From positions 248,001-312,000 of the forward strand of contig NZ_JAOPHT010000004.1 of the NCBI RefSeq assembly GCF_025515305.1: 64,000 nt of DNA, written 5' to 3'. This document shows, piece by piece, positions 1-64,000 of the stretch. Position numbers and translations under genes: made by a program. This stretch comes from Roseicyclus sediminis. Lineage in GTDB: Bacteria; Pseudomonadota; Alphaproteobacteria; Rhodobacterales; Rhodobacteraceae. Within the stretch, counting starts at the first letter, position 1, and each line of letters starts with the position of its first letter. The notes beneath the pieces were generated by a model. That model did no database searches and was not told the DNA's origin. It was given only the letters and a program-made list of their open reading frames with translations.

Positions 1-488
1 ATCAGCTTCGCCACGTAGGCCGCGCGCGTTCCGGAGACATCCGTGACCTTGCCGCCCGCGACCTCGGGGCGGAAATTCCCGCTTTCGGCCAGCGCCTTGA
101 TCGCGGCCATCCCGTCGTCGTTGCCGATCGGGGCGGAGCCCTTCTGCACCATCTTCATCCCGTTGTAGTCCATCGGGTTGTGCGAGGCGGTGACGCAGAT
201 GCCGCCGTCCGCGCCAAGGTGCGTGACCGCGAAGTAGGTCTCCTCCGTGCCCGAAAGCCCGAGGTCCAGCACCTCGACGCCCGCGTCCACGAGGCCCTTC
301 GCCAGTGCTTGCGCCAGCTCTTCCGAGGAGGGGCGCACGTCGCGGCCGATCACCACGCGGGACGCATCCATGACCTCTGCAAAGGCGCGGCCGACGCGAT
401 AGGCGATGTCGGTGTTGAGTTCGTCCCCGAGGCGGCCCCGGATGTCGTAGGCCTTGAAACAGGTGAGCGGGCGGGCGAGGGCGTCCAT
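1..488 (-). CDS. Phosphomannomutase/phosphoglucomutase, N-terminal part (runs off the window)
   Basis: This is an alpha-D-phosphohexomutase that interconverts hexose 6-phosphate and hexose 1-phosphate, which would feed nucleotide-sugar and exopolysaccharide synthesis in the cytoplasm. Only about 162 N-terminal residues are inside the window; the gene continues beyond base 1. The sequence shows the family start FKAYDIRGRLGDEL, an IGRDVRPSS segment near residue 48, and the active-site loop TASHNP with the phosphorylated serine at about residue 102. The chosen start is the ATG at 486-488, which begins MDALARPLTCFKAYD. Whether the preferred substrate is mannose or glucose phosphate cannot be decided from this part. 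It is the first gene of a minus-strand unit and is divergent from the gene at 619. Confidence 0.9.
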   Translation of the reverse strand, partial: MDALARPLTCFKAYDIRGRLGDELNTDIAYRVGRAFAEVMDASRVVIGRDVRPSSEELAQALAKGLVDAGVEVLDLGLSGTEETYFAVTHLGADGGICVTASHNPMDYNGMKMVQKGSAPIGNDDGMAAIKALAESGNFRPEVAGGKVTDVSGTRAAYVAKL

Positions 489-618
489 GGGACCTCCGTA
501 AATGGACAAAGGCAATCTCGCTGTGATCTATCCGATCCTGCGCGATCCCGCCACCCGCTCGCTTGGCTGGCGGAGCGTTTGCGCTAGGCTAAGCGCCGGA
601 AGGAGATGCGAAAGGCCC

Positions 619-1326
619 ATGCTCATCGTCGCGCCCGACACGATCGCCAATGCCGGCGTACTGGAGACCCGGTCGCTGCCGAAGAAGTTTCTCGGCCGCG
701 TTCAACTCGTGCCGAGGCGCGGGGGGATCGGCCTCTGGGCGCGGTTCATCCTCGAGATGCAACTTGTCCGCTACCTCTCGGCGCTGATCCCCTTCATGAT
801 CATTCCCTTCATGTCCTATGACCTCGCGCTTCCGGTGACGCAGGCGCCACTTGCCATGCTGGTCGTGATCGCGCTGGTGGAACTGAAGGTCCTGCGCCTC
901 TCGCCCCGCGCGCGCGAGCGGCTGATGTCCGAGGACGAGGCCGCGCGGCGCGTCGACGCCTTCGCCTTCCGTGCGAAGGGCGCGCTGCGGCGGATCGCGG
1001 CGCGCAAGGACCTGCGGGAGGGAGAGATCATGCTGGTGCTGGAACAGTCCGAACTTGCCCGCGTGGCGCCGCTGACGCTGGTCTCGGTCCAGACGGCGAT
1101 CCCCGAGCCGCATGTCGTGAACCTCGATGCGGGCGACCGCGCGATCCTCGACGAGATGCTGTTCGACGCGGACCTGACCGAGCGGATGCTTCATGCCGCG
1201 AACCTGCGGCAGGACAAGGTGATCCGCGAAGTGAAGATCGAGACGCGCGGCGTGTCCGCCCATGCCCGCCTTGCCGCCTGGATGGAGCAGAACGGCCAGG
1301 GCGCTCCGGAACCGGCGGGGGCCTGA
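619..1326 (+). CDS. Conserved membrane protein next to a MoxR-VWA pair, function unknown
   Basis: A 235-residue protein that I do not recognise by family. Two hydrophobic segments at about residues 53-68 and 75-91 suggest a membrane hairpin. They are followed by an Arg-rich stretch and a roughly 140-residue charged, presumably cytoplasmic domain. The start is the ATG at 619, preceded by GGAAGGAG; an in-frame upstream extension to 502 has no ribosome binding site. The next gene, a MoxR-type ATPase, begins four bases after the stop, so the three genes 619-3671 are probably one operon and this protein may be a membrane partner of the ATPase/VWA pair. That role is inference from position only. 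Confidence 0.6.
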   Translation: MLIVAPDTIANAGVLETRSLPKKFLGRVQLVPRRGGIGLWARFILEMQLVRYLSALIPFMIIPFMSYDLALPVTQAPLAMLVVIALVELKVLRLSPRARERLMSEDEAARRVDAFAFRAKGALRRIAARKDLREGEIMLVLEQSELARVAPLTLVSVQTAIPEPHVVNLDAGDRAILDEMLFDADLTERMLHAANLRQDKVIREVKIETRGVSAHARLAAWMEQNGQGAPEPAGA

Positions 1327-1330
1327 GGCG

Positions 1331-2434
1331 ATGGCAGTCAATGCGCGCGCGATCTCGGCGGGAGAGGCGCTGAAGGTTCTGGAACAGGGCTGGGAGGCGC
1401 AGGCGGCGGGCGCCCTTACGGCAAGCTGGATGCTCCACGGCCGCCCCGGCGTCGGCAAGACGGAGCTTGTCCAGACGCTCGCCGCGCGAAAGGGCGCGGA
1501 GCTTTACGACCTCCGCCTCACGACGATCGAGCCGCAGGACCTGCGGGGGCTGCCCTTCTACGACCACGACACGGGCCGCACCGTCTGGTACCGGCCGGAG
1601 GACCTGCCAGACGATCCCGCGCGCCCGGCGATCCTGTTTCTCGACGAACTGACCGCCGCCGCGCCGACGCTCCAGCCGACGGTGTATGGTCTGTTGCAGG
1701 AACGCCGGGTGGGCCGCCACCGCCTGCCCGACGGCGTCTTCATCGTGGCGGCGGGCAACACCGTCGAGGACGGGGCCATCGCCTACGAGATGGGCACCGC
1801 GCTGTCGGACCGGCTGATCCACATGATCGTTCAGGCCGATGCCGAGGACTGGTTGAAGAGCTATGCGCCGGGGGCGGGCATCCACCCGACGGTCGCGGCA
1901 TTCCTCCGGACCCGGCCCGACCTTCTGGAAACGACCGAGGAGTCGCTCCGGCGCGGCCATGCCATCGCCTGCACGCCGCGAAGCTGGACACGGGTGAGCG
2001 GGATAATGACCGCCGTCCCGGATCGCGCCGCGCGCGGTGTGATGATCGCGGGCACCGTTGGCGAGGCGGCGGCGGCGGAATTCGCGCTGATCGCCGACGA
2101 GATCGAGGCGCAGGTTCAGGTCGCCGAGATGCTGGAGACCCCCCGGCGCGACCGTACGGAAATGTATCCGTCCACGCTCCACGGCCTGACCGCGCTGATC
2201 TACGGGCTGACGGGCGCGGTGGACGAGCGCAGCCTTCCGGCCGGGATCGAGGTTCTCGCCGACCTCCGCCACCTCGACGCGCCGGCCTTCCGCGCGCTGC
2301 CTTTGTCGGAACTCGCCAGCTTCGGCTTCGAGCTTCTGATCGGGCGGGCGCTCGAGAAGGGGTGGCAGGAGGTCTTCGCGCGCTCCGACGCCTATGCGGA
2401 CTACGCGCGGGGGCGGGCGGCGGCGGGCCTGTGA
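1331..2434 (+). CDS. MoxR-family AAA+ ATPase
   Basis: A 367-residue AAA+ ATPase. MoxR-type ATPases act as chaperone-like remodellers with partner VWA-domain proteins, usually for metal or cofactor insertion or complex assembly. The Walker A motif GRPGVGKT lies at residues 37-44, Walker B ILFLDE ends near residue 106, and a sensor-1-like VAAGN follows. The start ATG at 1331 gives MAVNARAISAGEAL and sits five bases after the previous stop. The following gene encodes a VWA/DUF2201 protein, the usual partner type, ten bases downstream. The substrate of this pair is unknown. Confidence 0.85.
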   Translation: MAVNARAISAGEALKVLEQGWEAQAAGALTASWMLHGRPGVGKTELVQTLAARKGAELYDLRLTTIEPQDLRGLPFYDHDTGRTVWYRPEDLPDDPARPAILFLDELTAAAPTLQPTVYGLLQERRVGRHRLPDGVFIVAAGNTVEDGAIAYEMGTALSDRLIHMIVQADAEDWLKSYAPGAGIHPTVAAFLRTRPDLLETTEESLRRGHAIACTPRSWTRVSGIMTAVPDRAARGVMIAGTVGEAAAAEFALIADEIEAQVQVAEMLETPRRDRTEMYPSTLHGLTALIYGLTGAVDERSLPAGIEVLADLRHLDAPAFRALPLSELASFGFELLIGRALEKGWQEVFARSDAYADYARGRAAAGL

Positions 2435-2444
2435 GGCAAGGGGC

Positions 2445-3671
2445 GTGACGGTCCATTCCGCCCGCGCCGCCAGGGCCCTCGCGCATCTGGGCGAAGTCGA
2501 TCCGGCACTTGCCGTGCTCGCGCTGTGGTGCGGGCACCGGGACGGGGAGGGGGCGACGCGGACCATGGGCGATACGGTCGTGTATGGTCCCGGCTTCGCT
2601 TCGCTCGGCCTGCCCGAGCAAGTGGGCCTCGCCGCGCATCACGTCCTGCACGTGGCACTCCGCCATGCGACCCGGCAGGCCGCACTGGCCGAGCGGCTGG
2701 GGGAGCGGTTCGACGCCTCGCTCTACGGGCTTGCCGCCGACGGAATCATCAACGAGACCCTTCTGCTGGCCGGCCACGCCCTGCCGCGACCCGCCGTGAC
2801 GGTGAGCGAACTTCTGTCCGAGATCGGCCGCCCGGCGAAATCCGCCGTCGCGGCACTGGCCGACTGGGACGCGGACCGGCTTGCGATGCTTCTCCATTCC
2901 GACCCGAAACTCGCCGAGAAGGCGCGAGACTGGGGCGTGACGCGCGGCTTCGCGCAGGACCTGAGCCTTGGCGAGCCAGACGACGAAGGCGAGCGCCAGC
3001 AGACCGCCGACTGGCGCAACCAGCTGTTGCGCGCCCTGGAGGCCGGGAGGAAGGCGGGCACCGGGATCGGCCGGCTCGGCGCGATCCTCGCCGACATGGC
3101 GCCCGTGGGCACGCCATGGGAGGTGCACCTGCGTGGCCTTCTCGCGCGCGCCCTCATCGACAGGCCACGCCCCTCGCACCGCCGGCCCGCCGGGCGCTGG
3201 GCCGCGATGCTGGCGGAGGCGGGGGCGCGTGGCACGCCCGAGCCCGCCTATATCCCGGGCCAGTCGCGGCAGTCCGACCGGCCCCGCATCGCCATTTGTC
3301 TCGACACGTCCAGCTCCATCGATCCGCTGACGCTCTCGCTGTTTCTCGCCGAGGCCGAGGGCATCGTCCGTCGCACCGGGGCCGAGGCGCATCTTCTCGC
3401 CTTCGACGAGGATGTGCATGAGACGCGCCGACTGGACAGTGCTGCATGGATGGGTCTTCGCGACCTGGTCCTGCGGACCGGCGGGGGAACGGATTTCGTC
3501 CCCGCGCTGGCGGCCGCCGGCCGGCTTTCGCCCTCCATCGCGGTGATCCTGACCGACCTCGACGCGCCCTTCGGGCCACCGCCCGCCTGCCCGGTCCTCT
3601 GGGCCGTTCCGGGGCGGCAGCCGGTGGAGCCGCCGCCTTTCGGCCGGGTTCTCAGGATCGGGGAAGACTAG
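2445..3671 (+). CDS. VWA-like / DUF2201 putative metallopeptidase-domain protein
   Basis: A 408-residue protein that is the likely partner of the MoxR ATPase encoded ten bases upstream. The N-terminal half has the DUF2201 putative metallopeptidase feature [12 protein letters not shown], a His-rich helix resembling an HExxH zinc site but without the glutamate. The C-terminal half has a von Willebrand A domain with a complete MIDAS start D287-T-S-S-S, a GGGTDF loop and LTDLDAPFG. No ATG lies near the previous stop; GTG at 2445 gives the N-terminus [16 protein letters not shown] that covers the domain, whereas the first internal ATG at 2565 would cut into it. The stop at 3669-3671 overlaps the convergent betA stop. 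The cellular target cannot be read from the sequence. Confidence 0.8.
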
Positions 3672-5347
3672 GCGCTTCGGACGCGGGTCTTTCCCGCTTC
3701 GCTCTCGCGCTGCGCCGTTTCCCAGTCCGGCGCAATCCAGGGGGGGCGGTTGTCGCGGGGCAGGGGATCGCGCCCAAGGATGTGGTCCGCGGCCTTCTCG
3801 CCCACCATGATCGAGGGCGCGTTCGTGTTTCCGTTCGTCACCTGCGGGAAGATGGAGCTGTCGGCGAGCCTGAGCCCCTCGATCCCGATGACCCGCGCCT
3901 GCGGGTCGACCACGGCCATCGGGTCTTCCCTCCGGCCCATCCTGCAGGTGCCGCAGGGGTGATAGGCGCTTTCGGCGTGTTCGCGGATGGCGGCGTCGAT
4001 GGCGTCGTCGTCCTGCGCGTCGCCGCCCGGCAAGAGCTCGTCGCCGGCGAAGGCCTGCATCGGCGTCTGCGCCATGATCTCGCGCGTGAGGCGGATCGCG
4101 CGGCGGAACTCGATCCAGTCGTCTTCGTGGCTCATGTAGTTGAACAGGATCGAGGGCGGCGCGGCGGGATCCGGGCCGCGCAACGCCACCCGGCCCCGGC
4201 TTTTCGACCGCATCGGTCCGACATGGGCCTGGAAACCGTGGCCGCCCGCCGCAACCGCCCCGTCATAGCGCACCGCGATGGGCAGGAAGTGGAACTGGAT
4301 GTCCGGGTAGTCGATCCCGGCCCGGGAACGGATGAAGCCGCAGGCCTCGAACTGGTTCGAGGCACCGAGCCCCGTGCGGGTGAACAGCCACTGCGCCCCC
4401 ACGAGGGCCTTGCCCCAGAGCGACCAGTAGGGCGCGAGGCTGACGGGCTGCGTCGCGGCGTACTGGACGTAGATCTCCAGGTGATCCTGGAGGTTCTGGC
4501 CCACGCCCGGCCGGTCCGCGACAACGGGAATCCCGTTCTCCACCAGGTGGTTGGCCGGTCCAATTCCACTCGTCATGAGAATTTTGGGCGAATTGATCGC
4601 GCCCGCCGCGAGGATGACCTCGGCCCTGGCGCGGATGAGCTTGCCGCAAGACAGCCGGATCCCGGTGGCGCGGCCTTCGACGATCTCGATCCGCTCCGCC
4701 AGCCCGCGCACGACCTTCGCGTTTCCGGTCGCGAGCGCGGGCCGGAGATAGGCATCGGCGGCGGACCAGCGCCGGCCTTGCCAGATCGTTCGCTCGAAGG
4801 CGCCGAAGCCTTCCTGCCGTTCGCCGTTGTAATCCTCGGTCCGCCCATAGCCAGCGGCGGCGCCCGCCTCGATAAACGCTTGGAAAAGCGGATTTTTCTG
4901 TTCGCCCCGCGTGATGTGAAGGGGGCCGTCAGTCCCGCGCCAGGACGGATCGCCCGCATCGCCGTGCCAGGCCTCCATGCGCCGGAAGTAGGGCAGCACG
5001 TCGGCATGGGCCCATCCGTCCGCGCCCATCTCGGCCCATGTGTCATAGTCGCGGGCGTGGCCCCGCACATAGATCATCCCGTTGATCGAGGACGACCCGC
5101 CCAGAACCTTGCCGCGCGGACAGGCCATGCGGCGATTGTTCATGTGCGGCTCGGGCTCCGTCACATAGCCCCAGTCGTAGCGCGACATGCCCATCGGGTA
5201 GGACAGCGCGGCCGGCATCCGGATGAAAGGTCCCGCATCCGTGCCGCCATGCTCGATGACGATGACCGAACGCCCCGCCTCGGCCAGCCGGTAGGCGATG
5301 GCGCAGCCCGCGGACCCCGCGCCCAGGATGACGTAATCGGCTTCCAT
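3668..5347 (-). CDS. betA: Choline dehydrogenase (GMC oxidoreductase)
   Basis: A 559-residue FAD-dependent GMC oxidoreductase that oxidises choline to betaine aldehyde, the first step of glycine betaine synthesis, usually at the inner membrane. The FAD-binding motif GAGSAG is at residues 9-14, followed by the BetA-typical segments [19 protein letters not shown] and [14 protein letters not shown]. The C-terminus has [11 protein letters not shown] with the active-site His and the family end [20 protein letters not shown]. The start ATG at 5345-5347 places the Rossmann motif at the expected distance; the longer open frame to 5530 lacks homology. It is the last gene of the betI-betC-betB-betA series, so substrate assignment is well supported by context. 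Confidence 0.93.
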
Positions 5348-5450
5348 CAGCGGTTTCCCCGGACTGCTCGCTCGTGCGAAGCGTGGATCGCAACACACTG
5401 ACCATGCGTTTGAAAATGAGTTATCAACATGTGGAGAAGCCTGTGGATCA

Positions 5451-6902
5451 TCAGAAAGGCGCCTCCACGCGGCCCAGCGACACGTAGACCGCCTTCGGCT
5501 GGCTGTAGGCTTCGATCGCCGCACGGGCATTTTCGCGTCCGATGCCGCTGGATTTCACGCCGCCGAAGGGCATCTCGATCGGTGTCAGGTTGTACTGGTT
5601 GATCCAGCAGGTTCCGGCACGCAGCCTGCGGACCACGCGGTGGGCGCGCGCCAGGTCGCGGGTAAAGACCCCCGCTGCGAGGCCGAACTCGGTCGCATTC
5701 GCCCGTGCGATGACCTCCTCCTCCTCGGTGAAGTCCAGCACCGACATGACGGGGCCGAAGATCTCCTCGCGGGCGATGGCCATGGTATCGGTCACGTCGG
5801 CGAAGACGGTCGGTTCGATGAACCAGCCCGGCCCGGGGCGCGCCTTGCCCCCGACCACGAGCCTTGCGCCTTCCGAGACGCCTTTCTCTATGTAATTCAG
5901 GACGATGCCGCGCTGCCCTTCGGAAACCATCGGGCCGAGATGCGTCGCCTCGTCCATCGGATCGCCGATCACGGCGCGCGCGGTGCGCTCGGCCAGGCGG
6001 GCGAGGAAGGCCGCCTTCACGCCCGTCTGCACGAAGACCCGCGTTCCGTTCGAACAGATCTGCCCTGTGGAGTAGAAGTTCGCGTTGATCGCCGCGCTGA
6101 CGGCGTCCTCAACATCGGCGTCGTCAAAGATGATGAGGGGCGACTTGCCGCCCAGTTCCATCGTGACGTGCTTCAGGCCCTCGGCCGCGGCGGCATAGAC
6201 GCGCCGGCCTGTCGGCACCGACCCGGTGAGCGAGACCTTGGCGACGCGCGCGTCGGCCACCAGCGCCGCGCCGACCTCGCCCGCGCCCTGCACCACGTTG
6301 AATAGGCCCGCGGGCGCCCCGGCCTCGACCAGGATTTCCGCGAGCTTCAAGGCGCTTAGCGGCGTCTCTTCCGACGGTTTGAAGACCATCGCGTTGCCGC
6401 AGGCCAGCGCCGGGGCCGCTTTCCAGCAGGCGATCTGGATCGGGTAGTTCCACGCCCCGATGCCGACGCAGACGCCGAGAGGTTCGCGGATCGTGTAGGC
6501 GAAGTCCCCGCCGAGCTCGACCGATTCTCCGGTCAGCGTTCCGGCCATCCCGCCGAAATATTCGAGGCAGTCCGCCCCGCTCGCTGCATCGGCCACCAGC
6601 GTTTCGGAGAGCGGCTTGCCCGTGTCCATCGTCTCGAGTTCCGAGAGCGCGCGGTTGCGCTCACGCAGGATCTGCGCGGCCCGGATCAGCACGCGCCCGC
6701 GCTCGGCGCCGGTCCGCGCGGCCCAGTCGCGCTGCGCGTCTTCGGCGGCGGCGAGGGCCGCCTCGATGACCGGGGGCGTCGCCGCATGGACCTGTCCCAG
6801 ACGCTCGCCCGTCGCGGGATAGATCAGGGGGATGATTGTCCCCGATGCATCCTCCATCGGGCGTCCGTTCACGAAATGGCTGGCTTTCGGCTGCACGTTC
6901 AT
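5451..6902 (-). CDS. betB: Betaine aldehyde dehydrogenase
   Basis: A 483-residue NAD(P)-dependent aldehyde dehydrogenase that converts betaine aldehyde to glycine betaine. Length matches the family (about 490). Diagnostic segments are the cofactor and fold motifs [29 protein letters not shown] and MELGGKSP with the general-base glutamate, the catalytic cysteine in GQICSNGTR, and [13 protein letters not shown]. The start ATG at 6900-6902 gives [13 protein letters not shown] and lies two bases from the betC stop, so betC and betB are translationally close. The open frame extends upstream to 7517 through betC and that extension is spurious. The gap of about 100 bases to betA includes no terminator that I can see. 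Confidence 0.94.
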
Positions 6903-6904
6903 CC

Positions 6905-8413
6905 CTATTCCCCCCTTGGGAAGCGCTGGTTTTCTTCCAGCACGTTCAGATCCATGTGGTTGCGCATGTAGCGATCCGATGCCGCCCGCAACGGCTGGAA
7001 ATCCCATGGGAAATACGCGCCGTTTCTCAGGCTTTCGTAGACCACGAGCCGCCGCGCCTGGCTGTCGCGCACCTCGGCGTCGAACGCTTCGAGGTCCCAG
7101 CGGGCGGCGGCCATCACGCGGAACCTTTCGAGGACCTGCGCTTGGGCCGCATCCTCCGCGAGGTTGTTCATTTCGTGCGGATCGGCCGTGAGGTCGAAGA
7201 GCTGCTCGGGGTCGGCGGCGCAGTTGGTGTATTTCCAGCGCCCGGCCCGCAGCGCGATCATCGGCGAGATAGTCCCCTCGGCGGCGTATTCCATGGCGAC
7301 GGGGCTTTCGCGGAGAGCTCCCTGGGCCAGCGGCAGAAGGCTCTCGCCATCGGTCCAGGGCATGACCTCGGCCAGGTCCACGCCGGCGAGTGCGCAGAGG
7401 GTCGGGCAGACGTCGAGCGTGGAAACGGGGGTCTCGATCAGCCCCGGCGCGAGGCCCGGCGCCGAGATCATCAGCGGCACGCGCGAGGAGCCTTCGAAGA
7501 AGCTCATCTTGAACCACAATCCCCGCTCGCCCAGCATGTCGCCGTGGTCAGAGACGAAGACGACGATCGCCTCCTGCCGGGTGCGGTCGAGCACGTCCAG
7601 CAGCCCCGCTATCTTCCCGTCGAGATAGGTGATGTTGGCGAAATAGGCGCGGCGGGCACGGGCGACGTGATCCTCGGTGATCTCGTAATTGCGCCAGTCG
7701 TTGGCGTCGAAGAGGCGCTGCGAATGCGGGTCGTGGCCTTCGTAGGGAAGGGCTGCGACCGCCGGCTGCAGGTGCCTGCAATCGCCGTAGAGATCCCAGA
7801 ATTCCCGGCGTGCGACATAGGGGTCATGGGGATGCGTGAAGCTGACGGTGAGGCACCAGGGCCGCGCGTCGTGGCCGCGCGCGAGATCGTAAAGCTTCTG
7901 CTCGGCCAGAAAGGCGACCTCGTCGTCGTATTCCATCTGGTTGGTGATCTCGGCCACGCCAGCCCCGGTAACCGAGCCGAGGTTGTGATACCACCAGTCG
8001 ATCCGCTCGCCGGGCTTGCGGTAATCCGGGGTCCAGCCGAAATCGGCGGGGTAGATGTCGGTCGTCAGACGCTCCTCGAAGCCATGGAGCTGGTCGGGCC
8101 CGACGAAATGCATCTTGCCCGACAGGCAGGTGCGGTAGCCCGCGCGGCGCAGGTGGTGGGCGAAGGTCGGGATGTCCGAGGCGAACTCGGCGGCGTTGTC
8201 GTAGACCCGCGTGCGCGAGGGGAGCCGCCCCGACATGAAGCTCGCCCGCCCGGGCGCGCAGAGGGGCGAAGCCGTGTAGGCATTGGCGAAACGCGTGGAG
8301 CGGGCCGCCAGCGCCTTGAGCGTCGGCGCATGGAGCCAGTCGGCGGGGCCGTCGGGGAAGAGCGTCCCGTTCAGCTGGTCGACCATCACGATCAGGATGT
8401 TGGGTTGTGCCAT
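6905..8413 (-). CDS. betC: Choline-sulfatase
   Basis: A 502-residue type I sulfatase that hydrolyses choline-O-sulfate to choline and sulfate, feeding BetA. The formylglycine site is the cysteine at residue 52 in L-C-A-P-G-R, matching C-x-P-x-R, so maturation by a formylglycine-generating enzyme encoded elsewhere is expected. The N-terminal [15 protein letters not shown] has the metal-binding Asp, and [13 protein letters not shown] gives the second metal-site residues. The C-terminal [21 protein letters not shown] ending is typical of BetC. The start ATG at 8411-8413 is immediately before MAQPNILIV. Its presence means that the host can use sulfated choline, a compound made by algae and plants. 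Confidence 0.93.
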
Positions 8414-8528
8414 GTTCAGAACCGGTGCGCCTTCATGCGTTGCGGGAATTCGGACGCGACAGGATGGCCCGGGGACCCGACCCCGGTGCGGTGCGGGATG
8501 GACCGGGCATGGACTGCGATCAGGCCGC

Positions 8529-9101
8529 TCATCGCAGGATCCCGTCGAAATAGGCCTCGACCGTTGCGATGGCCGCGGTGGCGTCGGGCGGCCCAACCTC
8601 GGCCAGCGCATGGCGGATATAGAGCCCGTCGATCAGGGCCGCGGCGGTGCGCGCCACCCCGACGGGTTCCTCCGTCAAGGGGCGCAGCGCATGGGTGAGG
8701 TTCGACACCAGCCGGTGCTGGTAGACCCGCAAGAGACGCGCGGCTTCCGGCTGGGTCTGGGCCACCACGTAGAAGTTGAGCCACGCGGCCACCACCTCGG
8801 GCTGGAAATTGCGGCCACCGAAACTGGCCCGGACCAGCGCCGAAAGCCGGTCCCGAGGGCCGCGCGCACCGGCCAATTCGCGCCGAGTCTCGACGCCGTA
8901 AAGCGTGAGAATCGCACGCATCGCCGCCAGGAACAGCCGGTCCTTGCCGCCGAAGTAGTGAAAGGCGAGGGCGGGCGAGACGCCCGCGCGCTTCGCGATC
9001 TGCCCGACGGTCACATCGAGGCTGCCCGTGGCGCCGATCTCGAAGATCGCCGCCTCGACCAGTTCCTCGCGCCTCAGCGTCTCGATTCCGCGTCCCGACA
9101 T
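8529..9101 (-). CDS. betI: TetR-type repressor of the bet locus
   Basis: A 190-residue TetR-family regulator. BetI proteins repress the betaine genes and are relieved by choline. The N-terminal helix-turn-helix includes TVGQIAKRAGVSPALAFHYFGGKDRLFLAAMRAIL, and the order BetI-BetC-BetB-BetA supports the name. I choose the ATG at 9101 (MSGRGIETLRREELVEAA) because GGAGG lies about eight bases upstream and BetI proteins start at this position. An in-frame ATG at 9131 would add ten residues. A perfect 9-bp inverted repeat lies 34 bases upstream, between this gene and choX. The betC start is 115 bases downstream. Confidence 0.88.
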   Translation of the reverse strand: MSGRGIETLRREELVEAAIFEIGATGSLDVTVGQIAKRAGVSPALAFHYFGGKDRLFLAAMRAILTLYGVETRRELAGARGPRDRLSALVRASFGGRNFQPEVVAAWLNFYVVAQTQPEAARLLRVYQHRLVSNLTHALRPLTEEPVGVARTAAALIDGLYIRHALAEVGPPDATAAIATVEAYFDGILR

Positions 9102-9134
9102 GGGCCATCCTCCGCTCCGCCTTGCTGCCATTTG

Positions 9135-9154
9135 TTGATTGACTCGTCAATCAA
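9135..9154. promoter_or_regulatory. BetI-type operator palindrome
   Basis: A perfect inverted repeat TTGATTGAC-N2-GTCAATCAA, read directly from the sequence, lies between the divergent betI and choX genes. The half site TTGATTG is the same as in the known enterobacterial BetI operator. One shared site could control both bet and cho arms in response to choline. The binding protein is inferred from the neighbouring betI. Confidence 0.8.
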
Positions 9155-9239
9155 TCCGCATGACCGCTTGCCACGGGGCCGGTGGGGTGTTGAAACTGTC
9201 GCCAGACAAAGACTGCAAAAAACGACAGGGAGATATCGA

Positions 9240-10169
9240 ATGACCCGCCTTCTGACCGCTACCGCCATTTCCGCTCTCGCCGCGGGGGCCGCCTTCGCCG
9301 ATTGCGAGACCGTGACTTTCTCGGATGTGGGCTGGACCGACATCACCGCGACGACGGCCGCGACGACTGTCGTGCTCGAGGCACTGGGCTACGAGACCGA
9401 GACGCTCGTGCTGTCGGTGCCGGTGACCTACACCTCGCTGGCCGGGGGCGACGTGGACATCTTCCTTGGCAACTGGATGCCGACGATGGAGGCCGACATC
9501 GCGCCCTACCGCGACGCGGGCACGGTCGATACCGTTCGTGCCAACCTCGAAGGCGCGAAATACACGCTCGCCACCAACGCCGCAGGCGCGGCCATGGGGA
9601 TCGCCGATTTCTCGGACATCGCCGCGGCCGCGGATGCCCTCGACAACAGCATCTACGGGATCGAGCCGGGCAACGACGGCAACCGGCTCATCATGGACAT
9701 GATCGCGGCGGATGCCTTCGGCCTCGGTGCGGCCGAGTTCGACGTGGTCGAAAGCTCCGAGCAGGGGATGCTGGCGCAGGTCGCCCGCGCGAGCGACCGG
9801 AACGAGCCCATCGTCTTCCTCGGCTGGGAGCCCCACCCGATGAACGCCAATTTCGAGCTGACCTACCTCACGGGTGGCGACGACTGGTTCGGCCCCGACC
9901 TCGGCGGCGCCACGGTCTACACCAACACGCGCGCGGGTTACGTGGCCGAATGCCCGAACCTCGGGACGTTCCTCAACAACCTCGAGTTCAGCCTCGCCAT
10001 GGAAAACGAGATCATGGGCGCGATCCTGAACGACGGCGAGGATCCGGAAGATGCCGCGACCGCGTGGCTTTCGGCCAACCCTGATGTCGTGATGGGCTGG
10101 CTCGACGGCGTGACGACGGTGGATGGCGGCGACGCCGCGGCGGCCGTGTCGCAAGCGCTCGGGCTTTGA
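9240..10169 (+). CDS. choX: Choline ABC transporter, periplasmic substrate-binding protein
   Basis: A 309-residue OpuAC/ChoX-type periplasmic binding protein for choline. It has a clear Sec signal peptide of about 20 residues (LLTATAISALAAGAAFA, cleavage before DCETV) and the family segments TFSDVGWTD, DIFLGNWMPTMEADI, IYGIEPGNDGN and FLGWEPHPMNANFE, which hold aromatic residues of the kind that cage the quaternary ammonium. The start ATG at 9240 follows CAGGGAG. The longer open frame to 8283 runs through betI and is not real. It is the first gene of the choXWV operon and is divergent from betI across a candidate BetI operator. Confidence 0.93.
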   Translation: MTRLLTATAISALAAGAAFADCETVTFSDVGWTDITATTAATTVVLEALGYETETLVLSVPVTYTSLAGGDVDIFLGNWMPTMEADIAPYRDAGTVDTVRANLEGAKYTLATNAAGAAMGIADFSDIAAAADALDNSIYGIEPGNDGNRLIMDMIAADAFGLGAAEFDVVESSEQGMLAQVARASDRNEPIVFLGWEPHPMNANFELTYLTGGDDWFGPDLGGATVYTNTRAGYVAECPNLGTFLNNLEFSLAMENEIMGAILNDGEDPEDAATAWLSANPDVVMGWLDGVTTVDGGDAAAAVSQALGL

Positions 10170-10240
10170 TCCACTGACACGTGGCTCGAACGGGCGGCTG
10201 CGATGACGTGCCGCCCGTTTGCCTGAGGGGCTGACGATCG

Positions 10241-11194
10241 ATGCTGAACTGGCTCACCGAATGCGACGAGGGGCTGCCGGAAGGCATGGGGCCGCTTTCC
10301 CTTCTGTCCGAATGCAAGCTGCGCGTGGGCGATGCCGCCTCGGCCGGGTTCGACTGGCTTCAGGACAACCTTGCGGGCGTTTTCGACGCCATGTCCGCGG
10401 CGCTCGAGGTCATGATCGAGGCGATCCTCGCGCTGCTGCAGGAGCCGCCAAACACCGGCTGGATCTGGGACCTTCGCCGCTCGGAGGTGACGTATCTCTA
10501 CCCCGAGGCGCTGCATCCCTTCTTGATCATGGCGCTTTTCGCGCTCGTGGCGTGGTGGATGCACCGGAACTGGAAGATGCCCGCGCTGATCGTCGTGGGC
10601 CTCCTCTTCGTCATCAACCAGGGATACTGGGACGAGACGACCGAAAGCCTGACGCTGGTCCTGTCGGCCTGCGTGGTCTGCATGGGCGTCGGCGTGCCGA
10701 TCGGCATCGCGGCGGCGCATCGGCCGCGCCTTTATTCATGGATGCGCCCCGTCCTCGACCTGATGCAGACGCTTCCGACCTTCGTCTACCTGATCCCCGC
10801 CATCGTGTTCTTCGGCATCGGCATGGTGCCGGGCCTGATCGCCACCGTCATCTTCGTCCTGCCCGCGCCGATCCGCCTGACGCATCTGGGCATCTCCTCG
10901 ACGCCCCAGGCGCTGATGGAGGCAGCCGATGCCTTCGGCGCGACCCCGCGACAGAAGCTGTGGAAGGTCGAGCTGCCCTATGCCACGCCGCAGATCATGG
11001 CCGGCCTGAACCAGACCATCATGCTGTCGCTCAGCATGGTGGTGATCGCGGCGCTGGTGGGGGCCGACGGCCTCGGCGTTCCGGTGGTGCGGGCGCTCAA
11101 CCAGGTGAACACCGGCCTCGGCTTCGAGGCGGGCCTCATCATCGTGGTCGTGGCGATCCTGCTCGACCGGCTGCTCAGGGTGCCCACGAAATGA
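10241..11194 (+). CDS. choW: Choline ABC transporter, permease
   Basis: A 317-residue inner-membrane permease of the ProW/OpuAB type that forms the choline channel with ChoV. Several hydrophobic segments are visible, for example FLIMALFALVAWWM, PALIVVGLLFVI, FVYLIPAIVFFGIGMVPGLIATVIFVLP and the coupling region GATPRQKLWKVELPYATPQIMAGLNQTIMLSLS, which contains the EAA-like loop. The start ATG at 10241 gives MLNWLTECDEGLPEGMG. The stop overlaps the choV start in ATGA, so the two are translationally coupled. About 70 bases separate it from choX. Confidence 0.92.
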   Translation: MLNWLTECDEGLPEGMGPLSLLSECKLRVGDAASAGFDWLQDNLAGVFDAMSAALEVMIEAILALLQEPPNTGWIWDLRRSEVTYLYPEALHPFLIMALFALVAWWMHRNWKMPALIVVGLLFVINQGYWDETTESLTLVLSACVVCMGVGVPIGIAAAHRPRLYSWMRPVLDLMQTLPTFVYLIPAIVFFGIGMVPGLIATVIFVLPAPIRLTHLGISSTPQALMEAADAFGATPRQKLWKVELPYATPQIMAGLNQTIMLSLSMVVIAALVGADGLGVPVVRALNQVNTGLGFEAGLIIVVVAILLDRLLRVPTK

Positions 11195-12297
11195 CCGCCG
11201 TGCGCTTCAACGATGTCTGCATCATGTTCGGCCCGTCGCCGCAGATGGCGCTCGAGATGGCCGATGCGGGAGCCAGCCGCGAGGAGATCCAGTCCGCCAC
11301 GAGCCATGTTCTGGGCGTCCACGACTGTTCGCTCGAGGTGAAGGAGGGCGAGATCCTCGTGCTCATGGGGCTTTCGGGGTCTGGCAAATCCACGCTTCTT
11401 CGGGCCGTCAACGGCCTGAACCCCGTGGCGCGCGGCTCGGTCGAGGTGGCCGCCGGAGGGCGGATGGTGGACGTCACCCATGCCGACGCCAGGACCCTGC
11501 GCGAGATCCGGCAGACCCGGGTCGCGATGGTGTTCCAGGCCTTCGGGCTTCTGCCCTGGCGCAGCGTTCGCGAGAACGTGGGCTTCGGGCTGGAACTGTC
11601 AGGAATGGCGGCCGACGAGCGCAATGAACGGGTCGAGCGTCAGCTGGCCCTCGTCGGCCTGTCTGACTGGGCCGACCGGAGGGTGGGTGAGTTGTCGGGG
11701 GGCATGCAGCAGCGTGTGGGCCTCGCCCGTGCCTTCGCCACCGACGCGCCGATCCTGCTGATGGACGAGCCCTTCTCGGCCCTCGACCCGCTGATCCGGA
11801 CGAAACTCCAGGACGAGCTTCTGGACCTCCAGCGCGACCTGAAACGCACGATCATCTTCGTCAGCCACGACCTGGACGAGGCGTTCAAGATCGGCAATCG
11901 CATCGCCATCATGGAAGGCGGGCGGATCGTGCAATGCGGCACCCCGCGCGACATCTTCTCGGACCCGGCCAGCGACTACGTCGCCGAATTCGTGGCCAAC
12001 ATGAACCCGCTCGGCGTGCTGACGGCGCGGGACGTGATGCTGGCGGGCGTGGGCAACGCCAAGACGCTCGGGCCGCGGCACGGCGCGGAGACGCCCGTGC
12101 GCGACCTGATGGAGGTGCTGGCCGGCGGCGCGCGTCGCATCGTCGTGGAGGAGGCGGGGCACGTCATCGGGACTGTCACCACCGACAGCATCGTCGCGCG
12201 CCTCTGCCTCGACGAGACGCCCGACGAGGAGGCCATCGACGACGTCGAGGAGGAAGAGGAAACCGGCTTTTTCGAGGGGATCGTGAAGGGCGGCTAG
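11191..12297 (+). CDS. choV: Choline ABC transporter, ATP-binding protein
   Basis: A 368-residue ATPase of the ProV/OpuAA family that powers choline import. The Walker A motif GLSGSGKS is at residues 60-67, the signature is LSGGMQQRVGLARA and Walker B is ILLMDEPFSALDP, followed by the H-loop FVSHDLDEA. After about residue 270 there is a CBS-like segment (VRDLMEVLAGGARRIVV...GHVIGTVTTDSIV), a domain that senses ionic strength in OpuA-type systems. The protein ends with a strongly acidic tail (DDVEEEEET). Start ATG at 11191 overlaps the choW stop. The stop codon shares the palindrome CTAG with the stop of the convergent gene. Confidence 0.93.
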   Translation: MTAVRFNDVCIMFGPSPQMALEMADAGASREEIQSATSHVLGVHDCSLEVKEGEILVLMGLSGSGKSTLLRAVNGLNPVARGSVEVAAGGRMVDVTHADARTLREIRQTRVAMVFQAFGLLPWRSVRENVGFGLELSGMAADERNERVERQLALVGLSDWADRRVGELSGGMQQRVGLARAFATDAPILLMDEPFSALDPLIRTKLQDELLDLQRDLKRTIIFVSHDLDEAFKIGNRIAIMEGGRIVQCGTPRDIFSDPASDYVAEFVANMNPLGVLTARDVMLAGVGNAKTLGPRHGAETPVRDLMEVLAGGARRIVVEEAGHVIGTVTTDSIVARLCLDETPDEEAIDDVEEEEETGFFEGIVKGG

Positions 12298-13367
12298 CCC
12301 GCCTGCAGCGTTTCGATCAGCCGCTCGAGGTGGTGGTCGGTATCGCCGAACTGGTGGTCGATCATCACGAGCCGCTTTGCATAGTGGCTGACCGGGTATT
12401 CCCAGGTCATCGCGATGCCGCCATGCATCTGGATCGCCTCTTCCGCCACCTGCCGGGCAATCCGTCCCACGAGATGCTTTGCCTGGCTGGCGCGGTGCGA
12501 TTGCGCGGGTCCGCCCATGGCGGCGGCCCCGGAAATGACGATGGAGCGCGCCTGCTCGATCTCGATCGAAAGGTCGACCGCACGGTGCTGCAACGCCTGG
12601 AATGCGCCGATCGGTTGCCCGAACTGCCGGCGCGTGGCGAGGTAGTCGGTCAGGAGCCCGAAAGTGGCCTTCATCGCGCCGAGCGCCTCCGCCGCAAGCG
12701 CCAGCGCGGCCCAGTCGAGCGCGTCCTGCGCCGCCGTTTCCGCATCGAGGTCGAGGCGCGTGGCCGGGGTGCCGTCGAGCAGGACCTCGCCTGCCGGGCC
12801 GCCGTCGATCATGCCGTAAGGCACGATCTGGGCATCGGAGGCGGCGACGTCGAAGAGGGCAAGGCCGTCGCCATCCCGCGCGAGGACAAGCAGCCTTTCG
12901 GCCACCCCCGCGCCGTAGACCACGGACTTGCGACCCGAAAGCGCCCAGCCATCCGTCGTCTTGGTGGCCCGTGCCGCGATGCCCGCAAGGTCATAGGGCG
13001 CATCCGTCTCGCCCATGGCGACGGCGTGGCGCACCGCGCCGGACAGCATGTCGTCGAGCGGCGCGCCCGCCGCCTCCATGAGCTTCGTCGCCATCAGGGC
13101 GGGCAGAACCGGCTCGGGGCAGAGCGCGCGGCCGATTTCCTCGAACACGACCGCGATGTCGAAACCGCTGCCGCCCATGCCGCCCGTATCCTCGCCCGCG
13201 AAGGCGTAAAGAAGCCCAAGCTCGCACAGGGCCGCCCATTGGCCGGGGTCATGGAACGGGGGCTCGTAGGCGACCCGCGTGCGGTGTTCGAACCCGTAGC
13301 CTTCCGCCAGCGCCCGGCGCAGCGTGTCGGCCAGCATTCGGCGATCGTCGCTCATCTCGAAATTCAT
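12294..13367 (-). CDS. Acyl-CoA dehydrogenase family protein, small partner
   Basis: A 357-residue member of the acyl-CoA dehydrogenase superfamily, encoded with a 4-bp ATGA overlap after a 395-residue acyl-CoA dehydrogenase. Such tandem pairs often form alpha2beta2 enzymes, as in pimeloyl-CoA dehydrogenase or the steroid-degrading FadE pairs. The C-terminal half shows RRQFGQPIGAFQALQHRAVDL, EEAIQMHGGIAMTWEYPVSHYAKRL, which are family hallmarks, while the N-terminal half is divergent, with a short FAD region. I see no obvious catalytic glutamate in this chain near the end, which fits a partner subunit. The substrate is unknown; a dicarboxyl- or medium-chain acyl-CoA is plausible from the adjacent gcdH. 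Confidence 0.82.
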   Translation of the reverse strand: MNFEMSDDRRMLADTLRRALAEGYGFEHRTRVAYEPPFHDPGQWAALCELGLLYAFAGEDTGGMGGSGFDIAVVFEEIGRALCPEPVLPALMATKLMEAAGAPLDDMLSGAVRHAVAMGETDAPYDLAGIAARATKTTDGWALSGRKSVVYGAGVAERLLVLARDGDGLALFDVAASDAQIVPYGMIDGGPAGEVLLDGTPATRLDLDAETAAQDALDWAALALAAEALGAMKATFGLLTDYLATRRQFGQPIGAFQALQHRAVDLSIEIEQARSIVISGAAAMGGPAQSHRASQAKHLVGRIARQVAEEAIQMHGGIAMTWEYPVSHYAKRLVMIDHQFGDTDHHLERLIETLQAG

Positions 13368-14551
13368 TTTTGCATCAACCCCTTGGCAAGGATGTTGCGC
13401 TGAATCTCGTTCGATCCGCCGTAGATCGAGATCTTGCGGTTGTTGAAGTAGCTCGCCGCGTCCCGCGCATGTCCCTCGGGCGCGATGGCGAGGTTGCCTT
13501 CCAGTTCCTCCGAGGGAAAAGGCGCGGCGGCGGGGCCGAGCGCGCGTCGCGCGAGGTCGTTGATTTCCTGCCGGATCACGGTGCCCGTGATCTTCAGCAT
13601 CGAGGGCTCGGAGGTCAGCCGCCCGCCCTCCGCCGCGCGTGCCAGCATCCGCAGGTTGGTGATCTTCATCGCCTCAAGTTCCGCCTCCACCCGCGCCAGC
13701 CGTGCGGCAAAAAGGGTGTTCCGGATCAGGGGCTTGCCGTTCCGCATGACGCGGTGGGCGAGGTCCTTCACCTGCTCCAGCGCCTGCAGCGAGAAGCCGA
13801 CGCCGGCGATGTTCGTCCGCTCGTGGCCAAGCAGGAACTTGGCGATCGTCCAGCCCTCGTTCTCCGCGCCGACAAGGTTCGCCACGGGCACCCGGACATC
13901 GGTGAAGAAGACCTCGTTCACCTCGTAGCCGCCCTCGATCAGGCGGATCGGGCGCATCTCGATGCCGGGCGTGTCGAGGTCGACCAGCAGGAAGGATATC
14001 CCCTCTTGCGGCTTGCCTTCGGCCTTGGTGCGCACGAGGCAGAAGATGCGGTTGGCGTATTGGCCGAGCGTCGTCCAGGTCTTCTGCCCGTTCACCACGT
14101 AGGCGTCGCCGTCCCGCTCGGCCTTCGTCCTGAGGCTGGCGAGGTCCGATCCCGCGCCGGGTTCGGAATAGCCCTGGCACCACCAGTCGCGCCCGTCGAG
14201 GATACGCGGCAGGAATTCCGCCTGCTGCTCCGCCGTGCCGAACTTCATCAGGACGGGCGCCAGCATCCGCACGCCGAAGGGCACGATCCGTGGCGCGCCC
14301 GCGCGGCAGCATTCCTCCTCGAAGATATGCGCCTCGACCGGACCCCAGCCCTGGCCGCCGAATTCCTTCGGCCACGGCCCGGCGAGCCACCCCTTCTCGT
14401 TCAGGATGGCATGCCAGCGCTCCAGCTCGCCCTTGGTCAGTTCCTTCCGGGCCTGCACCGTCGCGGCGATTTCGGGCGGAAGCTTCTCGGCGAGAAACGC
14501 CCGCACCTCCGCCTCGAAGGCGCGTTCCTCGGGCGAATAGCTCAGGTCCAT
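13364..14551 (-). CDS. Acyl-CoA dehydrogenase, large partner
   Basis: A 395-residue FAD-dependent acyl-CoA dehydrogenase. Visible landmarks are GWLAGPWPKEFGGQGW, the FAD segment QGYSEPGAGSDLASL, WTTLGQYANRIFCLVRT, ALGPAAAPFPSE and the C-terminal IYGGSNEIQRNILAKGLM. Its length and the GSNEIQRN ending resemble the large subunit of pimeloyl-CoA dehydrogenases and related two-subunit enzymes. The start ATG at 14549-14551 gives MDLSYSPEERAFEAEVR. The stop overlaps the start of the small partner by four bases, and glutaryl-CoA dehydrogenase ends 16 bases upstream, so all three genes 15782 to 12294 are probably one transcript concerned with dicarboxylate or related acyl-CoA degradation. Confidence 0.88.
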   Translation of the reverse strand: MDLSYSPEERAFEAEVRAFLAEKLPPEIAATVQARKELTKGELERWHAILNEKGWLAGPWPKEFGGQGWGPVEAHIFEEECCRAGAPRIVPFGVRMLAPVLMKFGTAEQQAEFLPRILDGRDWWCQGYSEPGAGSDLASLRTKAERDGDAYVVNGQKTWTTLGQYANRIFCLVRTKAEGKPQEGISFLLVDLDTPGIEMRPIRLIEGGYEVNEVFFTDVRVPVANLVGAENEGWTIAKFLLGHERTNIAGVGFSLQALEQVKDLAHRVMRNGKPLIRNTLFAARLARVEAELEAMKITNLRMLARAAEGGRLTSEPSMLKITGTVIRQEINDLARRALGPAAAPFPSEELEGNLAIAPEGHARDAASYFNNRKISIYGGSNEIQRNILAKGLMQK

Positions 14552-14567
14552 CGCCGTCCCCTTCCGC

Positions 14568-15782
14568 TCAGAAGAACGCTTGCAATCCGGTTTGCGCGCG
14601 GCCGAGGATCAGGGCGTGCACGTCATGCGTCCCCTCGTAGGTGTTCACCGTCTCGAGGTTCTGGGCGTGCCGCATCACGTGGTATTCCGCCATGATCCCG
14701 TTGCCGCCATGCATGTCGCGCGCCATCCGCGCGATATCCAGCGCCTTGCCGCAATTGTTCCGCTTTATCAGCGAGATGACCTCGGGCGCACAGGTCCCTT
14801 CCTCCAGCATCCGTCCCGCCCGCAAGGCGGCCTGGAGACCCAGCGCGATCTCCGTCTGCATGTCGGCCAGTTTCTTCTGGAACAGCTGCGTCTGCGCCAG
14901 GGGCCGCCCGAACTGCACCCGGTCGAGGCCGTATTGCCGCGCCCGGTGCCAGCAATCCTCGGCCGCGCCCATCACGCCCCAGGCGATGCCATAGCGCGCG
15001 CGGTTGAGGCAGCCGAAGGGACCCTTCAGACCCTCGACGCCGGGCAGAAGCGCGTCCTCGCCCACCTCGACGCCGTCCATCACGATCTCGCCGGTGACCG
15101 AGGCGCGGAGCGAGAGTTTGCCGCCGATCTTCGGCGCCGAAAGCCCCTTCATCCCCTTCTCGAGGACGAAGCCCCGGATCTTGCCGCCATGGGCGTCGGA
15201 TTTCGCCCAGACCACGAAGACATCGGCGATGGGCGAATTCGAGATCCACATCTTCGCGCCCGAGATGCGGTATCCGCCATCTACCTGTTTCGCCACGGTT
15301 TTCATGCCTGCCGGGTCGCTGCCTGCATCGGGTTCCGTCAGCCCGAAACAGCCGATGAGCTCACCCTTGGCCAGCCCCGGCAGGTATTTCCGACGCTGCT
15401 CCTCCGACCCGTAGGCGTGGATCGGATACATCACGAGGCTCGACTGGACCGACATCATCGAGCGGTAGCCGCTGTCGACGCGCTCGATCTCGCGCGCGAC
15501 GAGGCCATAGGTGACGTAGCCCGCGCCCAGGCCGCCGTATTCCTCGGGGATCGTGGTGCCAAGAAGGCCCATTTCCCCCATGAGCCCAAAGAGTTCCGGC
15601 GCGACCTTCTCGTTGAGATAAGCGTCGTTCGCGCGCGGCAGAAGCTGATCCTCGGCAAAGCTGCGGGCACTTTCCGCGACCATGCGCTCGTCCTCGCCGA
15701 GCTGGTCCGTCAGGTGAAACGGGTCGGCCCAGTCGAACGGCGCGAGCGAGGGGCCGGTGTGGCGGGTCTGACCGTCAGGCAT
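14568..15782 (-). CDS. gcdH: Glutaryl-CoA dehydrogenase
   Basis: A 404-residue flavoprotein that oxidises and decarboxylates glutaryl-CoA to crotonyl-CoA in lysine, tryptophan and dicarboxylate degradation. The FAD motif [16 protein letters not shown], the segment [16 protein letters not shown], and the C-terminal [20 protein letters not shown] with the catalytic glutamate of the YEGT motif are typical of the family. The start ATG at 15780-15782 gives [18 protein letters not shown], with GGGAG eight bases upstream; the 12-residue upstream extension in the open frame is not needed. It heads the three-gene unit with the acyl-CoA dehydrogenase pair. It is divergent from the acyl-CoA dehydrogenase gene at 15906. 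Confidence 0.93.
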
Positions 15783-15905
15783 GATGAAACTCCCTCTCCA
15801 ATCCCTCCCAAGTCTCATGAATTGCCCGGCCGCTGCAAGCCTGCCTGCGCTTGCGGGTCCCTTGGGGGGCGGCTAGCTTTCCGACAAAGGCGAGGGAGGA
15901 TGGCG

Positions 15906-17141
15906 ATGGATCTTGGAATGACGGACCGCGTGCGGCCGCTGGTGGAGGCCGTGCGACGCATGGTCCGCGACGAGATCGCGCCGCTCGACGCCGAATACCA
16001 CGCCGAGGTCGGGCGCCATCCCTCGGGCGACCGCTTCGCCATGACGGACAGGCAGTTGGATATTCTCAACAGCCTGAAGGAAAAAGCCCGCGCACGGGGA
16101 CTTTGGAACTTCTGGCTGACCGACAGCGACAAGGGCTACGGGCTGACGACCGTCGAATATGCCTATCTCGCCGAGGAAATGGGTGCCGTCACCATCGCGC
16201 CCGAGGTGTTCAACTGCAACGCGCCCGACACCGGCAACATGGAAGTGCTCGAACGCTACGGGACCGAGGCGCAGAAGGCGCGCTGGCTGCCGGGGCTCAT
16301 GGCCGGCGAAACGCGGTCGGCCTACCTGATGACGGAGCCCGATATCGCCTCCTCCGACGCCGCTCAGATTTCGCTCAAATGCGAACGGCAAGGTCAGGAT
16401 TACGTTCTAAACGGCGAGAAATATTGGGCGACCGGGGCGGGGGACCCGCGCTGCTCGCTCTATATCGTCATGGCCTGCACCGATCCGGGCGCCGCGAAAC
16501 ACGCGCGGCACACGATGCTGTTCGTGCCGGCAGACACCGCAGGGATCGAGATCCTGCGACCCATGCAGGTCTTCGGCCATGACGACGCGCCGCACGGGCA
16601 CATGCATATCCGCTTCACCGATGTGCGGGTGCCCGCCGACGCGGTGGTCCTGGGCGAGGGGCGCGGCTTCGAGGTTGCGCAGGGGCGGCTTGGACCGGGG
16701 CGTATCCATCATTGCATGCGCGCCATCGGGCGGGCCGAGTATGCCCTTGAACTCATGTGCAAAAGGGCGCTGTCGCGGTCGGCCTTCGGCAAGCCGCTGG
16801 CCGAGCTGGGCGCGAACTACGACATCATCGCCAATGCCCGGATCGAGATCGAGATGACGCGCCTTCTGTGCCTCAAGGCGGCGTACATGATGGATACCGC
16901 GGGCGTCCGTGCCGCGCAGCCCTGGATCTCGAAGATCAAGGTTCAGGCTCCGCTCATGGCGCTGAAGGTGGTGGACGAGGCGATGCAGATCTATGGCGCG
17001 ACCGGCATCAGCCAGGACACGCCGCTTGCCGCACTCTGGGCTGATCTCAGGACGCTGCGTTTCGCCGATGGACCGGACGCGGTGCACCGGCGGCAGGTGG
17101 CGCGGGCCGAGCTGCGCAAGTACACGAATTCTGCGACATGA
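15906..17141 (+). CDS. ACAD10/11-like acyl-CoA dehydrogenase
   Basis: A 411-residue acyl-CoA dehydrogenase of the branch found fused or adjacent to a phosphotransferase. Landmarks are LLVEAVRRMVRDEI-like N-terminal helix, APDTGNMEVLERYG, YLMTEPDIASSDA (FAD), KYWATGAGDPRC, GPGRIHHCMRAIGRAEYAL, IYGATGISQDTPLA and the characteristic C-terminal RFADGPDAVHRRQVARAEL. The start at 15906 is chosen because AGGGAGG ends about seven bases upstream; the in-frame ATG at 15900 is too close. Its stop overlaps the next gene, an APH-type kinase, by four bases. In ACAD10/11 and the LvaA/LvaC system the kinase phosphorylates the 4-hydroxy group of an acyl-CoA before the dehydrogenase-fold enzyme removes phosphate; the same role is inferred here. 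Confidence 0.85.
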   Translation: MDLGMTDRVRPLVEAVRRMVRDEIAPLDAEYHAEVGRHPSGDRFAMTDRQLDILNSLKEKARARGLWNFWLTDSDKGYGLTTVEYAYLAEEMGAVTIAPEVFNCNAPDTGNMEVLERYGTEAQKARWLPGLMAGETRSAYLMTEPDIASSDAAQISLKCERQGQDYVLNGEKYWATGAGDPRCSLYIVMACTDPGAAKHARHTMLFVPADTAGIEILRPMQVFGHDDAPHGHMHIRFTDVRVPADAVVLGEGRGFEVAQGRLGPGRIHHCMRAIGRAEYALELMCKRALSRSAFGKPLAELGANYDIIANARIEIEMTRLLCLKAAYMMDTAGVRAAQPWISKIKVQAPLMALKVVDEAMQIYGATGISQDTPLAALWADLRTLRFADGPDAVHRRQVARAELRKYTNSAT

Positions 17142-18157
17142 GCCTCGATGTCGCGGCCGTGTCCGCGTGGATGCGCGACCACGTTGCGGGCGCCCAACCT
17201 ATTCTGCACGCAAGGAAATTCTCGGGCGGGCAGTCCAATCCGACATATCTTCTCGAAGCGGAGGACAACACCTTCGTCCTGCGTCGCAAGCCGCCCGGAA
17301 CCCTCCTGAAGTCGGCCCATGCGGTCGAGCGGGAGTACCGCGTTCAGGCGGCGCTGGCCGGGAGCGACGTCCCCGTTGCCGGGATGATCGCGCTTTGCGA
17401 GGACGACACGGTCATCGGATCGCCGTTCTACGTGATGGAGCATGTCGCGGGACGCTGCTTCGACGACCCCCGCCTTCCGGAGGTTCTCAGGCAGGAAAGG
17501 TCATTTTACTTCAACGAGATGGCCCGTGTTCTTGCGGCGATCCACACGTTCGATGTCGATGCCGCCGGTCTTGGCGACTACGGGCCCCGCGGCAACTACT
17601 TCCGCCGCCAGATCGATCGCTGGACGGGGCAATACCGTGCGACGGAAACCGGGGCGATCCCGGCGATGGATCGCCTCATGACCGCGCTGGACGCCGCCTG
17701 TCCCGAGGATGACGGGCGCGTGGCGCTGGTCCACGGGGATTACCGGATCGACAACCTGCTTTTCGCGCCGGACGGGCCGGAAATCGTCGCGGTGCTCGAC
17801 TGGGAGTTGTCGACTCTCGGGCACCCCTTCGCTGATCTCGCGGGCGTCGTCATGCAGTGGCAGATGCCCCCGGGAGAGCAGGGCCGCGGCCTGCGCGGCG
17901 TCGACCGTGAGGCCGAGGGCCTGATGACGGATGCCGAGTTCGTCGCCCGCTATTGCGACCTCATGGGACTGAAAAGCATAGATAATTTCGGCGTTTACGT
18001 GGCCTTCTGCTTCTTCCGGATGGCGGCGATCCTGCAGGGCGTGAAGAAGCGCGCGCTCGACGGGAATGCCTCGGACCCCGAGCGGGGCCTGCGCCTGGGA
18101 GAGTTCGTGCCACTCTATGCCGAGGCGGGACTGGAGGCGCTCGATGTCCGAACTTGA
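17138..18157 (+). CDS. APH-type phosphotransferase, probable hydroxyacyl-CoA kinase
   Basis: A 339-residue protein with the aminoglycoside phosphotransferase (APH/choline kinase) fold. The N-terminal FSGGQSNPTYLLEAEDNTFVLRRKPPG is the nucleotide loop with the ATP lysine region, LVHGDYRIDNLLF is the catalytic Brenner motif with the base Asp, and VLDWELSTLGHPFADLAGVV carries the metal-binding Asp. The FSGGQSNPTY and RRKPPGTLL segments are those of the ACAD11 N-terminal domain rather than of antibiotic kinases. It starts at the ATG inside the ATGA overlap with the dehydrogenase, and its end overlaps the thioesterase start by 14 bases. It therefore looks like the kinase half of a split ACAD10/11. 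Confidence 0.85.
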   Translation: MSLDVAAVSAWMRDHVAGAQPILHARKFSGGQSNPTYLLEAEDNTFVLRRKPPGTLLKSAHAVEREYRVQAALAGSDVPVAGMIALCEDDTVIGSPFYVMEHVAGRCFDDPRLPEVLRQERSFYFNEMARVLAAIHTFDVDAAGLGDYGPRGNYFRRQIDRWTGQYRATETGAIPAMDRLMTALDAACPEDDGRVALVHGDYRIDNLLFAPDGPEIVAVLDWELSTLGHPFADLAGVVMQWQMPPGEQGRGLRGVDREAEGLMTDAEFVARYCDLMGLKSIDNFGVYVAFCFFRMAAILQGVKKRALDGNASDPERGLRLGEFVPLYAEAGLEALDVRT

Positions 18158-18569
18158 CCCCCGCTTGCGGGAAGAGGCCTACGCGCTTCAGAAGCACCTG
18201 GGGTTCGCGTTGACGGGCTGGCGAGAAGGCTGGGCGCGGGTCGAGCTTCCGGTCGGGCCGCACTTTTCGAATCGACAGGGTCTGGTTCACGGCGGCATCC
18301 ACGCCACGCTTCTCGACACCGCGATGGGTTACAGTGGCTGCCATACCGGCGATCCCGAGCAGCGGATCATGGCGCTGACGCTTTCGCTTACCGTGAATTA
18401 CATCAACCAGGTCAGTGGCTTGCGCCTTGTCGCGGAGGCGGTTCGGACAGGCGGGGGGCGATCGACGTTCTTCGCCTCCGGCAGCCTGCGCGACGAGACC
18501 GGCGCGCAGATCGCCACGGCCACGGGCGTGTTCCGCTACCGCCGGGACACAGGCGTCACCGGTACTTGA
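18144..18569 (+). CDS. PaaI-type hotdog acyl-CoA thioesterase
   Basis: A 141-residue single-domain hotdog protein of the PaaI/YbgC-like thioesterase group. The HGG motif in GLVHGGIHATLLDTAMGYSG, the LTVNYINQV strand and the GRSTFFASGSLRDETG ending are family features. It probably hydrolyses acyl-CoA by-products of the upstream kinase-dehydrogenase pair, since its start lies 14 bases inside the kinase gene, in a different frame. Exact acyl specificity cannot be read from the sequence. It is followed after 54 bases by the creatininase-family gene. Confidence 0.8.
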   Translation: MSELDPRLREEAYALQKHLGFALTGWREGWARVELPVGPHFSNRQGLVHGGIHATLLDTAMGYSGCHTGDPEQRIMALTLSLTVNYINQVSGLRLVAEAVRTGGGRSTFFASGSLRDETGAQIATATGVFRYRRDTGVTGT

Positions 18570-18623
18570 AGCCGGCGCCCCGATGCCGTTCTCTGCGGGT
18601 GCAAAACTCCGGAGGACATTGGC

Positions 18624-19421
18624 ATGAGCGGACCACGGCGGCACTGGCGCGAGATGACGACGCGCGACTTTTCCGAAGGAGAGACGGCCGAGTGGATCGC
18701 CGTGCTTCCGATCGCGGCGATCGAGCAGCATGGTCCGCACCTTCCCGTGGGGGTCGATGCGCTCATCGCCGAGGCCATGGTCGCACGCTGCGCCGAGGCG
18801 ATGCCCGATGATCTTCCGGTGACGTTCCTGCCGGTGCAGCAGGTGTGCAAGTCCAACGAACACATCGCTTTTCCCGGCACCCTCACGCTGGACTGGGAGA
18901 CGGCCATCCGCTCCTGGCTGGCCATTGGCCATAGCGTGGCGCGGGCCGGCCTGCGGAAACTGGTGATCGTCACGAGCCACGGCGGAAACGTCGCGCCGAT
19001 GGAGATCGTGGCGCGCGAGTTGCGCCAGTCCCATGCGATGGCGGTCGCCACGACGTCCTGGACGCGACTGGCCGCGGCGCGGGTCTACACCTATCCCGAG
19101 GGGCCGATGGTGGACATCCATGGCGGCCTTTCGGAGACATCGATGATGCTCGCGCTCTATCCCGAGCTTGTGCGGATGGAGCATGCCGAGGACTTCGCCA
19201 GCGCGCAGACGGCGCTGCGCCAGGGGTCGGCGAAACTCGGGTTTCACATGGCCGAGGCCAATCTCGGCTGGCTGTCGCAGGATCTGAATGGAAAGGGCAC
19301 CGTCGGCGATGCCTCGTCGGCCACGGCAGACCTGGGTGCGGCTGATATCGCCTCGCAGGTTGAAGGCTTCGTGGCCCTGATGCGGGACATGGTTCGGCAT
19401 CGGCTTCCGCAGTCGATCTGA
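18624..19421 (+). CDS. Creatininase-family amidohydrolase
   Basis: A 265-residue member of the creatininase family (which also includes MftE and FAPy-deformylase-type enzymes), metal-dependent cytoplasmic hydrolases. The metal site motifs EQHGPHLPVGVDALI, TSHGGNVAPMEIV and DIHGGLSETSMML are all intact. The start ATG at 18624 follows CGGAGGACATTGGC. The gene is 54 bases downstream of the thioesterase and may be co-transcribed with it, but no substrate link to the acyl-CoA genes is evident. Creatinine itself is only one of several possible substrates. Confidence 0.82.
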   Translation: MSGPRRHWREMTTRDFSEGETAEWIAVLPIAAIEQHGPHLPVGVDALIAEAMVARCAEAMPDDLPVTFLPVQQVCKSNEHIAFPGTLTLDWETAIRSWLAIGHSVARAGLRKLVIVTSHGGNVAPMEIVARELRQSHAMAVATTSWTRLAAARVYTYPEGPMVDIHGGLSETSMMLALYPELVRMEHAEDFASAQTALRQGSAKLGFHMAEANLGWLSQDLNGKGTVGDASSATADLGAADIASQVEGFVALMRDMVRHRLPQSI

Positions 19422-19534
19422 GCCACCTGTGGATAAGATCGACCCTCTTGGGCTTTCGATTTTCTGGTATTTATACCCGCTGACGGCCCCTTCGAAATTC
19501 TGCTTTTATTGGAGGAATGATTGCCAATTTGCAA

Positions 19535-20767
19535 TCAATCCCCAGATTGGGTCATGTCTTCGATCATGTCCGGAATCCGGCTCTTGAAACGGAAGAACCC
19601 GTGCGTTGCGTAGGCCCAGGCCGCTCTGTCGGCAACGCGCATCACCCGGACCAGCTGCGTCCCTGAACCGGCCAGCCGGGTGTTCAGCCGGTCGAGCGCT
19701 TCGGCCGCCGGGCCTACCGGCGCATAGGCCGTGACGAGTTGTTCCAGCCCGACCGACCTTGCCCAGTCGGCGATCTCCTCGACGGTCTCCGCGTCGGGGC
19801 CGCGCGTGCCCAGCCGCTCGGACCAGCGGTCCCTCGCATCCTCGATCGCCCCCTTCGAGAACCCGTCGACCTGTGCCGAAACTCCGCGTGGCGAGCGATC
19901 CGCGACCGAAAGGAGCGTGGCATAAGACGCCACCGGATCGGCAAGCCCGCCCGGCGCGGCCAGAAGGAAACCGGGGCTCAGGTCTTCCTCCGTGAGCAGA
20001 ACCCCCGTGCGCAGCCCAGGGCGAGGCGTGTCGCCCGAGGGCACCGGACCCAAGGGCGGGTGCGGCGGCCCGTCGAGCGGCAGTGGCGCCTCGTCGAGCT
20101 CGCCACGCCGGTCGAAGCGGCCATCGGTATACCGGGCGATGTTCTCGGCACGGGCCACGTAGTGCTTGCCGCGCGTCTGCAGCCCCGCCACCCAGCGCCA
20201 GCTCAACGTGTTGGAGGCCGGATCGCCGTCGAGCAGGTGCCGCAGGAACCAGTCCGCGCCGATTTCCCAAGGCAGCCGAAGCGTGAAGATCCAGATCGAC
20301 GCCGTCCACATCCGCGCATGGTTGTGCAGGTAGCCGGTCTGGCGAAGCTCGTGCGCCCAGGCATCGAAGCAGGCGATCCCGGTCTCCCCGGCCTCCGCGG
20401 CGGCGACACGCGCGGCGAGGCTGGGCTCGTCCTCCATCCCTGCGAGCGCCCGCCGGACGCCGGCGCGGTAGTCCGTCCAGACCGAAGGGCGCCGTTCCAG
20501 CCAACCCTTCCAGTAGGTCCTCCAAAAGACCTCGGACACGAATTTCTCCGCGGCGGCCGGCCCATGGCGCCCCAGGACAGTTTTCAGAACTTCCTCTTCG
20601 GTGATGAGGCGATGGCGCAGGTAGGGCGAGAGACCCGACACCGCCGGATGGCCCTCGCCGGGACGGTCGTGGTTGCGCCCCGCGGCATAGGCGCGCCCGG
20701 CCCGCGGCGCGAACCGTGCAAGGCGGGAAAGCGCTTCGGCGCGGGTGGGGGCGTGTGTCGTCGTCAT
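19535..20767 (-). CDS. Photolyase-like FAD-binding protein lacking the N-terminal antenna domain
   Basis: A 410-residue protein that carries the FAD-binding domain of the cryptochrome/photolyase family. [11 protein letters not shown] is at residues 44-54, the [14 protein letters not shown] helix at 81-94, [16 protein letters not shown] at 144-159, and [12 protein letters not shown] at 181-192. By eye, N186 matches the Asn facing FAD N5 and W190 the proximal electron-transfer Trp of E. coli photolyase. Only about 40 residues precede this domain, too few for the usual alpha/beta antenna domain, while about 145 residues follow it (266-410), ending [22 protein letters not shown]. The start ATG at 20767 gives [19 protein letters not shown]; longer readings have no support. 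It is convergent with nothing and divergent from clpP. DNA repair activity is inference. Confidence 0.75.
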
Positions 20768-20948
20768 GCCGGGCGAGCTAGCGGCCCGGCACCGGCCGAC
20801 CAGTCCCGCGGGTCGTCTCCGCCGTCCCGCCGGCAGCCTTCGGCACGCGCCCCGCGCGTCCTTGGGACGGTCGCGCCCTTGCAGCCCCCCCGGGGCGCAA
20901 CTAAGACTCTGGTCGAGACAGCGGCGCATTCACCTGAGGCAGGCGACA

Positions 20949-21581
20949 ATGAACGATCCAATCGACACCTACATGAACACGCTCGTCCCGATGGTGGTCG
21001 AGCAGACAAGCCGCGGCGAACGGGCCTACGACATCTTCTCGCGCCTCCTGAAGGAGCGGATCATCTTCGTGTCGGGCCCGATCCACGACGGCATGTCGAG
21101 CCTGATCGTCGCCCAGCTGCTGCACCTGGAGGCCGAGAATCCCTCCAAGGAAATCTCGATGTACATCAACTCGCCCGGCGGCGTGGTGACGAGCGGCCTG
21201 TCGATCTACGACACGATGCAGTACATCAAGCCGAAGGTCTCGACGCTGGTTGTGGGGCAGGCGGCCTCGATGGGCTCGCTCCTGCTGACGGCGGGCGAAA
21301 AGGGGATGCGTTTCTCGCTGCCCAACAGCCGGATCATGGTCCACCAGCCCTCGGGCGGCTACCAGGGGCAGGCGACGGACATCATGATCCACGCCCAGGA
21401 AACGCAGAAACTTAAGGACCGCCTTAACCAGATCTATGTCAAACACACCGGGCAGTCCTTCGAGGCGGTGGTCGACGCGCTGGAACGCGACAATTTCATG
21501 GATCCCGAACAGGCCAAGGCCTGGGGCCTGATCGACGAGATCGTGGAAAGCCGCGCAGCCACCGACGAGGCCGGAAAGTAA
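20949..21581 (+). CDS. clpP: ATP-dependent Clp protease proteolytic subunit
   Basis: A 210-residue serine protease that forms the tetradecameric barrel degrading proteins unfolded by ClpX or ClpA. The nucleophile is in [12 protein letters not shown], the histidine in IMVHQPSGG and the Asp in the last third. The hydrophobic [19 protein letters not shown] strand is typical. The start ATG at 20949 gives [19 protein letters not shown], the usual ClpP beginning. clpX follows 190 bases downstream with no other gene between, the normal order. Confidence 0.96.
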
Positions 21582-21771
21582 CCTCCGGGCATGGGCTGCC
21601 CCGGGGCATGTGTCACAGGCCCGAGATGTCGGGAAATTGGCGATTGTGGTGGGGCGGGGGCTGATTTAGGCTGACCCGTAATTGATTGGTTAGAGTGCAT
21701 GAGCGGGGCGCGCGAGGTCACCGGCGGCCTCGCCCCGACGCCCGGCAAGGGAACCCGCAAGGGGAGACGAC

Positions 21772-23037
21772 ATGGCAAGTTCATCCGGCAGCGACTCCAA
21801 GAACACGCTCTACTGCTCCTTCTGCGGCAAGAGCCAGCATGAGGTGCGCAAGCTGATCGCGGGTCCGACCGTGTTCATCTGCGACGAATGCGTCGAGCTG
21901 TGCATGGACATCATCCGCGAGGAGACGAAGACCTCCGGCCTGAAATCCACCGATGGCGTGCCGGCCCCGCAGGAAATCTGCGATGTGCTCGACGACTACG
22001 TGATCGGGCAGGAACATGCCAAGCGCGTGCTCTCGGTCGCCGTTCACAACCACTACAAGCGCCTCAACCACGCCGGCAAATCCGACATCGAACTGGCGAA
22101 GTCGAACATCCTGCTGATCGGCCCCACGGGCTGCGGCAAGACGCTTCTGGCGCAGACGCTGGCGCGCATCCTCGACGTGCCCTTCACCATGGCGGACGCC
22201 ACGACCCTGACCGAGGCGGGCTATGTCGGCGAGGATGTCGAGAACATCATCCTGAAGCTTCTTCAGGCGTCCGAGTACAATGTCGACCGGGCGCAGCGCG
22301 GCATCGTCTACATCGACGAGGTCGACAAGATCACGCGGAAGTCCGACAACCCCTCGATCACCCGCGATGTGAGCGGCGAGGGCGTGCAGCAGGCGCTTCT
22401 GAAGATCATGGAGGGCACGGTCGCCTCCGTGCCGCCCCAGGGCGGGCGCAAGCATCCGCAGCAGGAATTCCTGCAGGTCGACACGACGAACATCCTGTTC
22501 ATCTGCGGCGGCGCCTTCGCCGGTCTCGAGAAGATCATCGCGCAGCGCGGCAAGGGCTCGGCCATCGGCTTCGGCGCGAACGTCAAGGACAACGACAGCC
22601 GCGGCGTCGGCGAGATGTTCAAGGAGCTTGAGCCGGAGGATCTGCTGAAGTTCGGCCTGATCCCGGAATTCGTCGGCCGCCTTCCGGTCATCGCAACACT
22701 GACCGACCTCGACGAGCCCGCGCTCGTGCAGATCCTGACCGAGCCGAAGAACGCGCTTGTGAAGCAGTATCAGCGCCTCTTCGAACTCGAGGACGTGAAA
22801 CTGAAGTTCACCGAGGACGCGCTGAGCGCGATCGCCAAGCGCGCCATCGCACGCAAGACCGGCGCGCGGGGCCTGCGGTCGATCATGGAGGATATCCTCC
22901 TCGACACGATGTTCGAACTGCCGAGCTCCGAGGGCGTCGAGGAAGTCGTCGTGAACGAGGAATCCGTGACCTCCGAGGGCCAGCCCCTGATGATCTACGC
23001 CGAGCGCAAGAAGGACGAGAGCGCGACGGCAGGGTGA
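21772..23037 (+). CDS. clpX: ATP-dependent Clp protease ATP-binding subunit
   Basis: A 421-residue AAA+ unfoldase that delivers substrates such as SsrA-tagged proteins to ClpP and in alphaproteobacteria is tied to cell-cycle proteolysis. The N-terminal zinc-binding domain has YCSFCGKSQ and CDECVELC (residues about 14-43). Walker A is [12 protein letters not shown], Walker [11 protein letters not shown], the pore loop is GYVGEDVE and sensor 2 is in [16 protein letters not shown]. Length matches the family. It starts 190 bases after clpP and is closed by a clear intrinsic terminator at 23082. Confidence 0.97.
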
Positions 23038-23081
23038 TCCGCCCGGCGGGGTTCGCCGATGCATCGCCCGAATGGAACGAG

Positions 23082-23112
23082 GGCCCCGTCCGGACAGGCG
23101 GGGCCTTCTCTC
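23082..23112 (+). terminator. Rho-independent terminator of clpX
   Basis: A perfect 7-bp GC stem GGCCCCG/CGGGGCC (arms 23082-23088 and 23099-23105) with a ten-base loop, followed by TTCTCTC, lies 45 bases after the clpX stop. It also sits at the end of the convergent gene at 23111. Confidence 0.75.
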
Positions 23113-24127
23113 ATCGCAGCCAGAGTTTCTCGCGTTTCAGCGTATTGCGGATCACCTGTTCCCGCCGGGGCAGCGCATCGCGGTCGAAGAGGGCGCGGGC
23201 CTTCGCGCCCTTGCCCTGGTAGATCATCCGCTTCATCGGCTCGTGCGCCTTGAGGACCTTCTTGATCCTGTTCGGCGCGGCCACAGTCTCCAGTACCTGC
23301 ACCACGACGTCATCCTCCCGCGCGTAGAGAAGCGGCAGAAGCCGGTAGTGGCAGGAATGGGTCCCGTCGAGCCAACCTTCCGGCAGCGCGTCGCGTCCGC
23401 CGCCGAGGCCCTGGATCACGAGCGGCAGCGCCACCTGGTCGAGCCAGGGATCGAGTGACTGGCACACAAGCTCCGCCGGCCGGTCGTCACGGATTGAAAC
23501 GGCATATTCCGTGAAGCGTGTCCCGAACACGCGCGGGCATCGGTAGTAGAAAAAGCCCGCGTTGAAATAGAGATATCGCCGCCAGTATTCGTCAGGCTGC
23601 GTGAGGTCGATCGAGCTGTCGAAATCGAGCGCGAACCGGTCGTAGAGCGATTTCCAGATCGCGGTATAGCCCGGTCCGTAGAGCTCTATCTGCGGCCATG
23701 TCCCCTCCACCTTGCGCGAGGCGGACGGGCGGTCGAAGTCGAACGGCACCTCCATGAGGTCGCCAAGGATCAGCGTGTCGGTGTCGAAGAAGACGAAAGG
23801 TTCCCCCTCGGGGAGCGCGGCCAGACACTCGATCTTGTTGCCGTAGGGGTAGCTTTCCCCGAAATGCGGGGTATTGAAGGGCAGGATCTCGGCGCCGAAC
23901 TCGGCCAGCAGGTCCCTCACGCCCGCGTCGTTCATCCGCGGATCGCCCCGCCAGTTCGGTCCCGGCTGCGGTTCCGCGACGAAGAGGCGGCCGGGGAATT
24001 CCGGCATCGCCGCGCGGAACGAGGCGCAGAACAGCGCCGCCTCATATTGCAGGCGGCCCGACTGGCCCACGACGACCACGTTGAACGCGGCCACCTTGGT
24101 TTTCTTCCTGGTCTTGCGTCCTGCCAT
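23111..24127 (-). CDS. Putative glycosyltransferase with a DxD motif
   Basis: A 338-residue protein that I assign to the GT-A-type glycosyltransferases by pattern only. A basic N-terminus (MAGRKTRKKTKVAAFNVVVVGQ) leads into a strand-loop region; FVFFDTDTLILGDL supplies the DxD metal/nucleotide-sugar motif near residue 113, preceded by KIECLAAL, an arrangement seen in GT8-like enzymes. Later segments (YFNAGFFYYRCP, DQVALPLVIQGLGGG, HSCHYRLLPLLY) have the features of the acceptor half. The gene shares the minus strand with a sugar transferase upstream; surface polysaccharide assembly is inference. The 67 bases before its start contain two GC-rich stem-loops but no T-run. Confidence 0.6.
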   Translation of the reverse strand: MAGRKTRKKTKVAAFNVVVVGQSGRLQYEAALFCASFRAAMPEFPGRLFVAEPQPGPNWRGDPRMNDAGVRDLLAEFGAEILPFNTPHFGESYPYGNKIECLAALPEGEPFVFFDTDTLILGDLMEVPFDFDRPSASRKVEGTWPQIELYGPGYTAIWKSLYDRFALDFDSSIDLTQPDEYWRRYLYFNAGFFYYRCPRVFGTRFTEYAVSIRDDRPAELVCQSLDPWLDQVALPLVIQGLGGGRDALPEGWLDGTHSCHYRLLPLLYAREDDVVVQVLETVAAPNRIKKVLKAHEPMKRMIYQGKGAKARALFDRDALPRREQVIRNTLKREKLWLR

Positions 24128-24194
24128 GCCTGCCCGCGCTCTGCCGCGGGTTCGCCCGCTTTGGGCGAGTTATAGCGTGGCCGGACCGGACGCG

Positions 24195-24842
24195 CTACGC
24201 CCCGCGCAGATCGATCACCGTGCAAATCGTGCGCCAGAAGATCCACAGGTCGAGCCGGAGCGACGCCCCCCGGATGTAGCGCAGGTCCGCCGCGGTCTTG
24301 GCGCGTGTCGCCTCGCGCCCCTCGGCATAGCCGAGTTCGACCTGCGCGAGGCCCGAGATGCCGGGGCGGACGCTGTGCCTTTGCCGGTATCCCGGGATGT
24401 CGGACACGAAGGCGCGGGCGTGTGCGAAATCGTCGGGCCGGGGGCCGATCAGGCTCATCTCCCCGCGGAAGACGTTCGCGATCTGGGGCAATTCGTCGAA
24501 CCGTGCGCGGCGGAGAAGGCGTCCGAGCGTGCCGATCCTTTCCGTCTCCACCGGGTCGTCGGGGCCGCGCAGGGCGAGGCCGGTCTGCATCGTGCGGAAT
24601 TTCCAGGCGTGGAACGGACGGCAGTCGCGCCCCATGCGGAGCGGACGATAGAGCAGGGGTCCGGGGTTCAGAACGGGGTTCAGGACGAGGAGGCACAGCG
24701 CGACGAACACCGCGGCGGGCAGGAGGATGGCGGCGGAAAAGCCCATGTCGAACAGGCGCTTGCCCAAGGCATCGGGCCATGCGGCGCCGTCCCGCGCCGG
24801 GCGCGGGGGCAGGACATCGTCGATATCGGGGGACAGCGTCAT
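24195..24842 (-). CDS. Undecaprenyl-phosphate sugar phosphotransferase (bacterial sugar transferase)
   Basis: A 215-residue initiating sugar-1-phosphate transferase (ExoY/WcaJ catalytic domain). It has the typical order: KRLFDMGFSAAILLPAAVFVALCLL membrane segment near residues 27-52, FHAWKFRTMQ with the catalytic arginine region, GTLGRLLRRARFDELPQIANVFRGEMSLIGPRPD, and RHSVRPGISGLAQVELGY. It transfers a sugar phosphate to undecaprenyl phosphate at the inner membrane and starts a polysaccharide repeat. The start ATG at 24842 gives MTLSPDIDDVLPPRPARD. It follows the malonyl-CoA synthetase gene by 50 bases and precedes the putative glycosyltransferase, consistent with, but not proving, a small surface-polysaccharide group. 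Confidence 0.9.
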   Translation of the reverse strand: MTLSPDIDDVLPPRPARDGAAWPDALGKRLFDMGFSAAILLPAAVFVALCLLVLNPVLNPGPLLYRPLRMGRDCRPFHAWKFRTMQTGLALRGPDDPVETERIGTLGRLLRRARFDELPQIANVFRGEMSLIGPRPDDFAHARAFVSDIPGYRQRHSVRPGISGLAQVELGYAEGREATRAKTAADLRYIRGASLRLDLWIFWRTICTVIDLRGA

Positions 24843-24891
24843 CCCACACCCCTTCACGGCAGTCTCGGGGGGCGAGACTAGGGGGCAGAGG

Positions 24892-26430
24892 TTAAGGCAT
24901 CCTCTCGCCCGCGCTGGCGGAGTTGAAAAGGCCCGACCATTCCTCGCGCAGGAGGTTCTTCTGCACCTTGCCCATCGTGTTGCGCGGCAAGGTTTCGACG
25001 ATGCGGATCGCCCGGGGATGCTTGAACCGCGCAAGCGAGCCCTTGAGCGCCGCGGCCAGTGCCTCCGTATCGGGGGCGGCGCCGGGTTCGGGCACCACCA
25101 GCGCCACCACGGTCTCTCCGAAATCGGGATGTGGCACGCCGATCACGGCGCTTTCCATGACGCCCGGCTGCTCGTCGAGAAGAAGCTCGATCTCCTTGGG
25201 GTAGATGTTGTAGCCGCCCGAGATGATGAGGTCCTTCTGGCGCCCGACGATCTGGACATAGCCGTCCTCGTCGATGCGCCCGAGATCGCCGGTGATGAAG
25301 AACCCGTCCTGACGCAGTTCCGCCGCCGTCTTCTCGGGCATCTGCCAGTAGCCCTTAAAGACATTGGGGCCGCGCACCTCGATCATGCCGGTTTCCCCTT
25401 GCGGCAGCTCCGCGCCGGTGTCCGGATCGGTGATCTTCAGGTCCACGCCGGGCAGGGGAAAGCCGACCGTGCCGGCCCGCCGCTCCCCGTCGTAGGGGTT
25501 GGACGTGTTCATGTTCGTCTCGGTCATGCCGTAGCGTTCGAGGATGCGGTGGCCGGTCCGCTCCTCGAAGCGCAGGTGCGTCTCGGCCAGAAGCGGTGCG
25601 GACCCGGAGACGAAAAGGCGCACGTGGGACGCGAGGTCGCGCGTGAAGCGCGGATCGTCGAGCAGGCGCGTGTAGAATGTCGGCACGCCCATCATCGCGG
25701 TGGCGCGGGGCAGGGCGCCGATCACGGCGTCGGCGTCGAATTTCGGCAGGAAGATCATCGCCCCGCCGGACAGGAGCGTCACGTTGGTGGCGACGAAAAG
25801 CCCGTGGGTGTGGAAGATCGGCAGCGCGTGAAGAAGGACGTCCTCCTCGGTGAAGCGCCAGCACTCGGCCAGCGTCTCGGCGTTCGACAGGAGGTTCTCC
25901 TGCGTCAGCATAGCCCCCTTTGACCGGCCCGTCGTGCCCGAGGTGTAGAGGAACGCGGCGAGATCGTCCGTTGCGCGCTCCACGGTCGGGAAGTCGTCAG
26001 CCATGTCGCCGGCCTTGTCGGTCAAGGTGCCCGACCCGTCCGCGGCGAGTGTCTCGAGCCGCGCGCCACACTGCGCGGCGATTGGCGCGATCGCCTCGGT
26101 CCGGTCCGGGTCGCAGACCAGCATCGCCGCGCCGCTGTTCTCGACGAAATAGGCCAGTTCGCCCGGCGTATAGGCGGTGTTGAGCGGCAGGATCACGATG
26201 CCCGCCTGCGCCGCGGCGGCAACGAGCGCCAGGGCCTGGGGCGATTTCTCGACCTGCGCGGCCAGCCGGTCGCCGGGGCTCAGGCCCGCGCGCGTCAGGA
26301 CATGCGCGATCCGCGCGGCCATGGCGAGGAACGCGGCATAGGAGATCGTGCTCCCGTCCGCGAGGATGAGGAACGGATCCTGCCGGCCCGCATGGGCGCC
26401 GAACAACCGGTCATATAGCGGGTTCGCCAT
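24892..26430 (-). CDS. matB: Malonyl-CoA synthetase, AMP-dependent ligase
   Basis: A 512-residue ANL-superfamily ligase that most resembles MatB, which activates malonate to malonyl-CoA with ATP. The MatB-like segments are GDRLAAQVEKSPQALALVAAAAQAG, LPLNTAYTPGELAYF and the adenylate-binding YTSGTTGRSKGAMLT. ERYGMTETNMNTSNPYDGERR is the MatB-type acceptor-binding core, and ISGGYNIYPKEIE with PRNTMGKVQKNLLREEW forms the C-terminal domain with its catalytic lysine. The start ATG at 26428-26430 has GGGGGAAGG just upstream; the earlier frame to 26640 runs through a tRNA gene and is spurious. A related short-chain acyl-CoA ligase specificity cannot be excluded. Confidence 0.82.
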   Translation of the reverse strand: MANPLYDRLFGAHAGRQDPFLILADGSTISYAAFLAMAARIAHVLTRAGLSPGDRLAAQVEKSPQALALVAAAAQAGIVILPLNTAYTPGELAYFVENSGAAMLVCDPDRTEAIAPIAAQCGARLETLAADGSGTLTDKAGDMADDFPTVERATDDLAAFLYTSGTTGRSKGAMLTQENLLSNAETLAECWRFTEEDVLLHALPIFHTHGLFVATNVTLLSGGAMIFLPKFDADAVIGALPRATAMMGVPTFYTRLLDDPRFTRDLASHVRLFVSGSAPLLAETHLRFEERTGHRILERYGMTETNMNTSNPYDGERRAGTVGFPLPGVDLKITDPDTGAELPQGETGMIEVRGPNVFKGYWQMPEKTAAELRQDGFFITGDLGRIDEDGYVQIVGRQKDLIISGGYNIYPKEIELLLDEQPGVMESAVIGVPHPDFGETVVALVVPEPGAAPDTEALAAALKGSLARFKHPRAIRIVETLPRNTMGKVQKNLLREEWSGLFNSASAGERMP

Positions 26431-26515
26431 CGTCCTTCCCCCCTGCAACGTCGCTTCGCGGAGCAACAGATGCCGTCCCGCAGCGCGGCCTGCAACCCGT
26501 GATCTGAGGGGGGAA

Positions 26516-26599
26516 TGGTGGGCGACCCTGGAATCGAACCAGGCATGGGTCTCCCCGGCGGAGTTACAGTCCGCTGCCGCACCTTGCAGCACGTCGCCC
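26516..26599 (-). tRNA. tRNA-Tyr (GTA)
   Basis: An 84-base tRNA gene with encoded CCA. The acceptor stem is GGGCGAC/GTCGCCC, the anticodon stem GCGGA/TCCGC frames the loop CTGTAAC with anticodon GTA, and the T arm is CCTGG-TTCGATT-CCAGG. The variable region contains a GGG-AGA-CCC stem, the long variable arm expected of bacterial tRNA-Tyr. The D stem is GCTGC/GCAGC. It is upstream of matB. Confidence 0.95.
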
Positions 26600-26611
26600 G
26601 ACGCGAAGCGC

Positions 26612-26640
26612 TGGATAGCGGCGGACCCCTGAGGCGTCAA
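26612..26640 (-). promoter_or_regulatory. Sigma-70-type promoter of tRNA-Tyr
   Basis: On the minus strand TTGACG (26640-26635) and TATCCA (26617-26612) are separated by 17 bases, and the -10 ends 12 bases before the tRNA 5' end. The spacing and position fit a housekeeping promoter for the tRNA. Confidence 0.7.
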
Positions 26641-26732
26641 CCGGAAATCCCGGCTTTCCGGGCGCGCCCGGGGCGGGCTTTTCTTTCCGGCCGCCCCGGC
26701 GTAACCCGGTGGCGATTGCAGGAGGCCGGACC

Positions 26733-27509
26733 ATGGCGAAGAAACCCACCTGGGTGATCGACAAGGAACGTCAGCGCCGCGCCTCGGCGGCCGAGACGCT
26801 GTGGCTCTTCGGCCTGCATGCCGTGCGCGACGCGCTCCAGAACCCCGCGCGCGAGAAGCTGCGCCTCGTGGTCACGCGCAATGCCGCCGACCGCCTGGGC
26901 GAGGCCGTGGCCGCCGCCGGGATCGAGCCGGAAATCGCCGATCCGCGGAAGTTCCCCGTGCCGCTCGACCCGGGCTCCGTCCACCAGGGCGCGGCGCTCG
27001 AGGTCCGGCCCCTCGACTGGGGCAGCCTCGAGGACGTGGCGCTGGGCGCGGGCGCGCCGCGCCTCGTCCTGCTCGACCGCGTCTCGGACCCGCATAACGT
27101 GGGCGCGATCCTGCGCTCGGCCGAGGTCTTCGGCGCCCGCGCCGTCATCGCGCCGGCCCGCCATTCGGCGCCGGAAACCGGGGCGCTGGCCAAGACCGCC
27201 TCCGGCGCGCTCGAGCGGCAACCCTACCTGCGGGTGCCGAACCTCGGCAACGCGATGGAGCGGCTGAAGGACATGGGCTACCTGATGGTCGGCCTCGACG
27301 GCGAGGGCGAGATCGACATCGCCGAAGCCGCGGCCGGGGCCAGGGGCCGCCCCGCCGCCGTCGTCCTCGGTGCCGAGGGCCCCGGCCTGCGCGAGCGCAC
27401 GCGAGAGCTTTGCGACGTCGTGGCACGCATTCCCGCCTCGGGCGTTTTCGGGTCGCTCAACGTCTCCAATGCCGCGGCCGTGTCCCTATATGCCATGACA
27501 CGGGACTGA
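26733..27509 (+). CDS. rlmB: 23S rRNA 2'-O-methyltransferase, TrmH/SpoU family
   Basis: A 258-residue SpoU-type knotted methyltransferase; RlmB methylates the ribose of a conserved guanosine in 23S rRNA. The N-terminal substrate domain WLFGLHAVRDALQNP is typical, followed by the three SpoU motifs: LLDRVSDPHNVGAILRSAEVFGA (motif 1 with the catalytic Arg), VLGAEGPGLRERT (motif 2) and IPASGVFGSLNVSNAAAVSLY (motif 3). The start ATG at 26733 follows CAGGAGGCC. A close relative with tRNA specificity cannot be excluded, but length and motifs favour RlmB. Confidence 0.85.
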   Translation: MAKKPTWVIDKERQRRASAAETLWLFGLHAVRDALQNPAREKLRLVVTRNAADRLGEAVAAAGIEPEIADPRKFPVPLDPGSVHQGAALEVRPLDWGSLEDVALGAGAPRLVLLDRVSDPHNVGAILRSAEVFGARAVIAPARHSAPETGALAKTASGALERQPYLRVPNLGNAMERLKDMGYLMVGLDGEGEIDIAEAAAGARGRPAAVVLGAEGPGLRERTRELCDVVARIPASGVFGSLNVSNAAAVSLYAMTRD

Positions 27510-27534
27510 AACGACAGCGACGACCGGAGGGCGA

Positions 27535-27855
27535 ATGCCGCACCAGATGAAGATCGCCACATGCTCCTATTGCGGGCGGCGCCAGACGCTGCGCCTGACC
27601 GCGCGGGACGGACACGAACTCGCCTGCGGGGCCTGCGGCGCGCCGCTGCACGAGATGAAGTGGCTGAAGGCCGGGCGCGACGAGGACACCGTGAAGCGAA
27701 GCCCCAGGCGGCCCGCGCCCCATGGCCACGCCCTGCCGCAGTCCGAGGGGCCGGCCTCCGACCCGCCCGAGCGGCGGCGCAAGAAGCGGCGCAAGGGGTT
27801 CTTCCGCGAGGCGCTGGAAGAGGCTTTCGACATCTTCGAGGACATCTTCGACTGA
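27535..27855 (+). CDS. Small zinc-ribbon protein, function unknown
   Basis: A 106-residue protein. The N-terminal half has two CxxC pairs, TCSYCGRRQ and LACGACGAP, spaced as in a rubredoxin-like zinc ribbon. The middle is low-complexity and Pro/Arg-rich, with a strongly basic RRRKKRRKGFF stretch near residues 82-92, and the end is acidic (FDIFEDIFD). A nucleic acid or ribosome-related role would fit the basic patch, but I cannot assign a function. The start ATG at 27535 follows CCGGAGGGCGA. It follows rlmB by 25 bases, so co-transcription is likely. Confidence 0.65.
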   Translation: MPHQMKIATCSYCGRRQTLRLTARDGHELACGACGAPLHEMKWLKAGRDEDTVKRSPRRPAPHGHALPQSEGPASDPPERRRKKRRKGFFREALEEAFDIFEDIFD

Positions 27856-27980
27856 AACATTTCTCACGGGGGCTCGCCGCCGGTCACATGCCGGGGAGAG
27901 GGGATGGTGCGGGCGGCCTGGCCGGGCAATGTGAAGGTCACAGCCTCGCCCACGGCAACGCCCATCCGGAGACGCCGACC

Positions 27981-28442
27981 ATGATCACCCGCCGCAACCT
28001 CGTCGGCCTCGCCGCCGCAGTGCCCGCGCTTCCCGTCCTTCTGACCGCCACCTCCGCCCGCGCGGCCGAGCCGCGCATCTTCCAGCAGGGTGGCCTCGCC
28101 CTCGGCGGGACCGATCCCGTCGCCTACTTCGAGGGCAACGGCCCGGTGCGCGGCGACGGTGCCCATGCCCTCGACTGGATGGATGCGCGCTGGACATTCG
28201 CCTCCGCCACCAATCGCGACGCCTTCGCCGCCGATCCCGAACGCTTCGCCCCGGCCTTCGGCGGCTACTGCGCCTTCGCGGCCTCCCGCGGCTATCTCGC
28301 GCCGACGATCCCCGAGGCATGGTCGCTTCATGAGGGGCGGCTCTTCCTCAACGCGAGCCTGCGCGCGCGCGAACTCTGGCTGGCCGAACTGCCGGGTGTG
28401 ATCGCGGCCGGCGAGGCCAACTGGCCCGCGATTCTCGGTTGA
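27981..28442 (+). CDS. Exported YHS domain-containing protein
   Basis: A 153-residue protein with a twin-arginine-like signal (MITRRNLVGLAAAVPALPVLLTATSARAA) and a YHS domain afterwards: ALGGTDPVAYFEGNGPVRG, WTFASATNRDAFAADPERFAPAFGGYCAFAAS. YHS domains are linked to metal handling, often heavy metals. The start ATG at 27981 has GGAGACGCCGACC upstream. About 125 bases separate it from the previous gene and I see no partner gene nearby. A periplasmic copper or other metal role is family-level inference. Confidence 0.75.
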   Translation: MITRRNLVGLAAAVPALPVLLTATSARAAEPRIFQQGGLALGGTDPVAYFEGNGPVRGDGAHALDWMDARWTFASATNRDAFAADPERFAPAFGGYCAFAASRGYLAPTIPEAWSLHEGRLFLNASLRARELWLAELPGVIAAGEANWPAILG

Positions 28443-28570
28443 ACGCTCGGGGGCGCGTGATCACGATTTCGTTTCGCCCTCTACAAATCCGCGCCCGGGA
28501 CACCATTTGTCCTCCAGGCGCCGCGGTTCGGAACACCGCGCGCCCATCACTGTCCCTCGTTCCGTGACTT

Positions 28571-28603
28571 GCGCCCGCGCAACTTGCCGCGGGCGCTTTT
28601 TTT
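28571..28603 (+). terminator. Strong intrinsic terminator, possibly ending an unannotated short RNA
   Basis: A perfect 9-bp stem GCGCCCGCG/CGCGGGCGC (28571-28579, 28588-28596) with an eight-base loop and seven T residues. It lies 128 bases after the YHS gene and 35 bases before the next gene. The intervening 28443-28570 holds no open frame I can support. It may simply end the YHS transcript, or a small RNA encoded there. Confidence 0.7.
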
Positions 28604-28638
28604 GTGTCGTGCCGGTGCTGCCATGCTATCCGGAGGGC

Positions 28639-29112
28639 ATGACCGAGACACCCTCAGACGACCTTCTCCGCCGCATCCTGCGCGAGGTGAAAAGCTTCGC
28701 CTGCGTCGGCGTAAGCCCCAATCCCGTGCGCCCCTCGCACTACGTGGCGCGCTATCTCAGGCTCAAGGGCTACCGCGTGATCCCGGTGAACCCGGGCCAG
28801 GCCGGCAAGGAGCTTTTCGGCGAGACGGTGCGCGCGGACCTGTCGGAGATCGAGGGAGGGGTCGACGTCATCGACATCTTCCGCCGTCCCGAGGCGGTGC
28901 CCGAAATCGTCGAGGAAGCGCTGGCGATGTCGCCGCGGCCGAAGGTCATCTGGATGCAGATCGGCGTAACCCACGCGGAGGCCGCCGCGCGGGCCGAGGC
29001 CGAGGGGCTGACCGTGATCCAGAACCGCTGTCCGAAGATCGAATACCAGCGGCTTTTCGGCGAGCTGCGCATGGGGGGCTTCGCCACGGGGATCATCTCC
29101 TCCAAGCTCTGA
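28639..29112 (+). CDS. CoA-binding-fold protein (YccU-like)
   Basis: A 157-residue single-domain CoA-binding protein of the YccU/CoA_binding_2 group. The Rossmann-like features are [54 protein letters not shown] and [15 protein letters not shown], with ENRCPKIEY-like [12 protein letters not shown] near the end. The precise role in the cell is not established for this family. The start ATG at 28639 follows CCGGAGGGC. It is 30 bases downstream of a strong terminator, so it probably has its own promoter. Confidence 0.75.
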
Positions 29113-29212
29113 GCGCCTGTCGCGCCGCGTCCCCGCTTCATCCTGGCAAGAAAACTCCCGCCGGAGGCAAGCGTCGGGGAGGGGCCCTGGCCCCGAGCCG
29201 TCGCTTTCGCGC

Positions 29213-29533
29213 TCAGCCCCCGGTCTTGCGCGCGGCCTTCTCGTCGATGCCCGAGACCCCCTCGCGCCGCTCGAGCTCGGCCAGGACCTCTTCGAGCGTG
29301 ACGTCGCGCGCGGCCAGCATGACGAGGAGGTGATAAAGCACGTCCGCCGCCTCGGAGGTGAGACGCTCGCGGTCGCCCTTCACGGCTTCGACAATGGCCT
29401 CCACGGCCTCTTCCCCGAATTTCTCGGCGCATTTCTCCGGGCCCTTGGCCAGCAGCTTCGCCGTCCAGGAGGTCGCGGGATCCGTGCCGCGCCGGGCGGC
29501 GATGGTCCGGGCAAGACGGTCGAGCGCGGTCAT
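29213..29533 (-). CDS. hisE: Phosphoribosyl-ATP pyrophosphatase
   Basis: A 106-residue all-helical MazG-like enzyme for the second step of histidine synthesis, PR-ATP to [19 protein letters not shown] and [13 protein letters not shown] carry the Glu/Asp residues that bind magnesium. The start ATG at 29531-29533 overlaps the hisF stop in ATGA. It is the last gene of the hisA-hisF-hisE run. The C-terminal KAARKTGG is lysine-rich and nothing more. Confidence 0.93.
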
Positions 29534-30291
29534 GTCAGCCTCACGGGAATGCCGGCCGCGGCCATGTGCGCCTTGGCCTCGGCGATGGTGTATTCGCCGA
29601 AATGGAAGATCGAGGCGGCCAGCACCGCGCTGGCATGGCCCTCGATCACACCCTCGACGAGATGGTCGAGAGTGCCGACGCCGCCGCTGGCGATGACGGG
29701 GACATCGACGGCGTCGGCGATGGTGCGGGTCAGGGGGATGTTGAAGCCCTGCTTCGTCCCGTCCCGGTCCATCGAGGTCAGCAGGATCTCGCCCGCACCC
29801 TTGGCCGTCACCGTCCTCGCGAATTCCACCGCGTCGATGCCGGTCGGCCGACGGCCGCCATGGGTGAAGATCTCCCACTTGCCGGGTGCGACCGTCTTGG
29901 CGTCGATGGCGCAGACGATGCACTGGCTGCCGAACCTGTCGGCGGCCCGCGCGACCACGTCGGGGTCGGCCACGGCGGCGGAGTTGAAGCTGACCTTGTC
30001 GGCCCCGGCGAGCAGGAGGTTGCGCACATCCTCGACCGTGCGAACCCCGCCGCCGATGGTCAGCGGCATGAAGCACTGTTCGGCCGTGCGCGTGGCGAGG
30101 TCGTACATCGTGCCCCGGTTCTCGTGCGTGGCGTGGATGTCGAGAAAGCAGAGCTCGTCGGCGCCTGCGGCGTCATAGGCCTGCGCCTGTTCGACCGGGT
30201 CGCCCGCGTCGCGGAGATCGACGAAGTTCACGCCCTTGACCACGCGCCCGTCGGCGACGTCGAGGCAGGGGATGATGCGCGTCTTGAGCAT
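29530..30291 (-). CDS. hisF: Imidazole glycerol phosphate synthase, cyclase subunit
   Basis: A 253-residue TIM barrel that, with HisH, makes imidazole glycerol phosphate and AICAR. It begins [23 protein letters not shown] with the catalytic Asp at residue 11 and has the second catalytic Asp in [15 protein letters not shown]. The phosphate-binding loop ASGGVGT and [12 protein letters not shown] are present. It starts 81 bases after the hisA stop and overlaps hisE by four bases. Length is typical. Confidence 0.96.
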
Positions 30292-30372
30292 GGAGCGTGC
30301 CTAGCGGATCGGCGGGTGCGAGGGAAGGCGGACGTGGCTGTTGCGTATTTAGGGAAAGATGAAGGGGCGGGG

Positions 30373-31089
30373 TCAGGAGAGGGCTGCAAGCGCCTCGCGC
30401 AGGTCGAGCGCGCCGTCATAGAGCGCGCGACCCGAGATGGCGCCGGCGATGACGCCGGTGTCGCGCAGGCGCACGAGGTCTGCGAGGGAGGAGACGCCGC
30501 CCGAGGCGATGACCGGAATCGACGTGGCGCGCGCGAGCGCGGCGGTGGCCTCGACGTTGGGACCGCCCATCGCGCCGTCGCGGTCGATGTCGGTATAGAT
30601 GATGGCGGCGACGCCGGCGTCCTCGAACTGGCGCGCGAGGTCGGTGACCATCACGTCGGTCTCCTCGGCCCAGCCCTTTGTCGCCACGCGGCCCTTGCGG
30701 GCGTCGATGCCGACGGCGACCTGGCCGGGGAAGGCGGCGGCCGCGTCGCGCACGAGATCGGGGTTCTCGACGGCGACGGTGCCGAGGATCACGCGGGCGA
30801 TGCCCTTGCCGAGCCATGTCTCGATCGTGGCCATGTCGCGGATGCCGCCGCCCAGCTGCGCGGGCACGGAGGTCGCCGCGAGGATCGCCTCGACCGCGGC
30901 GCCGTTCACCGGCTGGCCCGCGAAGGCGCCGTTGAGATCGACGAGGTGGAGCCACCGGCATCCCGTATCCTCGAACGCGCGGGCCTGCGCGGCGGGGTCG
31001 GTGTTGAAGACGGTGGCCTTGTCCATCTCGCCGCGCAGCAGCCGCACGGCCTGGCCGTCCTTGAGGTCGATGGCGGGGTAGAGGATCAT
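30373..31089 (-). CDS. hisA: ProFAR isomerase
   Basis: A 238-residue TIM barrel that isomerises ProFAR to PRFAR in histidine synthesis. [17 protein letters not shown] carries the catalytic Asp at residue 8, [16 protein letters not shown] is typical of HisA, and [17 protein letters not shown] has the second catalytic Asp; phosphate loops GGGIRD and ASGGVSS are seen. The start ATG at 31087-31089 precedes no useful upstream extension. In most Rhodobacterales hisH is directly upstream; here an opposite-strand DUF2147 gene lies between. Confidence 0.95.
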
Positions 31090-31240
31090 GGGTTCCGTCC
31101 CTTCGTCTGTCGTCGCGCCGTCCTCCTGCCGCAAGGGGCGGCCGGGGGCAAGCGGAAGGGCTCTCGCCACGTCACGCTTTACAGGGAGGGCCGCGGCGCG
31201 GCACCATCGCGCCCGTGCCTTTTTGGGAGGAGACGCACAG

Positions 31241-31636
31241 ATGAAATCCCCTGTTCTCGGCCTTGCCCTGGCGCTCGGACTGGCCAGCGCGGCATCCGCC
31301 GACATCGCCCATGGTGTCTGGCAGACCGAACCCGACGACGGGTCCTTCGCGCATGTGACGCTTGGTCCCTGCGCGAACCCGCAGGCCGTCTGCGGCACGA
31401 TCACGCGCACCTATCGCGATGGCGGCACGCCCTACCAGGCCGAAACCATCGGGCGTCAGATCGTGATCGACATGATCCCGCAAGGCGACGGCAACTACGA
31501 GGGCTCGGTCTGGCGGCCCTCGAACGACCGGATCTACATCGGCCGGATGGCCATCGACGGCGACCGGATGCGCCTGCGCGGCTGCGTTGCGGGCGGTCTG
31601 TTCTGCGCCTCGCAGAACTGGGTGCGGGTGCAGTAG
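31241..31636 (+). CDS. DUF2147 domain-containing secreted protein
   Basis: A 131-residue protein with a Sec signal peptide ([15 protein letters not shown], cleavage before DIAHG) and a DUF2147 domain: [52 protein letters not shown], and a final [16 protein letters not shown]. Two cysteine pairs could form disulfides in the periplasm. The start at 31241 is preceded by GGGAGGAGAC. It lies on the opposite strand between hisA and hisH, so it has its own promoter. The function of the family is not known to me. Confidence 0.8.
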
Positions 31637-31651
31637 ACGCAGGCGAGCGAT

Positions 31652-31670
31652 TGTTTCCGTTTAGGAAACA
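31652..31670. repeat. Short inverted repeat between convergent gene ends
   Basis: TGTTTCC/GGAAACA with a five-base loop lies between the DUF2147 stop and the hisH stop. It is too weak to be called a terminator confidently, but the position suits one used by either strand. Confidence 0.35.
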
Positions 31671-31719
31671 GTGGGGCCATTTCCTGTGGATTTGGCCCTG
31701 ATCCTTCAACTGATCCCGT

Positions 31720-32358
31720 TCAAGGCTTCCAGGTCAGGAAGTTCGCGATCAGGCGAAGGCCCGCGCGCTGGCTCTTCTCGGGGTGAAACTGCGTGCCGAC
31801 GACAGTGCCGCGCCCGACGATGGCCGTGACCGGGCCGCCGTAGTCGACATGGGCGAGGAGGTCCGCCTCCTCTTCCACCTTCATCGCGTAGGAATGCACG
31901 AAATAGGCGTGGTCGCCGGTCTCGATCCCTTCGAGCACGGGGTGGGGCCGGTCGATGACGAGGTCGTTCCAACCCATGTGCGGCACCTTCATCGACGTAT
32001 CGCGGGGCGCGATCCGCACGACCTCGCCCGGGATCCAGTCGAAGCCCGCGACATCCTCGTATTCGCGCCCCCATGTCGTGAGCATCTGCATGCCGACGCA
32101 GATGCCGAGGAAGGGGACGGCGCGTCCCTCCACCGCCTCGATCAGGGCTTCCTCCAGGCCGTCGAAGGACCGGAGCCCCCGGCGGCAGGCCGGGAAGGCG
32201 CCGTCTCCGGGCAGGACGACGCGGGAGGCGCGGGCGACGGCCTCGGGGTCCGAGGTCACGACGACGGGGCCCGCGCCCACTTCGGCGGCCATGCGTTGAA
32301 ACGCCTTCTCGGCGGAGTGCAGGTTGCCGGAATCGTAGTCGATCAGGACAGTCGTCAT
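31720..32358 (-). CDS. hisH: Imidazole glycerol phosphate synthase, glutaminase subunit
   Basis: A 212-residue class I glutamine amidotransferase that supplies ammonia to HisF. The nucleophile Cys is in [26 protein letters not shown] is typical of HisH, and the catalytic His and Glu are in [14 protein letters not shown]. The start ATG at 32356-32358 gives [23 protein letters not shown]. hisB ends seven bases upstream, so hisB-hisH form a tight pair. It is separated from hisA by the DUF2147 gene. Confidence 0.95.
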
Positions 32359-32365
32359 CGTGGGA

Positions 32366-32953
32366 TCAGAGCGTGCCCTTGGTCGACGGGATGGCGTCGG
32401 CCTTGCGCGGATCGGGATCCACCGCTTCGCGCAGGGCGCGTGCCACGGCCTTGAAGGCGGCCTCGGCGATGTGGTGGGAGTTGATGCCCGCGAGCTTCGT
32501 CACGTGGAGCGTGATGCCGCCATGGGTCGAAAGGGCCTGGAAGAACTCCCGCACAAGCTCGGTGTCGAAGGTGCCGATCTTCTGCGTGGGGAAGTCCACG
32601 TCCCAGACAAGGTAGGGCCGCCCCGACAGGTCGAGTGCCGCGCGCACCAGCGCGTCATCCATGGCGAGGTGGAAGGACCCGTAGCGCCGGATGCCGCGCT
32701 TGTCGCCAAGCGCCTTCGTCAGCGCCTGTCCAAGCGCGATGCCGACGTCCTCCACGCTGTGGTGGTCGTCGATGTGCAGATCGCCCGAGCAGCGCACCTC
32801 CATGTCGATGAGCGCGTGGCGCGAAAGCTGGTCGAGCATGTGATCGAAGAAGCCCACGCCCGTCGCGTTGTCGTAAGTGCCGGTTCCGTCGAGATTGATC
32901 GAGACGGAGATCTCGGTCTCGGCGGTCTTGCGGGCAATCTCTGCGCGGCGCAT
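32366..32953 (-). CDS. hisB: Imidazoleglycerol-phosphate dehydratase
   Basis: A 195-residue manganese enzyme that dehydrates imidazole glycerol phosphate. [18 protein letters not shown] and [24 protein letters not shown] hold the metal-binding His residues, and [30 protein letters not shown] is the C-terminal metal site region. The start ATG at 32951-32953 gives [23 protein letters not shown]. It is the single-domain bacterial form, without the phosphatase fusion seen in enterobacteria. It heads the his genes on the minus strand. Confidence 0.95.
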
Positions 32954-33023
32954 CGGCTCTCTCCTTCGGCGGCGGGCCGCTTATAGGGCGGGGGGCGCCG
33001 CTTGGGAAGCGCGTTCACGGGGC

Positions 33024-34202
33024 TCAGAGATCGAGGAGGTCGAAATAGGCCTCGGCGATGTCGTCCCAGACATAGCGGGCGATGGCCATGCCGGCGAGCG
33101 CCGCGCCCATCCTGGCCCCGCCTGCGGGGTCTGCGGCGAGGGCGGCGACGGCCTCCCCGAGGCCGGGGGCGTCGCGGAACCATGCGGCCTTGCCGGCCGT
33201 GGTCTCCCGGTTGTAGGGGCAGTCCCAGGCCAGGATCGGGACGGAAAACCCCATCATTTCAACGAGTGCGGGGTTCGTGCCGCCGGCAGAATGCCCGTGA
33301 ACGTAGAGCCAGGCGCGGTCGCGGATGGCGCGCAGGCGGGCGGGGTCGTATTCGGCCTCGACGAGGTGGAGGCCCGGCGTTCCGGACCATCGCGCGTGAA
33401 GCGTCCGACCGTGGCGGGTGGCCGACCAGTTGGCGACGGCGACCAGCGGGCCGAGACGCCCGCCCGAGAAGGCCTCGAGGATCGTCGTCAGGTTGTTCTC
33501 CGGTTCGGCGCGGGCGAGGCAGAGCGCGTAGGCCGGCGGAAGCCCGAGGTCCGAGATCTCGGCGGGCGCGGCGGTCCAGGCATGGTCGCCGCCATAGGCG
33601 ATGACCCTTGGCCGGATCCGGTGCCGCATCTCGATCTCGGCGGCGAGCGCGGCATTGTCCGCCACGACCGCGTCGGCGGCCGCGACGGCGCGGGCCTCGG
33701 ACCAGGCAAGGACGCGTCGGGCGGTTCCGCCCCACTTGGCGCGTCCGGCCTCCCGCCCGTCGACGTTGACGACGATGCGCCGCGTTGTCAGGGGCCGCAG
33801 GGCGGCGACGGGTCCGCCGCCCGAAACCCCGAGAAGGAGAAGGCTGTCCGCGCCGTCGGCGGTCAGCACCTCCGCCAGCGCCGAGAGACCGTCATAGGCG
33901 ATCGAGGCCGCGCCATTCGCCGGGATCGGAAGGTGGCGGAGCCGCGCGCCATGGAACTCCCCGGGCGGGGAAGGGTCGCCGCGCCTCCGGCTGCACCAGA
34001 CCGTCAGCCGGTCCGAGAGGCCGCGCGCGTCGGCCGCGCGCACCAGTTGCTCGGCCAGCGTCTCGAAGCCGCCGTAGCGGGCGGGAAGGCCGACCGTGCC
34101 GATGATGGCCGCGCGGCGCGACCCCGCCCGGCGTCGGGACAGCGGGGGCGCTGACAGGGAGGTATCCCCGCGGCGCAGGTGCAGGTCGCCTGGCCGTATC
34201 AT
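33024..34202 (-). CDS. DUF1972-type glycosyltransferase (GT4-like)
   Basis: A 392-residue GT-B glycosyltransferase with an N-terminal DUF1972 region, as in rhamnosyltransferases of exopolysaccharide synthesis. The segment AAIIGTVGLPARYGGFETLAEQLV is diagnostic. The C-terminal donor-binding half has LCLARAEPENNLTTILEAF, YVHGHSAGGTNPALVEMMGFSVPILAWDC. I choose the ATG at 34202 with GGAG just upstream; a longer version from 34259 would add 19 residues with no evident homology. It is 71 bases upstream of hisB on the same strand, but no functional link to histidine is implied. Substrate unknown. Confidence 0.75.
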   Translation of the reverse strand: MIRPGDLHLRRGDTSLSAPPLSRRRAGSRRAAIIGTVGLPARYGGFETLAEQLVRAADARGLSDRLTVWCSRRRGDPSPPGEFHGARLRHLPIPANGAASIAYDGLSALAEVLTADGADSLLLLGVSGGGPVAALRPLTTRRIVVNVDGREAGRAKWGGTARRVLAWSEARAVAAADAVVADNAALAAEIEMRHRIRPRVIAYGGDHAWTAAPAEISDLGLPPAYALCLARAEPENNLTTILEAFSGGRLGPLVAVANWSATRHGRTLHARWSGTPGLHLVEAEYDPARLRAIRDRAWLYVHGHSAGGTNPALVEMMGFSVPILAWDCPYNRETTAGKAAWFRDAPGLGEAVAALAADPAGGARMGAALAGMAIARYVWDDIAEAYFDLLDL

Positions 34203-34344
34203 CGCCGTCTCCGGAGCACCCGCATCCGCCGCCTCCCTTCGCCTGGTGCGGGGGCCCATTGTGCCATCCGCCTGAAGACGCAGCCTGCCTCGCGCGGCTT
34301 TACGGGGGATTAAGGGCGGCGATTTTTCCGGGTCGAAAACGCGA

Positions 34345-34366
34345 AGGGCCGCCCGAAGGCGGCCCT
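34345..34366 (-). terminator. Intrinsic terminator of tRNA-Gly
   Basis: A perfect 9-bp stem AGGGCCGCC/GGCGGCCCT (34345-34353, 34358-34366) with loop CGAA lies 34 bases after the tRNA 3' end on the minus strand. A T-rich segment (GTTTTC) follows after a few bases. Confidence 0.6.
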
Positions 34367-34399
34367 GTCGTCCCGTCCGTCATGTCGGCCGGAGGATAC

Positions 34400-34474
34400 T
34401 GGAGCGGGTGATGAGATTCGAACTCACGACCCTTACCTTGGCAAGGTAATGCTCTACCCCTGAGCTACACCCGC
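34400..34474 (-). tRNA. tRNA-Gly (GCC)
   Basis: A 75-base tRNA gene with encoded CCA. Acceptor stem GCGGGTG/CATCCGC-type pairing (GCGGGTG with CACCCGC), D arm GCTC-AGGGGTAGA-GAGC, anticodon stem TTACC/GGTAA with loop TTGCCAA giving anticodon GCC, and T loop TTCGAAT. It is on the minus strand in a gap between a secreted-protein gene and the DUF1972 glycosyltransferase gene. Confidence 0.96.
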
Positions 34475-34487
34475 TCTGTAGGACGCG

Positions 34488-34516
34488 TAGATATAAAGTG
34501 TCGCTCACGGGTGCAA
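34488..34516 (-). promoter_or_regulatory. Sigma-70-type promoter of tRNA-Gly
   Basis: On the minus strand TTGCAC (34516-34511), a 17-base spacer and TATCTA (34493-34488), with the -10 ending 13 bases before the tRNA. This is the same spacing as in front of tRNA-Tyr. Confidence 0.65.
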
Positions 34517-34714
34517 GAGGGAATTTGCGACCCATGTCGCCGCCTCGCGGAAACGGCGCAAAACATTGTTTTTAAATATTATTCACTCGCATCTGTGGCG
34601 AATCCCGGCGGGTCTTGCTCGGCGGTGAGGGAAGGATATCCCGTACTTGACCGATCGGTGGCAACCCGGAAGCATACGCCCCTGTCCGTCAAAACTTTCG
34701 GGGGAAGGTCCGAT

Positions 34715-35671
34715 ATGCCCAGTTTCTCGCACGCCCTTGGGGCGACGCTCCTGTTCGCCGCCAGCACGCTCTCGGGCGCGGCCATGGCGCAATCGCCGCT
34801 TTCGGCCGCCTCGGTCACGGTCCAGCGCTATGACGCGTTGCCGAACTTCTCGGGCGACAGCGGCATCTTCTGCTGCGCCACGCATATCCAGCAAAGCGGC
34901 CCTGACGCCGATTTCGTCCATGTGCGTGCGGTCTTCGACGTCGCCTTTTCCGAGACGATCGACCGTGTGCAGGTCAATTCCGCCGACGTGCTGATGCTGT
35001 TTCCAGGGGCGGAGGAAGGGCAGCGGGCGGTGGGACGGTTCGACCACATGCCCGTGTTCGAATTCGGCTCTCCCTCGATCTTCGTGAACCGGCCGCGTGA
35101 CTGGCCCGAGGAGACCGCGCAGGCCTTCATCGACGGGGTCTGGATCGTTCCCGCGGGCCAGACCTCGGCGACGTTGCAGGTCGGTCCCGCCGATGCGCGC
35201 ATCGACGTCCCTCTCGATCTGACGATGCCTGTCACCACGGTGATGCCGCCGCGCATGACCGTCGCGGTGGAGGTCACGGGCTTCGGCGCGGTCGACACCA
35301 TCACGCTGGACGACCGTTACAACGGGCAGGACATGCCCGGCGTCCTCGAACCCGGGATCGGGGGGCGTTTCCTGCGGCTGTCGGTCTCCGTCACGCCGCG
35401 CATGTCCACGGCGACGGACGCGCAGACGGGTGAAAACCGGTTCCTGATGTACGGGAACTACATCCGGATCACGGGTCCCGATGGCGTGCCGCTTCCCTTC
35501 GTCGGCACCGACACCGGGCGCTCGGTTCGCACGCGCTGGTCGGTCTCGTCCACCTGGGAGAACGAGACGCGCCCGATCGAGCTGTCGAATTACTACATCG
35601 GCACCGCGGAACCCGGGCGTTATTCGATCTACTACCTGTCGGACAAGGTCGCCGAGTTCATTGTGGAATGA
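34715..35671 (+). CDS. Secreted protein of unknown function
   Basis: A 318-residue protein with a Sec signal peptide (GATLLFAASTLSGAAMAQS, cleavage after AMA). The mature part is beta-rich, with alternating hydrophobic residues and few helices (for example TVQRYDALPNFSGDSGIFCCATHIQQ, RMTVAVEVTGFGAVDTITLDDRY, GRYSIYYLSDKVAEFIVE). There is a CC pair near residue 51 of the precursor. I do not recognise a family. It is divergent from the tRNA-Gly promoter region and convergent with the tandem pilin-like genes. It could be an outer-surface or periplasmic beta-sandwich protein, but that is a guess. The start ATG at 34715 has GGGGAAGG upstream. Confidence 0.55.
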   Translation: MPSFSHALGATLLFAASTLSGAAMAQSPLSAASVTVQRYDALPNFSGDSGIFCCATHIQQSGPDADFVHVRAVFDVAFSETIDRVQVNSADVLMLFPGAEEGQRAVGRFDHMPVFEFGSPSIFVNRPRDWPEETAQAFIDGVWIVPAGQTSATLQVGPADARIDVPLDLTMPVTTVMPPRMTVAVEVTGFGAVDTITLDDRYNGQDMPGVLEPGIGGRFLRLSVSVTPRMSTATDAQTGENRFLMYGNYIRITGPDGVPLPFVGTDTGRSVRTRWSVSSTWENETRPIELSNYYIGTAEPGRYSIYYLSDKVAEFIVE

Positions 35672-35701
35672 GGCGCAGGCAGGCTGCGGGCCGCGAAACG
35701 G

Positions 35702-36373
35702 TCAATTCGCGCTGATCGCGACGTCGTCGATGGCGTAGAACTCCTCGGAGATCGGCTGGCCGGTCCCCGAGGCGACGCCGAAGGTCAACGTCTCGCCGGG
35801 GTTCTCGACGGTGATCGTGTAGGTCGCGCGGCTGTCATTGCCGTGGCTGCCCGCACCGACGGGGTCGTTGGTGTATTGCTGGCTGACCTCGACCGTCACG
35901 CCGGGAACGCCCATCTCGGAGGTCGTGATGTTTCCGTGGTTGTCGGAGTAGATCGCGACCGGCTGGCCGTTGATGAAGACGGTCGCGGGCTCGCCGCTGA
36001 GGTCGTCGATACCGAGCATGTCGAAGCTGATCGTCGCGGTCTGCGCCCCGGCCGGCACGGCCAGTGTCATCTGCGCCAGCTCGCCCGGACCCAGTTGCAG
36101 CACGTCGCCAAAGCCGGTGAGGCTGGCGACCGTCCCGCCGACCCACGCGCCGATCCCCTCGGAGAAGTCCGTTGAGAGCAGGGATTGCGACACCGCGAAG
36201 GCGGTCTGGATCGAGAAGCCCGACAATTGACTGGACGTATCGCCCGCGAGGTTCTCGACCCCGCCCGAGACGACGGCGACCGTGGCGATCGCCATTCCGG
36301 TGATCCCGGCAGTCAGGACGACCCAGTCGACCGTGATCGCGCCGCTTTCGCTTTGAATAAAATCCTTGAACAC
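35702..36373 (-). CDS. Pilin-like protein with C-terminal beta-rich domain, copy 2
   Basis: A 223-residue protein with a class-III prepilin-like start: SESG followed by AITVDW and a hydrophobic stretch VVLTAGITGMAIATVAVVSGGV. The Gly before Ala at residue 11 and the acidic residue at +5 parallel the Flp prepilin cleavage motif G-ATAIEY, but here the +5 residue is Asp and the +6 is Trp. Residues about 90-223 form a separate beta-rich domain with DMLGIDDLSGEPATVFINGQPVAI and a final NPGETLTFGVASGTGQPISEEFYAIDDVAI. It is a clear paralogue of the gene upstream (36468-37163). The start codon is GTG at 36371-36373, and the ribosome binding site lies in a perfect stem-loop. A surface fibre or adhesin role is inference. 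Confidence 0.7.
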   Translation of the reverse strand: MFKDFIQSESGAITVDWVVLTAGITGMAIATVAVVSGGVENLAGDTSSQLSGFSIQTAFAVSQSLLSTDFSEGIGAWVGGTVASLTGFGDVLQLGPGELAQMTLAVPAGAQTATISFDMLGIDDLSGEPATVFINGQPVAIYSDNHGNITTSEMGVPGVTVEVSQQYTNDPVGAGSHGNDSRATYTITVENPGETLTFGVASGTGQPISEEFYAIDDVAISAN

Positions 36374-36374
36374 A

Positions 36375-36410
36375 CGCAGTCTCCCGCGCCCCCGTGATCG
36401 AGAGACTGCG
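36375..36410 (-). promoter_or_regulatory. Stem-loop enclosing the ribosome binding site of the second pilin-like gene
   Basis: A perfect 9-bp inverted repeat CGCAGTCTC/GAGACTGCG (36375-36383 and 36402-36410) with an 18-base loop ends two bases before the GTG start. On the minus-strand RNA the 3' arm includes part of GGGAG, the only Shine-Dalgarno candidate, about eight bases before the start. Pairing would hide it, suggesting translational control. Confidence 0.5.
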
Positions 36411-36467
36411 AAGCGAATCTGTCCAAGTCGTGACTTCTTCGGGTCGGGAAGACGGCAGGTGCCGGTG

Positions 36468-37163
36468 TCAGCGGGCCTCTGCCGTCACGTTGTCGATGCC
36501 GAACCATTCGTCGTTGACGGGCTGGTTCGTGCCCGAGGCGACGCCGAGCGTCACGGTCTGGCCGGGGTTGTCCACGATGATGCTGACGGAGGTCACGGAC
36601 TCGGTCCATGCGCCGACCTGCGAGCCGCCCAGTTGCTGTCCCTGTGCCTGAACCGTCGTCTCGACCGTCACGCCCGGGATGCCCGAATTGTTCCAGTCGA
36701 TCGTGCCGTGGCCGCCGGTCGCGATGCTCACGGGCTGGCCATTGATCATCACGGTCGCGGTTTCGCCGTCGAGGCTGTCGCCGCCGATCAGGTCGAAGGT
36801 GAAGACCGCCTGCGATGCGCCCTCGGGCACGTCGAGCGCCAGTTCCGCGATGTCGCCCGGCCCAAGCATCAGGACTTCGCCGATCGCGCCGCCGGCATCC
36901 GCCGCGCTGCCGCCGGTCCAGCCGCCGAGCGCGCCGCCCGCGAAGTCCGCCGCGGCCAGTTGCACGGCCTCGAAGGCCTCGGCGAAGGCGCCGGAGATCT
37001 CGTAGCCCGAAAGCGTGCTGCCGATGGTCGTGGACATGCCGCTCACGCCGCCGGAGACGACGATGAAGGTTCCCAGCGAAAGGCCCGTGGCGCTGGCGGT
37101 CAGCACCACCCAGTCAACCGTCGTGGCGCCGCTGTCCGATCGCAGGAAATCCGAGATCCGCAT
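36468..37163 (-). CDS. Pilin-like protein with C-terminal beta-rich domain, copy 1
   Basis: A 231-residue protein with the same architecture as its downstream neighbour: SDSG-ATTVDW then VVLTASATGLSLGTFIVVSGGV, followed by a long linker and a beta-rich domain containing FDLIGGDSLDGETATVMINGQPVSI and NPGQTVTLGVASGTNQPVNDEWFGIDNVTAEAR. Motifs such as GPGDIAELALDVP/GPGELAQMTLAVP are shared with copy 2, so the pair arose by tandem duplication. The processed N-terminus would start at Ala13 with Asp at +5. The start ATG is at 37161-37163. No Tad, Flp or prepilin peptidase genes are in the window, so assembly machinery must be elsewhere. Confidence 0.7.
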   Translation of the reverse strand: MRISDFLRSDSGATTVDWVVLTASATGLSLGTFIVVSGGVSGMSTTIGSTLSGYEISGAFAEAFEAVQLAAADFAGGALGGWTGGSAADAGGAIGEVLMLGPGDIAELALDVPEGASQAVFTFDLIGGDSLDGETATVMINGQPVSIATGGHGTIDWNNSGIPGVTVETTVQAQGQQLGGSQVGAWTESVTSVSIIVDNPGQTVTLGVASGTNQPVNDEWFGIDNVTAEAR

Positions 37164-37216
37164 GAAACTAACTCTGATTAAACTTCACGTAAAATCAGGA
37201 GTAGCCGCAGTCTCGG

Positions 37217-37248
37217 GCGGAAAAAGGGCGAGCGAGGGGTTTTTCCGC
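37217..37248 (-). terminator. Probable terminator after pyruvate carboxylase
   Basis: A perfect 9-bp inverted repeat GCGGAAAAA/TTTTTCCGC (37217-37225, 37240-37248) with a 14-base loop lies 26 bases beyond the pyc stop on the minus strand. The T-run is inside the stem rather than after it, so termination strength is uncertain. Confidence 0.5.
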
Positions 37249-37273
37249 GCCGATACCACCTCCGCGCGGCGGT

Positions 37274-40200
37274 TCAGTCGCCGAGTTCGATCAGCAGATC
37301 CTTGGCGTCGATCTGGCTTCCCGCCGCGACGTGGACGGCCTTCACGGTCGCGTCGCGCTCGGCGTGGATGCCGGTCTCCATCTTCATCGCCTCGATCGTC
37401 AGCAGGAGGTCGCCCTGCTGCACCTTCTGTCCGGCGGAAACGGCGACCGTGGCCACCACGCCCGGCATAGGGGCGCCGATATGGGCGGGATTTCCCGTCT
37501 CCGCCTTTGGCCGCTTCGCCTGGGTCGCGGCGATCCGGCGGTTGGGCACGCGGATCGTGCGCGGCTGACCGTTCAGTTCGAAGAAAACCTTGGCTTCGCC
37601 TTCCTCGTTCGTTTCGCCGATCGCCTGGAGCTGGACGACAAGGCGCACGCCGGGGTCGATCTCGGCCTCGATCTCCTCGCCGGGTTCCATTCCGTAGAAG
37701 AAGGTCCGCGTGGGCAGGGTCCGGACGGGTCCGTAGTCCTTGTGCCGCGTGGCGTAGTCGGTGAAGACCTTGGGATACATCATGTAGCCCATCAGGTCCT
37801 CGTCATCGATCTCGGTATCGAGCTTCGAGGCCACCTCTGCGCGGGTCTTTTCAAGGTCCACCGGCGCGACATGCTTGCCCGGCCGGTCGAGGATCGGCTG
37901 CTCGTCCTTCAGGACCTTCTTGAGGATACCCGGCGGGAAGCCGCCCGGCGGCTGACCGAGATTGCCGCGCATCATGTCGATGACGCTGTCGGGGAAGGAC
38001 ACTTCCTTCGTCGGGTTCTCCACGTCGTCCCGCGTCAGGCCCTGGCTCACCATCATCAGAGCCATGTCGCCCACGACCTTGGAGGAGGGCGTAACCTTTA
38101 CGATGTCGCCGAACATCTGGTTCACATCGGCATACATCTGCGCGACCTCGTGCCAGCGGTCCTCCAGCCCCATGGACCGCGCCTGCGCCTTGAGGTTAGT
38201 GAACTGCCCGCCGGGCATCTCGTGGAGATAGACCTCGGAGGCCGGCGCCTGCATACCGCTCTCGAAGGCGGCGTAATGGGCACGCACGGCCTCCCAGTAA
38301 TCGCTGATCTCGCGGATCGCCCGGATGTCGAGGCCGGTATCCCGCTCGGTGAACCTCAGCGCCTCGACCACGGTGCCCAGCGTTGCCTGCGACGTGTTCC
38401 CCGAAAGGGCGTCCATCGCGCAATCGACGGCATCGACGCCCGCGGCCGAGGCCTCGAGGATCGTGCCGCAGGCGATGCCCGCCGTGTCATGGGTATGGAA
38501 GTGGATCGGCAGGTCGACCGCGTCCTTCAGGGCCGGGATCAGCACCGCCGCCGCCGCCGGCTTCAGCAGCCCGGCCATGTCCTTCAGCCCCAGCACATGC
38601 GCGCCCGCGGCCTCGAGATCCTTGGCCATCTTCACGTAGTACTTCAGGTCGTACTTGGCCCGGTCTGGATCGAGGATGTTGCCGGTGTAGCAGATCGTGC
38701 CTTCGCAGATCTTGCCCGTCTCGAGCACCGCATCCATCGAGACGCGCATGTTCTCGACCCAGTTGAGGCTGTCGAAGACGCGGAAGATGTCGACGCCGCT
38801 CTCGGCGGCGCGCTTCACGAAGGCCTGCACCACGTTGTCGGGATAGATCGTGTAGCCCACCCCGTTGGCGCCCCTGAGCAGCATCTGCGTCATGATGTTG
38901 GGCATCTTCTCGCGGATGTCGCGCAGCCGCTGCCACGGGCATTCCTGCAAGAAGCGATAGGCCACGTCGAAGGTCGCACCGCCCCAGCATTCCACGGAGA
39001 ACAACTCCGGAAGGTTCGCGGCATAGGCGGGGGCGACCTTGATCATGTCGATCGAGCGCATTCGTGTCGCCAGAAGCGACTGGTGCCCGTCGCGCATGGT
39101 CGTGTCGGTGACGAGAAGGCGCTTTTGCTCCTTCATCCATTTCGCGACCGCCTCGGGCCCATGCTCGTCAAGCAGCTGCCGGGTCCCCATCGCGGGCATC
39201 TCGGCCCGGAGCGCGGGGGGGCGCGGGTCCTTCACGTCGGCGCGGGGTTCGGGGCGGCCCTCGGTCTCGGGATGCCCGTTCACCGTGATGTCGGCGATAT
39301 AGGTCAGGATGCGCGTCGCCCGGTCCCTGCGAGGCTTGAAATCGAACAGCTCGGGCGTGTCGTCGATGAACTTGGTCGTATACTGGTAATTCAGGAAGGT
39401 CGGGTGCTTCAGCAGGTTTTCGACGAAGGCGATGTTCGTCGAGACGCCGCGGATGCGGAACTCGCGCAGCGCACGGTCCATCCGCGCGATCGCGGCCTCG
39501 GGCGTCGGCGCCCAGGCTGTCACCTTCTCCAGCAGCGAGTCGTAGTAGCGCGTGATGACGGCGCCCGAATAGGCCGTGCCGCCGTCAAGGCGGATGCCCA
39601 TGCCCGTGGCGCCCCGGTAGGCCGTGATGCGCCCGTAGTCGGGGATGAAGTTGTTCGTCGGATCCTCGGTGGTGATCCGGCACTGGATCGCGTGGCCGTC
39701 GAGCTTCACGTCGTACTGGCTGGCGATCCCGGTGGCCTCCACCAGCGACTTGCCCTCGGTGATGAGGATCTGAGCGCGCACGATGTCGATGCCGGTGACC
39801 TCCTCGGTCACGGTGTGCTCGACCTGCACGCGGGGGTTCACCTCGATGAAGTAGAAGTCGCCCGAATCCATGTCCATCAGGAACTCGACCGTGCCCGCGC
39901 ACTGGTAGTTCACATGCTCGCAGATCTTCTTGCCCAGCAGGCACAGCTCCTCGCGCTGGGTCTCGGAGAGGTAGGGGGCGGGCGCGCGCTCCACGACCTT
40001 CTGGTTGCGCCGCTGCACCGAGCAGTCGCGCTCGTAGAGGTGGTAGATGTTGCCATGGCTGTCGCCGAGGATCTGCACCTCCACGTGGCGGGCGCGAAGG
40101 ATCATCTTCTCGAGGTAGCCCTCGCCGTTGCCGAAGGCGGCCTCGGCCTCGCGCCGGCCCTCGCGCACCTTCTCCTCCAGCTCCTCGGGCTTCATGATCG

Positions 40201-40717
40201 GCCGCATGCCCCTGCCGCCACCGCCCCAGGAGGCCTTCAGCATCAGAGGATAGCCGATCTCCGCGGCCTCCTTCGCGATGGCCTTCATGTCCTCGCCGAG
40301 AACTTCGGTCGCCGGGATCACCGGCACACCCGCCTCGATCGCGACGCGGCGCGCGCTGGCCTTGTCGCCGAGCGCGCGCATCGTCTCGGCCTTCGGCCCG
40401 ATGAAGGCGATACCCGCGGCCTCGCAGGCATCCACGAAGGACGGGTTCTCGGACAGCAGGCCATAGCCCGGGTGGATCGCATCCGCCCCGCACATCTTGG
40501 CCACGCGGATGATCTCGGGGATGGAGAGATAGGCCGCGACGGGGCCCAGCCCCTCGCCGATCTTGTAGGCCTCGTCCGCCTTGAAGCGGTGGAGGCTCAG
40601 CTTGTCCTCCTCGGCGTAGACCGCGACCGTCCGCTTGCCCAGTTCGTTGGCCGCCCGCATGACGCGGATCGCGATTTCACCACGGTTGGCGATCAGGATC
40701 TTCTTGAACTCGGGCAT
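37274..40717 (-). CDS. pyc: Pyruvate carboxylase
   Basis: A 1147-residue single-chain biotin enzyme that carboxylates pyruvate to oxaloacetate, the main anaplerotic route in many roseobacters. It has the biotin carboxylase domain from the start (KILIANRGEIAIRVMRAANELG, GGGGRGM ATP-grasp loop, FIEVNPRVQVEHTVTE), then the carboxyltransferase barrel (DTTMRDGHQSLLATRMR, HFHTHDTAGIA, VDCAMDALSGNTSQ) and the C-terminal biotinyl domain with the attachment lysine at about residue 1112 in EAMKMET. All domains are intact and the length is typical. The start ATG is at 40715-40717. Confidence 0.97.
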   Translation of the reverse strand: MPEFKKILIANRGEIAIRVMRAANELGKRTVAVYAEEDKLSLHRFKADEAYKIGEGLGPVAAYLSIPEIIRVAKMCGADAIHPGYGLLSENPSFVDACEAAGIAFIGPKAETMRALGDKASARRVAIEAGVPVIPATEVLGEDMKAIAKEAAEIGYPLMLKASWGGGGRGMRPIMKPEELEEKVREGRREAEAAFGNGEGYLEKMILRARHVEVQILGDSHGNIYHLYERDCSVQRRNQKVVERAPAPYLSETQREELCLLGKKICEHVNYQCAGTVEFLMDMDSGDFYFIEVNPRVQVEHTVTEEVTGIDIVRAQILITEGKSLVEATGIASQYDVKLDGHAIQCRITTEDPTNNFIPDYGRITAYRGATGMGIRLDGGTAYSGAVITRYYDSLLEKVTAWAPTPEAAIARMDRALREFRIRGVSTNIAFVENLLKHPTFLNYQYTTKFIDDTPELFDFKPRRDRATRILTYIADITVNGHPETEGRPEPRADVKDPRPPALRAEMPAMGTRQLLDEHGPEAVAKWMKEQKRLLVTDTTMRDGHQSLLATRMRSIDMIKVAPAYAANLPELFSVECWGGATFDVAYRFLQECPWQRLRDIREKMPNIMTQMLLRGANGVGYTIYPDNVVQAFVKRAAESGVDIFRVFDSLNWVENMRVSMDAVLETGKICEGTICYTGNILDPDRAKYDLKYYVKMAKDLEAAGAHVLGLKDMAGLLKPAAAAVLIPALKDAVDLPIHFHTHDTAGIACGTILEASAAGVDAVDCAMDALSGNTSQATLGTVVEALRFTERDTGLDIRAIREISDYWEAVRAHYAAFESGMQAPASEVYLHEMPGGQFTNLKAQARSMGLEDRWHEVAQMYADVNQMFGDIVKVTPSSKVVGDMALMMVSQGLTRDDVENPTKEVSFPDSVIDMMRGNLGQPPGGFPPGILKKVLKDEQPILDRPGKHVAPVDLEKTRAEVASKLDTEIDDEDLMGYMMYPKVFTDYATRHKDYGPVRTLPTRTFFYGMEPGEEIEAEIDPGVRLVVQLQAIGETNEEGEAKVFFELNGQPRTIRVPNRRIAATQAKRPKAETGNPAHIGAPMPGVVATVAVSAGQKVQQGDLLLTIEAMKMETGIHAERDATVKAVHVAAGSQIDAKDLLIELGD

Positions 40718-40798
40718 GACGTACGAGGCTCCCTTTCGCGGATGCAGAATCCTTAGGGCGACGGGGGGCGGCCTGCAACCGGAAGCTGTGCCGCAGGA

Positions 40799-41944
40799 TC
40801 AAGTACCGGGCATCAGCCGCCCTTGCAGATCACCCAGCCGCGCCGCCCCGATCTGCGCCATGTTCGACGCCATGTCCTTTTCCAGCATGTCATGGAGATG
40901 CGCGGGCCCCTCGCGCCCCAGCGCGCCGAGCGCATAATGCCAGGCCCGGCCCATCATCACGAAATCCGCCCCCGTCGCCAGAGCCCTGAGGATGTCGAGC
41001 CCGCCCTCTATCCCGCTGTCGAGGATGAGGGGCAGGGCGGTCGCGGCCCGGATCTCGGGCAGGACGTCGAGCGCCGCCGGCGCCCCGTCGAACTGCCGCC
41101 CCGCATGGTTCGACACCCAGACGGCGTCCACCCCCTCGGCCTCGGCCCGCGCCGCAACGTCCGCCTCCAGCACGCCCTTCAGGATGAAGGGGCCGTCCCA
41201 GGCCTCGCGCAGCGCCCGCACGTAGTCCCAGTCGGGCGCCGCCCGCAGCAGGTAGCCCACATGAGCCGTCGAGGGCAGGCGGCCCAGCTTCTCCTGGTCG
41301 GCATAGCTGTCCATCAGCCGCATCCGCGGCATGCCCGTGGCCTGGATCCCCAGCGCCCAGGCCGGGCAGCGCGCCACCTGCAGCGCCAGCCGCGGCGTCA
41401 GGCGCGGCGGCTGCACGAGGCCCCCGCGGGTCTGCCGCTCGCGACGCGAGGCCGCGGGCACGTCCACGGTCAGGACCAGCGTGTGAAAGCCCGCCCCCCT
41501 GGCGCGCGCGAGCATGTCGTCGCGAATGCCGGGATCGCGCGGCGGATACATCTGGAACCATCCCTGGTCGCCCTGCACGCCCTTCAGGTCCTCCGGCGTC
41601 CGCGTCGCCACGGTCGACAGGCCATAGGGAATGCCCGCCTTGGCCGCATGGCGCGCAAGCAGCGTCTCCGCCTCGGGCCAGATCAGTCCCGACATGCCCA
41701 GCGGCGATATGCCGAAGGGCACGGGGTAGGCCCGCCCGAGAAACTCGGTCGCCAGTTCCGGCTTGATCTCGCCGCGCAGCGCGGCGGGCCGGAACAGCAC
41801 CCGGTCGAAGGCCGCGCGGTTGCGCGCGGTCACGCTCTCCGAGCCGGTGGCGCTGTCGAGATACTCCCAGACGAAATGCGGAATCCGCGCTTTCGCGCGC
41901 GCCTTCAGGTCGGAAATCGCGGGATATTTTGCGTGCAGGTCCAT
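40799..41944 (-). CDS. lldD: FMN-dependent L-lactate dehydrogenase family (alpha-hydroxy-acid oxidising) protein
   Basis: A 381-residue FMN flavoprotein of the alpha-hydroxy-acid oxidase family. LldD proteins oxidise L-lactate to pyruvate at the membrane; relatives act on glycolate or mandelate. FWEYLDSATGSE-like N-terminal region, FMN site and SNHAGRQFDG with the catalytic His, plus LDSGIEGGLDILRALATGADFVMMGRAW are present. The start ATG at 41942-41944 gives MDLHAKYPAISDLKARAK; the open frame to 42058 extends further without homology. It lies next to pyruvate carboxylase on the same strand (82 bases apart), which would fit lactate-to-oxaloacetate flow, though co-transcription is not shown. 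The name is by family, not by proven substrate. Confidence 0.8.
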   Translation of the reverse strand: MDLHAKYPAISDLKARAKARIPHFVWEYLDSATGSESVTARNRAAFDRVLFRPAALRGEIKPELATEFLGRAYPVPFGISPLGMSGLIWPEAETLLARHAAKAGIPYGLSTVATRTPEDLKGVQGDQGWFQMYPPRDPGIRDDMLARARGAGFHTLVLTVDVPAASRRERQTRGGLVQPPRLTPRLALQVARCPAWALGIQATGMPRMRLMDSYADQEKLGRLPSTAHVGYLLRAAPDWDYVRALREAWDGPFILKGVLEADVAARAEAEGVDAVWVSNHAGRQFDGAPAALDVLPEIRAATALPLILDSGIEGGLDILRALATGADFVMMGRAWHYALGALGREGPAHLHDMLEKDMASNMAQIGAARLGDLQGRLMPGT

Positions 41945-42107
41945 GAGGCGCACAAAAGCGCTGTCGCGCGCCCCTTGTCCAGCCTCTCCCGCCGCCCCGC
42001 CTTCATCTTTCTCCAAATACGCAAAAGCGGCATGTGCCCTCCCGCGCCAACGGAACAATCTGCGAACAAACCTTTAATCGCCCCGCATTCCGCCCTATGG
42101 TCACGCC

Positions 42108-44543
42108 ATGAGCAGTTACGACGATTCCGAGGCGTTCGAGGCCGCCTCCGCCCTCTCGCTCTCCGCCCGCGCCATGGCGTCGCGGCCGCGGCCCTATCTC
42201 GACGGGCTCAACCCGGCCCAGGCGGAGGCGGTGCAGCGGCTCGACGGCCCCGTCCTGATGCTCGCGGGCGCGGGCACCGGCAAGACCCGGGCGCTGACCG
42301 CCCGGATCGCGCATCTTCTGTCCACAGGCACCGCGCGCCCCAACGAGATCCTCGCGGTGACCTTCACCAACAAGGCCGCGCGCGAGATGAAGAACCGCGT
42401 GGGCGCGCTTCTCGGCCAGCCGGCCGAGGGGATGCCCTGGCTCGGAACCTTCCACGCGATCTGCGTGAAACTCCTGCGCCGCCACGCCGAACTCGTGGGG
42501 CTGAAGTCCAACTTCACCATCCTCGACACCGACGACCAGGTGCGGCTGATGAAGCAGCTGATCGTCGCCGCCGACATCGACGAGAAACGCTGGCCCGCCC
42601 GCCAGCTCGCCTCGATCATCGACGGCTGGAAGAACCGCGCGCTGACGCCCGAGAAGCTTCCGGCCGCCGAGGCGGGCGCCTTCAACGGCCGGGGACCCGC
42701 GCTCTACGCTGAATACCAGCAGCGCCTGAAGGAACTGAACGCCGTCGATTTCGGCGACCTGCTGCTGCATGTCATCCGCATCTTCCAGGAAAACGGCGAC
42801 CTGCTCGCGCAGTACCAGCGCTGGTTCCGCTACGTGCTCGTGGACGAGTACCAGGATACCAACGTCGCGCAGTATCTCTGGCTGCGCCTGCTTGCGCAGG
42901 GCCACAACAACATCTGCTGCGTCGGCGACGACGACCAGTCGATCTACGGCTGGCGCGGGGCCGAGGTCGGCAACATCCTGCGCTTCGAGAAGGATTTCCC
43001 GGGCGCGCACGTGGTGCGGCTGGAACAGAACTACCGCTCCACCGGGCATATCCTGGCCGCTGCGTCCGGCGTGATCGCGGCAAACAGGGACCGGCTTGGC
43101 AAGACGCTCTGGACCGACGGCGAGGACGGCGAGAAGGTCCGCCTGATCGGCCACTGGGACGGCGAGGAGGAGGCGCGCTGGGTCGGCGAGGAGATCGAGG
43201 CGATGGCCCGCGGCACCCGCGGCATGGACCCGATCTCCCCCGACGGCATCGCCATCCTCGTCCGCGCCTCCCACCAGATGCGCGCCTTCGAGGACCGGTT
43301 CCTGACCATCGGCATGCCCTACCGCGTCATCGGCGGCCCCCGCTTCTACGAGCGGATGGAGATCCGGGACGCCATGGCCTACTTCCGGCTCGTCGTTTCC
43401 CCCGAGGACGACCTCGCCTTCGAGCGGATCGTCAACACGCCCAAGCGCGGCCTCGGCGACAAGGCGGTTCAGACGATCCAGCGCATGGCGCGGTCGAACG
43501 GGGTCAGTCTCGTCGAAGGCGCGCGCCTTGTGATCGAGACCGGCGCGCTGGGCGGCAAGGGAGCGAAGGAGCTTCGCATATTCCTCGAGGGTCTCGCCCG
43601 CTGGCGCGGCATGATGGCCGGCGCGGTCGCCGCCGCCTCCGACGACCTGATCGAGGACCTCGGCGCGGGCGACAAGCTGTCCCACGTGGAGCTTGCCGAG
43701 GTGATCCTCGACGAGTCCGGCTACACCGCGATGTGGCAGAACGACAAGACGCCCGAGGCGCCGGGGCGGCTCGAGAACCTCAAGGAACTCGTCAAGGCGC
43801 TGGAGGAATTCGAGAACCTGCAGGGCTTCCTCGAACACGTCTCGCTCATCATGGACAACGAGCAGGACGACCAGGAGCCGAAGGTCACGCTGATGACCCT
43901 CCATGCCGCCAAGGGCCTGGAGTTTCCCGCCGTCTTCCTGCCGGGCTGGGAGGACGGGCTTTTCCCCTCTCAGCGCTCGATGGACGAGACCGGCATGAAG
44001 GGCCTCGAGGAGGAACGGCGACTGGCCTATGTCGGCATCACGCGTGCCGAGAAGGTCTGCACGATCTCCTTCGCCGGCAACCGCCGCGTCTATGGGCAAT
44101 GGCAGAGCCAGATGCCCTCGCGTTTCATCGACGAGTTGCCCGGCGAGCATGTGGAGGTCCTGACGCCCCCGGGCCTTTACGGGCATACCGGCGGCATGGC
44201 GGCCACTGCGAGCCCGGTTTCGCAGGTGATGCGCGGCTCGGACCTGCACGAGAAGGCCGCGCGCGCGGATGTCTACAACTCGCCCGGATGGAAGCGGCTG
44301 CAGGAGAACCAGGGCCGCTTCGGCCTGCGCCAGCCCTCCGAATCGCGCGGCATCACCATCGACGCCGAGGCGGTGAGCGTGTTTTCGCCGGGCGACCGGG
44401 TGTTCCACCAGAAATTCGGCTACGGCACTGTAATGACAGTGGAAGGCGACAAATTGGGCGTGGCCTTCGACAAGGCGGGGGACAAGCATATCGTCGGCCG
44501 CTTCCTCGTTTCCGCCGATGCGGCGGGCGACGTTCCCTTCTGA
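42108..44543 (+). CDS. uvrD: UvrD/PcrA-type ATP-dependent DNA helicase
   Basis: An 811-residue superfamily 1A helicase for nucleotide excision and mismatch repair and replication fork maintenance. Walker A AGAGTGKTRAL is at about residue 53, then TFTNKAAREMKNRV (Ia), VDEYQDTNVAQY (II), GDDDQSIYGWRGAEVGNIL (III), RLEQNYRST (IV), VTLMTLHAAKGLEF (V) and YVGITRAEKV (VI). The C-terminal segment VFSPGDRVFHQKFGYGTVMTVEGDKL is the Tudor-like region typical of UvrD/PcrA that contacts RNA polymerase. The first 40 residues before PYLDGLNPAQAEAV are extra. The start ATG is at 42108. Confidence 0.95.
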   Translation: MSSYDDSEAFEAASALSLSARAMASRPRPYLDGLNPAQAEAVQRLDGPVLMLAGAGTGKTRALTARIAHLLSTGTARPNEILAVTFTNKAAREMKNRVGALLGQPAEGMPWLGTFHAICVKLLRRHAELVGLKSNFTILDTDDQVRLMKQLIVAADIDEKRWPARQLASIIDGWKNRALTPEKLPAAEAGAFNGRGPALYAEYQQRLKELNAVDFGDLLLHVIRIFQENGDLLAQYQRWFRYVLVDEYQDTNVAQYLWLRLLAQGHNNICCVGDDDQSIYGWRGAEVGNILRFEKDFPGAHVVRLEQNYRSTGHILAAASGVIAANRDRLGKTLWTDGEDGEKVRLIGHWDGEEEARWVGEEIEAMARGTRGMDPISPDGIAILVRASHQMRAFEDRFLTIGMPYRVIGGPRFYERMEIRDAMAYFRLVVSPEDDLAFERIVNTPKRGLGDKAVQTIQRMARSNGVSLVEGARLVIETGALGGKGAKELRIFLEGLARWRGMMAGAVAAASDDLIEDLGAGDKLSHVELAEVILDESGYTAMWQNDKTPEAPGRLENLKELVKALEEFENLQGFLEHVSLIMDNEQDDQEPKVTLMTLHAAKGLEFPAVFLPGWEDGLFPSQRSMDETGMKGLEEERRLAYVGITRAEKVCTISFAGNRRVYGQWQSQMPSRFIDELPGEHVEVLTPPGLYGHTGGMAATASPVSQVMRGSDLHEKAARADVYNSPGWKRLQENQGRFGLRQPSESRGITIDAEAVSVFSPGDRVFHQKFGYGTVMTVEGDKLGVAFDKAGDKHIVGRFLVSADAAGDVPF

Positions 44544-44563
44544 AGGTTTCAAGACTGTAATTT

Positions 44564-44595
44564 TCGCGTGATCCGGGGTATGAACCCTCACGCGA
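44564..44595 (+). repeat. Stem-loop downstream of uvrD
   Basis: TCGCGTGA (44564-44571) and TCACGCGA (44588-44595) form an 8-bp perfect stem with an inner GGGT/ACCC pairing. No T-run follows, so a processed mRNA 3' end or regulatory hairpin is as likely as a terminator. Confidence 0.35.
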
Positions 44596-44653
44596 CACCG
44601 CATCGGAAAAAGGGGAGGGGCCGGGATACCGGTCCGTCCAAGGGAGGATCCCG

Positions 44654-44950
44654 ATGAAGACGCTGATCTACGAACCCGACGCCAGTCGGGCGCGGGGCCA
44701 TGCTGCCCTGCTTGCCGAAGACGCCAGCGACATCGAGGTGGCACGCAGCCTCGCGCAGGCGCGGCTCATGCTGCTGAACGACAGGTACGACCGGCTCGCG
44801 CTCCGGCGCGGGGCAGGGGCGGCGCGCGCGCTGCTCGGGGCTGCGCGGGCGTCGAATCCCGATTGCGTCATGGTCGATCTCGGCTCTATGCGGGCGCGGC
44901 CGGTTTCGGGCCCCGCAGTGGCGGCAGTGCCCGCTACCGAAGCGCGCTGA
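44654..44950 (+). CDS. Small protein, possible degenerate response-regulator-like fold
   Basis: A 98-residue protein with no family I can name. The order strand (TLIYEPD), helix (ASRARGHAALL), strand (IEVARS) and helix (AQARLMLLNDRYDRLAL) is reminiscent of a receiver domain, but the phospho-Asp and Lys sites are not evident. The start ATG at 44654 has a good AAGGGAGG ten bases upstream. Its 3' end overlaps the convergent LysE gene by 17 bases. Real expression is plausible from the RBS and codon use. Confidence 0.5.
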   Translation: MKTLIYEPDASRARGHAALLAEDASDIEVARSLAQARLMLLNDRYDRLALRRGAGAARALLGAARASNPDCVMVDLGSMRARPVSGPAVAAVPATEAR

Positions 44951-45533
44951 ACATCGGCCAGAGCGAGGCCACCAGGAGCAGAGCCATCGTCACGTTGAAG
45001 GCCCTGAGCCGCCCAGGCGCCTCGAGCCAGCGGCGGATCTGCGTGCCGCCCCAGGCCCAGACCGTCACCGAGGGAAGGTTCACGGCGGCGAATGCCAGCG
45101 CGACGGCGACGGCGTCCCATGCCTCCTGCCCCGTGTTGTAGTTGGTCTGCGCGTAGATCGCCATGTACCAAGCCTTCGGGTTCACCCACTGGAAGCCTGC
45201 CGCCTGCAGGAAGGTGAAGGGCCGGCCCGCGGCCTGCCCCTCGCGCGGCGGGGCGGCGTTGGCGATGCGCCAGGCGAGCCACAGGAGATAGCCGGCGCAG
45301 GCCACCATCAGCGCGGTGCGCAGCCAGGGCAGCGCCGCGAAGACCCCGATCAGGCCAAGTCCCACGAGCGCCACCATAACGGCGTGGCCAACCGAGATGC
45401 CGAGCATGTGCGGCACCGTCCGCCTCAACCCGAAATTGGCGCCCGACGCGAGCAGCATGATGTTGTTCGGCCCCGGCGTCACGGAGGACGCGAAGGCGAA
45501 GAGGAGAAGGGCGGCGAGGATGTCGATGGTCAT
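44934..45533 (-). CDS. LysE/RhtB-family amino acid exporter
   Basis: A 199-residue inner-membrane exporter. The N-terminal FAFASSVTPGPNNIMLLASGANFGLRR is the LysE signature, and there are about six hydrophobic segments (for example ISVGHAVMVALVGLGLIGVFAAL, AWRIANAAPP loop, LPSVTVWAWGGTQIRRWL). The start ATG at 45533 gives MTIDILAALLLFAFAS; the longer open frame to 45674 crosses the divergent regulator gene. An Lrp-type regulator is divergently encoded 73 bases away, the usual partner of amino acid exporters. The exported amino acid is unknown. Confidence 0.88.
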   Translation of the reverse strand: MTIDILAALLLFAFASSVTPGPNNIMLLASGANFGLRRTVPHMLGISVGHAVMVALVGLGLIGVFAALPWLRTALMVACAGYLLWLAWRIANAAPPREGQAAGRPFTFLQAAGFQWVNPKAWYMAIYAQTNYNTGQEAWDAVAVALAFAAVNLPSVTVWAWGGTQIRRWLEAPGRLRAFNVTMALLLVASLWPMFSALR

Positions 45534-45574
45534 GGCGCCAACGCTCCCGCTTTCGCCCCCGAATGGAATTGCGA

Positions 45575-45604
45575 ATTGCGCGGCTTTCGCGCTATTTGCG
45601 CAAT
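45575..45604. promoter_or_regulatory. Candidate operator between LysE and the Lrp-type regulator
   Basis: ATTGCGC (45575-45581) and GCGCAAT (45598-45604) are exact inverted halves separated by 16 bases, in the 73-base gap between divergent genes. This fits Lrp/AsnC-type binding, which commonly uses spaced palindromic sites. Confidence 0.5.
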
Positions 45605-45606
45605 CA

Positions 45607-46059
45607 ATGATGAAAATTGACCAGAAAGACCGCCAGATATTGCGAGTTCTGGCCCGTGAGGGGCGGATCAGCAACCTCGCGCTGGCCGAGCGTGTCGCGC
45701 TCAGCCCCTCGGCGACGCTGCGCCGAGTGCAGGCGCTGGAGGCGGCGGGGGTGATCGCGGGCTACCGCGCGATGCTGGACCCCGCGAAGATGGGGCAGGG
45801 CTTCGTCGCCTATCTCTCGGTGGGGCTGAAGACGCACACGAAGTCCGCGCAGGCCGCCTTCGAGCAGGCGATGGCGGCGGCGTCCGAGGTCCGGGAATGC
45901 CACAACGTTACGGGAAACGTGGAATACCTGTTGCGCGTCGAGGCGGCGGATCTTCCGGCCTATAAGCGCTTCCATACCGATATCCTCGGCGCTCTGCCGC
46001 AGGTCTCGACGATCACCACCTATGTCGTGATCGGCTCGCCCAAGGACGAGCGCAAGTAG
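45607..46059 (+). CDS. Lrp/AsnC-family transcriptional regulator
   Basis: A 150-residue regulator with the N-terminal helix-turn-helix DQKDRQILRVLAREGRISNLALAERVALSPSATLRRVQALEAAGVI and a C-terminal RAM ligand domain (VRECHNVTGNVEYLLRVEAADLPAYKRF). Such regulators control adjacent amino acid transporters in response to amino acids. The start ATG at 45607 (MMKIDQKD) is the first of two neighbouring ATGs; the frame continues upstream to 45316 without homology. Divergent from the LysE exporter, which is the likely target. Confidence 0.88.
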   Translation: MMKIDQKDRQILRVLAREGRISNLALAERVALSPSATLRRVQALEAAGVIAGYRAMLDPAKMGQGFVAYLSVGLKTHTKSAQAAFEQAMAAASEVRECHNVTGNVEYLLRVEAADLPAYKRFHTDILGALPQVSTITTYVVIGSPKDERK

Positions 46060-46113
46060 GGCGCGGGGCCCGAACCTGTCCTGAAAACCCCGGCCTGCGT
46101 CGGCGCCCACGAC

Positions 46114-46254
46114 ATGTGGAGGCGCGCAACCCTTTGGGAGTCGGTCACGCGGGGCTTCGGCCCGGCGCTGGCGGCGCAGAGGCCCGTGCCCGTGCCGAAG
46201 CACGCCGCCGATCCGATGATGTTCGAGATGGGCGCAGTCGCGATTCCCGACTGA
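46114..46254 (+). CDS. Candidate 46-residue small protein
   Basis: An open frame MWRRATLWESVTRGFGPALAAQ... ending MMFEMGAVAIPD in the 230-base stretch between the Lrp regulator and the RNA array. The third codon positions are almost all G or C, as in the neighbouring genes, which is the only coding sign. I see no clear ribosome binding site, and no family is recognised. It may be chance in GC-rich DNA. Confidence 0.3.
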   Translation: MWRRATLWESVTRGFGPALAAQRPVPVPKHAADPMMFEMGAVAIPD

Positions 46255-46297
46255 CCGTGCCTCATGTCGCCGCACCGATGCTTTCGACAAAAAAAAT

Positions 46298-46334
46298 GGC
46301 GGTGATGCCGAGGGAGGAGGAGGGCATCACCGCC
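46298..46334 (-). ncRNA. CcsR-like hairpin 1, with terminator
   Basis: Perfect 12-bp stem GGCGGTGATGCC/GGCATCACCGCC around a 13-base loop with CTCCTCCTCCC on the minus strand. Seven T residues follow on the minus strand (46296-46290), making it the transcript end. Confidence 0.88.
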
Positions 46335-46339
46335 AGATT

Positions 46340-46368
46340 TCAGCGCCAAAGGGAGGAGGAGGCGCCGA
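46340..46368 (-). ncRNA. CcsR-like hairpin 2
   Basis: Stem TC-GCGCC/GGCGC-GA with one plus-strand A-C mismatch at 46342/46366 that becomes G-U in minus-strand RNA. The loop has the CCTCCTCCC core. Confidence 0.75.
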
Positions 46369-46375
46369 TTTGGGT

Positions 46376-46411
46376 GGCGGCGAACCCAAGGGAGGAGGAG
46401 GGTTCGCCGCC
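46376..46411 (-). ncRNA. CcsR-like hairpin 3
   Basis: Perfect 12-bp stem GGCGGCGAACCC/GGGTTCGCCGCC with a 12-base loop TCCTCCTCCCTT on the minus strand. Confidence 0.85.
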
Positions 46412-46419
46412 GGTCGTCA

Positions 46420-46445
46420 CGGTCCCAAGGGAGGAGGAGGGACCG
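46420..46445 (-). ncRNA. CcsR-like hairpin 4
   Basis: Perfect 7-bp stem CGGTCCC/GGGACCG with loop TCCTCCTCCCTT on the minus strand. Confidence 0.8.
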
Positions 46446-46478
46446 ATCCTTCCCCGGACCTGCGGGCCCGGGATCCTG

Positions 46479-46516
46479 GCGGATGCACCCCAAGGGAGGA
46501 GGAGAGATGCACCCGC
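46479..46516 (-). ncRNA. CcsR-like hairpin 5
   Basis: Stem GCGG-A-TGCA/TGCA-C-CCGC with one plus-strand A-C mismatch, a G-U pair on the minus strand, and a 20-base loop containing CCTCCTCCC. Confidence 0.7.
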
Positions 46517-46518
46517 AA

Positions 46519-46555
46519 TTCCCGCGACCCCAAGGGAGGAGGGGGCCGTCGGGAA
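46519..46555 (-). ncRNA. CcsR-like hairpin 6, first after the DUF1127 gene
   Basis: Stem TTCCCG plus CGACCCC pairs with GGGGCCG plus CGGGAA, with one bulged base and one plus-strand A-C mismatch that is G-U on the minus strand. Loop CTCCTCCCTT. It starts nine bases after the DUF1127 stop. Confidence 0.75.
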
Positions 46556-46563
46556 ATCTCGTT

Positions 46564-46785
46564 TCAGTCCGCCTTGCCGTATACGGCCTGGAAGGCGGCG
46601 CCCCGGAGCATCGACCGGTTCAGGCCGAGGTCATCCAGTTCCCGGCCCGAGAGCTCGTTCAGCTCGGCCAGGGTGCGATGGTAAAGCCGCCATGCGGCGT
46701 ATGCTTCTGCGGCCTGCTTGCCGATTTCGGCAAGGCGCGCGCCTACAGAAATGCTTGTGGTCCGGTTGCTCGATACGTAAGCCAT
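46564..46785 (-). CDS. ccaF1: DUF1127 small protein, CcaF1-like
   Basis: A 73-residue protein whose C-terminal 40 residues are a DUF1127 domain (YHRTLAELNELSGRELDDLGLNRSML). DUF1127 proteins are small, arginine-containing and RNA-linked. The Rhodobacter homologue CcaF1 precedes the CcsR RNAs and influences RNA maturation. The start ATG at 46785 gives MAYVSSNRTTSISVGARLAEIG, with GAGGA six bases upstream. The six-hairpin array starts nine bases after its stop on the same strand. The symbol is by synteny and domain, not proven. Confidence 0.85.
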   Translation of the reverse strand: MAYVSSNRTTSISVGARLAEIGKQAAEAYAAWRLYHRTLAELNELSGRELDDLGLNRSMLRGAAFQAVYGKAD

Positions 46786-46861
46786 AGCGTCCTCAAATCT
46801 TGATGCGGCGAACCCGAATGGCCCGGCGCTGGAGCATTTCGATCACCCCGTTACGATTGGA

Positions 46862-46888
46862 AGATAAGGAAATGCTGCAGGTGCACAA
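46862..46888 (-). promoter_or_regulatory. Candidate RpoH-type promoter of the DUF1127-hairpin unit
   Basis: Minus-strand CTTATCT (46868-46862) matches the RpoH -10 pattern CYTATNT, and TTGTGC (46888-46883) lies at suitable spacing upstream. The Rhodobacter CcaF1-CcsR unit is stress-sigma controlled, which fits. This is sequence inspection only. Confidence 0.4.
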
Positions 46889-46969
46889 TAACCGAGGGTT
46901 CAATGCTGCTATGCAGAAACCGCATAGGTCGTCGCGCCCTTGCGCGCTAGGGCCCGAAGCGCTTTGAGC

Positions 46970-48160
46970 ATGATCGTCGGCGGCGCCTTCCGGGACCCCC
47001 AGTTCGCCCGCTTTTTCGTCGGGGTCTTCTTCGCCGTGCAGGCGATCTGGGTGCAGCGGGTGACACTGTCCTGGCTTGCCTGGGAGCGGACGGGTTCGGC
47101 GGGATTCGTCGGGATGGTCGCCGCGTTCAGCCTCGCGCCGACGCTGCTGGCGGGCCCGGTCTTCGGTGTCATGGCCGATCGCGTGAACATCCGCCGGGCG
47201 GCGCTGGTCACGAACGCGCTGATGGCGGCGGTCCTCGCCGTCCTTGCGCTCGCCCTGCCGCTGGTGGGCCCCTGGGGCGTGGCGGCGGCGGCGCTCTGCA
47301 TCGGCCTCGTGACCTCCGCCCATCATCCGGTCCGGATGTCGCTGGGGCCGCGTCTGGTTCCGCGCGAGATGGTGCAACACGTGGTCTCGGCCACGGCGCT
47401 GAACTTCAACCTCGCGCGCCTCGTGGCGCCGGTCGCCGCGGGCTGGATCATCGCGGGCTTCGGCGCGGGCGCGGCGCTCTGGGTCGCGGTGCTGTGCTAC
47501 ATGCCGATGCTGGCGGTGCTGCCTGCGCTGCGCCCCCGCGACCTGCCGCCGCGGCCGCGCGCGCCCTACCTGTCCGAGCTGCGCGACGGGGTCCGCTTCG
47601 CCCGCGACACGCCCCTGATCCGCGAGGCGCTGTTGCTGACGCTGGTCTTCGCCACGCTGGTGCGCGGTGGGCTCGAGCTTTTGCCGGTGCTGGCCGACGG
47701 GGCCTTCGGGCAGGGGGCGGCGGGCCTCGGGATGCTGACCGCCGCGGCCGGTGCCGGTGCGCTGCTGTCGGCCTCGTTCAAGGCCTTCGGGATGGGCGAT
47801 GTCTCCGCCGGCATTCCCCGCAGCGTCGTTGTGGCGATGACATTGGGCTTCGCGGCGATCATCGGCATGGGGCTCGCGCCGTACTGGCCGATGGCGCTCG
47901 GGGCGACAGCGCTCGCCGGGTTCTGTGCGACATGGTGCGGCGTCAGCCTGCAGGCCGCGATCCAGACCGACCTTCCGGACGCCTATCGTGGCCGGGTCAT
48001 GAGCCTCTGGACGGTCGTCGGCTTCGGCACGGTGGCCATCGGCGCGGCCTTCATCGGCGCGGTCGCGGAGATCATGCAGATCGGCCGGGCGCTGGCCGTG
48101 GCGGGGGTCGTCGGCCTTCTCGTCATCGCGGTGTGGCGTCTTGGGGGTGCGCGCGCCTGA
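46970..48160 (+). CDS. MFS transporter
   Basis: A 396-residue major facilitator of the MFS_3/EntS-like exporter type with about 12 hydrophobic segments. Landmarks are FFVGVFFAVQAIWVQRVTLSWLAWERTGSAGFVG, GPVFGVMADRVNIRRAALVTN (the G-x-x-x-D-R-x-x-R/K motif A) and QTDLPDAYRGRVMSLWTVVGFG near the second motif A. The start ATG at 46970 gives MIVGGAFRDPQFARFF. An upstream non-ATG start would add residues without support. The substrate is not evident from the neighbours. Confidence 0.85.
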   Translation: MIVGGAFRDPQFARFFVGVFFAVQAIWVQRVTLSWLAWERTGSAGFVGMVAAFSLAPTLLAGPVFGVMADRVNIRRAALVTNALMAAVLAVLALALPLVGPWGVAAAALCIGLVTSAHHPVRMSLGPRLVPREMVQHVVSATALNFNLARLVAPVAAGWIIAGFGAGAALWVAVLCYMPMLAVLPALRPRDLPPRPRAPYLSELRDGVRFARDTPLIREALLLTLVFATLVRGGLELLPVLADGAFGQGAAGLGMLTAAAGAGALLSASFKAFGMGDVSAGIPRSVVVAMTLGFAAIIGMGLAPYWPMALGATALAGFCATWCGVSLQAAIQTDLPDAYRGRVMSLWTVVGFGTVAIGAAFIGAVAEIMQIGRALAVAGVVGLLVIAVWRLGGARA

Positions 48161-48212
48161 ATTCCGTCCTATCTCGGGGCGGAACGATTGCGCGCGACAA
48201 GGAACCCAGACG

Positions 48213-49310
48213 ATGACGCAGACCCGCGACAGCATCCTGCAGGCCCTCTCCGGCCTGACCCTGCCCGATGGCGGCGACGTTGTTTCCCGCGACATGGTCC
48301 GCGCGCTGAGCGTGCAGGAGGGGCGCGTGTCCTTCATCCTCGAGGCCGAGTCCCCTGATGCCGCCCGCAGGATGGAGCCTGTGCGGCTTGCCGCCGAGCA
48401 CCTCGTGAAGAAGCTGCCGGGCGTGGAGCAGGTGATCGTCGCGCTGACCGCCCATGGTCCGGCCGCGAAGGCGCCGCCGAGGCCCGCGGAGCCCGCGGGC
48501 GCGCCCCCCAACCTGCAGATCGGCGGGCACATGAAGCCGCAAGCGGGATCGATGAAACCCTCGGGCGTGCGGCACATCATCGGCATCGGCTCGGGCAAGG
48601 GTGGCGTGGGCAAATCCACGGTCGCCTCCAACCTTGCCGTGGCGCTGGCGCGGGCCGGGCGGCGCGTGGGCCTGCTCGACGCCGATATCTACGGACCCTC
48701 CCAGCCCCGCATGATGGGCGTGAACAAGCGCCCGTCCTCGCCCGACGGCAAGACGATCATCCCGCTCAAGGCCCACGGCGTCACCTGCATGTCCATCGGC
48801 TTCATGCTGCCCGAGGAGAAGGCCGTGGTCTGGCGTGGGCCGATGCTGATGGGGGCGCTCCAGCAGATGCTGACACAGGTGGAGTGGGGCGAGCTCGACA
48901 TCCTCCTCGTCGACCTGCCGCCCGGCACCGGCGATGTGGCCATGACGCTCTGCCAGAAATCCGAGGTGACGGGCGCGATCGTCGTCTCGACGCCGCAGGA
49001 CGTGGCCCTTCTCGACGCGAGGAAGGCGCTCAACATGTTCGAGCTCCTGAAGACGCCCGTTCTCGGGCTGATCGAGAACATGTCGACCTATGTCTGCCCC
49101 AAGTGCGGCCACGAGGAGCACATCTTCGGCGAGGGCGGCGTGCGGGCCGAGGCCGAGCGCATGGGCCATCCGTTCCTCGGTTCCCTGCCGATCAGCCTGG
49201 AAACCCGCATCGCGGGGGATGCCGGCAAGCCCATCGCGGCGGGCGAGGGACCCATGGCCGAGGCCTACGCGGCCCTCGCGCATCGCTTCATCGCGGGCGG
49301 GATGGCCTGA
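48213..49310 (+). CDS. apbC: Mrp/NBP35-family Fe-S cluster carrier ATPase
   Basis: A 365-residue P-loop ATPase that carries Fe-S clusters to target enzymes. The N-terminal MIP18/DUF59-like domain (about residues 1-80) is followed by the deviant Walker A GSGKGGVGKSTVASNLA near residue 125, then DADIYGPSQPRMMG, DLPPGTGDVAMTL and the cluster-binding CPKCGHEEHIFGEGG. The start ATG at 48213 gives MTQTRDSILQALSGL. The gene is 53 bases after the MFS gene. Confidence 0.93.
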   Translation: MTQTRDSILQALSGLTLPDGGDVVSRDMVRALSVQEGRVSFILEAESPDAARRMEPVRLAAEHLVKKLPGVEQVIVALTAHGPAAKAPPRPAEPAGAPPNLQIGGHMKPQAGSMKPSGVRHIIGIGSGKGGVGKSTVASNLAVALARAGRRVGLLDADIYGPSQPRMMGVNKRPSSPDGKTIIPLKAHGVTCMSIGFMLPEEKAVVWRGPMLMGALQQMLTQVEWGELDILLVDLPPGTGDVAMTLCQKSEVTGAIVVSTPQDVALLDARKALNMFELLKTPVLGLIENMSTYVCPKCGHEEHIFGEGGVRAEAERMGHPFLGSLPISLETRIAGDAGKPIAAGEGPMAEAYAALAHRFIAGGMA

Positions 49311-49398
49311 GCCAAGGCCGTCCCACGGGCTGATTCGCGGCCCTGAAAACCTGAAAACACCCCGATCCCGGCCTCTCGCCGGATTTTTCGGGAATTTT

Positions 49399-49425
49399 CT
49401 GCCACCACCCGGAAAAACCTGCCAC
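49399..49425. repeat. Direct repeats CTGCCAC spaced 20 bp upstream of mraZ
   Basis: CTGCCAC occurs at 49399-49405 and 49419-49425, exactly 20 bp apart (two helical turns), with related surroundings (CACCCG/GGCCCG). The complement GTGGCAG also occurs in the terminator loop at 49784. Could be a regulator site for the dcw cluster, possibly MraZ; unproven. Confidence 0.35.
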
Positions 49426-49541
49426 GGCCCGACATCTCCCAAGATGTTGGGTCCATTGCGCGTGAAACTACCACAATTGCCGTTCGGGTCGCATCAATTC
49501 GGGTGGATGGCGGTGTTGCATTTCCGCACTGAGGCACGTGG

Positions 49542-49582
49542 TGGATGAAAGTTCCGAAAAAAGGAGTTGATTGGATGAAAGT
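49542..49582. repeat. Direct repeat TGGATGAAAGT upstream of mraZ
   Basis: TGGATGAAAGT is at 49542-49552 and 49572-49582, 30 bp apart, with a further TGGATG at 49503. MraZ in other bacteria autoregulates through repeated TGGG/AAAGTG-type elements in this position. No -35/-10 pair is convincing here. Confidence 0.35.
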
Positions 49583-49608
49583 GGCGTGGCACACCTTGTT
49601 CATCGGCA

Positions 49609-49812
49609 AACGAGATCGAACTTCGGACCCAAGGGTCTGATGGAAAAACAAAAAACGGCAGGTTCATACAGGCAATCTCGAACGCCAGAACAAAGAGATC
49701 CGGCGCGCAAGCGAGCAGACATCCCCCCAGGTGGCCTGCGTAGTCGGACACCCAGCAATGGGACGAGGGCGGCGGATTGAGCAGTGGCAGCTTGCTCAAT
49801 CCGCCGTTTCCG
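49609..49812 (+). ncRNA. Probable UpsM-type 5' UTR-derived RNA upstream of mraZ (ends approximate)
   Basis: The 200 bases before mraZ have no supportable open frame, yet contain RNA-like structure: GACCC-AA-GGGTC near 49627 and, at the end, a perfect 13-bp stem GGCGGATTGAGCA/TGCTCAATCCGCC (49771-49783, 49793-49805) followed by GTTTCCGTT. In Rhodobacter sphaeroides the abundant sRNA UpsM (about 206 nt) is made from the dcw 5' UTR by termination ahead of mraZ; position, length and terminator match. The 5' end is estimated from that length. Confidence 0.6.
49771..49811 (+). terminator. Leader terminator/attenuator hairpin before mraZ
   Basis: Perfect 13-bp stem with a nine-base loop GTGGCAGCT, followed by GTTTCC. 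It lies 86 bases before the mraZ start, so partial termination would set the level of the whole dcw transcript. Confidence 0.65.
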
Positions 49813-49890
49813 TTCCCGGGGCCCGAATAAGGCCGCAATGCGGCGAAAAAATGGCGACGGGCCTACGATAAAAGAACAAGGCGCAAGCCC

Positions 49891-50421
49891 GTGGACAGCA
49901 GGTTTCAAGGCGAAAGCCTGAACAAGGTGGATGGAAAGGGCCGGATGTCGCTTCCGGCCAAGTTCCGTCGTGCCCTGCAGGCCAGCGACAGCCGCTGCGG
50001 ACCGGGCGATCCCGCGCGCCTCTACATCGCCTACGGAAACCCCAGGAACGATTTCGTCGAGTGCCTCTCGGGCGATTACTACGACGACCTCGTGGCGCGC
50101 ATCGAGGCGATGGACGACGGCGAGGACGAGCGCGAAGTGCTCGAATACCTCTATTTCGCGAAGTGCGACGAGGTCGCCGTGGACGAGACGGGGCGTTTCG
50201 TGCTGCCGACCGCCGCCCGCGACAAGCTGGACCTCGATGGCGAGGCGCTGTTCCAGGGCAAGGGCCGCAAGTTTCACATCCTCAAGCCGGCCGACGGCAC
50301 GGCAGCGGATGACAAGATCCTGAAAATGTTGGAGAAGTTCGGTGAGGGCAAGGAATTCTTCAATCCCATCTCGCTGGCCAACCGCCGCAAGCCCGACGTG
50401 GTCGGAAGCGATGCGGAATGA
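49891..50421 (+). CDS. mraZ: MraZ transcriptional regulator of the division cluster
   Basis: A 176-residue AbrB-like DNA-binding protein, slightly longer than the 152-residue E. coli protein. Each half has a SpoVT/AbrB motif: [20 protein letters not shown] and [19 protein letters not shown]. The C-terminal tail after about residue 145 is an extension. The start is GTG at 49891 with weak AAGG upstream; no ATG is suitable. It is the first gene of dcw and overlaps rsmH in ATGA. Confidence 0.93.
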
Positions 50422-51416
50422 CGGGCGCAGACAACGGCCAGCCGCACCTGCCGGTCCTTCTGGGGCCGTTGTTGCGGGCGGTCGCCCCGATATCTGGCGT
50501 GTGGTTAGATGGCACCTTCGGCGCTGGTGGCTACGCCCGTGGATTGCTTGAGGCAGGGGCGGAGATCGTGATCGGCATCGACCGGGATCCGCTCGCCTTC
50601 GAGATGGCCGCGCCCTGGGCGGGGGCGTGGGGGGATCGCCTGATCCTCGTTCCCGGCACGTTTTCCGAACTCGACGAACACGCGGCCGCCGCCGGGCATC
50701 CCTTGCTCGACGGCGTGACGCTCGATCTCGGTGTGTCGTCGATGCAGCTCGACCGCGCCGAGCGCGGCTTTTCCTTCCTGCGCGACGGGCCCCTCGACAT
50801 GCGCATGGGGCAGGCGGGGCTTTCGGCCGAGGACCTCGTCAACGATGCGCCCGAGGCGCTCTTGGCCGATATTCTCTTTCTCTACGGCGAGGAGCGCGCC
50901 GCGCGCCGGATCGCGCGCGCCATCGTGACCGAGCGCGCGACGGGCCGCATCACGTCCACCCTGCAACTCGCTGGAATCGTTGAATCCTGTCTGCCGCGCA
51001 AGAAGCCGGGCCAGAGCCATCCCGCCACCCGGAGCTTCCAGGCGATCCGCATCGCCGTGAACGACGAACTGGGCCAGCTGGTCGCGGCGCTGGCCGCCGC
51101 CGAGCGCGCGCTGAAGCCGGGCGGCAAGCTCGCCGTCGTGACATTCCATTCCATCGAAGACCGGATCGTGAAGAGGTACCTCGCGGAGCGCGCCTCGGAG
51201 GGTGGCGGCGGCTCGCGCCACGCCCCCGCCGAGGCGCACCGGGAGCCGGGCTTCGTCCTGACCCCGAAAAAGGCCGTCGTCGCCGACGAGGCCGAGATCG
51301 CCGCGAACCCGCGCGCGCGGTCGGCCAAGCTCCGTGTCGCGACCCGGACGGACGCACCCGCCGATACCGTGGACGCGGCGCGCCTCGGGCTTCCGCAGGT
51401 CGGAGGGCTTCACTGA
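50418..51416 (+). CDS. rsmH: 16S rRNA (cytosine-1402-N4) methyltransferase
   Basis: A 332-residue SAM enzyme that modifies C1402 of 16S r[20 protein letters not shown] is the SAM loop, [29 protein letters not shown] and [16 protein letters not shown] are highly conserved, and [16 protein letters not shown] is near the end. The start ATG overlaps the mraZ stop by four bases, and its stop overlaps the ftsL start (TGATG). Confidence 0.96.
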
Positions 51417-51778
51417 TGCGCGGCCTTCCCACGATCCTTGCCGCACTTGCCGTCATCGGCCTGGGATACTGGGCCTATCACCAGACGATCCTGACCCAGT
51501 CGGCGATCCGCGAGGTGGAGCGTCTTCAGGTCTCGATCGGCGCCGAGCGCGAGCGTCTCGCGGTGCTTCGCGCCGAATGGGCCTATCTCAACCGCCCCGA
51601 CCGCCTGCGCGAACTGGCCGAGTTCAACTTCGACCGCCTCGGCCTTCTGCCGATGGTGCCCGAGCAGTTCGGCCTCGTCGCCGAGTTGCCGCATCCGAGG
51701 CCAGAGCCGGACCCTGCCTCGCAGGTCGAGGAGCTTCTCCTGCAGAATTCCTCCACCGCCGAGGAGCAGGTGCCATGA
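51416..51778 (+). CDS. ftsL: Cell division protein FtsL
   Basis: A 120-residue bitopic protein of the divisome. One N-terminal transmembrane segment (PTILAALAVIGLGYWAYHQTI, residues about 4-24) is followed by a coiled-coil-like IREVERLQVSIGAERERLAVLRAEWAYLNRPDRL, the usual FtsL pattern ending LAEFNFDRLGLLPMVPEQ. Position between rsmH and ftsI is decisive because the sequence is poorly conserved. Confidence 0.88.
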   Translation: MRGLPTILAALAVIGLGYWAYHQTILTQSAIREVERLQVSIGAERERLAVLRAEWAYLNRPDRLRELAEFNFDRLGLLPMVPEQFGLVAELPHPRPEPDPASQVEELLLQNSSTAEEQVP

Positions 51779-53553
51779 TCCGCACGCCGCTCCGCCCGCT
51801 CGCCCGCGTTCTCGATGCCCGCCAGAAAGGCGAGAACCCCGACGCGATCGAACGTGAGAACCTGCGGCTGCGCCACGAGGCGCAGCGCGACCGGATGCGC
51901 GTGCGCGCCGAAAGCCGCCTTTTGCTGGTCGCGATCTGCTTTCTCATGGGGTTCGGCGCTGTCGGCACGAGAATGGCGGCGCTCGCCACCTCCGAGGCCG
52001 AGGAGCCGCGCGTCGCGGTCTCGGGCACGTCGATCCTGAACACGCGGGCGGATATCGTCGACCGGCATGGCCGGGTGCTCGCGACGAATTTCGCCACCAA
52101 CGCGCTTTATGCCCATCCGCACGAGATCGTCGATCCCCGCGCCGCCGCCGACGGGCTGGCCGAGATCTTCCCCGACATGGATGCCGAGGCGCTTTATCGC
52201 CGCTTCACCTCCGACAGCCGCTTCATCTGGCTGCGCCGCTACATCTCGCCCGAGCAGGAGCAGATGGTGCACGACCTCGGCGAGCCGGGCCTGCTGTTCG
52301 GGCCGCGCGAGATGCGGCTCTATCCCAACGGCGCCATCGCGGCCCATGTGCTCGGTGGCGCGGGCTTCGGCCAGGAGGCCGTGAACGCGGCGGAAGTCGT
52401 CGGCGTGGCGGGGGTCGAGGCGAATTTCGACGAGACGCTGCGCGATCCCGCGCGCGAGGCGCCGCTGCGCCTGTCGCTCGACCTGACGGTTCAGGCCGCC
52501 GTCGAGGAGGTTCTGGCCGGCGGCATGGCCCTGATGAACGCAAGCGGCGCCTCCGCCGTCCTCATGGACATCCGCACCGGCGAGATCATCGCCATGGCGA
52601 GCCTGCCCGACTTCGACCCCAACGCGCGCCCCCGCCCCCTGACCGAGGGCGACCAGGCCGACAGCCCGCTGTTCAACCGGGCGCTGCAGGGGGTGTATGA
52701 ACTCGGCTCGGTGTTCAAGACCTTCACCGTCGCCCAGGCGCTCGAGGAAGGGCTGGTCAGCCTCGACGACCTGATCGACACGCGCGGACCGCTTCGGATG
52801 GCGGGCTTCGCGATCACCGATTTCCGCTCCCGCGGGCCGGAGCAATCCGTGCATGACGTCTTCACCCATTCCTCGAACATCGGCACCGCGCGGATCGCGC
52901 AGTTGATCGGCGGCGAACGGCAGCGCGCCTTCATGGAGCGTCTCGGCTTTCTCGCGCCCACCACGATCGAGATGATCGAGGCGCCGAGCGGTCGTCCGTT
53001 GTGGCCTGCCCGCTGGGGAGAATTGTCCACGATGACGATTTCCTACGGGCATGGCCTATCGACGTCGCCGCTGCATCTCGCGGCTGCCTATGCCGCGATG
53101 GTGAACGGCGGCACGCTGGTCACGCCGACGCTGTTGCGGACCGATGCGCCCGCCACGGGCGAGCGCATCATCTCGGAGAGGGTCAGCGCCCAGATCCGCG
53201 AACTCCTGCGGGCCGTGGTGACCGATGGAACGGCGAGTTTCGGCGAGGTCGAGGGCTACAGCGTCGGCGGCAAGACCGGCTCGGCCGAGATGCCGCGCGC
53301 CCGCGGCGGCTACTACGAGGACCGCAACATCAACACCTTCGCCGCGGTCTTCCCCTCGGATGATCCGCAATACGTGCTGGTGACCACGCTCTACGAGCCG
53401 GTCGAACTGTCCGGGCCCGAGCCGCGGCGCACCGCGGGCTGGACCACCGTTCCCGTCGCCGCCGAGGTGATCCGCCGCGCCGCGCCCCTTCTGGGGCTGC
53501 GTCCCGAGATTGAACCCACCCCCGCACTTCCGCTATCCAGCAGCTCGAACTGA
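51775..53553 (+). CDS. ftsI: Penicillin-binding protein 3, division transpeptidase
   Basis: A 592-residue class B PBP that cross-links septal peptidoglycan with FtsW. An N-terminal membrane segment (LLLVAICFLMGFGAVGTRM) near residue 50 precedes the pedestal domain. The transpeptidase motifs are ELGSVFKTFT (SxxK), THSSNIG (SxN) and GGKTGSAEM (KTG). The start ATG at 51775 overlaps the ftsL stop; the frame to 51334 is spurious. Confidence 0.96.
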   Translation: MIRTPLRPLARVLDARQKGENPDAIERENLRLRHEAQRDRMRVRAESRLLLVAICFLMGFGAVGTRMAALATSEAEEPRVAVSGTSILNTRADIVDRHGRVLATNFATNALYAHPHEIVDPRAAADGLAEIFPDMDAEALYRRFTSDSRFIWLRRYISPEQEQMVHDLGEPGLLFGPREMRLYPNGAIAAHVLGGAGFGQEAVNAAEVVGVAGVEANFDETLRDPAREAPLRLSLDLTVQAAVEEVLAGGMALMNASGASAVLMDIRTGEIIAMASLPDFDPNARPRPLTEGDQADSPLFNRALQGVYELGSVFKTFTVAQALEEGLVSLDDLIDTRGPLRMAGFAITDFRSRGPEQSVHDVFTHSSNIGTARIAQLIGGERQRAFMERLGFLAPTTIEMIEAPSGRPLWPARWGELSTMTISYGHGLSTSPLHLAAAYAAMVNGGTLVTPTLLRTDAPATGERIISERVSAQIRELLRAVVTDGTASFGEVEGYSVGGKTGSAEMPRARGGYYEDRNINTFAAVFPSDDPQYVLVTTLYEPVELSGPEPRRTAGWTTVPVAAEVIRRAAPLLGLRPEIEPTPALPLSSSSN

Positions 53554-53593
53554 CCGCGCAGGGTTCGCGGTCGGCGGGGCAAGGGGGCCGCCG

Positions 53594-55078
53594 ATGACGA
53601 CAGAGGCAAGGACGCTCTCGGGGCTTGGCCTCGCCGCGAAGGGCGGCGCGGATGTCGTGGTCAGCGGCATCGCCATCGACAGCCGCAAGATCCGGCAAGG
53701 GACGCTGTTCGCCGCGCTGCCCGGCACGACGGTGCACGGCGCACGGTTCGTGGCGCAGGCCATCGCCGATGGCGCGGCGGCGATCCTGACCGACCGCGAG
53801 GGCGCGGCGCTGGCCGCCGATGCGCTCGAAGGGTCCGGCGTCGCGTTGGTTGTGGCCGAGGATTCGCGCGCCACGCTGGCCAATGCCGCCGCGCTCTGGT
53901 TCGGGCCGGTTCCGGAAACCCTCGTCGCGGTCACCGGCACCAACGGCAAGACCAGCGTGGCGAGCTTCACCCGACAGATCTGGGAACACCTGGGCCATCC
54001 CGCGGTCAACATCGGGACGACCGGTGTCGAAGGCAGCTATTCCGCGCCCGGTATCCACACCACGCCCGACGCCCTCACGCTTCAGTCCCTGCTGGCGGCG
54101 ATCAAGGCCGACGGGATCGAGCATGTGGCGATGGAGGCCTCGTCCCACGGGCTGGACCAGCGGCGGATGGAGGCGGTCAGCCCCTGCGCCGCCGCCTTTA
54201 CCAACCTCACCCAGGACCATCTCGACTACCACGGCACGATGGAGGCCTATTTCGCCGCCAAGCTGCGACTGTTCACCGAGCTTCTGGTGGATGACGGCGT
54301 GGCGGTGGTGAACGTCGACGACCCCTATGGCCGCGAGGTCGCCAACACCGTCGAGATGCGCGGCAACGAGGTGATCGGCGTCGCCCAATACGCCGAGAAC
54401 GCGGAACTCCGCATCGCCGGCCGCAGGCTGGACGAACGGGGCCAGGACCTCCTGGTGCAGGCCTGGGGCAAGCCCATCCGCCTGCGCCTGCCGCTGATCG
54501 GTGCCTTCCAGGCGATGAACGTGCTGACCGCCGCGGGCCTCGCCATCGCCGCGGGCGAGGAGGTCGAGGCCGTGTTCGGCGTCCTGCCGCGGCTCACTGG
54601 CGTGCGCGGCCGGATGCAGCTTGCCGGTGTCCGGACGAGCGGCGCGCCGGTCTATGTCGACTATGCGCATACACCCGACGCGCTCGAGAACGCGCTGAAG
54701 GCGTTGCGCCCGCATGTGCTGGGGCGGCTCCACGTCGTGTTCGGCGCGGGCGGCGACCGGGACCGGGGCAAGCGTCCGCTGATGGGGCAGGCGGCGGCCG
54801 CCTATGCCGACGTGGTGATCGTCACCGACGACAACCCCCGCAGCGAGGACCCCGCCGCGATCCGGGCGGCCGTGCTGGGCGGATGCCCGGATGCGACCGA
54901 GATCGGCGACCGGGCCGAGGCGATCCTGCGCGCCGTCGATGCGCTGGAGGCGGGCGACGCGCTCCTCATCGCGGGCAAGGGGCACGAGACGGGGCAGCAG
55001 GTGGGTGACGTGGTCTATCCGTTCGACGACGTGGAACAGGCGAGCGTTGCGGTCGCCGCGCTGGAGGGCCGTGCATGA
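53594..55078 (+). CDS. murE: UDP-MurNAc-L-Ala-D-Glu:meso-diaminopimelate ligase
   Basis: A 494-residue Mur ligase that adds meso-diaminopimelate. ATP-binding VTGTNGKTSVASFTRQIWEH is near residue 115, SSHGLDQRRM and NLTQDHLDYHGTMEAYF are typical, and VTDDNPRSEDP is the DNPR motif that marks meso-Dap specificity. Start ATG at 53594 follows AAGGGGGCCGCCG. The stop overlaps the murF start by four bases. Confidence 0.96.
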   Translation: MTTEARTLSGLGLAAKGGADVVVSGIAIDSRKIRQGTLFAALPGTTVHGARFVAQAIADGAAAILTDREGAALAADALEGSGVALVVAEDSRATLANAAALWFGPVPETLVAVTGTNGKTSVASFTRQIWEHLGHPAVNIGTTGVEGSYSAPGIHTTPDALTLQSLLAAIKADGIEHVAMEASSHGLDQRRMEAVSPCAAAFTNLTQDHLDYHGTMEAYFAAKLRLFTELLVDDGVAVVNVDDPYGREVANTVEMRGNEVIGVAQYAENAELRIAGRRLDERGQDLLVQAWGKPIRLRLPLIGAFQAMNVLTAAGLAIAAGEEVEAVFGVLPRLTGVRGRMQLAGVRTSGAPVYVDYAHTPDALENALKALRPHVLGRLHVVFGAGGDRDRGKRPLMGQAAAAYADVVIVTDDNPRSEDPAAIRAAVLGGCPDATEIGDRAEAILRAVDALEAGDALLIAGKGHETGQQVGDVVYPFDDVEQASVAVAALEGRA

Positions 55079-56502
55079 GGGCTTCGCTCTGGACCGCGGC
55101 CGAGGCCGCCGCCGCCACGGGGGGCGAGGCCACGGGCGACTGGCAGGCCAACGGCATTTCCATCGACAGCCGCTCGGTGCAGCCGGGCGACCTGTTCGTC
55201 GCGCTCTCCGCCGCGCGGGACGGCCATGATTTCGTCGCCGACGCGCTGGACAAGGGCGCGGTCGCGGCCCTCGTCTCGCGGGTGCCGGCCGGCGTGGACC
55301 CCGCGCGCCTGCTGATCGTGCCGGATGTGCTGGAGGGTCTGGCCGCGCTCGGCCGCGCCGCGCGGGCCAGAACGAAGGCCAGGGTCATCGCCGTCACCGG
55401 CTCGGTCGGCAAGACGACGGTCAAGGAGATGCTGCGCGCCGCCCTGTCGCCGCAGGGCGCGACGCACGCCGCCGAGGCGAGCTTCAACAACCACTGGGGC
55501 GTGCCGGTGACGCTGGCGCGGATGCCGGCCGACACGGATTTCGCGATCATCGAGATCGGGATGAACGCCCCGGGCGAGATCGCCCCGCTCGCGCGCATGG
55601 CCGCGCCGGATGTCGCCATCGTGACCACCGTCGCCCCGGCGCATCTGGAGGCCTTCGGCGTGATCGAGGGGATCGCGCACGAAAAAGCGTCGATCTACGA
55701 GGGGTTGCCCGCGGGCGGCATCGCGCTCGCCCATGCCGACGTCGAGACGGCGCCCATCCTCTTCGACAAGGCCCGCTCGGTCGGTGCGGAGCTCATCCGC
55801 TTCGGCGAGGCGGAGGAGGCCGAGATGCGCCTGACCGAAGTGCGGCTGTCGGACACGAGCACGGTGGTGCGCGCCCGCATGCGGGGCGACGAGCGGCTGT
55901 TCAAGCTGGCGGTTCCCGGTCGGCATCATGCGATGAATGCGCTGATCGCCCTGTCGGCCTGCGACGTGGTCGGTGCCGACGTGGCCGAGGCGGCGCTCGC
56001 GCTGTCCCGCTGGGAGCCGGTTTCGGGCCGGGGCACGCGCGAGGCGCTCGACCTGTCGGGCACCGGCGACCTGACGATCGAACTCATCGACGACGCCTTC
56101 AACGCCAACCCCGCCTCTCTCGCCGCCGGGCTCGACGTGCTTGCGGCGGCCGAGCCCCAGGGCCGGGGCCGCCGCATCGCGGTGCTGGGCGACATGCTGG
56201 AACTGGGAACCTCGGCGCCCGAGATCCACGCCGAGGTGGCCGACCTGCCGGCCATGGCGCGCGTCGACATGGTGCATACCGCCGGCCCTCTGATGGAGCA
56301 TCTTCACGCCGCGCTTCCAGCCTCCCGCCGCGGCCTCCATGCCGAGACCGCCGCCGAGCTTGCGCGTCTCCTCCCGCGGGAACTGCGGGCCGGCGACGTC
56401 GTGCTCGTCAAGGGCTCCAAGGGCAGCCGCGTGTCCGGCGTGGTTGACGCGCTGCGTAAACTCGGGCAAGCGACGCCGACCAAACCGCGAGGATCCTCCT
56501 GA
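55075..56502 (+). CDS. murF: UDP-MurNAc-tripeptide:D-Ala-D-Ala ligase
   Basis: A 475-residue Mur ligase completing the pentapeptide. ATP site VTGSVGKTTVKEML near residue 107, FNNHWGVPVTL and EIGMNAPGEI are typical of MurF, and DDAFNANPASLAAGLDVL with VLGDMLELG is in the C-terminal half. The start ATG at 55075 overlaps the murE stop. The mraY gene begins directly after the stop. Confidence 0.96.
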   Translation: MRASLWTAAEAAAATGGEATGDWQANGISIDSRSVQPGDLFVALSAARDGHDFVADALDKGAVAALVSRVPAGVDPARLLIVPDVLEGLAALGRAARARTKARVIAVTGSVGKTTVKEMLRAALSPQGATHAAEASFNNHWGVPVTLARMPADTDFAIIEIGMNAPGEIAPLARMAAPDVAIVTTVAPAHLEAFGVIEGIAHEKASIYEGLPAGGIALAHADVETAPILFDKARSVGAELIRFGEAEEAEMRLTEVRLSDTSTVVRARMRGDERLFKLAVPGRHHAMNALIALSACDVVGADVAEAALALSRWEPVSGRGTREALDLSGTGDLTIELIDDAFNANPASLAAGLDVLAAAEPQGRGRRIAVLGDMLELGTSAPEIHAEVADLPAMARVDMVHTAGPLMEHLHAALPASRRGLHAETAAELARLLPRELRAGDVVLVKGSKGSRVSGVVDALRKLGQATPTKPRGSS

Positions 56503-57588
56503 ATGCTGTTCTGGCTGAACGAGTTGTCGGATGGCGGAGATTTCTTCAATCTTTTCCGCTATATAACCTTTCGTGCCGGCGGCGCGTTCTTCACCGCTCT
56601 GATCTTCGGGTTCCTGTTCGGGCGGCCGCTCATCAACGCGCTCAGGCGGAAATACTCGCGCGGGCAGCCGATCCGCGAGGACGGTCCGGCCCACCACATC
56701 GCCACCAAGGCGGGCACCCCGACGATGGGGGGGCTCTTGATCCTTGCCGCGCTGACGCTGTCGACGCTGATGTGGGCGCGGCTCGACAATCCCTATGTCT
56801 GGCTCGTGCTGGGCGTGACCGTGGCCTTCGGGCTTCTGGGTTTCGCCGATGACTGGGCCAAGGTCAGCCGCAACAACTCCAAGGGTGTATCGGGCCGCGT
56901 GCGTCTGGGTATCGGCTTCGCCATCGCGGCGGTCGCGGCGGTCATCGCCGTGGGTGTCCACCCCGACGAGCTGTCGGCACGGCTTGCCGTGCCGGTCTTC
57001 AAGGACGTCCTGTTCAACATGGGCTGGTTCTTCGTGCCTTTCGCCATGTTCGTGATCGTGGGGTCCGCCAATGCCGTGAACCTGACGGACGGTCTCGACG
57101 GTCTCGCCATCATGCCGGTGATGATCGCCGCCGGAACGCTGGGCGTGATCGCCTATGCCGTCGGCCGCGTCGACTTCACCGAGTATCTCGATGTCCACTA
57201 CGTGCCGGGAACGGGGGAGCTTCTGATCTTCACCGCCGGGCTGATCGGCGGGGGGCTCGGGTTCCTGTGGTATAACGCGCCGCCCGCGGCGGTGTTCATG
57301 GGCGACACCGGCTCGCTCGCGCTCGGCGGCGCGCTCGGGGCGATCGCGGTCTCGACGAAGCACGAGATCGTGCTGGCGATCGTCGGCGGCCTCTTCGTGG
57401 CCGAGGCCGTCAGCGTCATCGTGCAGGTCGCCTACTTCAAGGCCACCGGCAAGCGCGTCTTCCTGATGGCGCCGATCCACCACCACTTCGAGAAGAAGGG
57501 CTGGGCCGAGCCGCAGGTTGTCATCCGGTTCTGGATCATATCGCTGATCCTCGCGCTGATCGGTCTGGCTACGCTGAAGCTGCGCTGA
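56503..57588 (+). CDS. mraY: Phospho-N-acetylmuramoyl-pentapeptide transferase
   Basis: A 361-residue integral membrane enzyme that makes lipid I. About ten hydrophobic segments are visible. [27 protein letters not shown] (DD motif), [13 protein letters not shown] and the HHHFEKKGW with PIHHHFE active-site region are all present. Its stop overlaps the start of an ACT-domain gene by one base (TGATG). Confidence 0.97.
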
Positions 57589-57980
57589 TGCCCGGACCGG
57601 TCCGCGACCGGTCCGCGATGATCCGGGGCATGGCCCCGGTTCGGCGCGAGGGCGCCTACGTCTTTGCGACCCTGACCTCGGTGCCGGAGGGGGCCATCGC
57701 CACCTTTGCCGAGGAGGAAGGGCTGTCGGCGATCCTGCCGATCGAGGAGGCGACTGCTCAAGGCCTCGACGTCTCGCTGCCGATGGCCTGCATCACGCTC
57801 ACGGTTCATTCCGCGCTCGACGGTGTTGGCCTCACCGCCGCCGTCGCCAGCGCTCTGGCCGATGCCGGCATCCCCTGCAACATGGTCGCGGCCTTCCACC
57901 ACGACCACGCCTTCGTCCCCGAGAACCGCGCGGAGGAGGCGCTGGCCATCCTGCGCGCGCTCGCTCAGGCCGGACCGTAG
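57588..57980 (+). CDS. ACT-domain (CASTOR-like) protein inserted after mraY
   Basis: A 130-residue protein with an N-terminal ACT-like segment (PEGAIATFAEEEGLSAILPIEEATAQGLDV) and a second (FATLTSVPEG, VHSALDGVGLTAAVASALADAGIPCNMVAAFHHDHAFVP). The AAFHHDHAFVP end is typical of small ACT proteins (DUF1918/ACT_7 type) of unknown role; ligand binding, perhaps of amino acids, is likely from the fold. It starts in TGATG overlap with mraY and is an extra gene within the dcw order, before murD. Its 3' end overlaps the convergent DUF418 gene by 16 bases. Confidence 0.75.
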   Translation: MPGPVRDRSAMIRGMAPVRREGAYVFATLTSVPEGAIATFAEEEGLSAILPIEEATAQGLDVSLPMACITLTVHSALDGVGLTAAVASALADAGIPCNMVAAFHHDHAFVPENRAEEALAILRALAQAGP

Positions 57981-59074
57981 GTGATCCGCCGCAGGACCGC
58001 CTCGAAGGGGCCCGTGCGGAAGAACCGGAGCCATACGCGCAGCGCGACGTCCACGATGACGGCGACCAGAACCGCCATGGCGACGAGCGCGGCGAGCCCG
58101 AACTGTCCGTGGAGGCCGAGGCCCAGCCCATTGAAGATCAGCCCTGCGACGATGCCCTGCAGGATGTAGCCGCTGAGCGAGACGCGGCCCATGCCGGGAT
58201 CGCCCGCGGATCCCGTCCGGGCAAGTCGCACCGTCGCCCAGAGGTAGACCGAGGCGAGTGCCGGGCTACCGACCGCGAGGCAGGCCCAGCCCGCAGCGCC
58301 GGTCAGCGCCTGCAACCCGGTAGAGGTGACCGTCGCGGCATAGGCGGCATTGGCCGGGATGGCGACCAGGAGCAGCCAGGGGATCGCGCGTTCGAGCCGT
58401 GCGAAGGCGGCGCTGCCGGGCTCGAGGAACCCGTGCCGATGGGCGAGAAGGCCGAGCGCGAAGGCGCCGAAGGCGAGCGGCCCGTTGAAGAGGAGCACGA
58501 AGGGAAAGGCCAGCACCCAGTCGCCCGCCCGCTGCGCCAGAGCGTCGTTGAAGCCGCCGAGATAGCCCGATGGTTCGGGCGAGAGGATCGTGTCGAGCGG
58601 GATGGTCAGCGCGGCGCCCACGATCGCGTAGGCCAGCGCGGCGACCACGACGGAGCCCATCGCGATTCTCCGCAACGTCTGGTCGGAGGCGTTGCGCAAG
58701 GTCCACAGCACGAGGCCGAGGATTGCATAAAGGATCAGGATGTCGCCCGCGAAGACGAGGAATGCATGGGCGATCCCGATGACCAGCAGGCCCGCAAGAC
58801 GCCTCAGGTAGGTCTCGCGCGCGGGCCGTCCGCGGCGCTCGGCGGCCGCAAGCTGCACGCCGAAGCCCCAGCCGAACAGGAAGGAGAAAAGGACGAAGAA
58901 CTTGCCATGAACCAGGAGGGCCGAGCCGATGGCCGCGAGACGGTCGATGCCTTCGGACGGCGGAACCGCCAGCGCGTCGAAGGGCAGCGCGAGGTAGGGG
59001 ATATTCGCGATGCAGATGCCGTAAAGCGCGACGGCGCGCAGCAGGTCGACTTCGGGGGCGCGGGAAGGGGACAT
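57965..59074 (-). CDS. DUF418 membrane protein
   Basis: A 369-residue integral membrane protein with about eight hydrophobic segments and the DUF418 C-terminal domain (GRVSLSGYILQGIVAGLIFNGLGLGLHGQ, ...VWLRFFRTGPFEAVLRRITYG). The PEVDLLRAVALYGICIANIP start is characteristic. The start ATG at 59074 has GGAGG seven bases upstream. It is divergent from a TetR regulator across two palindromes and interrupts the dcw genes on the opposite strand. DUF418 function is not known. Confidence 0.85.
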   Translation of the reverse strand: MSPSRAPEVDLLRAVALYGICIANIPYLALPFDALAVPPSEGIDRLAAIGSALLVHGKFFVLFSFLFGWGFGVQLAAAERRGRPARETYLRRLAGLLVIGIAHAFLVFAGDILILYAILGLVLWTLRNASDQTLRRIAMGSVVVAALAYAIVGAALTIPLDTILSPEPSGYLGGFNDALAQRAGDWVLAFPFVLLFNGPLAFGAFALGLLAHRHGFLEPGSAAFARLERAIPWLLLVAIPANAAYAATVTSTGLQALTGAAGWACLAVGSPALASVYLWATVRLARTGSAGDPGMGRVSLSGYILQGIVAGLIFNGLGLGLHGQFGLAALVAMAVLVAVIVDVALRVWLRFFRTGPFEAVLRRITYGPA

Positions 59075-59086
59075 GGAAACCTCCAA

Positions 59087-59135
59087 TTGAGCAATTGCTC
59101 AACTCGTGACCGTGCCTAATTGAGCGCCCGCTCAA
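59087..59135. promoter_or_regulatory. Two TetR-type operators between DUF418 and the TetR gene
   Basis: TTGAGC-N4-GCTCAA occurs at 59087-59102 and again at 59120-59135, centres 33 bp apart (about three helical turns), both flanked by AA. The site near DUF418 has AATT in the middle, the other GCCC. They likely bind the adjacent TetR protein and control both genes. Confidence 0.75.
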
Positions 59136-59169
59136 CATCTGTCAAGATGCCTCGTGAAGGAGACGGGGA

Positions 59170-59751
59170 ATGGCTGTGACGAAACAGGACCGGCGCGAGG
59201 AGCTTGTCGCCTCGGCCGCGGCGCTGATCGCCGAGCGCGGGCTTGCGGCCGTGCGGACGCGCGACGTGACCGCGCGAGCGGGCGTGGGTGTCGGGCTGCT
59301 CAACCACTACTTCAAGTGGTCCGACCTGCGCGCGGCCGCGCTCGACCGCGTGCTCGGGGCGGGGCGCGACCGGCTGCTCGGCCTTGGCCCCGAGACGCCG
59401 GCCGCCCGGCGCGACGGGCTCATCAGGGCGGCCTTCGACGCCGGCAACGACCCTCTGTGGCAGGTCTGGGTCGAGGCGGGCGACGCGGCGCGCGCCGACC
59501 CCGCGCTGGCCGAGGTCCTCGACCGGGCGATGGTCGGTTTCGTGGCGGATGTCGCGGCGCTGATCGCCGAAGGCGTGGCGGCGGGCGACTGGACCTGCCC
59601 CGATCCCGGTGGCGCCGCGATGCGCCTTCTCGCGCTCCATGACGGGCTTCTCGGCTTCCTGTTCAGCGGCGTGCCACCCATGACCCGCGAGGCGGCGGAG
59701 GCGCACCTCGCGCGGGCCTTCGCGCTCGAATGCCCGCCGGCCGCGCCATAG
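59170..59751 (+). CDS. TetR-family transcriptional regulator
   Basis: A 193-residue regulator with an N-terminal TetR helix-turn-helix ([51 protein letters not shown]). The C-terminal ligand-binding part is not assignable. It is divergent from the DUF418 membrane protein and probably represses it and itself through the two TTGAGC palindromes in the 95-base gap. It lies between mraY and murD as part of the DUF418 insertion. The start ATG at 59170 follows AAGGAGACGGGGA. Confidence 0.85.
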
Positions 59752-59815
59752 CCGGGCTGGCGGGGCGCGTCCGCTCCATGTATTCACGCCGAAAGCAGGA
59801 CGAGAGGCGCGCGGC

Positions 59816-61213
59816 ATGATCCCGGTTCAGGGTTTCGAGGGGCAGAAGGTCATGGTTCTGGGGCTCGGGCGTTCCGGCCTCTCCGCGGCGCGCGCGCTGC
59901 GGGCCGGCGGGGCGGACGTCCTGTGCTGGGACGACGGGGCCGCGGCACGCGAGGCCGCGGAGGCCGAAGGGTTCGCCGTCACCGACCCGCTGACGCGCGG
60001 GGCTTTCGAGAACGTCGCCTGCCTCGTCACCTCGCCTGGTATACCGCATCTCTACCCGGCCCCGCACAAGGCCATTGCCGAGGCGATGGCGGCGGGCGTG
60101 CCGGTCGACAACGACATCGGGCTTTTCTTCCGCTCGCTGGGGCAGGGCGAATGGGTCGACCTCGACACGCCGCCCCGCGTCGTCGCGGTGACCGGCACGA
60201 ACGGCAAGTCCACGACATCGGCGCTGATCGCGCATGTGCTGGAAGCCGCGGGCACGCCGGTCGCGCTGGCCGGGAATATCGGGCGCGGGGTGCTCGACCT
60301 CGACCCGCCGGGCGACGGCGCGGTGATCGTGCTGGAGCTCAGCTCGTACCAGACGGAGCTTGCCCGCGCCCTCACCCCCGATATCGCGGTCTTCACCAAT
60401 CTCAGCCCCGACCATCTCGACCGGCACGGCGGCATGGGCGGGTATTTCGCGGCCAAGCGGCGGCTTTTCTCCGAAGGCGGGCCGGATCGCGCGGTGATCG
60501 GCGTGGACGAGCCCGAGGGGCGTTTCCTCGCCAACCAGCTGGCCGAAGCGCCCGGCGACGACCGGTTGATCCGGGTCTCCGCGGGCAAGCTTTCCGGGCC
60601 CGGCTGGGACATCTCGACCCGCAAGGGATGGCTCTCGGAATGGCGCAAGGGACGGCAGGTGGCCTCGATCGACCTGCGCGGCATGACGGGCCTGCCGGGC
60701 GCCCACAACCACCAGAACGCGGCCTGCGCCTATGCCGCGGCGCGCGCGCTGGGCCTTGCGCCCAAGATCATCGAGGACGCGCTGGCCAGCTTCGCGGGCC
60801 TGCCCCACCGCAGCCAGCGCGTGGCCGAGATCGACGGCGTCGCCTTCGTCAACGACAGCAAGGCAACCAACGTCGATGCCGCCATCAAGGCTCTGTCGGC
60901 CTTCCCGCGCATCCGTTGGATCTGCGGCGGCCTGGCCAAGGAAGGCGGGATGGAGGCACTGGCGCCCGCGGCGGGCAACGTGGTGAAGGCCTATGTCATC
61001 GGCCGCGAGGCCGCGTCCTTCGCGCTGGCGCTGGGCGGGGTGCCGCACGAGGTCTGCGGCGACATGGCCACCGCGGTGGCCCGCGCGGCCGCCGAGGCGG
61101 AGCCGGGCGACACGGTGCTTCTGGCCCCCGCTGCGGCGAGCTTCGACCAGTACGACAACTTCGAGAAACGCGGCGAGGATTTCGCGGCCAAGGTCGCAGC
61201 ACTCGGGCGCTGA
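59816..61213 (+). CDS. murD: UDP-MurNAc-L-Ala:D-Glu ligase
   Basis: A 465-residue Mur ligase adding D-glutamate. [17 protein letters not shown] at the N-terminus, [19 protein letters not shown] near residue 122, [25 protein letters not shown] and [15 protein letters not shown] are family marks. The start ATG at 59816 has GAGAGGC upstream. It resumes the dcw series after the DUF418/TetR insertion. Confidence 0.96.
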
Positions 61214-61269
61214 AAAACGCGGCCGTTCGTGATAGGCTCGCCGTGCAACCCTGACGGGAGGTCACGGTC

Positions 61270-61662
61270 ATGGCAAAGGTGGTCGGACTGGGCGGTGTCT
61301 TTCTCGCCTGCAAGGACGCCGAGGCGACGAAGGCTTGGTATGCGCGGGTTCTCGGGTTGCAGGTCAACGACTTCGGCGGCTTCCATTTCATGCATTCGGA
61401 AAGTGCGGACACCTTCGGGGACGGCGCGCGGACGATCTTCGCGCCCTTCGGCTCGGCCGAGTATTTCGCGCCCTCGACGCTGCCTTTCATGCTGAACCTG
61501 ATGGTCGACGATCTGGACGCCATCCTCGCCCGCGCCGCGAAGGAGGGTGTGGAGGAGGTGCAGACCCGCCAGGATTACGACTACGGCCGGTTCGGCTGGA
61601 TCATGGATCCCGATGGCCGCAAGCTGGAACTCTGGGAGCCGCCGCGCGCCGCGGCGACGTGA
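61270..61662 (+). CDS. VOC (glyoxalase/bleomycin-resistance fold) protein
   Basis: A 130-residue single-chain VOC-fold protein: GLGGVFLACKDAEATKAWYARVLGLQVNDFGG at the start and VEEVQTRQDYDYGRFGWIMDPDGRKLELWEPP at the end, the C-terminal Glu being a probable metal ligand. It is another non-dcw gene in the cluster, between murD and ftsW. The substrate is unknown. The start ATG at 61270 follows CGGGAGGTCACGGTC. Confidence 0.8.
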   Translation: MAKVVGLGGVFLACKDAEATKAWYARVLGLQVNDFGGFHFMHSESADTFGDGARTIFAPFGSAEYFAPSTLPFMLNLMVDDLDAILARAAKEGVEEVQTRQDYDYGRFGWIMDPDGRKLELWEPPRAAAT

Positions 61663-61875
61663 GGGAGCGGAAAACACCGGTTTTCCGGGCCGGGCCCGGC
61701 GGCGAATCCGGCGCTGCGCGTCACTCGCGGCGGCATCGCATCAACACTGGCCCCAAGCCACGTTTCGGGTTAGGATGAAACATCCGACGCGGGATCAACC
61801 CGCGCGGAGCGAGCAGACAAGCCGGCGAAAACAGCCGCGCAATCCATAACAAGGGCTTCGGCCCGGGCAGGCGAC
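61663..61875. other. Gap between VOC gene and ftsW
   Basis: A 213-base stretch with no open frame I support. It contains a short GTTTC/GAAAC pairing near 61764 and a CCGGGC-type GC palindrome near 61690. The ftsW promoter may be here but no convincing -35/-10 pair is visible. Confidence 0.5.
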
Positions 61876-63042
61876 ATGACGGAAATCGCGCATGGCACAA
61901 TTGTCGTGCAATCCGGCGAGGCAGTGCTGCCACGCTGGTGGCGCACGGTGGATCGGGTGACGATCGGGTGCATCCTCGCACTCTTCGCCATCGGCATCCT
62001 GCTGGGCTTTGCGGCGTCCCCGCCGCTGGCCGAACGCAACAACCACGATCCGTTCCACTACGTCATCCGCCAGTTCGCCTTCGGGGGCATGGCGCTGACC
62101 GTCATGGTCCTCGTCTCGATGATGTCGCCCACCTCCGTGCGCCGTCTCGGCGTGCTGGGCTTCTTCGCGGCGCTCGCGGCGCTGATGCTGCTGCCTATCT
62201 TCGGCACCGACTACGGGCAGGGGGCGGTGCGCTGGTACTCGCTCGGTTTCGCCTCGGTGCAGCCCTCGGAATTCCTGAAGCCCGTCTTCGTCGTCTTCAC
62301 CGCCTGGATGATCGCGGCCAGCACCGAGATCGGCGGGCCGCCGGGCAAGACGGTGTCGCTCGCCGTCACCATGACCATCGTCGTCTTCCTCGCCATGCAG
62401 CCGGACTTCGGACAGGCGGCGCTGATCGTCTTCGCCTGGTCGGTGATCTATTTCGTGGCGGGCGCGCCGATGACGATCCTGATCGGGTTCATGGGGCTCG
62501 TGGGCTTCGGCGGCTATCTCGCCTACCACAATTCCGAACACTTCGCGCGCCGCATCGACGGCTTTCTCTCGGCCGAGGTCGATCCCAACACGCAGCTGGC
62601 CTATGCCACCGACGCGATCCGCGAAGGCGGGCTGTTCGGTGCCGGGTTGGGCGAGGGGTCGGTCAAGTGGACGCTGCCCGACGCGCATACCGACTTCATC
62701 ATCGCAGTCGCCGCCGAGGAATACGGTCTGATCCTCGTTCTCCTGATCATCGCGCTCTATGCCACGATCGCGCTGCGCTCCTTCTTCCGCCTGATGCGCG
62801 AGCGCGACCCCTTCATCCGCCTGGCAGGCACGGGACTGGTCAGCCTCCTTGCCCTCCAGGCATTCATCAATATGGGCGTTGCGGTCCGATTGTTGCCCGC
62901 CAAGGGAATGACCCTTCCCTTTGTCAGCTACGGCGGCTCCTCACTGATCGCTACAGGCATTGCGGTGGGGATGCTGCTGTGTTTCACCCGCACCCGACCG
63001 CAGGGCGAAATCGGCGACATCCTTCTGTCGCGGCACCGCTAG
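61876..63042 (+). CDS. ftsW: Septal peptidoglycan polymerase FtsW
   Basis: A 388-residue SEDS glycosyltransferase, working with FtsI. Multiple transmembrane segments; [21 protein letters not shown] is the family motif with the invariant SEFLK, and [25 protein letters not shown] is near the end. [18 protein letters not shown] carries the catalytic Asp region. A hydrophilic N-terminus of about 28 residues precedes the first helix. murG starts 22 bases downstream. Confidence 0.95.
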
Positions 63043-63064
63043 GGACCATCCGGCCGGCATACCC

Positions 63065-64000
63065 ATGACCACGGACGCACCATATCTCATCATCGCCGCG
63101 GGCGGCACCGGGGGGCACATGTTCCCCGCCCAGGCGCTCGCCGAGGCGATGGTGCGCAGGGGCTGGCGCGTGGTGCTGTCGACGGATGCGCGGGGCGCGC
63201 GCTATGCGGGCGGCTTCCCCCACACCGTCGAGATCCGGCAGGTCGCGTCGGCCACCTTCGCGCGCGGGGGCATCCTGGCGAAGCTTCTCGTGCCGCTCCG
63301 GATCGCTGGCGGTGTGCTGCAGGCGACGCTCGGAATGCTGCGCGACCGGCCGTCGGCCGTCATCGGCTTCGGCGGATACCCGGCGATCCCCGCGATGGCG
63401 GCGGCCTGGCTGACGCGGCGGCCGCGCGCGCTGCACGAGCAGAACGGCGTGCTGGGCCGCGTCAACCGCGTCTTCGCCAAGCGGGTCGATTTCGTCGCCT
63501 GCGGCACCTGGCCCACGGCGTTGCCCGCGGGCGTGGCGGGCGTGCATACCGGCAACCCCGTCCGCGCCGCCATCCTGGAGCGTGCCGGCGCGCCCTACAT
63601 GCCGCCCGGCGACTGGCCGATGAGCCTTCTGGTCTTCGGCGGCAGCCAGGGCGCGCGGATCCTGTCCGACACGGTGCCCGCCGCCATCGGCCTTCTTCCC
63701 GATGCCCTGCGCGAGCGGATCCGCGTCGCGCAGCAGGCGCGGCCCGAGGATATCGAGCGCGTCGCAGGGGCCTATGCCACGATGGGGGTCCGGGCCGAGG
63801 TCGAACCCTTCTTCGCCGACATGCCCCGGCGCCTGACGGAGGCGCAACTCGTCATCGCCCGGTCCGGCGCCTCCTCGGTCGCGGATATCTGCGTCGTGGG
63901 CCGCCCCGCGATCTACATCCCGCTCGCCATCGCCATCCGGGACGAGCAGACGGCCAACGCGCGCGGCCCCGTGGACGCCGAGGCCGCCGTCCTCATCCCC
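63065..64000 (+). CDS. murG: N-acetylglucosaminyl transferase MurG, 5' part (runs off the window)
   Basis: The first 312 or so codons of the enzyme that adds GlcNAc to lipid I to make lipid II. The N-terminal [19 protein letters not shown] is the lipid-binding glycine loop, [11 protein letters not shown] and [13 protein letters not shown] follow, and [11 protein letters not shown] with [13 protein letters not shown] are in the UDP-GlcNAc half. The start ATG at 63065 has no strong RBS. The gene continues past base 64000. Confidence 0.95.

Follow-up and report, generated by a model that had tools for sequence, protein, structure and literature searches.

A DUF1127 gene and three CcsR-like hairpin pairs in Roseicyclus sediminis: a probable, typical-size member of a widespread anti-Shine-Dalgarno RNA system

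In R. sphaeroides, four named CcsR RNAs lie behind ccaF1 at a locus named CIN1 (PMC10253847), and the functions of CcsR and CcaF1, the co-transcription of gene and RNAs, and processing by RNase E and CcaF1 have been described for relatives of the organism studied here (PMC10253847, PMC8625941, PMC7866481; these and the papers cited below are used for the portions of their text that were available). In Rhizobiales, RNAs of the 'cuckoo' kind carry 2-4 hairpins as published (PMC4504443), and one of this group, NfeR1 of S. meliloti, silences via anti-Shine-Dalgarno (anti-SD) pairing, is reported to be Hfq-independent and has TGCA-N6-GCAT at its promoter as the box of the regulator LsrB (PMC10746234).

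The locus described here lies on the minus strand of a 64-kb window (the whole stretch of DNA that was analysed) and is an ordinary, typical-size member of this widespread, known anti-SD sRNA system. Like CcaF1-CcsR1-4 of the R. sphaeroides CIN1 locus, it has a DUF1127 gene directly upstream, on the same strand, followed by tandem CCUCCUCCC-loop RNAs; like the ccaF1-CcsR operon, it ends at its 3' side in a Rho-independent terminator, here hairpin 6 and eight T; and each of its three units aligns with the CcsR1 model over the full length of the model. It differs from CcaF1-CcsR1-4 in having three units rather than four and in scoring below the Rfam gathering threshold. The ccaF1-CcsR operon has an RpoHI/RpoHII promoter; in the window, a conserved TTGTGC-N15-(T/C)TATCT element is a candidate promoter for an RpoH-type or housekeeping sigma factor. 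A first-pass annotation of the same DNA had proposed a likeness to the Rhodobacter layout, and this is borne out by the DUF1127 gene, the tandem motif hairpins and the RF02791 matches.

The locus also resembles the alpha-r14/NfeR1/'cuckoo' RNAs of Rhizobiales (RF02344) in its adjacent hairpins, variable stems and shared CCUCCUCCC loop, and NfeR1 in its TGCA-N6-GCAT promoter boxes (PMC10746234). Unlike the window array, NfeR1 has three hairpins, and the available text of that paper mentions no DUF1127 gene with it. The features by which the cuckoo/CcsR-like class has been described (PMC3927594, PMC4504443) are all present in the window: adjacent variable-stem hairpins with the CCUCCUCCC loop, read as two per unit.

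The gene, the six hairpins and their units

The motif CCTCCTCCC occurs six times, exactly, on the minus strand between 46312 and 46542, with no other copies in the 64-kb window; in 100 shuffles of the window, its count averaged 1.2 and reached a maximum of 5. Elsewhere in the genome there are five further CCTCCTCCCT sites, each single on its contig. At all six array sites the motif lies in a hairpin loop, with 12-17 pairs counted per hairpin, and 46285-46566 folds at -147.4 kcal/mol compared with -108.1 for shuffles (0 of 200 shuffles as good). The exact motif count and this fold (z = -8.16) confirm the first-pass claim of six minus-strand hairpins with an anti-SD-like loop core behind a DUF1127 gene. 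They were said to follow the gene within nine bases, which holds, with the end of the stop codon at 46564 and the start of the first stem at ~46556; the interval given for the array, 46290-46785, stands only for 46298-46556, the span of the hairpins on the minus strand, since 46564-46785 is the gene. The features of this region are:

46564..46785, minus strand: DUF1127 gene, 73 aa, CcaF1-like (PF06568, 50.4 bits, E 1.8e-13)
46519..46556, minus strand: hairpin 1, type A, unit 1 (motif and fold)
46479..46518, minus strand: hairpin 2, type B by position, unit 1 (motif, fold and Rfam unit)
46452..46472, minus strand: small GC-rich hairpin without the motif, between units 1 and 2 (fold)
46419..46447, minus strand: hairpin 3, type A, unit 2 (motif and fold)
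46376..46411, minus strand: hairpin 4, type B, unit 2, with 12 perfect pairs (motif, fold and Rfam unit)
46341..46370, minus strand: hairpin 5, type A, unit 3 (motif and fold)
46289..46334, minus strand: hairpin 6, type B, unit 3, followed by eight T; Rho-independent-type terminator (sequence and fold)

Hairpin 6 is an anti-SD hairpin doubling as a predicted terminator. A generic terminator scanner with a loop limit of 8 returned no terminator in the window array, the loop of hairpin 6 being 13.

The DUF1127 protein is 73-79% identical to its counterparts in four relatives of the genus, and an RNA-binding role may be assigned to it by analogy with R. sphaeroides CcaF1. Two other DUF1127 genes of the genome (L174, G000:C6:79001; L175, G000:C32:16651) stand without a hairpin array. 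Among the motif-pair matches listed for family genomes, 15 arrays were picked by hand, and 13 of these are preceded by a same-strand DUF1127 gene, 21-76 bases from the first motif; for the arrays L047 and L054, the profile found no DUF1127 gene upstream. A plasmid search returned 119 records, all below 60% identity. By eye, a perfect inverted repeat, CTTGCCGA-AA-TCGGCAAG, was seen inside the DUF1127 reading frame at 46717-46734. Divergent genes for a LysE-type exporter and an Lrp/AsnC-type regulator adjoin the array at 44934-46059, and the regulator gene probably begins further downstream than its listed start.

In a permissive Rfam scan, RF02791 (CcsR1) tiled the array as three back-to-back, non-overlapping matches, each covering model positions 1-83 of 83:

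46474-46558, minus strand: unit 1, RF02791 match (38.0 bits, E 9.7e-8)
46372-46452, minus strand: unit 2, RF02791 match (32.0 bits, E 5.9e-6)
46294-46371, minus strand: unit 3, RF02791 match (28.9 bits, E 4.7e-5)

Since these matches are full-length and all three score below the RF02791 gathering score of 65.3 bits, the units are CcsR-like rather than formal members of RF02791, and the comparison with Rfam CcsR-like models that the first-pass annotation had proposed as a check supports the likeness to that degree. RF02344 (ar14) matched at 50.1 bits over 46294-46417, the 3' half, and at 30.6 bits over 46434-46559, both below its gathering score of 58.8 bits. The permissive scan gave 22 matches up to E 10, most of them to unrelated families (e.g. 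RF01066 6C, 31.7 bits); at the gathering score, the window yields one Rfam match, a tRNA.

The RF02791 CcsR1 model describes one RNA with two motif hairpins. We take RSs0680a to be CcsR1. RS0680a was described with two stem loops bearing the anti-SD motif (PMC3927594). Direct support comes from one relative, L018 (G051), which has the best CcsR1 match among the six sources given the permissive scan (five loci and the window): there, the hairpin pair that comes first after the DUF1127 gene reaches 106.2 bits. One CcsR RNA being two hairpins, the window array therefore comprises three CcsR-like units, and the unit of the array seems to be the hairpin pair and not the single hairpin.

Array size and hairpin architecture among relatives

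For comparison, we took the best 80 of the 226 loci that a DUF1127 similarity search gave, two of which, L132 and L135, are possibly copies of one contig. With a hairpin caller that allowed one mismatch and required six pairs, these 80 loci ranged from 0 to 14 hairpins, although the numbers are approximate and mostly lower bounds because of contig ends (e.g. L127, L151) and the caller settings:

0 to 5 hairpins: 0 (3 loci), 1 (4), 2 (7), 3 (2), 4 (16), 5 (9)
6 to 14 hairpins: 6 (17 loci), 7 (5), 8 (5), 9 (3), 10 (5), 11 (1), 12 (2), 14 (1)

Six (17/80) and four (16/80) are thus the commonest sizes among the best 80 of 226, and 22 of the 80 exceed six. In the window's own genus, strict calls gave 6, 6, 6, 8 and 7, with additional uncalled copies at the loci called 8 and 7. 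Across the family, 218 of 295 genomes hold at least one exact motif pair 24-54 bases apart, a count whose backwards control also matches arrays and is no clean null. The longest array read, L038 (G169:C1, minus strand), has 26 hairpins and contains a 140-base three-hairpin higher-order repeat in ~6.5 copies. Five genomes of the genus of G051 carry 4 (+1 elsewhere), 4 and 4 on two contigs (a split assembly), 4, 5 and 7 exact pairs.

The first-pass annotation had called the array expanded, with six RNAs where Rhodobacter has four. This was not borne out, because six hairpins had been set against four two-hairpin RNAs: the six make up three two-hairpin units, fewer than the four of R. sphaeroides, and among the 80 loci compared six and four hairpins are the commonest array sizes. 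We therefore rejected an 'expanded array', given that the CcsR1 model covers two hairpins, that six hairpins are common among relatives and that pair counts run from 4 to 7 in the genus of G051.

Some further observations concern single records. At L018 (G051:C4), 732-1345 holds seven hairpin pairs, with a 114-base unit in 5.4 copies at a 95% match. If this genome is R. sphaeroides or close to it, for which four CcsR RNAs have been published, the difference may come from strain variation or from collapse of the repeat in earlier assemblies. The record titles 'Nocardioides marinus' (L156), 'Flavobacteriia' (L135/L132) and, likewise, 'Maritalea mobilis' (L086) are ill-fitting, though the records carry such a locus.

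Two hairpin types tend to alternate (A-B) in the arrays of relatives, as judged from their spacing and 5' arms. Of the 96 spacings of 55-90 bases among the best 80 of 226 loci, 83 come after an even-numbered hairpin, and GCGGY/GCGGAG stands in the 5' arm of 136/206 even hairpins compared with 28/230 odd ones, although this signature was picked from the consensus of the same, mutually related loci, so that the even/odd contrast is not independent. In the window, hairpins 4 and 6 carry the tested signature, hairpins 1, 3 and 5 lack it, and hairpin 2 has GCGGG in its 5' arm, which lies outside it. All 96 long spacers from the best 80 of 226 loci fold to -5 kcal/mol or better (mean -10.4), compared with 49% of base shuffles (mean -5.5), and in most of the first 60 inspected the fold is one short GC-rich hairpin. 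A/U-rich bases seen by eye 5' of this small hairpin in relatives are a possible RNase E site. The window has a single long spacing, of 65 bases, after hairpin 2, and it holds the motif-free hairpin 46452-46472; between units 2 and 3 the distance is 39 bases, and there is no such hairpin.

Each stem is a private pair, as measured by the pairing of fixed arms, without folding, at 378 exact motif sites from 76 of the best 80 of 226 loci. A motif's own arms paired at 10.57 of 12 positions, compared with 8.11 +/- 0.05 for arms permuted across sites and 8.14 when the partner came from elsewhere in the same array, and 10 pairings were reached by 305/378 own arms and 326/2162 within-array swaps. Motif sites outside arrays (L085-L164) averaged 10.6, with 4/5 at 10 or above, so that isolated hairpins of this kind may exist elsewhere; five sites are too few to judge, and they do not separate from arrays. 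Between the window and two genus relatives of the same layout, 12 hairpin comparisons gave 124 unchanged stem pairs, 9 in which both sides had changed with pairing kept, 8 with a change on a single side and 14 unaligned, a count in which broken pairs cannot appear because only folded pairs enter. In hairpin 3, two of the changes that affect both sides occur in each of the two relatives. The own-arm pairing, the both-sided changes and the RF02791 matches together bear out that the stems are preserved as pairs in relatives. As for the first-pass description of quite different stems with a shared loop, the anti-SD loop is indeed the shared part, but the stems are not wholly unrelated, since even hairpins of the relatives tend to a GCGGY-type 5' arm.

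The ends of the arrays were read at the 73 loci with at least two called hairpins (of the best 80 of 226). There, the first motif lies at a median of 31 nt behind the gene, as found by a caller that searched only within about 400 nt of it. At least four T follow the last hairpin in 46/73 arrays compared with 11/359 internal hairpins, and at least five T in 25/73 compared with 3/359.

Promoter boxes and a putative LysR-type circuit

Upstream of the DUF1127 gene, the following elements were found:

46911..46924, minus strand: upstream LTTR-type box TGC(G)-N6-GCAT, one mismatch to TGCA-N6-GCAT; variants in four other genomes of the genus
46901-46915, minus strand: 15-mer two mismatches from the published Brucella VtlR box (PMC12595884), overlapping the upstream LTTR-type box
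46872..46885, minus strand: second box, TGCA-N6-GCAT, exact, overlapping the -35-like TTGTGC (sequence match)
46861..46888, minus strand: predicted core promoter TTGTGC-N15-(T/C)TATCTT, aligned in 5/5 genomes of the genus

The upstream regions of the five genus genomes all contain variants of TGCATAGCAGCATTG and of TTGTGCA-N3-GCAGCAT, the latter with (C/T)TATCTT after it. Among the best 80 of 226 loci, 39 match the strict core-promoter pattern, one of them (L161) apparently by chance. An exact TGCA-N6-GCAT stands upstream of the DUF1127 gene at 70 of the 80 (at least two at 31) compared with 0 of 77 farther-upstream regions, and a box with one mismatch at 79/80 (at least two at 69) compared with 15/77 controls (at least two at 1); because similar words had already been noticed there and the loci are related, this enrichment lends support but does not amount to an independent test. 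At L018, an exact box and a box with a mismatch occupy the same places as in the window. In the same set, promoters within two mismatches of the Brucella VtlR box number 42/80, compared with 2/77 controls.

The locus is like the VtlR-controlled DUF1127 genes of Brucella in that a DUF1127 gene stands under predicted LysR control, its promoter 15-mer differing at 2/15 positions (PMC12595884); the Brucella VtlR set comprises AbcR2 and three DUF1127 proteins, with no anti-SD array named in the available part of that paper. The A. tumefaciens VtlR box has been given as GCAT-N3-TG-N3-T, and VtlR/LsrB circuits are reported to have diverged between species (PMC7486931); the window 15-mer departs from this box in having AG at the TG position. 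In a search by synteny only, on a contig that ends nearby, we found no LysR gene beside trxB in the genome and identified no VtlR orthologue in the trxB neighbourhood. Neither of the two ORFs next to trxB (314 and 157 aa) matched Pfam at E 1e-5, and for the longer one the PDB gave no match either; the 688-aa neighbour of trxB is an ATP-sulfurylase/APS kinase. For RpoH, the genome contains one protein that exceeds the family cut-off (371 bits) and one RpoH-like match below it (274 bits). A literature search that mostly covered papers outside subscription yielded none that joins CcsR with a LysR regulator or describes such promoter boxes at CcsR loci; PMC11089165 has CcaF1 and LysR in its reference list only. 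Conservation of the double operator points to a LysR circuit of a single kind that may govern both anti-SD sRNAs and DUF1127 genes, in Rhizobiales as well as in Rhodobacterales.

How the locus may work and what it means

We consider the locus, with a probability of about 0.85, to be a CIN1-type operon of the ccaF1-CcsR kind, in which a DUF1127 mRNA and three CcsR-like units would be processed into anti-SD RNAs. The layout, the hairpins with their private stems, the terminator-like end and the conserved boxes can be seen in the DNA itself; transcription, processing and silencing would proceed as in relatives. One promoter would give a transcript of ~0.56 kb with the DUF1127 ORF, a 3' UTR of three two-hairpin units and an end at hairpin 6. 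Its transcription would likely depend on an RpoH-type or housekeeping sigma factor and on an LsrB/VtlR-type LysR regulator, predicted to bind at the two TGCA-N6-GCAT boxes. The precursor would probably be cut between units by RNase E, with the DUF1127 protein taking part, to yield short RNAs, whose single-stranded CCUCCUCCC loops, judging from R. sphaeroides CcsR and S. meliloti NfeR1, would pair with GGGAGGAGG-like Shine-Dalgarno sequences and lower the translation of many mRNAs. Since all loops are identical, the number of units is most likely a matter of dose or redundancy rather than of which targets are hit. Hfq is present in the genome, although its role need not carry over, as NfeR1 is reported to act independently of it.

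The predicted targets are generic. The arrangement GGGAGGAG-N3-10-ATG was found at 35 sites (control 5) and three other NGGAGGAG forms together at 87 (control 13), or 29 per letter; we rejected a selected GGGAGGAG target set because its frequency per letter is about that of the other forms, and with GGGAGGAG starts not over-represented no such set is visible. Among the 35 sites, one (L080) reads the array itself in antisense, and two more coincide, differing in the start codon used. We read 30 of the 35, some of which are without a convincing gene (e.g. L067, L068), and regard the perfect 8-base matches as candidate targets, as leads only. Family searches of 16 candidate target proteins gave AcsA, three ABC permeases, an NMT1-type receptor, two TctC receptors, GlpK and fumarylacetoacetase among others; an E1 dehydrogenase component and a GlcD-like oxidase fell below the family cut-offs.

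Three other readings of the hairpins were weighed. They could act mainly in cis, as a 3'-UTR element for stability and termination or by titrating the DUF1127 protein in an autoregulatory sponge, with anti-SD silencing in trans playing a small part. The short distance from gene to first motif and the T run that often follows the last hairpin would suit such a role, as would the report that R. sphaeroides CcaF1 acts on CcsR RNAs (PMC10253847, PMC8307010). However, a stability element would presumably not need one nine-base anti-SD loop on six different stems, NfeR1 with mutated anti-SD seeds loses ntrB silencing (PMC10746234), and CcsR RNAs are reported to target flhR (PMC8307010); we therefore judge a mainly cis-acting array unlikely.

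A true expansion to six separate RNAs is very improbable: six hairpins are present and four CcsR RNAs are named in R. sphaeroides, but a single CcsR1 model spans two hairpins, and both the pair counts in the genus of L018 and the 22 relatives with more than six hairpins speak against it. Hardly any weight falls on a low-complexity pyrimidine repeat or coding artefact without RNA function, even though overlapping open frames run through portions of this region (46020-46493 minus, 46116-46787 plus), the loop sequence is a plain CCT repeat and the few motif sites outside arrays are also high in arm pairing, for these points are set against the fold energy, the private stem pairing, the both-sided changes in relatives and the Rfam matches.

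Returning to the CIN1-type operon, a broader proposal for Rhodobacterales is tentative, and we hold it at somewhat less than even odds: DUF1127-CcsR arrays may be dose cassettes that expand and contract freely (from 1-2 to 26 hairpins), built largely of A-B pairs set off by a small processing hairpin, and may at the same time make up a branch of the LsrB/VtlR regulon that has gone unrecognised, linked to it by the paired TGCA-N6-GCAT operator, which is also found at L018. The interest of the locus lies in three testable points, namely the hairpin-pair unit, the variable array size and the conserved double operator, and the wide variation of array size between genera offers a natural test of whether the dose of anti-SD sRNAs matters.
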